Translations under genes and position numbers: made by a program
Shown: one piece after another, positions 1 through 26,741 of the stretch
How positions within the stretch are numbered: position 1 is the first letter of the stretch
How the letters are laid out: the number at the start of each line of letters is the position of its first letter
Notes under the pieces: model-generated
What the model was told of the DNA's origin: nothing
What the model saw: the letters and a program-made list of their open reading frames with translations, nothing else
Database searches by the model: none
From: Eubacterium sp.
GTDB lineage: Bacteria > Bacillota_A > Clostridia > Lachnospirales > Lachnospiraceae
Assembly (NCBI GenBank): GCA_023663915.1
Contig: JAMPGN010000031.1
Span: 1 to 26,741 of the forward strand
DNA: 26,741 nt
Reading direction: 5' to 3'

Positions 1-521
1 AGTATTTTCCGATGCCTGATTATAATGTTTCCTCTGGAACACAGGTTGAAGTGACCATTTATGGAAAAACGTTGAATGATAGTTATATGCACATCTTGTA
101 TGATCATCAGGATTTAGACTTGCAAACGGTATTTTTGCTTGACCGAATACAGAAAGGTTTGCCGGTAGAAAAGGAAGATGTAGACAGACTGCGGGAGCAG
201 AAGCTAGTAGAGGGCAGATTGACAAGTTTGTATCTGTCTGCATCAGCGGCTAAAAGTATTGATGAGAGCACGACTTATATTAAAAACAAAGGATTTGATG
301 ATAAATATTATAAGGATTTGATTGTTGAATATTTGAAACAGTATAAAAAGGCGAAAAAGAAGGACATTCGGGAGTTGTTATGGGATAAGCTTCCGGATGC
401 GCTATCGGAAGCTCAAAAAGAACACAAGGTAAGTAATCTGTTAGCAGCATTAAAGAAAAATAATTTTATTGATACGGATTCATCAAATCAGCAACGTTCA
501 TATTGGATATTGAAACAGTAG
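1..521 (+). CDS. C-terminal part of a RecG-like / AlbA_2-type ATP-binding DNA-binding protein (5' partial)
   Basis: The reading frame is open from the window edge (codons in phase with position 3), so the start lies upstream. What remains is about 170 residues. It begins with a short beta segment ending in VEVTIYGK, followed by LDLQTVFLLDRIQKG and a lysine-rich helical region. It closes with a winged-helix-like segment (HKVSNLLAALKKNNFI ... SYWILKQ). This is the tail I associate with the COG2865 family of predicted transcriptional regulators and 'RecG-like' proteins, which carry an N-terminal AlbA_2 domain and a GHKL-like ATPase domain. Neither of those domains is inside the window. Members are often encoded next to defence or mobile genes, but the specific function is unknown. 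The stop codon directly abuts an unusual dyad and repeat array. Family assignment rests on the tail only. Confidence 0.65.
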   Translation, partial: YFPMPDYNVSSGTQVEVTIYGKTLNDSYMHILYDHQDLDLQTVFLLDRIQKGLPVEKEDVDRLREQKLVEGRLTSLYLSASAAKSIDESTTYIKNKGFDDKYYKDLIVEYLKQYKKAKKKDIRELLWDKLPDALSEAQKEHKVSNLLAALKKNNFIDTDSSNQQRSYWILKQ

Positions 522-603
522 CTTGAATAATCTTGGATAAATTTATTCAAGGTTATTCAAAGTTATTTGGGTTTATTTAGGGTTTATTCAAGATTTACTC
601 AAG
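522..603. repeat. 40-bp imperfect dyad followed by 10-11-bp direct repeats
   Basis: Starting on the base after the stop codon at 521, positions 522-541 and 542-561 form an imperfect inverted repeat centred on AAATTT. Most mismatches are compatible with G-U pairs in RNA. The right arm consists of two units of the type TTTATTCAAGG, and four more degenerate direct units follow (563-571, 572-582, 583-592, 593-603), for example TTTATTTAGGG and ATTTACTCAAG. The left arm carries two units in the opposite orientation. The period of 9-11 bp keeps all units on one face of the helix. There is no GC-rich stem or U-tract, so a classical intrinsic terminator is unlikely. An operator array or protein-binding site is one reading (inference). 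Confidence 0.7.
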
Positions 604-885
604 CCTGTTTGAAACGAAGCATACGCACATAGATCCGATAAACACCACACCCATAAGAAATGTAATCCTCGTTGTACAGAATACATCGGCAATACAGATT
701 GGATACGTATTCTTGATTATACGGATACGATATTGACTGCACATGCTGCTTGAAATAATAGTTTATAAGTTTCATTTGAGAAAAAAGCTTTCGTTGTTGA
801 ATTGTGATATGCCGTAATGTATATTTGAAATAAACGAGACTAGCGGTTTTTAGAATACTATGGTGAAAGAGAGGTTATTCATAGC
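604..885. other. Gene-poor spacer upstream of the ketopantoate-reductase-family gene
   Basis: This stretch is A+T-rich and holds no convincing plus-strand gene. A 58-codon minus-strand frame (ATG at 775, stop at 599-601) runs through most of it. Its product would be tyrosine-rich, and no ribosome binding site precedes the ATG, so I treat it as a weak candidate and list it under findings. The last 15 bases supply the GAGAGG ribosome binding site of the next gene. No clear promoter pair was recognised. Confidence 0.4.
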
Positions 886-1806
886 ATGAAATATTTAGTA
901 ATCGGCGCAGGCGGCACGGGCGGAAGTATCGGTGCATATATGACGGAGGCGAGCAAAGACGTGACTCTAATTGCGAGAGGCGAACATCTAAAGCAGATTC
1001 AGAAGCACGGCTTGAAGATGGAGACGACAAAGAAAGGAAATTATACCGTGTGCCCCATCAAAGCAACAGACATGGAGCATTATGAGGAGAATCCGGATAT
1101 CATTTTTGTCTGCGTGAAAGGTTATTCCTTGGATGATACGATCCCTTTTATAAAAAGAATTGCCAAGGAGAGCACGATTGTGATCCCGATTCTGAATATT
1201 TATGGAACAGGCGGAAAAATGCAGGAGAAGTTACCGGGTCTGCTGGTGACGGATGGCTGTATCTATATTGCAGCGGAAATCAAAGAGCCGGGGACAATAT
1301 TAATGCGCGGTGATATTTTCCGGATTGTATACGGTGTGAGAGAGCCGCAGGAACTTAGGCAGGAGTTGTTTGAGGTGGCACAGGATCTTAAAGACAGCGG
1401 GATTGAAGGAGTGCTTTCAGACAATATCAGACGTGACGCTCTTCAGAAGTTTGCCTATGTATCACCGATGGCGGCTTGCGGACTGTATTATCATGTGTCT
1501 GCTAAAGATGTGCAGATTACGGGAGAGCCTCGTGATACTTTTGTCAAATTGATGAAGGAAGTCGATGCGCTGGCGGTAGCGATGGGTGTTCCTTTTTTAG
1601 TGAATATCGTGACAACGAATTTGCAGATTTTAGATGGACTCAATCCAGAGGCGAATACTTCCATGCAGAGAGACGTTTATGCTGGGAAATCATCGGAGAT
1701 CGACGGGCTGATCTATGAAGTGGAACGGCTGGGAGTACGATACGGCGTGCCGACCCCAACATATACGATGGTGGCGGATAAGGCGCGGGCGGAGGGGCTT
1801 GCGTGA
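886..1806 (+). CDS. Ketopantoate reductase family (ApbA/PanE-like) oxidoreductase
   Basis: The 306-residue product has the length and layout of 2-dehydropantoate 2-reductase, the NADPH enzyme that makes pantoate for coenzyme A. An N-terminal Rossmann glycine motif (GAGGTGG, residues 8-14) and Arg31 (LIARG) suit NADP(H) binding. Lys78 lies in VCVKGYSL. Lys188 in the ALQKFAYVS segment is at the position of the catalytic lysine, and Glu271 in SSEIDGL matches the conserved glutamate of the C-terminal helical domain, where TSMQRDV is also typical. GAGAGG lies 10 bases before the ATG. No panB, panC or panD is adjacent. Clostridia often carry several paralogues of this family with unknown alpha-keto-acid substrates, so a role strictly in pantothenate synthesis is not proven. 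Confidence 0.8.
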   Translation: MKYLVIGAGGTGGSIGAYMTEASKDVTLIARGEHLKQIQKHGLKMETTKKGNYTVCPIKATDMEHYEENPDIIFVCVKGYSLDDTIPFIKRIAKESTIVIPILNIYGTGGKMQEKLPGLLVTDGCIYIAAEIKEPGTILMRGDIFRIVYGVREPQELRQELFEVAQDLKDSGIEGVLSDNIRRDALQKFAYVSPMAACGLYYHVSAKDVQITGEPRDTFVKLMKEVDALAVAMGVPFLVNIVTTNLQILDGLNPEANTSMQRDVYAGKSSEIDGLIYEVERLGVRYGVPTPTYTMVADKARAEGLA

Positions 1807-1853
1807 GCATGCAGACAGGAAATAATGGGTAAAGAAAGGTGAAGGTGTCATCC

Positions 1854-2152
1854 ATGACGTATTTATGGATTGAGGATAGGAAAGGAAAATCTGGTTATGT
1901 ATTTTGGGAAACTTTCATGAAACAGCTTTACCCGTCTATAATCGTTGAAAGTAAAAAGAACAACAGTGAATTAGTTAAAGCGGTCAAACGGTTGAATAAT
2001 ACGGATAATGTGAGTGGGCGAACAGGCAGGCTGATGATATATGCGGATTGGACCATGCTCGTTTAGCCGTCGCGGATAAGATGAAGTCCATTTTTGAAGG
2101 AACCATGCTGAAACAGGAATTTGCAAGTATCGGGTTGGAGGCACTGCAATGA
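1854..2152 (+). pseudogene. Remnant of a gene with N- and C-terminal pieces in different frames
   Basis: The ATG at 1854 has a good ribosome binding site (AAAGGTGAAGG, 1835-1845). The product begins MTYLWIEDRKGKSG and continues to about position 2009 with ordinary protein-like sequence (FWETFMKQLYP, NSELVKAVKRL). It then switches to unrelated residues and stops at 2066. From 2012, a different frame reads EWANRQADDICGLDHARLAV and continues to a TGA at 2150-2152 that overlaps the next ATG (ATGA), a classic coupling arrangement. The simplest reading is one ancestral gene joined out of frame, probably by an internal deletion near 2009-2012. The N-terminal WIEDRKGKSG could belong to a TOPRIM- or nuclease-like fold, but that is a guess. 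A simple frameshift in a short gene is the alternative. Confidence 0.6.
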
Positions 2153-2592
2153 TTACTATATATAAGGATAAGAAAGATATTCCGGCAGAATTAGAATATA
2201 TAGAATTGAATGATATTTTTTTTAATCAGAAAACAGTATCCAAATTGGACGAAAAAACGGCTAAAATAGTAGAGCAGATCGATGATTCTAAACTGATTGG
2301 GAAATATAGGATAGAATCTAAGTTCAATGGGGTGGTATTGGATGTGGATCGTTTATCGACAGGATGTAAGACGGTTCTAAATGTTCTTTATTTTCCGGAC
2401 AAAGTATTTTGTCTGAAAGAATGCGGAGATAATGCTCTGACTGTGCTATATCACCTACAGACGGGAAAGGTTTACAGCGATTATGCGGTGATTCCGATTG
2501 ATATGGATACATTTAGGGTATGTGCTGGAACAAGTGGAAGAATCATAGTGGACTATGACGAATTGAAGGAGTGGTGGGAAGATGAAAAGTAA
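2149..2592 (+). CDS. DUF4869-like protein of unknown function
   Basis: This 147-residue soluble protein has no signal peptide or membrane segment. It starts with MITIYKDKKDIP and has a central block (VDRLSTGCKTVLNVLYFPD) followed by an aspartate-rich strand region (YAVIPIDMDTFRVCAG). The layout resembles the DUF4869 family seen in gut Firmicutes; I recall this from general pattern, not from an alignment. Its ATG overlaps the stop of the broken upstream gene (ATGA), and its own last 11 bases overlap the start of the P-loop ATPase, so the three were built as one translationally coupled operon. No function is known. An accessory, substrate-sensing or regulatory role beside the ATPase is only inferred from the coupling. 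Confidence 0.7.
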   Translation: MITIYKDKKDIPAELEYIELNDIFFNQKTVSKLDEKTAKIVEQIDDSKLIGKYRIESKFNGVVLDVDRLSTGCKTVLNVLYFPDKVFCLKECGDNALTVLYHLQTGKVYSDYAVIPIDMDTFRVCAGTSGRIIVDYDELKEWWEDEK

Positions 2593-3010
2593 GCCTGTTG
2601 TAATGGAGCATTTTTCAACGATTCATACTTCATATATTCTGAACTTTCAATTTACAAATAATATAACAATTTTAACTGGAGAGTCGGCAACTGGCAAAAC
2701 TGCAGCGTTTTCTTTTATCAGGGAATGTATGGCGGTCAATCCGAACATATTGTGTCTGAATTATTTGGATTATCAGAAAGATATTAAGGAGATTATAGAA
2801 CAGGCAAGAGGCAAACTGATTGTTATCGATAATGCAGATATTGTTTTGAGTGACGAAGCACGTAAGTATATCGCGGTTGATGATAAGAACCAGTATCTTA
2901 TTATTGGCAGAAATCCGAAGAATCTGTTTACAACGAAAGAAAACTTGTTTGAACTGGTAAGCAGGAAAGAAGGAGAGCAGACGAAATTCGAGATAATACC
3001 TTATTTATAA
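2582..3010 (+). CDS. Small P-loop ATPase (about 142 aa)
   Basis: A minimal nucleotide-binding protein. Walker A is GESATGKT at residues 33-40, and Walker B is KLIVIDNADIVL, with Asp83 and the following residues in the usual DE/DN place. The Walker A is preceded by a beta hairpin (ILNFQFTNNITILTG), like the 'ATP-binding cassette over its own strand' start of SMC/ABC-like or AAA proteins. The chain ends soon after Walker B, with no ABC signature, no long coiled coil and no fused effector domain. It therefore cannot be a full ABC, AAA+ or STAND ATPase on its own. It overlaps the DUF4869-like gene by 11 bases, with a GGTGGGAAG ribosome binding site inside that gene. The function is unknown; partnership with the DUF4869-like protein is the best contextual clue. 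Confidence 0.75.
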   Translation: MKSKPVVMEHFSTIHTSYILNFQFTNNITILTGESATGKTAAFSFIRECMAVNPNILCLNYLDYQKDIKEIIEQARGKLIVIDNADIVLSDEARKYIAVDDKNQYLIIGRNPKNLFTTKENLFELVSRKEGEQTKFEIIPYL

Positions 3011-3074
3011 GCAGAATACAGCAGATATGACGCGGCGAAGAAAGCATAATCTGCAGAGAGGAATATGAAAAAGT

Positions 3075-3287
3075 ATGGCAGACAGCACAGAGAAAAAATT
3101 CAAACAAAAATACCTGGCGAGCGAAATAGATTTCGAGGAAATTGATGACTACAGCCAAGCGTGGGGATTCAGCGACGAGCCGGTTACTCTGCGGGAGTAT
3201 CTGGGGCTGAATGCCGAGGAGGAAGATGCGTGGGTGAGTATCGGTGATGATGCATTGAAGGAGTTGTTGGACAAGCAGAAAGCATAA
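3075..3287 (+). CDS. Small acidic protein of unknown function (70 aa)
   Basis: A 70-residue acidic protein with a lysine-rich start (STEKKFKQKYL) and then EIDFEEIDDY and TLREYLGLNAEEEDAW. The ending is helical (IGDDALKELLDKQ). The segment LREYLGL-x-EEE-xx-W is a pattern I have seen repeatedly in short hypothetical proteins of gut Firmicutes, but I cannot name a function. A GAGAGG ribosome binding site lies at 3056-3061, 13 bases before the ATG. A clean terminator follows 8 bases after the stop, which supports it as the last expressed gene of the run. The gap of 64 bases to the P-loop ATPase makes membership of the same operon possible but not certain. Confidence 0.6.
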   Translation: MADSTEKKFKQKYLASEIDFEEIDDYSQAWGFSDEPVTLREYLGLNAEEEDAWVSIGDDALKELLDKQKA

Positions 3288-3295
3288 ACCATTTA

Positions 3296-3325
3296 GCCCT
3301 CTCAGATTCGAGAGGGCGCGTTTTT
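3296..3325 (+). terminator. Intrinsic terminator
   Basis: A perfect 8-bp stem (GCCCTCTC at 3296-3303 with GAGAGGGC at 3310-3317) has a 6-base loop, and GCG then TTTTT follow. It ends the plus-strand run of small genes. Confidence 0.9.
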
Positions 3326-3372
3326 ATGTTTTAGAAATTCTTATGCTTATTTCGAGTTCGCGACGAGTTTCC

Positions 3373-3389
3373 GAGATGCAAAGCATCTC
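3373..3389. repeat. Hairpin with core ATGCAAAGCAT at the 3' end of the ABC operon
   Basis: GAGATGC at 3373-3379 pairs with GCATCTC at 3383-3389 around an AAA loop. On the minus strand it begins at the stop codon of the last permease gene. No U-tract follows in that direction, so termination is uncertain. The core ATGCAAAGCAT recurs in a second hairpin at the other end of the same operon (5899-5913). Confidence 0.6.
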
Positions 3390-4114
3390 TACTCATGTCG
3401 GCAAATCCCAATCACCGATACAATAGAAAACAAAACAATATACAGAATACAACTCGGTATAAACACATGGACATCCAGATGCAATCGAGGGTTATTGGCG
3501 CACATTCCTAAGGAGTAGAGCGAATAGGGATAATATAATCCAGCTCCTATGCTGGTCATCGCCAGTCCGCCGATTCCGCCCGCAAGCCCGATGCCTATCG
3601 GGAGAGCAAAAGAGCGGATCATCATAGAGACGGTAAGCTGTATGCAGCAGACCACAATCCCGCCCAAGATTCCGCCAAGAAACCATCCGATTGCTTCGAC
3701 GGGCGGAAGAGCAGGCAGCCTACAGATTTTACCGCACAGGCAGTACAGAAGGAAGATCCACACGTTTCCGGCGAAGATCATAACCACCGCCTGGAACAGC
3801 TTTCCGAAATACAGGGAGAAGCGGGATACGGGTGCGGTCAAAAAACTATTCCAGTTATTGTGCAGATGTTCCAGCCGCCACAAATAGGAACAGTATGTTC
3901 CAATTAGGGCGGGCATAAAGATATAGCATAAAAAGAGTGAGTGCTGGCTCCACAGGCTGTACCATTCACTTGTCAGAATGCCTTGGTTCATTTTGTAGTT
4001 AGCTGTACCGAAAAAGGCGGATATGACAGGAAGTATGAAGAATGCGAGCCAGACGGGGCTTCGCCTCAATTTCAGATGTTCGGCTTTCATTGTTTTTAAT
4101 AATGACAGATTCAT
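3389..4114 (-). CDS. Lantibiotic-immunity-type ABC transporter permease (second)
   Basis: A 241-residue membrane protein with about six hydrophobic helices. They lie roughly at WLAFFILPVISAFF, LFLCYIFMPALIG, VVMIFAGNVWIFLLY, IGWFLGGILGGIVV, IGIGLAGGIGGLA and the C-terminal ILYIVLFSIVSVIGI. The N-terminal MKAEHLKLRRSPVW, with lysines and arginines before helix 1, is typical of LanE/LanG and MutE/MutG permeases that pump lantibiotics or other peptides away from the membrane. I placed the start at the ATG at 4114 rather than the in-frame ATG at 4126, because AAAGGA directly precedes 4126 and leaves no spacing. It is the last gene of the minus-strand operon, 75 bases after the other permease. Confidence 0.75.
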   Translation of the reverse strand: MNLSLLKTMKAEHLKLRRSPVWLAFFILPVISAFFGTANYKMNQGILTSEWYSLWSQHSLFLCYIFMPALIGTYCSYLWRLEHLHNNWNSFLTAPVSRFSLYFGKLFQAVVMIFAGNVWIFLLYCLCGKICRLPALPPVEAIGWFLGGILGGIVVCCIQLTVSMMIRSFALPIGIGLAGGIGGLAMTSIGAGLYYPYSLYSLGMCANNPRLHLDVHVFIPSCILYIVLFSIVSVIGICRHE

Positions 4115-4189
4115 TAAAATCACCATTCCTTTCTATCAAACAAACGAGCGTCAGCTCTTTTTTTGCTGGCATAAACGATACCGTATGGG

Positions 4190-4942
4190 TTACGCTTCCC
4201 TGCGTGTAAATAAGCTCCTGCCGCCAACATAAAAGACTGCAATCCATATGAATATACAGACCACGGCGGCAGTTTCCGCCGGTGAAAAAGTACGGTAGTA
4301 ATAAGTGGATATCCGTGCAGTTTCATCCCAGTCAGACATAACCAGTACGGAACTTAAACAGCCGCCCCACGGAAGGAACGAATAAGTTGTGACAAACATC
4401 AGAAGCAGCGCGACCATAGAGCCGCCAAGCCCCGCCACAAGCGGAATCATCTGGTTGGCAAAGAGCATGGACAATGCAAGCTGCAGCAGGAACAGAGATA
4501 TATTGCTTGCAAGTTTTAGTACATACGAAAGCAGATAGTATTTCACATCGGGAGAGCCATGGTAGCCCAGAGAATAACCCAGCGCAATGAAAAAAGCAAA
4601 CTGTATGGTAAACATGACCATGACGATGATACATCCGCATACAGCTTTGGAATGGTAGAGGCTTCCTGCACTGCGGAGTGTCTCAAGCTGCTTGTAGGTG
4701 TTTCCTTTATGTTCAATGTCGGCAAGACGCGAGGCGAGCACAGACATGACTGCGGGCATCATAATTCCGTCTAACAATGCAAGGGAATACAGTAATGACA
4801 TCCAGCCGTTTTCCAGTTCCCAGTCTTTGGGATCGCTTAAAGCCCACAATCCCCACATGAGTTGTAGCGACAACAAAGCGAACATGGTCAGCCAGACTTT
4901 TCTTCTTTTAATCTTATAAAATTCCAATTTCAGTGCTTTCAT
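4190..4942 (-). CDS. Lantibiotic-immunity-type ABC transporter permease (first)
   Basis: A 250-residue six-helix membrane protein beginning MKALKLEFYKIKRRKVW, the basic cytoplasmic start seen in LanE/MutE- and BcrB-like permeases. Helices are visible around WLTMFALLSLQLMW, GIMMPAVMSVLA, IIVMVMFTIQFAFFI, ISLFLLQLALSMLF, VAGLGGSMVALLLMFV and VVCIFIWIAVFYVG. AAAGGAG sits 8 bases before the ATG, and the ATG overlaps the ATPase stop codon (ATGA). The longer frame extending to 5047 is therefore not the real start. With the other permease and the ATPase it forms a complete ATPase-permease-permease exporter expected to protect against antimicrobial peptides. The substrate cannot be read from the sequence. 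Confidence 0.78.
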   Translation of the reverse strand: MKALKLEFYKIKRRKVWLTMFALLSLQLMWGLWALSDPKDWELENGWMSLLYSLALLDGIMMPAVMSVLASRLADIEHKGNTYKQLETLRSAGSLYHSKAVCGCIIVMVMFTIQFAFFIALGYSLGYHGSPDVKYYLLSYVLKLASNISLFLLQLALSMLFANQMIPLVAGLGGSMVALLLMFVTTYSFLPWGGCLSSVLVMSDWDETARISTYYYRTFSPAETAAVVCIFIWIAVFYVGGRSLFTRREA

Positions 4943-5859
4943 AAGCTGGACTCCTTTCCGGTCAGAGACAGGAAAATATCTTCCAGACTCTTCTCTCTTT
5001 TTTCTATGCGGTATAAGGAAATGTTTTGCTCTATTAAACATCTGCAAAATTGCGCAATATAGTCATCTTGCATCATGGGAATCAACAGGTAGTCCTCTTC
5101 TTTTTCGACTTCGATACCATCCCGACGAAGCAGGGAGAGGACAGTGGCGGGTTTATCGGTGCGCAGGGCGATCTGTTGTTTCGCGTGGGAATGAAGCGCG
5201 TCCAGCGTATCCTGATAGACTAACTCGCCTTTGCAGATAATGCCGACATGGTCAGCCATCTGGTCAATTTCGCTGAGCAGATGGGAGGAGACGACGACAG
5301 TGATGCCATAGGCGGATGGCAGTGTGCAGATTAGCTCGCGCATCTCTTGAATGCCTGCGGGATCAAGCCCGTTAGTAGGCTCGTCCAGAATGAGCAGTTT
5401 CGGAAATCCGAGAAGCGCCGCTGCCAGTCCGAGGCGCTGCTTCATACCGAGGGAGTAATGGCTTACTTTCTTTTTGCGGGCATCATTCAGGCGCACGATC
5501 TGCAATACCTCGTCAATATCCTTTTTCGGGCATCCTTTGAGCGTCTGGAGGATATACAGGTTTTCTTCGCCTGTCAAGTGTCCGTAGTAGCTGGGTGATT
5601 CGATTAAAGAACCGGTGTCGGCAAGCAGTTTGATGCGGTTCTTATCATTTACGGGCATGCCAAACAGTGTAATCGTACCCGCTGTGGGTCTGGCGAGTCC
5701 CAGTATCATTTTAAGGGTGGTGGATTTTCCTGCGCCGTTGGGTCCTAAGAATCCATAGACAGCGCCTCCCGGGACTTGCATGCGCAGGGATTTGACGCAG
5801 CAAATTTTGCCGTATTGTTTTGTGAGATTGGTTGTTTCAATCAGGTTTTGTACAGCCAT
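4939..5859 (-). CDS. ABC transporter ATP-binding protein, LanF/BcrA/CprA-like
   Basis: A 306-residue ATPase. Walker A is GPNGAGKS (residues 39-46), the signature is SLGMKQ (136-141), Walker B is LLILDEP (155-161) and the H-loop is SSH (His193). A C-terminal accessory domain of about 90 residues follows, as in the BcrA family. At the Q-loop position the sequence is LIESPSYYG with Glu87, not Gln. This E-loop is a known hallmark of lantibiotic-immunity LanF ATPases. I chose the ATG at 5859, with AAAGGA 11 bases upstream, over the longer frame to 5982, whose extra N-terminus does not belong to the family. It couples to the first permease by ATGA. It is divergently transcribed from a two-component system, the usual way such exporters are induced. 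Confidence 0.88.
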   Translation of the reverse strand: MAVQNLIETTNLTKQYGKICCVKSLRMQVPGGAVYGFLGPNGAGKSTTLKMILGLARPTAGTITLFGMPVNDKNRIKLLADTGSLIESPSYYGHLTGEENLYILQTLKGCPKKDIDEVLQIVRLNDARKKKVSHYSLGMKQRLGLAAALLGFPKLLILDEPTNGLDPAGIQEMRELICTLPSAYGITVVVSSHLLSEIDQMADHVGIICKGELVYQDTLDALHSHAKQQIALRTDKPATVLSLLRRDGIEVEKEEDYLLIPMMQDDYIAQFCRCLIEQNISLYRIEKREKSLEDIFLSLTGKESSL

Positions 5860-5898
5860 ATTTTGATCAGTCCTTTCTGTCTTTTTGTGTAAGCAAAG

Positions 5899-5913
5899 GA
5901 ATGCAAAGCATTC
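5899..5913. repeat. Hairpin with core ATGCAAAGCAT in the ABC operon leader
   Basis: GAATGC at 5899-5904 pairs with GCATTC at 5908-5913 around AAA. It lies 40 bases upstream of the ATPase start, in the presumed 5' leader. It shares the 11-base core with the hairpin at 3373-3389, so the operon is bracketed by two related hairpins. Confidence 0.5.
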
Positions 5914-5984
5914 TTCTTGTGGGAAGCAACCACCCAACATACTTAACAATAAACATGCCACATTAAAATACGATGAAGCCAACC

Positions 5985-6045
5985 TTACATTTACATTAAG
6001 AATCGGGAAACCACCTTTTAGGGGAAAAGGAAAAAATAGTATACT
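5985..6045 (+). promoter_or_regulatory. Intergenic control region between the ABC operon and the two-component system
   Basis: A tandem TTACAT (5985-5990, 5991-5996) precedes a probable -10 box TATACT (6040-6045). The -35 position 17 bp upstream (TTTAGG, 6017-6022) is a poor match. This would suit a promoter that needs activation, plausibly by the adjacent response regulator. The assignment of TTACAT as a regulator site is inference. The minus-strand promoter for the ABC operon was not resolved. Confidence 0.4.
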
Positions 6046-6108
6046 AGGTTATAGAAAAAGTGCGGCATAATAAAATAAGAGAGCGTTTGTTGAGGAGATG
6101 GGAGTGTT

Positions 6109-6822
6109 ATGAATCTATACGATTATAAAATCATGCTGGTGGATGATGAGCCGGAGCTGCGAAGGCTGGTGAAGAATTTTCTGACGAAAGAGGGGTTCTT
6201 GTCGGTGGTGACAGCTGCAAGCTGCAGGGAGGCAAGGGAAGTTTATGAGCGGGAGCAGCCGTCATTGGTTCTGCTGGACGTAATGCTTCCGGACGGAGAC
6301 GGTTTTGCGCTATTGAAGGAACTTCGCAAGGAATCAGAGGTGCCGGTCATTTTTCTGTCCGCAAAAGATGAGGATGAGGACAGGCTTCAAGGTCTTGGCA
6401 TGGGAGCGGACGATTATATTACGAAGCCTTTTCTGGCAAAAGAACTGATATTGCGCGTCATGGCAGTGTTAAAAAGAGTGTATCGTATCAGGAGTGCAGA
6501 CAGGGAAAATGAGATGGTCATTTTAGGAGACCGCCTTATTGATTTTGGGAGCGGCGTTGTGCGGTTTCGTCAGCCGAACGCAGACAAGACGGAAGTAGCG
6601 CTCACGGCGAAGGAGTATGCGATCATGGAAAAACTGGCTGCCAACAGAGGGCGGATCGTGACGATCGATGCACTGTGTGAGGCAGTCTGGAAAGAAGGAA
6701 ATTACGGATATGAAAATACATTGATCGTGCATATCAGACGGCTTCGGGAGAAAATCGAGCAGGACCCTTCACATCCGGTACATCTACTAACGGTGCGGGG
6801 ACTCGGATATAAGCTGGTGTAG
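6109..6822 (+). CDS. OmpR-family DNA-binding response regulator
   Basis: 237 residues in the standard two-domain layout. The receiver domain (1-120) has the acidic pair Asp12/Asp13, phospho-acceptor Asp57 (VLLDVMLPDG), Ser84 (FLSAKD) and Lys106 (ITKPF). The winged-helix effector (about 140-237) has ALTAKEYAIMEKL and the recognition segment NTLIVHIRRLREKIE, and ends VRGLGYKL. All switch residues are intact. GAGGAG and GGGAG lie before the ATG. The stop codon touches the start region of the kinase gene. Divergence from an antimicrobial-peptide ABC exporter makes that exporter operon the likely target, as with CprR in Clostridioides difficile (by analogy only). Confidence 0.93.
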   Translation: MNLYDYKIMLVDDEPELRRLVKNFLTKEGFLSVVTAASCREAREVYEREQPSLVLLDVMLPDGDGFALLKELRKESEVPVIFLSAKDEDEDRLQGLGMGADDYITKPFLAKELILRVMAVLKRVYRIRSADRENEMVILGDRLIDFGSGVVRFRQPNADKTEVALTAKEYAIMEKLAANRGRIVTIDALCEAVWKEGNYGYENTLIVHIRRLREKIEQDPSHPVHLLTVRGLGYKLV

Positions 6823-6845
6823 TGGAAGATATAGAGGGCAAGAGC

Positions 6846-8108
6846 ATGAAAATAAAAGGAAATCTGGTAGGAGCACACAGGATATCTTATTATGTGACGG
6901 CTTTTCTGACGATCGCTGGATTGATGTTCATGGTAAACATGATTCTGTTTATTATGGTTGCCATTCGATGCAATCAGGATACACCGGAATATGTGTACGG
7001 CGGAGAGGTCATGGACGAGTTAGTGCTGACGGAAGACGGTTATAAGCTGAGTGACGCTATGAAGATTCAAATGGAGGAATTAGATCAATGGGCGATTTTG
7101 CTCAACGAAAATGGTAAAGTAATCTGGAGTTACAGAAAACCGGCGGAAATAAAAGAGTCCTACAGCATTTCGGAGATTGCACGAATGTGCAGATGGTATT
7201 TGAAAGACTATCCGGTTTATCTTAGGGTGTGGGATGATAGGATCATGGTAGTTGGGCGCCCCAAACATTCTACGTGGAGATACAATATAGAATTTCCGGT
7301 TTCATGGATCAAGTATATTCAGGAAGTGTGGATTTGGCTTGTCTTATTTGATTTTTTGATGGTTCTGTTTTTGGCATTTTTCTTTACAAGGCGATGGTCT
7401 AGGAATAGGGAACAGGTGAGGATTGAATGGATATCGGGAATTTCCCACGATATCCGCACGCCGTTGTCGATGGTGATGGGTTATTCGGATGCTCTGCAGG
7501 GTAGTGAGAACCTTTCGACGGAGGAACGAAGACAAATAGCGGTTATCCGGCACCAGAGTATGGTGATGAAAGAATTGGTTGAAGATTTGAATCTTACATC
7601 TCGTCTCGAATATTCCATGCAGGCGCTTCGAGTGGAAAAGGTTCGTCCAGCGGTGCTTTTACGTGAGGTGGCGGCAGCATTCTTAAGTGATGCTGGGGAA
7701 GGGGATCTGGAGATTGCATTGGAGATATCCCCACAGGCGGAGGAAGTGAGTGTCAAGGCGGACAGGAAATTACTGGTCAGAGCATTCCGTAATTTATTCC
7801 ACAATAGTTTACAACACAGTGAACAAAATGAAACAATACAGATTACAATTCATATGTGGCAGGAAGGACGGTGGTGCTATATCAGCTTTTCTGATAACGG
7901 AATCGGCTACCCGCCGGAAGTGCTGGACAGACTGCGCGACAAGAGAAAGAAACGCGCCGCGCAGAACATCAGAGGGCTTGGAATTGTGCAGAAGATCGTG
8001 CTGGCGCATAAGGGAAAAATACGTTTTGAGAATAATAGGCAGGGTGGTAGTTTCTGTGAGATACGTCTGCGGATTTCTGCCAAAAACAGGAGGGAAAACA
8101 GAGAATAA
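6846..8108 (+). CDS. Membrane sensor histidine kinase
   Basis: 420 residues. Helix 1 is at about 15-41 and helix 2 at about 161-182, with an extracytoplasmic sensor loop of about 115 residues between them. The H-box is WISGISHDIRTPLS with phospho-accepting His201. The N-box is RAFRNLFHNSLQHS, the G1 box DNGIGYP and the G2 box RGLGIVQK. The large loop separates it from BceS-type kinases, which have almost no outer loop; it fits peptide-sensing kinases such as CprK. I favour the ATG at 6846, preceded by GAGGG, over a GTG at 6822 that overlaps the regulator stop codon. It is co-transcribed with the response regulator. Confidence 0.9.
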   Translation: MKIKGNLVGAHRISYYVTAFLTIAGLMFMVNMILFIMVAIRCNQDTPEYVYGGEVMDELVLTEDGYKLSDAMKIQMEELDQWAILLNENGKVIWSYRKPAEIKESYSISEIARMCRWYLKDYPVYLRVWDDRIMVVGRPKHSTWRYNIEFPVSWIKYIQEVWIWLVLFDFLMVLFLAFFFTRRWSRNREQVRIEWISGISHDIRTPLSMVMGYSDALQGSENLSTEERRQIAVIRHQSMVMKELVEDLNLTSRLEYSMQALRVEKVRPAVLLREVAAAFLSDAGEGDLEIALEISPQAEEVSVKADRKLLVRAFRNLFHNSLQHSEQNETIQITIHMWQEGRWCYISFSDNGIGYPPEVLDRLRDKRKKRAAQNIRGLGIVQKIVLAHKGKIRFENNRQGGSFCEIRLRISAKNRRENRE

Positions 8109-8180
8109 TTGACCTTGATTCACGGTTATCAAAATAGGGGAAAAGAATGGAAAAAAGCTATAGAAAACTATATGCCGCTG

Positions 8181-8252
8181 TGCTACACTGAGATTATCAC
8201 AACTGTCTGGTACGATGTGCCGACAGAATAGCATATGGGAAATGCAGGAGGT
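8181..8252 (+). promoter_or_regulatory. Possible extended -10 promoter and strong ribosome binding site of the GH3 gene
   Basis: TGCTACACT at 8181-8189 matches an extended -10 element, but no good -35 was found. AGGAGGT at 8246-8252 is a very strong ribosome binding site. It lies 6 bases before the ATG at 8259 and 9 before the ATG at 8262. This decides against the in-frame ATG at 8235, which lies upstream of the site. Confidence 0.45.
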
Positions 8253-8258
8253 TATCAA

Positions 8259-10538
8259 ATGATGGCAGACAAGATCAGAGAACTGGTAGCGCAGATGACT
8301 TTGGAAGAGAAGGCGGCAATGTGTTCGGGAGCAGATTTCTGGCATACGGAGGCAGTGGAACGACTGGGGATTCCGGCAAGTATGGTATCTGACGGACCTC
8401 ACGGGCTGCGCAAACAGGACGACAAAGCAGATCATTTGGGAGTCAATGAGAGCATTAAGGCGGTCTGTTTCCCAGCAGGGTGCGGAACGGCGGCTTCTTT
8501 TAACAGGGAACTGTTGCAGAAGATGGGTGAGACGCTTGGAAATGAGTGCCAGGCGGAAGGCGTGAGTGTTATATTAGGACCCGCAGTCAATATCAAGCGA
8601 TCCCCGTTGTGCGGGCGCAATTTTGAATATTATTCGGAAGACCCGCTCGTGGCAAGCGAGATGGCTGGTGCGCTGATTCACGGTATACAGAGCAAAAATG
8701 TTGGTACGAGCATCAAGCATTTTCTTGCCAATAATCAGGAGACCAGAAGAATGTCTTCCGATTCACGCGTGGATGAGAGGACATTGAACGAAATCTATCT
8801 GGCGGCTTTTGAAGGCGCAGTTCGGAAAGAGAAGCCATGGACGGTCATGTGTTCTTATAATAAAATCAACGGTACATACGCGGCGCAGAACCATCAATAT
8901 CTGACGGAGACGCTGCGGGATCAATGGGGCTTTGACGGCTATGTCATGAGCGACTGGGGCGCGGTCAATAATCGTGTGGAAGACTTAAAAGCGGGACTTG
9001 ATCTGGAAATGCCGGGCTGTATGGGTATGAATGACAAGATGATTGTGGGTGCGGTCATCAGCGGCGAGCTGGATGAGAGCGTAGTTGACGAAGCGGTAGA
9101 GCGCATTTTGAATATTGTATTCCGTTATGAGGAGAACCGGGATAAGGACGCTGTGTTTGACCGGGATCAAGACCATGAGACAGCGCGCAAAGTGGCGGAG
9201 GAGACGATTGTCCTTTTGAAAAATGATAATGTCCTTCCTTTGTCGGAAAATCAGAAAGTAGCCTTTATCGGTAAATATGCGAAGACTCCCCGTTATCAGG
9301 GCGGCGGCAGTTCCCACATCAACAGCCATAAGATTACTTCTGCGCTGGATGCGGCAGCAGGCATGGACAATGTTAGCTACGCACAGGGATTTGACGATGC
9401 GGAGGATAAGACGGATGAAAAACTGCTTGCAGAAGCGGTTGAGACAGCCCGCAATGCAGATGTTGCCGTAATTTTTGCCGGGTTGCCGGATAAATTCGAG
9501 TCGGAAGGATTTGACAGGCGGCATATGGCGATGCCGGATTGCCAGAATGAACTGATCGGCAAGATCGCGGAAGTGCAGCCGAATACGGTGGTAGTGCTGC
9601 ACAATGGTTCTCCGGTCGAAATGCCTTGGGTAAATAAAGTCAAGGGCATTGTGGAAGCGTATCTGGGCGGTCAGGCGGTGGGCGGCGCGGTCTGTGACAT
9701 CTTGTTTGGAAAAGTAAATCCCAGCGCAAAGCTGCCTGAGACATTTCCGCTTCGGCTCGAAGACAATCCATCTTACCTCTCCTACATCGGTGAGGGTGAT
9801 GTGGTGGAGTACCGCGAGGGAATTTTCGTGGGATACCGTTATTATGATAAGAAAAAAATAGACGTTTTGTTCCCCTTTGGATACGGTCTGTCTTACACGA
9901 CCTTTGAATACTCGAATCTGACCGTGGACAAAGAGCAGATGCGGGATACCGATACAATGCATGTGAGCGTGGACGTGACGAACACGGGCAGCATGGCAGG
10001 TAAGGAAGTTGTACAGCTCTATGTTGCTGACAAAGAGAGCACCGTGATCCGTCCCGTAAAAGAACTGCGTGATTTTGCCAAGGTGGAACTGAAGCCCGGC
10101 GAGACGAAGACGGTAACTTTTACATTGGATCAGAGAGCGTTTGCATATTATAGCGTGAAAATCCACGACTGGCATGTGGAGAGCGGCGAGTTTGAGATCA
10201 TGATCGGTAAATCTTCCAGAGACATCGTGCTGACCAAGACCGTGACCGTGGAATCTACCGTAAAACTGCCTTTTGTATACACTACGGATACAACGATGGG
10301 AGATGTGAAGCGCGATCCGCATGCGTGGAAGCTGGTACAGGAATTGTATAAAGGCGGGATTTTCGGGGGACAGCCGGAAGATTCTGAGAGTGAGGCGGCA
10401 AGTGAAGCGATATCGGATGAAATGAATGCGGCGATGGAAGAATATCTTCCTCTGCGTGGACCGGTCAGTTTTACAGGTAAGGTGGCGATGGCGGATGTCC
10501 AGGCGTTGGTGGATAGGCTGAATGCATTGGAAGAATAA
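8259..10538 (+). CDS. Glycoside hydrolase family 3 beta-glucosidase
   Basis: About 759 residues with no signal peptide, so cytoplasmic. The N-terminal TIM barrel carries the GH3 substrate-binding segments SDGPHGLR and KHFLANNQETRR. The nucleophile is Asp232 in VMSDWGAV. The alpha/beta sandwich domain contains ESEGFDRR, where Glu416 is the likely acid/base. A fibronectin III-like domain follows (VTNTGSMAGKEVVQLYV ... YYSVKIHDWHVESGEF). It should hydrolyse terminal beta-linked glucose or similar sugars from imported oligosaccharides or glycosides. About 90 residues beyond the FnIII-like domain (from VESTVKLPFVYT) form an extra tail, part of it acidic and Ser/Ala/Glu-rich. No sugar transporter is adjacent. 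It lies 150 bases after the kinase gene and is closed by a terminator. Confidence 0.92.
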   Translation: MMADKIRELVAQMTLEEKAAMCSGADFWHTEAVERLGIPASMVSDGPHGLRKQDDKADHLGVNESIKAVCFPAGCGTAASFNRELLQKMGETLGNECQAEGVSVILGPAVNIKRSPLCGRNFEYYSEDPLVASEMAGALIHGIQSKNVGTSIKHFLANNQETRRMSSDSRVDERTLNEIYLAAFEGAVRKEKPWTVMCSYNKINGTYAAQNHQYLTETLRDQWGFDGYVMSDWGAVNNRVEDLKAGLDLEMPGCMGMNDKMIVGAVISGELDESVVDEAVERILNIVFRYEENRDKDAVFDRDQDHETARKVAEETIVLLKNDNVLPLSENQKVAFIGKYAKTPRYQGGGSSHINSHKITSALDAAAGMDNVSYAQGFDDAEDKTDEKLLAEAVETARNADVAVIFAGLPDKFESEGFDRRHMAMPDCQNELIGKIAEVQPNTVVVLHNGSPVEMPWVNKVKGIVEAYLGGQAVGGAVCDILFGKVNPSAKLPETFPLRLEDNPSYLSYIGEGDVVEYREGIFVGYRYYDKKKIDVLFPFGYGLSYTTFEYSNLTVDKEQMRDTDTMHVSVDVTNTGSMAGKEVVQLYVADKESTVIRPVKELRDFAKVELKPGETKTVTFTLDQRAFAYYSVKIHDWHVESGEFEIMIGKSSRDIVLTKTVTVESTVKLPFVYTTDTTMGDVKRDPHAWKLVQELYKGGIFGGQPEDSESEAASEAISDEMNAAMEEYLPLRGPVSFTGKVAMADVQALVDRLNALEE

Positions 10539-10550
10539 ATGAATAAAAAA

Positions 10551-10590
10551 GGCGGACAGAACATCTATGTATGTTTTGTCTGCCCTTTTT
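10551..10590 (+). terminator. Intrinsic terminator after the GH3 gene
   Basis: A 14-bp stem including G-U pairs joins 10551-10564 (GGCGGACAGAACAT) with 10571-10584 (ATGTTTTGTCTGCC) around a 6-base loop. C and TTTTT follow. An A-run precedes the stem, so it could also work in reverse. Confidence 0.9.
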
Positions 10591-10609
10591 AATATTTCGC
10601 TTTTTACAA

Positions 10610-10635
10610 TTTCTTGAAATTTTTTCTTGAAATTT
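10610..10635. repeat. Perfect tandem 13-bp repeat upstream of a promoter
   Basis: TTTCTTGAAATTT occurs twice head to tail (10610-10622, 10623-10635), ending 13 bases before the -35 box of the next promoter. This position suits an activator site or an A/T-rich UP-like element. Confidence 0.7.
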
Positions 10636-10648
10636 ATCTAAAAAGAGC

Positions 10649-10677
10649 ATGACAACCGAATATTTTCGTGTTATACT
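10649..10677 (+). promoter_or_regulatory. Sigma-A-type promoter for the Rpn-like gene
   Basis: A -35 box ATGACA (10649-10654), a 17-bp spacer and a -10 box TATACT (10672-10677). It leaves a leader of about 170 bases before the start codon at 10853. No riboswitch class was recognised in the leader. Confidence 0.7.
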
Positions 10678-10852
10678 ATCGTAAAAGCATAAATTTCATT
10701 TCATAATATCAAGTTGCATATAGAATATGCAGTCCTGTCCGCGAGGGCATCTGACGAAATCGTGCTTTTATTCCAATTATGAACTACTGAATAAGGCAGG
10801 GATTTTGTCGGAAAAGGTCTCCTGTCTAGCAGAATTATTTACGGGAGGCAGT

Positions 10853-11839
10853 ATGGGGAAAAAGGATATTACTTTAAAAGACTATTTATCAGACAGACGG
10901 CGGTATGCTGATCTGATAAATGCAGGTGTATTCCGTGGCAGGCAGATTGTCTGTGCAGAGGATTTAACAGAAGCAAATGCAGTACAGACGAAAGTATATA
11001 ATGGTCAGATGATAGAGCGGATAAATGATCTGATCATGAAGCAGGGAAAGGATGGAAAGCTATTTGCGGTGTGGGTGGTGGCGAATCAGGAATACATTGA
11101 TTACAGTATGCCGGTGAGGGTAATGCTTCAGGAGGCTCTGGAATATGACAGGCAATTAAAAGAAATAAAAAGGGGGAATTTTAATAACAATAAATTAAAG
11201 GCGCCGGAATTTTTGTCGGGTATATGCCGAAGTGATCGGTTGAGACCTGTAATCACGATTGTGATGTATTGGGGCAGTGGCAGATGGCAGGGTGCGGAAA
11301 GCCTGCAAGATATCATAGATTTCGGTGAAGACACAGAGTTAGCAGAACAAATGAAGGCATTCACCCCTGTCTATCCGTTACATATATTGAATTTATCCGA
11401 ACAGCAGGATAATCAGTATTTTAAGACGGAATTAGGAGTATTATTTGCCCTATGTGCCCGAAGAAACGATAAAACAGCGCTTAAGGCTTATCTTAGTACG
11501 CATGAGGAATGCAGAAAAATGGACGAGGAGACTTACCGTGCACTGGCGATACTGATGGGATCTGCCAGATTGTCGGGCATGGTGTCTAGAAATAATGGAG
11601 ACGAGGAGGAAAAAGATATGTGTTGTGCAATAGATGAACTGATAGAGGATGGAATCGCAGAAGGACGAGAAAAAGGAAGAGCAGAAGGAATTGCAGAAGG
11701 AATTGTAGAAGGAAGAACCGAAGGAATTACAGCTATGGCAGCGGGTATGAAAAAGCTGCAGATTGCGCCACAGCAGATTTGTGAGGTTATTATGGAACAG
11801 TGTGGAATGAGCGAAGAGCAGGCGCGGAAGTATATTTGA
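10853..11839 (+). CDS. Rpn family recombination-promoting nuclease / putative transposase-like (PD-(D/E)XK)
   Basis: A 328-residue protein of the Rpn (PF04754-type) family. It starts KKDITLKDYLSD, with YADLINAGVFRG (Asp20) where family members carry the first acidic residue. Next come DGKLFAVWVVANQEYIDYSM and PVRVMLQEALEYD. The family usually has E-N-Q at the central catalytic strand; here residues 77-79 read A-N-Q, so the key glutamate appears to be missing. The C-terminus has the Gly-Glu repeat typical of these proteins (AEGIAEGIVEGRTEGI). The start is the ATG at 10853 with GGGAGG close upstream; the frame extends to 10727 without family-like sequence. It has its own promoter and ends at a bidirectional terminator. 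Rpn proteins are linked to RecA-independent recombination; activity here is doubtful. Confidence 0.8.
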   Translation: MGKKDITLKDYLSDRRRYADLINAGVFRGRQIVCAEDLTEANAVQTKVYNGQMIERINDLIMKQGKDGKLFAVWVVANQEYIDYSMPVRVMLQEALEYDRQLKEIKRGNFNNNKLKAPEFLSGICRSDRLRPVITIVMYWGSGRWQGAESLQDIIDFGEDTELAEQMKAFTPVYPLHILNLSEQQDNQYFKTELGVLFALCARRNDKTALKAYLSTHEECRKMDEETYRALAILMGSARLSGMVSRNNGDEEEKDMCCAIDELIEDGIAEGREKGRAEGIAEGIVEGRTEGITAMAAGMKKLQIAPQQICEVIMEQCGMSEEQARKYI

Positions 11840-11843
11840 TAGG

Positions 11844-11878
11844 AAAAGGGCAGAATCAAAAAACGGTTCTGCCCTTTT
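11844..11878. terminator. Bidirectional terminator between the convergent Rpn-like gene and pyrG
   Basis: AAAAGGGCAGAA (11844-11855) pairs with TTCTGCCCTTTT (11867-11878). The stem ends in an A-run on one side and a T-run on the other, so it serves both strands. Confidence 0.88.
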
Positions 11879-11885
11879 CAGACCA

Positions 11886-13490
11886 TTATTGCTTATGATC
11901 AAGCGACGCCTTGACAAACCCTTTAAATAACGGGTGCGGTCTGTTGGGTCTTGATTTGAGTTCGGGGTGCGCCTGTGTCGCCACGAAGAACGGGTGGCTT
12001 GGAAGTTCGCACATCTCCACGATACGTCCGTCGGGAGACAGCCCCGATAGTTTCATGCCGTTTTCCGTGAGCACGGCACGGTAATCATTATTTACCTCAT
12101 AGCGGTGCCGATGTCTTTCGTGAATCGTCTCTTCACCGTACAGCTCATATGCCTTGGAAGTCTTGTCCAGCACACAGGGATATGAACCGAGGCGCAGTGT
12201 GCCGCCGATATCTTCCACGCCGTTCTGGTCGGGCATCAGTGCGATCACCGGATGGGTGGTGGAAGGGTCGAGCTCGATACTGTGCGCGTCATTGTAGGAA
12301 AGCACGTTTCTGGCATATTCCACGATCGCTAACTGCATACCGAGGCAGAGCCCTAAGAAAGGGATATTATTTTCCCTTGCATAAGTGATTGCGTAGATTT
12401 TGCCCTCAATGCCTCTGTCGCCAAAACCACCCGGAACGAGTATGCCATGGACATCGCTTAAGAGTTCGCGGACATTGTCTTTCGTCACGGTTTCGGAATC
12501 AACCCATTTGATATTGACGACGCAGCGGTTGGAGATGCCGCCGTGTTTTAATGCCTCGACAACGCTGATATATGCGTCGTGAAGCTGGGTATACTTACCT
12601 ACAAGGGCAACCGTTACTTCGCTGGTAGGAGTCCGCAGGGATTCTACGACGGCTTTCCAGTCTGCCAGATCCGGTTCCGGACAATCCAGTTTCAGACAGT
12701 CGCATGCCACCTGAGCCAGATGTTCTTTTTCCATAGCAAGAGGGGCTTCATACAGATGTTCTACATCAAGGTTCTGCAGCACTCGGTTGCTCGGTACGTT
12801 ACAGAATAAAGCGATCTTATCTTTTAAGGTCTGGTCTATCGGATGTTCGCTACGGCATACGATGATGTCCGGCTGGAGTCCCATGCCTTGCAGTTCCTTG
12901 ACGCTTGCCTGTGTAGGTTTCGTCTTCATTTCCTGTGAGGCGCTCAGATACGGGATCAAGGTTACATGGATCAGAATAGCATTCTCCCTGCCGACTTCAT
13001 GTTGAAACTGACGGATAGACTCAAGAAAAGGCTGACTTTCGATATCGCCCACGGTACCACCTACCTCGATGATTGCAATACGAGTCTCCGCATCGGTGAA
13101 ATTGCGGTAGAAACGGCTTTTAATCTCATTGGTGATATGCGGAATGACCTGTACCGTTCCACCGCCATAGTCGCCGCGACGTTCCTTTTGCAGAACAGCC
13201 CAATATACTTTTCCTGTAGTGACGTTTGAATTTTTATCAAGATTTTCATCGATAAACCGTTCATAATGTCCGAGGTCAAGATCGGTTTCCGTACCATCTT
13301 CCGTGACAAATACTTCGCCATGTTGAATAGGGTTCATCGTGCCGGGGTCAATGTTAATATAGGGATCAAACTTTTGCATCGTGACCTTATAGCCGCGCGC
13401 TTTCAATAATCTTCCCAGTGAAGCGGCCGTGATGCCCTTGCCGAGGCCGGATACAACACCGCCTGTTACGAATACGTATTTTACTGCCAT
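11886..13490 (-). CDS. pyrG: CTP synthase
   Basis: 534 residues, the usual PyrG length. It makes CTP from UTP, ATP and glutamine. The N-terminal synthetase domain has the P-loop-like SGLGKGI (about 14-20), [15 protein letters not shown] and [14 protein letters not shown]. The C-terminal class I glutamine amidotransferase domain has the nucleophile cysteine in [10 protein letters not shown], and the His/Glu pair in [14 protein letters not shown]. The ATG at 13490 has AAAGG 8 bases upstream; the longer frame to 13559 adds sequence foreign to the family. It stands alone on the minus strand, flanked by a bidirectional terminator and a spacer shared with the divergent ftsH. Confidence 0.97.
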
Positions 13491-13532
13491 TTTCCATGCC
13501 TTTCTGTAACAAAAAGTAATCACGCAATACCT

Positions 13533-13575
13533 TGTGCCCGAAGTCGGCACATAAAACAATATATGGTTTATTATA
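13533..13575 (-). promoter_or_regulatory. pyrG -10 box and leader hairpin
   Basis: On the minus strand TATAAT lies at 13575-13570. Its leader contains a 6-bp hairpin (TGTGCC/GGCACA, 13533-13551) with no U-tract after it. The expected start region is AT-rich rather than GGG, so the reiterative-G attenuation known for Bacillus pyrG is not supported. No good -35 was found. Confidence 0.5.
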
Positions 13576-13672
13576 CAATGGAAAGATAGGAAAAATCTAC
13601 TGTAAAGGTTAAATTTTGTAAAAAAATTTATAATTCTTTTATACTTGTGTGCATAAATTCATAATTCGCATA

Positions 13673-13701
13673 TTGATTTATGATTTTTCCTTCTATATAC
13701 T
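13673..13701 (+). promoter_or_regulatory. Sigma-A-type promoter of ftsH
   Basis: TTGATT (13673-13678), a 17-bp spacer and TATACT (13696-13701), about 92 bases before the ftsH start codon. Confidence 0.72.
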
Positions 13702-13712
13702 ATGTTATAGTT

Positions 13713-13739
13713 GGAAAATGTGAGAAGCAGGCATTTTCC
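13713..13739. repeat. Inverted repeat at the start of the ftsH leader
   Basis: GGAAAATG (13713-13720) and CATTTTCC (13732-13739) are perfect complements around 11 bases, beginning about 12 bases after the -10 box. It could be a repressor operator overlapping the transcription start or a 5' stabilising stem. It does not match the CIRCE heat-shock operator. Confidence 0.55.
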
Positions 13740-13792
13740 CATGAAAAGTATATGTCGTGAGAGCGATATTAAATAGAAAGTGAGGATTCCTC

Positions 13793-16168
13793 ATGGATGA
13801 CAATTTGAATCAGTATGACGGCGGATCGAATCGCGGTCCTGGTGGACCAGGCGGACCGGGCGGCCCGAATAACAACGGCGGTCATGGCGGACCGGGCGGC
13901 AGCGGCAATGATCCTCGGAAGCAGAGTCTGATCATGCTTGTGATCGCCGCGTTGGTCACGCTGTTTTGCATCAGTATGTTTATGAGAATGATGACTGGAG
14001 CCAGCAATCAGGAGATCACCTACAATGCGTTTGTGAAGATGGTGGAAGACGGGGATGTCAAGAGCGTTACGGTGGAGTCGGACCGGATCATCATTTATCC
14101 GAAAGAAGGACAGACAACCTCTCCTTTTATGTACGGATATAACCTAGGCAGCATGACTTATTATACGGGCAAGCTGGAAGATGACGACACGCTGACACAG
14201 CGTTTATTGGAACACAATATTGATGTGAATAAGCAGACGTCGGATAGTTCTAGCATTATCATGACGGTGCTGCTCTATTATGTATTGCCGATTCTTTTGA
14301 TGTGGGGGCTGCTTAGCCTGTTGTTCCGTCGCATGGGCGGCAAGGGCGGTCCTATGGGCGTAGGTAAGAGTACGGCAAAGGCATATGTACAGAAAGAAAC
14401 GGGAATTACTTTTAAAGACGTTGCGGGTGAGGACGAGGCGAAGGAATCTCTGGTGGAAGTGGTAGACTTTCTGCATAACCCCGGCAAGTACGCCAAGATC
14501 GGCGCGAGACTGCCGAAGGGCGCGCTTTTGGTCGGACCGCCCGGAACCGGTAAGACGCTGCTGGCCAAAGCGGTTGCCGGAGAAGCCCATGTGCCGTTCT
14601 TTTCGTTGTCCGGTTCGGATTTTATCGAGCTGTATGTCGGCGTGGGTGCATCCCGTGTCCGTGATCTGTTTAAGGAAGCGGAGAAAAATGCGCCGTGTAT
14701 CGTATTCATTGACGAGATTGACGCGATCGGCAGAAGCAGGGATTCCAAGTACGGCGGCGGCAACGAGGAGAGAGAGCAGACATTGAATCAGCTTTTGTCT
14801 GAGATGGACGGTTTCGACGGCAGAAAGGGTATCATCATTCTGGCGGCGACCAACCGACCAGAGATTCTGGATAAGGCGCTGCTTCGTCCGGGACGTTTTG
14901 ACCGGAGAATTATCGTAGATAAGCCCGATTTGAAAGGGCGTGTGGAGATTTTGAAAGTACATGCCAAGGATGTGCGCATGGACGAGACGGTAGATTTGAA
15001 TGAGATCGCGCTGGCGACTTCCGGGGCGGTCGGTTCTGATCTTGCCAATATGATTAATGAGGCGGCGATCAATGCCGTCAAGACGGGCAGGGAATATGTG
15101 AGCCAGAGGGATCTGTTTGACGCCGTTGAGCAGGTGCTTGTGGGAAAAGAAAAGAAAGACCGCGTCATGAGCAAGGAGGAGCGCAAGATCGTCTCTTATC
15201 ATGAAGTGGGTCATGCGCTGATCAGTGCGTTACAGAAAAACTCTGAGCCGGTGCAGAAGATCACGATTGTGCCGAGGACAATGGGGGCGTTAGGATATGT
15301 CATGCATGTGCCGGAAGAGGAGAAATATCTGGATACCGAGGCGGAACTTCGTGACAGGCTGGTAAGTCTTTTGGGCGGACGTGCTGCGGAGGAGATTTTC
15401 TTCGATACGGTGACGACAGGTGCGGCGAACGATATCGAGCAGGCGACAAGTATTGCACGAAATATGATTACTCGATTCGGTATGAGTAAGAAATTCGGGC
15501 TTATGGGGCTTGCTACGGTGGAGAGCCAGTATTTGGAAGGAAGAGCATCCTTAACATGTTCTGACGTGACGGCGGCGGATATCGATACGGAAGTCATGAA
15601 GATGCTCCGTGACAGTTATAAGCAGGCGAAGAAACTTCTCAAGGAAAACCGTGAGATCATGGATAAGCTAGCGGCGTATCTGATCGAGAAAGAGACAATC
15701 ACTGGCAAAGAGTTCATGAAAATTTTCCGTAAGGAAAAGGGAATCCCGGAGCCGGAAGAAGATGAGGCGGAAGGACAAAAAGGCGAGGAGAGGATGCCGG
15801 AACGGGTAGTGGAGACACCAGCTACGGCAGTGCCGCCGATACAGCCGCCGTTGCCTGTGCCGGGGCAGCCGCCAATGCCACAAGGACAGCAGCCGTCATC
15901 GAATATGCAGCAACAGATGCCGGGGCAGCAGTCTGTGACAGGCTGGCAGCAACCGTCGATACCGCAGCCGCCTTTTATGGGACAGCAGCCAGCATCGGGC
16001 ACGCAACAACAAATGCCGGAGCCGCAGCCGTCTGCAGCAGAACAACAGGCGAACGGTCAGCCGCAGGGCAAGGAGGAGCCACGTTGGATGCCGCCGGCAC
16101 AGCCACAGCCAGAAAACCGTGGATTATTTTCGCAGGCGCCGGAACCGAAGGATGATAATAAGCAATAG
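13793..16168 (+). CDS. ftsH: ATP-dependent zinc metalloprotease FtsH
   Basis: A 791-residue membrane protease that degrades damaged or regulatory membrane and cytosolic proteins as a hexamer. In order: a glycine/proline/asparagine-rich N-terminus (about 9-42), membrane helix 1 (about 45-68), an outer domain to about 150, and membrane helix 2 (about 152-178). The AAA domain then has Walker A GPPGTGKT (247-254), Walker B CIVFIDEIDA and the second region of homology RPGRFDR. The M41 peptidase domain has zinc motif HEVGH at 470-474. From about residue 655 there is an unusual 130-residue Pro/Gln/Met-rich tail. FtsH is normally about 600-700 residues. An A/G-rich site (AAAGTGAGG) precedes the ATG. 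Confidence 0.96.
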   Translation: MDDNLNQYDGGSNRGPGGPGGPGGPNNNGGHGGPGGSGNDPRKQSLIMLVIAALVTLFCISMFMRMMTGASNQEITYNAFVKMVEDGDVKSVTVESDRIIIYPKEGQTTSPFMYGYNLGSMTYYTGKLEDDDTLTQRLLEHNIDVNKQTSDSSSIIMTVLLYYVLPILLMWGLLSLLFRRMGGKGGPMGVGKSTAKAYVQKETGITFKDVAGEDEAKESLVEVVDFLHNPGKYAKIGARLPKGALLVGPPGTGKTLLAKAVAGEAHVPFFSLSGSDFIELYVGVGASRVRDLFKEAEKNAPCIVFIDEIDAIGRSRDSKYGGGNEEREQTLNQLLSEMDGFDGRKGIIILAATNRPEILDKALLRPGRFDRRIIVDKPDLKGRVEILKVHAKDVRMDETVDLNEIALATSGAVGSDLANMINEAAINAVKTGREYVSQRDLFDAVEQVLVGKEKKDRVMSKEERKIVSYHEVGHALISALQKNSEPVQKITIVPRTMGALGYVMHVPEEEKYLDTEAELRDRLVSLLGGRAAEEIFFDTVTTGAANDIEQATSIARNMITRFGMSKKFGLMGLATVESQYLEGRASLTCSDVTAADIDTEVMKMLRDSYKQAKKLLKENREIMDKLAAYLIEKETITGKEFMKIFRKEKGIPEPEEDEAEGQKGEERMPERVVETPATAVPPIQPPLPVPGQPPMPQGQQPSSNMQQQMPGQQSVTGWQQPSIPQPPFMGQQPASGTQQQMPEPQPSAAEQQANGQPQGKEEPRWMPPAQPQPENRGLFSQAPEPKDDNKQ

Positions 16169-16185
16169 GCATAAATAGATTAGAA

Positions 16186-16220
16186 AAGGCAAAGTCATTT
16201 TTACGGATTGGCTTTGCCTT
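16186..16220 (+). terminator. Probable terminator after ftsH
   Basis: AAGGCAAAGTC (16186-16196) pairs with GGCTTTGCCTT (16210-16220), with one G-U pair. The following ATTTC is a weak U-tract, so efficiency may be modest. Confidence 0.65.
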
Positions 16221-16284
16221 ATTTCACCTATATAATAGAAATTGAACAAATTTTTATGCACAAAATGAGTCAGAGGAACTACGT

Positions 16285-18156
16285 ATGTTTGATTTTGATG
16301 AGGAATTAAAAAAACTTCCAACTTCTCCCGGCGTCTATCTAATGCATGATGACGCGGATACGATTATCTATGTCGGTAAAGCGGTCAACCTGCATAACAG
16401 GGTGCGTTCTTATTTCCGTAAGATCGTCGGGCGGGGGCCTCAGATCGATAAGATGGTACAGCAGATTGCACGGTTTGAGTATATCGTGACGGATTCGGAA
16501 CTCGAAGCGCTGGTGTTAGAAAATAATCTGATTAAAGAATACAGCCCGAAGTACAATACAATGCTCAAGGACGATAAAACCTATCCATATATCAAGGTGA
16601 CTATGGGTGAAGAGTACCCGCGAATCCTTTTTTCCAGGGAGATGAAAAAAGACCGCTCCAAATATTTCGGACCTTATACCAGTGCGGCGGCAGTCAAGGA
16701 TACGATTGACCTTATGAATAAACTGTATCAGCTCAAGACATGCAACCGGAAATTGCCAAGGGATATCGGACTGGAACGACCTTGCCTGAATTATCATATT
16801 AAGCAATGTATGGCGCCTTGCCAGGGATATATCGGTAAGGAGGAATATCGTGCGCGGGTGGAACGGGCTTTGGATTTTTTGAATGGAAATTATAAGCCTC
16901 TTTTAAAAGAGCTTGAAGAGAAAATGACACAAGCGTCAGAAAATTTGGAATTTGAGGACGCGATACGCTACCGTGATTTGTATAACAGTGTCAAAAGTGT
17001 GGCACAAAAGCAGAAAATTACGGACAGTAACGGAGAAGATAAAGACATTCTGGCATTGGCGAAGGACGAGACAGATGCGGTGGTGCAGGTCTTTTTTGTG
17101 CGGGATGGCAAGCTGATCGGCAGGGAGCATTTCTATATGACCCATGTGCAAGGTTATGGCAGTGCGCAGATATTGCTGGATTTTGTGAAACAGTTTTATG
17201 CGGGAACACCTTTTATCCCTAAGGAGCTGATGTTGCAGGAGGAAATCGCGGACATTGAAATTCTGGAAAAGTGGTTGAGCGCGCGCAAGGGCAGCAGAGT
17301 CTATCTGCGCGTGCCGAAAAAAGGCACAAAAGAGAAGCTGGTGGAACTGGCGGCGCAGAACGCACACCTTGTTCTCAGTCAGGATAAAGAGCGTATAAAG
17401 CGCGAAGAGGGACGAACGATCGGTGCGGTGAAGGAGATTGCCGCGCTGCTTGATTTAGAGCATGTGAGCCGTATGGAAGCCTATGACATCTCGAATATCA
17501 GCGGTTTTGCCAATGTGGGTTCGATGGTCGTGTTTGAGAAGGGCAAGGCGAAGCGTAGCGACTATAGAAAGTTCCGTATCCAGTCCGTATCGGGTCCCGA
17601 TGATTATGCGTGCATGAAAGAGGTGCTGACGAGACGGTTTGTGCACGGCATGGAAGAAAAAGAGGAATTGAACCGTAAAGAGGTGGATCACGAGTTCGGC
17701 AGTTTTACGAAATTCCCCGATTTACTGCTGATGGATGGCGGCAGGGGACAGGTGAATATTGCGCTGCAGGTATTGGAAGAATTGCATCTTGACATTCCGG
17801 TGTGCGGTATGGTGAAGGATGACAACCACCGTACCAGAGGATTGTATTATCATAACATAGAGATTCCCATTGATACACATTCGGAAGGGTTTAAGCTGAT
17901 TACGAGGATACAGGATGAGGCGCATAGGTTTGCCATCGAGTATCATCGCTCTCTGCGTTCTAAGGCGCAGGTGAAGTCCGTGCTGGACGAGATACCGGGC
18001 GTGGGTCCGGCGAGACGTAAGGCGCTTATGAAGCACTTCGGGTCTATTAATGAGATCAAGGAAGCGTCGGTGGAGCGTCTGTGCGAGGTGCAGGAGATAC
18101 CGGAGCATATCGGGCAGCAGATTTATGAGTTTTTCAGGAAGGATTCGCAGGAATAG
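16285..18156 (+). CDS. uvrC: Excinuclease ABC subunit C
   Basis: 623 residues, full length for the nuclease subunit of UvrABC nucleotide excision repair, which makes both cuts around a lesion. The N-terminal GIY-YIG domain begins at PGVYLM (about 15) with [10 protein letters not shown]. Four cysteines (153, 167, 175, 179) match the cluster reported to hold iron-sulfur in some UvrC proteins. The UVR motif, which contacts UvrB, is at about 205-240 ([11 protein letters not shown]). The RNase H-like endonuclease domain follows, with YDISNISG and [12 protein letters not shown]. The helix-hairpin-helix pair is at about 565-615 ([18 protein letters not shown]). AGAGGA lies 8 bases before the ATG. 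No uvrA or uvrB is in the window. Confidence 0.96.
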
Positions 18157-18213
18157 AGATAAAAGCATCTTTTCATGCGATGGTGAAATATGCTTGTGTG
18201 TCGCCATGGCATT

Positions 18214-19554
18214 TCACATAATGGATTGCATTTTCAAATATCGTTTTAGCAGAAAGGCACAAAAATAAGGGAAGGTATATATTTTGTTTGCATAACCGAT
18301 ATTTCCTGCGGTGAGTTTGATTCCGTGCTGTATATCTGTGTATTTTTTATTTTCAATAAGTGAAGCCAATGACTTGGATTGGTTTTTGTTTGCTTTTACT
18401 TCTACAGGTATCAGTTCTTTTTGAGAGCGCACGAAGAAATCTTCTTCTAACGTTGAATTTTCTTTTTTAAAATAATAGAGTCCGAGACCTTGTTTCATAA
18501 ATGCCTCTGCGATAAAGTTTTCATAGAGGGCGCCTTTATAGACACCAAGATTCTTGTTAGCTCTGAGATCTTCTTGCGCCTCTTCGTCCAAAGTGGCGAT
18601 CAGGAGCCCTGTATCTGAATAGTATAACTTGAATTTTGATGCGTCATAATTTCCTTTTAAGGGAAGTTCCGGATAACTAAGGCAATAACAGGCACTGATT
18701 ATACCGGAATCAATCAGCCATTCTATGCATCCGGAATATTCCCTGGAACGGGCATTTTTTTCCAGTTTATTAAACTGAAATTTTTTGTTTTCTTTTGCAA
18801 GTTGCGTTGGAATATTGCGATAAATATTAATAATCTTGGATTGTTCGAGACCTGATGCATATTTTCTGACATCCTCTTCATAATCAAGTAATATTTGCTT
18901 CTGAATATCCAGTGAACCTGCAAAATGCCCATTTTCAATATAGGATTTCACAACGGCAGGCATACCGCCAAGTACACAATAGTCTATAAATAAGGAATGG
19001 TATACATTTCGTTCGGTTTCACCAAACGGTAGGGTTTCCAACATATGAGACATAAGGGATTCCATTTGTACATCAGAATATCCTTTTGCCCATAAAAACT
19101 CTTCAAAATCAAGAGAATACATAGAATAATCTGTTTTATAACCAACACTGTTGCTGTGGATTTTTTGATAGTTTATGCCGAGCATAGAACCACTGCAGAT
19201 TACATCGTATCGTCCATCTATTTTGAAGGATTTTAGTGATGTAGCGATATCGGGATATTCCTGAAGTTCATCAAATATAATAAGAGTATTGTTTTCGATG
19301 AATTGTTTGGAAGGATCAATAAGAGTTATATTTTTTATTATATTTTCAACATCATATCCGTCGTTTACAATGGATTTGTATTTTTGTTCAAGCACAAAGT
19401 TTATATATATAATGTTTAAATAGTGTTCTTTGGCAAAATGAAGGATGGATTCGGTTTTGCCGATTTGCCGGGCTCCTTTGACGATCAATGGCAGATGTGA
19501 TTTGTTGTCTTTCCAGTTTATAAGATATTCATCTATTTTCCGTTTTAGGTACAT
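18214..19554 (-). CDS. AAA_14 / DUF4143 family ATPase
   Basis: 446 residues. The N-terminal AAA module has a Walker A-type loop VKGARQIGKTES (about 24-35), Walker B LIIFDELQEYP and a sensor-like VICSGSMLG. A helical linker follows. The C-terminal DUF4143 domain has a PD-(D/E)XK-like core, seen as LYENFIAEAFMKQ, followed by EEDFFVRSQKELIPVEVKA, where D...E-V-K fits the nuclease signature. GGAGGA lies 8 bases before the ATG. This large family is widespread in Bacteria and Archaea, highly variable and usually of unknown role. Its codons and base composition are visibly more A+T-rich than uvrC and hprK on either side, and it faces against both. Insertion by horizontal transfer is likely (inference). 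Confidence 0.88.
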   Translation of the reverse strand: MYLKRKIDEYLINWKDNKSHLPLIVKGARQIGKTESILHFAKEHYLNIIYINFVLEQKYKSIVNDGYDVENIIKNITLIDPSKQFIENNTLIIFDELQEYPDIATSLKSFKIDGRYDVICSGSMLGINYQKIHSNSVGYKTDYSMYSLDFEEFLWAKGYSDVQMESLMSHMLETLPFGETERNVYHSLFIDYCVLGGMPAVVKSYIENGHFAGSLDIQKQILLDYEEDVRKYASGLEQSKIINIYRNIPTQLAKENKKFQFNKLEKNARSREYSGCIEWLIDSGIISACYCLSYPELPLKGNYDASKFKLYYSDTGLLIATLDEEAQEDLRANKNLGVYKGALYENFIAEAFMKQGLGLYYFKKENSTLEEDFFVRSQKELIPVEVKANKNQSKSLASLIENKKYTDIQHGIKLTAGNIGYANKIYTFPYFCAFLLKRYLKMQSIM

Positions 19555-19648
19555 GGTATTGTTCCTCCAGTCTTGAGTATAGTATATTCTTTCTCTACGC
19601 CGTTTTCAATATGGAAATCACAAAAAATGAGGAAGATATTAAAAATGT

Positions 19649-19694
19649 ATCACATTTTATGAGTGAAATATAGCAATTAAATCACATTTTATGA
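19649..19694. repeat. Two exact 14-bp direct repeats in the divergent spacer
   Basis: ATCACATTTTATGA occurs at 19649-19662 and 19681-19694, 32 bp apart (about three helical turns). The spacer between the DUF4143 ATPase and hprK is 287 bp and otherwise holds only the hprK promoter. The repeat has partial dyad symmetry (TCA...TGA), as expected of a regulator site. Confidence 0.65.
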
Positions 19695-19761
19695 AAAATC
19701 CAATAATTTGTCGAAAAGATAATTCACGGAATTTTCCTGCCGCTTGCCGGCTCTCAAATAA

Positions 19762-19790
19762 TTGCGAACCTCTCTTTTGTATGCTACAAT
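19762..19790 (+). promoter_or_regulatory. Promoter of the hprK operon
   Basis: TTGCGA (19762-19767), a 17-bp spacer and an extended -10 TGCTACAAT (TACAAT at 19785-19790), about 52 bases before the hprK start codon. It appears to drive the six-gene operon to the terminator at 24811-24841. Confidence 0.72.
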
Positions 19791-19841
19791 ATACAAGGGT
19801 TCTTATGAATATTATATTACATCAAGCACAAGGAGAAGGAT

Positions 19842-20783
19842 ATGGCAAGCATTAAGTTAACGAAAGTCATCGAGAAATTTAAGCTAGAGAATCTCACACC
19901 CGAAATCGATATCTCCAAGATCAAGGTGATACAGCCGGATATCAACCGGCCGGCATTACAGATAGCGGGGTATTTCGAGCATTTTGAGACCACCCGTTTA
20001 CAGGTGGTGGGATTTGTGGAGTATTCTTATATGAATGGCCTTGACGAGGAAAGACAGATTGAAATCTATGAGAAACTTCTTAACAATCCGATTCCCGGAA
20101 TCATATTCTGCAGGGAGCTGCAGCCAAACGATCTGTTTAAGGAGACAGCGATCAAATACGGCGTACCGCTTTTGATGAGCAGGAAGGCGACTTCTGCATG
20201 TATGGCGGAGGTTATCCGATGGTTGAACGTAAAACTTGCACCTTGTATTTCCGTGCATGGCGTTCTGGTGGATGTATATGGTGAAGGCGTGCTGATCACC
20301 GGTGAGAGCGGCATTGGTAAATCGGAGGCGGCATTGGAGCTGATTAAGAGAGGACACCGTCTTGTGACCGATGACGTGGTGGAGATTAGGCGTGTGAGCG
20401 AGGACACGCTGGTCGGTTCCGCACCGGATATTACGAAGCACTTCATCGAACTTCGCGGTATCGGTATCGTGGATGTGAAAGCGCTTTTCGGTGCGTCGAG
20501 TGTCAAGGATACACAGAATATTGATCTGGTTATTCGTCTGGAAGACTGGGATAAAGAAAAGGAGTATGATCGCCTCGGTTTGGAGGAAGAATATACAGAG
20601 TACCTTGGTAACAAGGTGGTATGCCATAACATACCGATCAGACCGGGTCGGAATCTGGCGATTATCTGTGAATCTGCGGCGGTCAACCACCGTCAGAAAA
20701 AGATGGGTTACAACGCGGCGCAGGAATTGTACAAACGTGTGCAGGAGTCCTTGACGCGCAGGCAGGAAGAAGAGGAAGAGTAG
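19842..20783 (+). CDS. hprK: HPr kinase/phosphorylase
   Basis: 313 residues. The enzyme phosphorylates HPr (and Crh) on Ser46, and removes that phosphate, according to ATP, fructose bisphosphate and phosphate levels. It is the switch of carbon catabolite repression in Firmicutes. The N-terminal domain is followed by Walker A GESGIGKS at 154-161, TDDVVEIRR, and the family signature RGIGIVDVKALFG from residue 205. The tail ends in RRQEEEEE. AAGGAGAAGG lies just before the ATG. It heads an operon that also contains a glucokinase and, at the end, an HPr-like protein with an intact Ser46, so enzyme and probable substrate are made from one transcript. Confidence 0.96.
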   Translation: MASIKLTKVIEKFKLENLTPEIDISKIKVIQPDINRPALQIAGYFEHFETTRLQVVGFVEYSYMNGLDEERQIEIYEKLLNNPIPGIIFCRELQPNDLFKETAIKYGVPLLMSRKATSACMAEVIRWLNVKLAPCISVHGVLVDVYGEGVLITGESGIGKSEAALELIKRGHRLVTDDVVEIRRVSEDTLVGSAPDITKHFIELRGIGIVDVKALFGASSVKDTQNIDLVIRLEDWDKEKEYDRLGLEEEYTEYLGNKVVCHNIPIRPGRNLAIICESAAVNHRQKKMGYNAAQELYKRVQESLTRRQEEEEE

Positions 20784-20805
20784 AACGAAAGGGATGGTGA
20801 TCGGT

Positions 20806-21744
20806 ATGGCGAAATATATATTTGGAGTGGACGTAGGGGGCACGACTGTCAAGCTGGGATTATTTGATGAGGACGGTACGGTATTGGATAAATGGGAGAT
20901 CCCTACGAGAACAGAGAATGGTGGGGCAAATATCCTGCCGGACATCGCTGCAAGCATTCAGAATAAGATGTCTGAAAAAGAAATTGCAAAAGAGGACGTG
21001 GCAGGTGTCGGCGTAGGTGCGCCGGGACCGGTTGACGGTGAGGGCGTTATTCACAAGGCGGTCAATTTAGGCTGGGAAGAAATGAATCTGAAAAAGGAAC
21101 TGACCGCGCTTTTGGATGGTATGAGAGTGGAGGGCGGCAATGATGCCAATGTTGCGGCGCTCGGTGAGATGTGGAAAGGCGGCGGACAGGGCTACAAGAA
21201 TCTGGTAGCCGTTACGCTCGGAACCGGTGTGGGTGGTGGTATCATCATCAACGGCAGGATTATGACAGGAGCAACCGGATCGGGCGGCGAGATCGGGCAT
21301 ATTCATGTGGAAGATGAGGAGACGGAGGCATGCGGGTGCGGTAATTACGGCTGCCTTGAGGAGTACGCTTCCGCTACAGGTATTACGAGGCTTGCCAACA
21401 GAAGATTACAGGCAAGCGACAAGGACAGCACACTCAGACAAGGCGAAGTTTCCGCAAAGACGGTGTTTGATGCGGTAAAAGCCGGAGACGAGCTTGCGAT
21501 TGAGATTGCGCAGCAGTTTGGTGAATATCTTGGCAAGGGGCTTGCGGTGATCGCGGGTGTTGTCAATCCGGAAATATTTGTAATCGGTGGCGGGGTATCG
21601 AAGGCAGGAGAAGTGTTATTTGAGTATATTAAGCCTGCTTTTGACCGAACGGTCTTCCACGGATGCAAGGATACGCAGTTTGCACTTGCCACACTTGGAA
21701 ATGACGCCGGAATTTATGGGGCGGCAAGAATGGTATTGGATTAA
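20806..21744 (+). CDS. glcK: ROK family glucokinase
   Basis: A 312-residue sugar kinase of the ROK family, expected to phosphorylate glucose to glucose 6-phosphate. The N-terminal phosphate-binding motif is VDVGGTTVKLGLFD. The catalytic region has EGGNDANVAALGE, the glycine-rich GTGVGGGIIING and SGGEIGHIHV. The ROK zinc-binding cysteine motif is CGCGNYGCLEEYAS, and there is a C-terminal VIGGGVS loop. The ATG at 20806 is preferred over an ATG at 20794 that directly follows the AAAGGG ribosome binding site with no spacing. It lies 22 bases after hprK. Pairing a glucokinase with HprK couples glucose entry into glycolysis to the catabolite repression switch. Confidence 0.9.
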   Translation: MAKYIFGVDVGGTTVKLGLFDEDGTVLDKWEIPTRTENGGANILPDIAASIQNKMSEKEIAKEDVAGVGVGAPGPVDGEGVIHKAVNLGWEEMNLKKELTALLDGMRVEGGNDANVAALGEMWKGGGQGYKNLVAVTLGTGVGGGIIINGRIMTGATGSGGEIGHIHVEDEETEACGCGNYGCLEEYASATGITRLANRRLQASDKDSTLRQGEVSAKTVFDAVKAGDELAIEIAQQFGEYLGKGLAVIAGVVNPEIFVIGGGVSKAGEVLFEYIKPAFDRTVFHGCKDTQFALATLGNDAGIYGAARMVLD

Positions 21745-21801
21745 TTCTATTGGAATATAAATAATAGAAGAAGCAAATATGTGAAACGGACGGTATAAAT
21801 A

Positions 21802-22713
21802 TTGAGCGTATCGATGTATGAGTATATTAAGACGGTGATTCCGCTGGAACGCATCTTGTTCCATGAACCAATGAGTAAGCACACCACTTTTCGCGTGGGT
21901 GGAGAGGCGGAATGTCTCATTATAATACAGGACGAAGAAGAGCTTGTAAAGCTGATTCCTTATCTACATCAGATTGAGCAGGAATATTTTATTCTGGGAA
22001 ACGGTAGTAATCTGCTGGTGGGTGATAAAGGGTATCGCGGCATCGTGTTCAAGTTTGGCGGTCAGATGGAGCGGATTTGTGTCGAAGGAACCCATATTAC
22101 GGCGAAAGCGGGGGCATTGCTCTCCCAGGTGGCTATGGTGGCAAAAGAGAACAGTCTGACGGGATTGGAGTTTGCGGCGGGCATACCGGGCAGCATCGGC
22201 GGCGGTGTTGTGATGAATGCCGGGGCTTATGATGGGGAAATGAAAATGGTGGTAGAGTCTGTCCGGGGCATGGACAGGGACGGACAGATTTTGACATTAG
22301 ACAATGCTACGATGGAATTTGGATACCGCACGAGCGCGATCAAGTATCGGCCGATTGTTGTGTTGGAAGTGGTGTTACGGCTTGCGGAAGGCGACAGGGA
22401 TAAGATCGGAGAGCGGATTGAGGAACTTGCCAGACTTCGCCGGAGTAAACAACCGTTGGAATATCCAAGTGCGGGCAGTACTTTTAAGAGACCGGAAGGA
22501 TATTATGCGGGCAAACTCATTATGGATGCCGGTATGCGCGGTTATCGTATCGGCGGAGCGCAGGTGTCGGATAAGCACTGCGGTTTTGTCATTAATACAG
22601 GCAGTGCCACGGCGGCGGATATCCGGGAGGTAATTGAGGAAGTGCAGGAGCGGGTCAAAGAAAGATTCCATGTTTCACTGGAACCGGAAGTGGTTTTTCT
22701 GGGGGATTTTTAA
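21802..22713 (+). CDS. murB: UDP-N-acetylenolpyruvoylglucosamine reductase
   Basis: 303 residues. A cytosolic FAD enzyme that reduces UDP-GlcNAc-enolpyruvate to UDP-MurNAc in peptidoglycan synthesis. Visible motifs are KHTTFRVGGEA, the FAD-binding GNGSNLLVGD, AGIPGSIGGGVVMNAGAY, GYRTSAIKY, the catalytic serine region PSAGSTFKRP, and the final LEPEVVFLG glutamate. The order and spacing fit the type II MurB of Firmicutes. The start is uncertain. A TTG at 21802 gives an N-terminus that lines up with typical MurB and has a weak CGGACGG upstream; the next in-frame ATG is at 21814. A weak ribosome binding site is unusual in this operon. It is 57 bases after the glucokinase gene and 12 before rapZ. 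Confidence 0.93.
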   Translation: MSVSMYEYIKTVIPLERILFHEPMSKHTTFRVGGEAECLIIIQDEEELVKLIPYLHQIEQEYFILGNGSNLLVGDKGYRGIVFKFGGQMERICVEGTHITAKAGALLSQVAMVAKENSLTGLEFAAGIPGSIGGGVVMNAGAYDGEMKMVVESVRGMDRDGQILTLDNATMEFGYRTSAIKYRPIVVLEVVLRLAEGDRDKIGERIEELARLRRSKQPLEYPSAGSTFKRPEGYYAGKLIMDAGMRGYRIGGAQVSDKHCGFVINTGSATAADIREVIEEVQERVKERFHVSLEPEVVFLGDF

Positions 22714-22725
22714 GGAGAAAACTCT

Positions 22726-23589
22726 ATGAGATTTGTGGTAGTGACCGGCATGAGTGGCTCCGGTAAGAGAACAGCCATGAAAATGTTAGAGGACGTCGGA
22801 TTTTACTGTGTGGATAATCTTCCGGTGCCGTTGATCGAGAAATTTGTGGAATTGGTAGCGACCCCCAACAGTGAGATCAATAAAGTTGCATTAGGGCTGG
22901 ATGTGCGCGCCGATCAGCCTTTTGGGGATGCGCAACACGTTTTGGACAAGCTTAAAGAGAATGGATATCTTTTTGAAATTTTGTTCATGGATGCCAGCGA
23001 TGCCGTTCTTTTGAAAAGATATAAAGAGACGAGGCGTATGCACCCGTTATCGCTTGCGGGCAGAGTGGAAGAGGGAGTGCACAAGGAACGGGAGATTTTG
23101 CAGGAAACCAAAAAGAAAGCGGATTACGTTATCGACACATCGAATCTTCTGACACGTGAATTAAAGGAGGAGATTGACCATATTTTTGTGCGAAATGAAG
23201 AGTATAATTCATTGATGGTCTCGCTCTTATCTTTTGGATTTAAAAATGGTATACCGGCGGATGCGGATCTGGTATTTGATGTCAGATTTCTTCCGAATCC
23301 GTTCTATATTGACGAGCTTAAGCATAAGACTGGTAATGATCAAGAAGTGCAGGACTATGTGATGAGTTTTCCGGAGGCGCTCGTGTTTCTGGATAAGCTG
23401 ACGGACATGCTTGATTTCTTGATTCCGAATTATATTAAGGAAGGCAAGCATCAGTTGGTGATCGGGATCGGATGTACCGGCGGCAAGCATAGAAGTGTTA
23501 CGCTTGCGAATGAACTCTATGCAAAGATGAAAAATCATGGGAATTACGGTATCAAATTATACCATAGGGATATCAAACAGGGAGTATAG
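22726..23589 (+). CDS. rapZ: RNase adapter RapZ / YvcJ-family nucleotide-binding protein
   Basis: 287 residues. The N-terminal P-loop domain starts FVVVTGMSGSGKRTA (Walker A at 8-15), then GFYCVDNLPVPL, and DVRADQ as the Walker B-like strand. The C-terminal domain ends with IGIGCTGGKHRSVTLANELY, the ligand-binding block of the family. In E. coli RapZ guides RNase E to small RNAs controlling GlmS; in Bacillus the orthologue YvcJ hydrolyses GTP and affects competence. The role here is inferred from family. The residue after the Walker A lysine is Arg, not Ser/Thr, which is noteworthy. AAGGAG precedes the ATG. whiA follows after 2 bases. Confidence 0.94.
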   Translation: MRFVVVTGMSGSGKRTAMKMLEDVGFYCVDNLPVPLIEKFVELVATPNSEINKVALGLDVRADQPFGDAQHVLDKLKENGYLFEILFMDASDAVLLKRYKETRRMHPLSLAGRVEEGVHKEREILQETKKKADYVIDTSNLLTRELKEEIDHIFVRNEEYNSLMVSLLSFGFKNGIPADADLVFDVRFLPNPFYIDELKHKTGNDQEVQDYVMSFPEALVFLDKLTDMLDFLIPNYIKEGKHQLVIGIGCTGGKHRSVTLANELYAKMKNHGNYGIKLYHRDIKQGV

Positions 23590-23591
23590 GG

Positions 23592-24491
23592 ATGTCTTTT
23601 TCCGGAACAGTGAAGGAAGAACTTGCCGGACAGATCAGTTCCGCCAGACATTGTCAGTTGGCGGAGCTGGCGGCGTTGATTCATTTTTGTGGAAGTACGT
23701 GTGAAGATGGACAACATTTATGTCTGGAAACAGAAAATGAAGCAGTTGCAAGAAAATGCTTTACATTAGTTCAAAAAACATTTAATATAGATAATGTTGT
23801 AATACGGGGGAAAAACAGATTGCTACCCGACGACGAAACGGAGAGCAAAGTGATACATGCCCTGCATCTTGGCAGGGAGGAGGGAAAGATTGCGCCAAAA
23901 GCGCCGGTGAGTTCCCTGTTGGTGAAACATTCCTGCTGTGTAAGGGCATATTTGCGTGGAGCGTTCCTATGTATCGGCTCTATGAGCGATCCGGAGAAGA
24001 GCTATCATTTAGAGTTTGTCTGCGTGGAAAGAACACAGGCGGAACAACTGAGGGATATGATTCAGGAGTTCCAGATAGAGGCTAAGGTGATCAAGCGCAA
24101 AAAGTACGATGTCGTGTATTTAAAAGAAGGTGCGGGTATTGTTGATCTTCTCAATGTCATGGGGGCACATGTATCATTGATGAATCTGGAGAATCTCAGA
24201 ATCGTCAAGGAAATGCGTAATTCCATCAACAGACGTGTTAACTGCGAGACAGCCAATATCTCCAAAACTGTTACCGCAGCGTCGAAGCAGATTGAAGATA
24301 TACTCTTGATCAGAGACAAATATGGATTTGAAAACCTACCGAATAATTTGAGGCAAATGGCTGAGATCCGGTTGGAATATCCGGATGCGCCGCTGAAAGA
24401 ATTAGGTGCGTATCTGGAACCGGCGGTAGGAAAATCAGGTGTAAATCACAGACTGCGCAGGTTGAGTGAAATTGCTGATGGAATGAGGTAA
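23592..24491 (+). CDS. whiA: DNA-binding protein WhiA
   Basis: 299 residues. The N-terminal half has the degenerate LAGLIDADG-homing-endonuclease-like fold of WhiA (AELAALIHFCGS, CVRAYLRGAFLCIGSM). The C-terminal helix-turn-helix contains ASKQIEDILLI, LPNNLRQMAEIRLEYPD and LKELGAYLEPAVGKSGVNHR. WhiA controls sporulation genes in Streptomyces, and chromosome segregation and cell division in Bacillus (YvcL). The ATG is 2 bases after the rapZ stop, with GGGAG inside the end of rapZ, so the two are tightly coupled. In B. subtilis yvcK lies between these two genes; here it is absent. Confidence 0.95.
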   Translation: MSFSGTVKEELAGQISSARHCQLAELAALIHFCGSTCEDGQHLCLETENEAVARKCFTLVQKTFNIDNVVIRGKNRLLPDDETESKVIHALHLGREEGKIAPKAPVSSLLVKHSCCVRAYLRGAFLCIGSMSDPEKSYHLEFVCVERTQAEQLRDMIQEFQIEAKVIKRKKYDVVYLKEGAGIVDLLNVMGAHVSLMNLENLRIVKEMRNSINRRVNCETANISKTVTAASKQIEDILLIRDKYGFENLPNNLRQMAEIRLEYPDAPLKELGAYLEPAVGKSGVNHRLRRLSEIADGMR

Positions 24492-24509
24492 TAAAAGGAG
24501 GAGTACATT

Positions 24510-24764
24510 ATGATACAAAAATCTATCCAGATCAAACTGGAGACAGGCTTGGAAGCCAGACCGGTTGCAATGCTTGTACAGGTGGCAAGCCAGTTCGAGA
24601 GCACTGTGTACATCAATGCGGATGACAGAAAAGTCAATGCAAAAAGTATTATGGGTATGATGAGTCTGGGACTTGCCAGCGGCGAGAAGGTAACGGTGGT
24701 CGCGGAAGGCAATGATGAAGGTACCGCAGTAGAAGAGATTGAGAAATTCTTAAGCGGCAAGTAG
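24510..24764 (+). CDS. crh: Crh-like HPr-family protein lacking His15
   Basis: 84 residues, full length for HPr. In HPr the PTS phosphate is carried by His15 in G-L-H-A-R-P. Here the motif is GLEARP with Glu15 (codon GAA at 24552-24554), so it cannot act as a normal phosphocarrier. Ser46, the HprK site, is intact in KVNAKSIMGMMSLG. This is the same logic as Bacillus Crh, which has Gln15 and Ser46 and serves only as a CcpA co-repressor. Position supports it: crh in B. subtilis lies directly after whiA (yvcL), as here. AGGAGG is 7 bases before the ATG. It is the last gene of the hprK operon, before a strong terminator. The name is by analogy; a true HPr must be encoded elsewhere. Confidence 0.85.
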   Translation: MIQKSIQIKLETGLEARPVAMLVQVASQFESTVYINADDRKVNAKSIMGMMSLGLASGEKVTVVAEGNDEGTAVEEIEKFLSGK

Positions 24765-24810
24765 AAAGCACAGACTTCGTACATGACATTTAGATAAGGC
24801 AGAAATAAGG

Positions 24811-24841
24811 GAGATTTCCTGAATGGGAAGTCTCTTTTTTT
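24811..24841 (+). terminator. Intrinsic terminator of the hprK-crh operon
   Basis: GAGATTTCC (24811-24819) pairs with GGAAGTCTC (24826-24834) around TGAATG, and seven T residues follow. Confidence 0.92.
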
Positions 24842-24853
24842 GCCTAAAATGAA

Positions 24854-24882
24854 TTGCTTCTGATATATGATAATGTTAGAAT
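24854..24882 (+). promoter_or_regulatory. Promoter of the lipid kinase gene
   Basis: TTGCTT (24854-24859), a 17-bp spacer and an extended -10 TGTTAGAAT (TAGAAT at 24877-24882), 55 bases before the start codon at 24938. Confidence 0.65.
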
Positions 24883-24937
24883 GTTGAATATAAAATTGAT
24901 GAAGAATAGTTGGTCTATTGCAGGGAGGGAAGTAGGC

Positions 24938-25831
24938 ATGGATCAGAAAATGCTTTTTATTTATAATCCGCGGGCGGGAAAGGCGCAGATTCGCAGTAAT
25001 TTGCTGGATATCATTGATGCGTTTGTCAAGGCTGGCTATGAGGTGACGGCGTATCCGACGCAGGCGACGGGAGATGCAACCAAAGCAGTTAAGACGCGGC
25101 ATGGCGGATACGATATTGTCGTATGTTGCGGCGGCGACGGGACGCTTGATGAAGTCGTGAGTGGTATGATGCAGTGTGAGGAAAAACTTCCGATTGGCTA
25201 TATTCCCGCGGGCAGTACGAATGATTTTGCAAATAGCTTAAAGATTCCGAAAAGTATGATTAAGGCGGCGGATGTTGTTGTGAATGGCAGGAATTTCGCC
25301 TGCGATATTGGGGCGTTTAATCAGGGTAGTTTTATCTATGTGGCGGCGTTCGGGATTTTTACAGATGTGTCCTATGAGACGAAACAGGATGTCAAGAATG
25401 TTCTTGGTCATGCGGCATATCTGTTAGAAGGAGTCAGAAGACTTCCGTCCGTGCGTTCCTATCCATTGAAGATTACAAGTAATGAGCAGGTGATTGAGGG
25501 TGAATTTCTTTATGGCATGGTCACGAACTCCTATTCCGTGGGAGGGTTCCGGGGGATTACGGGGCAGGATATTCTGCTGGACGACGGGCTTTTTGAGGTG
25601 ACGCTGATACGCAAGCCGACCAATCCGTTGGATTTAAACAATATTATTGTGGCGTTGGTGGACAAGCGGGTGAAATCCGAGCATATTCATACTTTTAAGA
25701 CATCGCGGCTGGTCGTGGAGAGCGAGGAGGCGATCTCTTGGTCTCTCGACGGTGAGTTTGGCGGGGAGCATTGTAAAGCCGTGATTGAGAACAAGCAGAA
25801 AGTGCTTGATATCAGAGTGCCTATGGAGTGA
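24938..25831 (+). CDS. Diacylglycerol kinase family lipid kinase (DagK/YegS-like)
   Basis: 297 residues. The N-terminal catalytic domain starts FIYNPRAGKAQ and carries the nucleotide-binding CCGGDGTLDEVV. PIGYIPAGSTNDFA, the second glycine-rich block, follows. The C-terminal beta-sandwich has DDGLFEVTLIRKP and SWSLDGEFGG. Such enzymes phosphorylate diacylglycerol to phosphatidic acid for phospholipid recycling, or act on related lipids; the exact substrate is not evident. The ATG at 24938 is chosen because GGGAGG lies 9 bases upstream. The open frame runs back to 24854, but that part overlaps the promoter. It is a separate transcription unit after the crh terminator. Confidence 0.88.
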   Translation: MDQKMLFIYNPRAGKAQIRSNLLDIIDAFVKAGYEVTAYPTQATGDATKAVKTRHGGYDIVVCCGGDGTLDEVVSGMMQCEEKLPIGYIPAGSTNDFANSLKIPKSMIKAADVVVNGRNFACDIGAFNQGSFIYVAAFGIFTDVSYETKQDVKNVLGHAAYLLEGVRRLPSVRSYPLKITSNEQVIEGEFLYGMVTNSYSVGGFRGITGQDILLDDGLFEVTLIRKPTNPLDLNNIIVALVDKRVKSEHIHTFKTSRLVVESEEAISWSLDGEFGGEHCKAVIENKQKVLDIRVPME

Positions 25832-25884
25832 TAGGGGTTGCACACTGCCTTGGGTGAATGGACAAGATATTTTCCAGAATATGT

Positions 25885-25913
25885 TTGCGTAAGGGCAGGC
25901 TTTGGGTTATAAT
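25885..25913 (+). promoter_or_regulatory. Strong sigma-A promoter of fba
   Basis: TTGCGT (25885-25890), a 17-bp spacer and a perfect TATAAT (25908-25913), about 68 bases before the fba ATG. The leader holds a small GC-rich hairpin (CCGGC/GCCGG, near 25932-25947). Confidence 0.82.
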
Positions 25914-25980
25914 AAATACAATAGTTCATGTCCGGCGGGACAGCCGGCATAATAATAAATTAGGAAAGGTGGTAATAACA

Positions 25981-26741
25981 ATGCCGTTAGTAACAACAAA
26001 AAAAATGTTTGAGAAGGCATACAATGGCGGTTATGCGGTTGGTGCATTCAACGTTAACAACATGGAGATCGTCCAGGGTATCACAGAGGCAGCCGGCGAG
26101 CTGAAGAGTCCGGTTATCCTTCAGGTTTCCAAGGGAGCTCGTGCTTATGCGAACCATACTTATCTGGTTAAGTTAGTGGAGGCAGCAGTTGCAGAGAATC
26201 CAGAGATCCCGATTGCTCTTCACTTGGATCACGGTGATACTTTTGAACTGTGTAAATCCTGTATCGACGGTGGATTTACTTCCGTTATGATCGATGCGTC
26301 TTCCAAATCTTTTGAGGACAATATTGCTTTGACGAAGCAGGTTGTAGAGTATGCTCATGACAAGGGTGTCGTAGTTGAGGCAGAACTTGGTACATTGGCA
26401 GGCGTTGAGGATGAAGTAGTGGTAGAGTCTGGTCATGAGTCTTATACCCGTCCGGAGGAAGTAGAAGAGTTTGTTTCCAGAACAGGTTGTGATTCTCTTG
26501 CGATTGCGATTGGTACTTCCCATGGTGCGTACAAGTTTACGGCAGCTCAATGTACAAGAAATGCTGACGGTATTCTTGTTCCCCCGCCGCTTCGTTTCGA
26601 CGTATTGGAGGAGTGTATCAAACGTCTGCCCGGTTTCCCGATCGTTCTTCACGGTTCGTCTTCCGTTCCACAGGAGTTTGTTAAGATGGTGAACCAGTAT
26701 GGCGGCAATATGCCTGATGCAGTTGGTATCCCGGAAGAACA
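25981..26741 (+). CDS. fba: Class II fructose-1,6-bisphosphate aldolase (3' partial)
   Basis: The first 253 codons of a zinc aldolase that splits fructose 1,6-bisphosphate into dihydroxyacetone phosphate and glyceraldehyde 3-phosphate; the gene runs off the window. VGAFNVNN leads the barrel. Catalytic Asp83 and zinc ligand His84 lie in LHLDHGD, followed by VEAELG, the AIGTSHGAYKF phosphate/metal region and VLHGSSSVP with another zinc histidine. AAAGGTGG lies 9 bases before the ATG. Codons shift strongly to CTT, GTT and GCT compared with neighbours, as expected of a highly expressed glycolytic gene, in keeping with the near-consensus promoter. Its substrate, fructose bisphosphate, is also the activator of HprK encoded upstream. 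Confidence 0.95.
   Translation, partial: MPLVTTKKMFEKAYNGGYAVGAFNVNNMEIVQGITEAAGELKSPVILQVSKGARAYANHTYLVKLVEAAVAENPEIPIALHLDHGDTFELCKSCIDGGFTSVMIDASSKSFEDNIALTKQVVEYAHDKGVVVEAELGTLAGVEDEVVVESGHESYTRPEEVEEFVSRTGCDSLAIAIGTSHGAYKFTAAQCTRNADGILVPPPLRFDVLEECIKRLPGFPIVLHGSSSVPQEFVKMVNQYGGNMPDAVGIPEE

Follow-up and report, generated by a model that had tools for sequence, protein, structure and literature searches.

The window, a 26,741-nucleotide stretch of a Lachnospiraceae genome (Eubacterium sp., contig JAMPGN010000031.1), contains a tight run of six genes on the forward strand, the last of which encodes an HPr-like protein. Searches with family models identified, in order, hprK for the HPr(Ser) kinase/phosphatase (19842-20783; TIGR00679, 368.5 bits for a cut-off of 240), a gene for a ROK-family glucokinase (20794-21744; TIGR00744, 305.6 bits, cut-off 260.35), murB (21802-22713; NF010480, 367.9 bits, cut-off 259), rapZ (22726-23589; NF003828, 359.6 bits, cut-off 244) and whiA (23592-24491; TIGR00647, 284.6 bits, cut-off 44.1), followed by the HPr-like gene at 24510-24764. 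The successive gaps measure 10, 57, 12, 2 and 18 bases, and the last of them, between whiA and the HPr-like gene, holds a ribosome-binding-site-like AAGGAGG (24495-24501). Downstream, on the same strand, folding revealed a hairpin with a T-run (24809-24842), likely an intrinsic terminator closing the operon, with a fold energy of -25.1 kcal/mol for positions 24790-24845 (z -5.2); this hairpin is absent from the list given by the consensus scan. PMC10714963 describes an operon of B. subtilis that contains glmR together with whiA and crh. In the window, the gap of 2 bases leaves no room for glmR between rapZ and whiA. The presence of the ROK glucokinase gene between hprK and murB hints at non-PTS glucose use.

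The HPr-like protein has 84 residues and reads MIQKSIQIKLETGLEARPVAMLVQ...RKVNAKSIMGMMSLG... Its residue 15, where the phosphotransfer His is expected, is a Glu (codon GAA, 24552-24554) located in the motif GLEARP, while Ser46, the predicted HprK target site (codon 24645-24647), is found within KVNAKSIMGM. The protein matches PF00381 with 103.5 bits (cut-off 23) and passes the cut-off of the general HPr model TIGR01003. The top NCBIfam model is NF010354 (PRK13782), which we take to be the Crh model and whose listing name is only 'HPr family phosphocarrier'; the score of 106.2 bits lies below its cut-off of 123. The five top PDB chains by sequence are all Crh. The AlphaFold model displays an HPr fold with a mean pLDDT of 95.5, in which residues 15 and 46 are positioned directly before helices 1 and 2, respectively, as they are in HPr. 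The solved folds nearest to this model are those of Thermoanaerobacter HPr and of Crh in the CcpA-Crh-DNA complex, with a TM-score of 0.98 for 1zvv_J. The JGI name of one near match starts with 'catabolite repression HP', showing that automatic annotation already leans towards Crh. Taken together, these data confirm the view of the first-pass annotation, made from the DNA letters, that the gene encodes an HPr-like protein with Glu15 and an intact Ser46, and more precisely a Crh-like, whiA-linked HPr devoid of the phosphotransfer His, with hprK in the same gene run.

A contig scan with the WhiA sequence of the window returned 380 relatives, of which the best 80 loci were kept, 70 of them titled Lachnospiraceae; being chosen by likeness to this WhiA, they represent one tree neighbourhood and not a random draw. 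Throughout these best 80 of 380 loci, an HPr-like match lies 17-143 bases past the whiA match on the same strand and Ser46 is kept, and residue 15 is Glu in 79 of them and Ala in the remaining one (L019). Codon 15 is GAG in 44 loci, GAA in 35 and GCA in one, and such free exchange between GAA and GAG, with Glu kept in 79 of 80, indicates that Glu15 is held by selection. In the same set, the conservation of residue 15 (98.8%) exceeds that of Arg17 (92.5%), and 19 columns are invariant. At the protein level, Glu15 is found in 118 of the 120 sequences listed out of 7998 matches (116 by pattern and two by eye, the window's own protein being included in the 120), the two others having Ala and Val. 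Judging from these alignments, Glu15 is a stable variant of Lachnospiraceae rather than a one-off.

To place the protein among its paralogues, we used a tree of 119 rows and 82 columns from which columns 15 and 46 had been removed. It includes 16 of the 80 whiA loci and leaves out fused ORFs of more than 250 residues (L155, L164) and, from the eight close relatives, short N-terminally truncated HPr-like ORFs (L103, L104, L109, L110). The alignment is short and the resolution poor, with 55 of 111 inner branches open; three Lachnospiraceae clades, A, B and C, are found on it. In clade A (46 rows, SH-aLRT 97), Ser46 is present in all rows, and residue 15 is Glu in 39, Gln in two, a degenerate His in two, and Lys, Asp or Ala in one each. 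The 23 rows of clade B (support 88) all have His15, with Lys (15), Ala (4), Arg (2), Gly (1) or Ser (1) at position 46, and lie near PTS or PTS-sugar genes in 19 cases, with Enzyme I (EI) among these genes in 14. These PTS-linked HPrs (at L100, L095, L106, L084 and other loci) have no Ser46 in 22 of 23 cases, so that HprK could not act there at residue 46. Clade C (26 rows, support 95) has Ser46 in all rows, His15 in 25 and Gln in one, and is found near cdaA, ybbR or glmM in 22 of the 26. At its loci (L094, L099, L125, L131 and others), a mostly His15/Ser46 HPr with the pattern GLHLRPAG...NAKSVLSVLGA is thus tied by its neighbourhood to c-di-AMP and amino-sugar genes. Outside clade B, the EI-linked HPrs of L138, L159 and L394 keep Ser46. 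As far as these sequences indicate, the two phospho-sites appear largely split between clades A and B, though clade C keeps both. B. subtilis Crh falls outside clade A, among other whiA-linked HPrs, on this poorly resolved tree of 82 columns. The second HPr with His15 that the first-pass annotation proposed to look for is present in all eight close relatives searched, clade B being represented in six of them and clade C in all eight. In the short HPr-like proteins of G008, G004 and G005 (L103, L104, L110), the PF00381 match begins only near position 20; they read IDAKSIMGIFSLDL around the Ser46 site, and the His15 loop is missing.

A wider sample of the family consisted of 20 evenly drawn genomes besides G001, from which 56 HPr matches were read, one full-length match (G002:C15) and partial matches being left out. 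A clade-A gene is present in 18 of these 20 genomes and was not found by the HPr search in G014 and G028. Glu15 occurs in 13 of the 18; the other five have Gln (G020), a Lys copy and a Gln copy (G024), Asp (G012), or an aligned His with the HxRP motif missing (G009, G016). For 15 of the 19 clade-A genes in this sample, whiA is included in the fetched stretch, and residue 15 is then Glu (13) or Gln (2), while the four genes with no whiA in the stretch (L157, L160, L161, L166) are those with Lys, His and Asp. Because of these five genomes and of the Ala15 and Val15 proteins, Glu at this position is not strictly required.

Beyond the family, 139 whiA neighbourhoods were read, 85 of them from the 87 class matches and 54 from the 88 phylum genomes, with a few ending at contig ends (e.g. 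L251, L282, L299, L300). A whiA-linked HPr is found in 19 of these 139. All 19 have Ser46, and their residue 15 is His (9), Gln (4), Glu (2), or Thr, Tyr, Asn and Lys (one each). The tabulation of residue 15 in whiA-linked HPrs, proposed by the first-pass annotation, thus gives Glu in 79 of 80 near relatives and mixed residues in the 19 wider genomes. On the WhiA tree of these 19 genomes and the window, the two Glu15 genomes group with the window (support 100/99), and at least five changes between His and non-His are required. From this tree, the loss of His at the whiA-linked locus looks recurrent, and whiA-linked Glu15 looks like the product of a single origin.

Across genomes, EI was found over its cut-off in all eight close relatives and in 19 of the 21 family genomes, and HprK in 46 of the 47 genomes searched. 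No EI lies nearby in any of the 27 class-A loci. In five EI-bearing genomes (G004, G008, G019, G021 and G026), the full-length HPrs belong only to clades A and C; since their only His15 HPr is that of clade C, clade B is not a universal PTS carrier. There, PTS transfer may fall to clade C, or clade-B genes may have escaped detection because the assemblies are drafts. Among the 19 wider genomes, each of the ten non-His whiA-linked cases either has no EI or has another HPr with His15. His is kept in two of the ten EI-less genomes (G064 and G059) versus seven of the nine EI-bearing ones (Fisher p 0.023). Once kinship is taken into account, this link between the losses of His15 and of EI cannot be considered significant, as the WhiA tree provides only three independent pairs. 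In G115, the Glu15 protein is the sole HPr at E<=1e-12 and HprK scores 358.7 bits, while the searches found no EI over the cut-off and no CcpA match at 1e-60; here the Glu15 protein can apparently work without a PTS. A separate Glu15 HPr (GLESKPAA, L388), not linked to whiA, adjoins an EI-like protein in G114. This EI-like protein is divergent (378.6 bits) and keeps the His at the active-site position (FTHASI), and the whiA-linked HPr of the same genome has His15. Glu15 is therefore not always paired with EI independence.

Analysis of LacI-family regulators revealed no CcpA over the TIGR01481 cut-off of 442.35 in the eight close relatives (best score 202.7 bits) or in the 21 family genomes (best 223.9 bits), two sets that share one genome; this cut-off is strict, being missed by all 89 class genomes and passed by 2 of 14 control genomes. 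The YDIGAV/YDMGSV...R stretch of CcpA structures was found in 6 of 20 fetched loci of the class sample, with scores of 258.8-358.6 bits. In the 41 best loci of the close relatives and family genomes, the HPr-binding signature was found in none, using either a strict or a loose pattern. The absence of CcpA refers to one HMM and to signatures in the best loci only. The contig search itself can miss genes, since it gave no whiA or HprK match in the control genome of B. subtilis, a species that has both. The suggestion of the first-pass annotation that the protein acts as a CcpA co-repressor is not supported by these searches, and CcpA co-repression was not chosen as the main mechanism because in the relatives no CcpA over the cut-off was found, nor the signature in the best loci. 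A recurrent LacI-family regulator, found in five of the eight close relatives (L169-L172, L175), has a QPVEEMAKKTIRLLLD-like stretch at the place of the CcpA HPr-binding signature. This protein keeps the Arg of the signature; compared by eye, it has Glu-Glu (Lys-Glu in L172) instead of the Tyr-Asp of CcpA, and an Asp at the CcpA Lys position.

In our opinion the protein is probably an HPr paralogue of the Crh type, independent of EI and controlled by HprK through Ser46 only, with an output other than canonical CcpA. In this mechanism, HprK, as the product of the first gene of the run, would phosphorylate Ser46 at high levels of glycolytic intermediates and ATP, and the Ser46 and Ser46-P forms would bind different target proteins. 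With Glu15 in place of the His used by EI, the protein would take no part in the PTS phosphate chain. Transfer within the PTS would fall to other HPrs with His15, which in many cases have lost Ser46, and the lasting negative charge at position 15 would shape partner binding. According to PMC3526391, an acid at residue 15 should interfere with CcpA binding, and Ser46 of His15Asp HPr still accepts phosphate in vitro. The latter result fits a protein that has an acid at position 15 and serves as an HprK substrate, and the former predicts that a protein with a fixed acid there would bind poorly to classical CcpA. The target would instead be another LacI-family regulator or an enzyme, for example methylglyoxal synthase, which is a Crh target in Bacillus according to the accessible part of PMC10714963. 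Methylglyoxal synthase is found over the cut-off in all eight close relatives, which permits, but does not show, this target link. From the comparative data we infer the phosphorylation of Ser46 by HprK, the lack of phosphorylation by EI, the effect of the charge and the existence of a non-CcpA target; the neighbouring rapZ, murB and whiA would add a hint towards amino-sugar or wall supply.

A more elaborate scenario, which we put forward only tentatively and hold to be possible rather than probable, is that in this gut clade the PTS-linked HPrs, with His15 and no Ser46, and the whiA-linked HPr, with Ser46 and a Glu15 acting as a built-in stand-in for phospho-His, divide the two phospho-switches between them. 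The whiA-linked protein would then deliver an HprK-driven carbon-status signal free of both PTS flux and classical CcpA, possibly to amino-sugar or cell-wall supply, given its neighbours rapZ, murB and whiA. The split of the phospho-sites between paralogues is to us the most interesting lead of this analysis.

Crh could also work here as it does in Bacillus, with Ser46-P co-repressing through a CcpA-like LacI-family regulator and Glu15 being tolerated, a reading that we judge rather unlikely. It would account for the position of the gene after whiA, the same as that of Bacillus crh (PMC10714963), and a candidate partner would be the QPVEEMAKKTIRLLLD-type protein with the signature Arg in five of the eight close relatives. 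In Clostridium phytofermentans, LacI regulators are reported to have operators resembling cre (PMC5171806). However, this candidate differs from CcpA at the Tyr-Asp and Lys positions, the CcpA cut-off is reached in none of the 8 and 21 genomes, the loose signature occurs in 0 of 41 best loci versus 6 of 20 in the class sample, and the acid at position 15 should hamper the interaction with CcpA (PMC3526391). Still less likely is that Glu15 has no special function, His15 having been lost once the PTS duty had moved and Glu having simply been fixed by the clade. The variety of residues at this position in the 19 wider whiA-linked HPrs (His, Gln, Glu, Thr, Tyr, Asn or Lys), the 5 of 18 clade-A family genomes without Glu15, and the fact that all ten non-His cases go with a missing EI or another His15 HPr speak for such a history. 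Drift would nevertheless let Glu change, and its maintenance in 79 of 80 loci despite the free exchange of GAA and GAG, at a level above that of Arg17, argues against this explanation.

The least probable explanation, in our opinion very unlikely, is that Glu15 is an acyl-phosphate acceptor, slowly phosphorylated by EI, which would make the protein a short-lived sensor of the EI state. An acid at residue 15 of HPr, as in His15Asp, can be phosphorylated. The E. coli His15Asp HPr structures 1cm2 and 3ccd, whose titles refer to the hydrolysis of a ringed species and to a post-succinimide state, fit such a reaction, and both the Glu15 HPr of G114, adjoining an EI with an intact His, and the presence of EI in all eight close relatives would make it feasible. 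Against it stand G115, which has the Glu15 protein and HprK and no EI over the cut-off, the 0 of 27 class-A loci with EI nearby, and the loss of more than 96% of PTS activity in Listeria His15Asp HPr, a result cited in PMC3526391. In the open-licence literature searched, no paper treating His15 together with acyl phosphate was found.

If this preferred reading is right, many gut Lachnospiraceae would run carbon catabolite control through HprK without the Bacillus-type HPr-CcpA pair, and the natural acid at HPr position 15 would offer a ready test of how His phosphorylation affects the choice of partners. It would also suggest a repeated loss of His at the whiA-linked HPr, and Crh would then be a recurrent outcome rather than a speciality of Bacillus.

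No account of a Glu15 form of HPr or Crh was found among the open-licence papers listed on HPr, Crh, CcpA, HPr kinase and Lachnospiraceae. Crh-like proteins themselves are known outside Bacillus, and the statement of the first-pass annotation that Crh has been described mainly in Bacillus and relatives is incomplete: one is named in Thermoanaerobacterium (PMC3526391), a role of Crh in C. acetobutylicum is cited in the accessible text of PMC13130090, and Ccel_0806 of Clostridium cellulolyticum is, like the window protein, a Crh-like protein in a clostridial genome, as far as the available part of PMC3656788 describes it. The same part of that source states that the C. cellulolyticum genome seemingly encodes no HPr orthologue or cognate EII, and proposes CcpA-like regulators as targets of Ccel_0806, which differs from our preferred reading. 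Compared to HPr (ptsH), the window protein has the same fold and the same Ser46 and context, with 48% identity to that of Thermoanaerobacter (3le1, 39 of 82) and 40% to that of B. subtilis (2fep, 34 of 84), but it has no His15 and does not adjoin EI. From Crh of B. subtilis (1mo1, 1zvv) it differs in having Glu15 instead of Gln15, in scoring below the NF010354 cut-off, in its position elsewhere on the poorly resolved tree, in the window's lack of a glmR/yvcK gene separating rapZ from whiA, and in having relatives in which no CcpA over the cut-off was found. The two proteins nevertheless share the HPr fold with 47% identity (38 of 81), a gene located after whiA, the lack of His15 and the Ser46 context VNAKSIMG.
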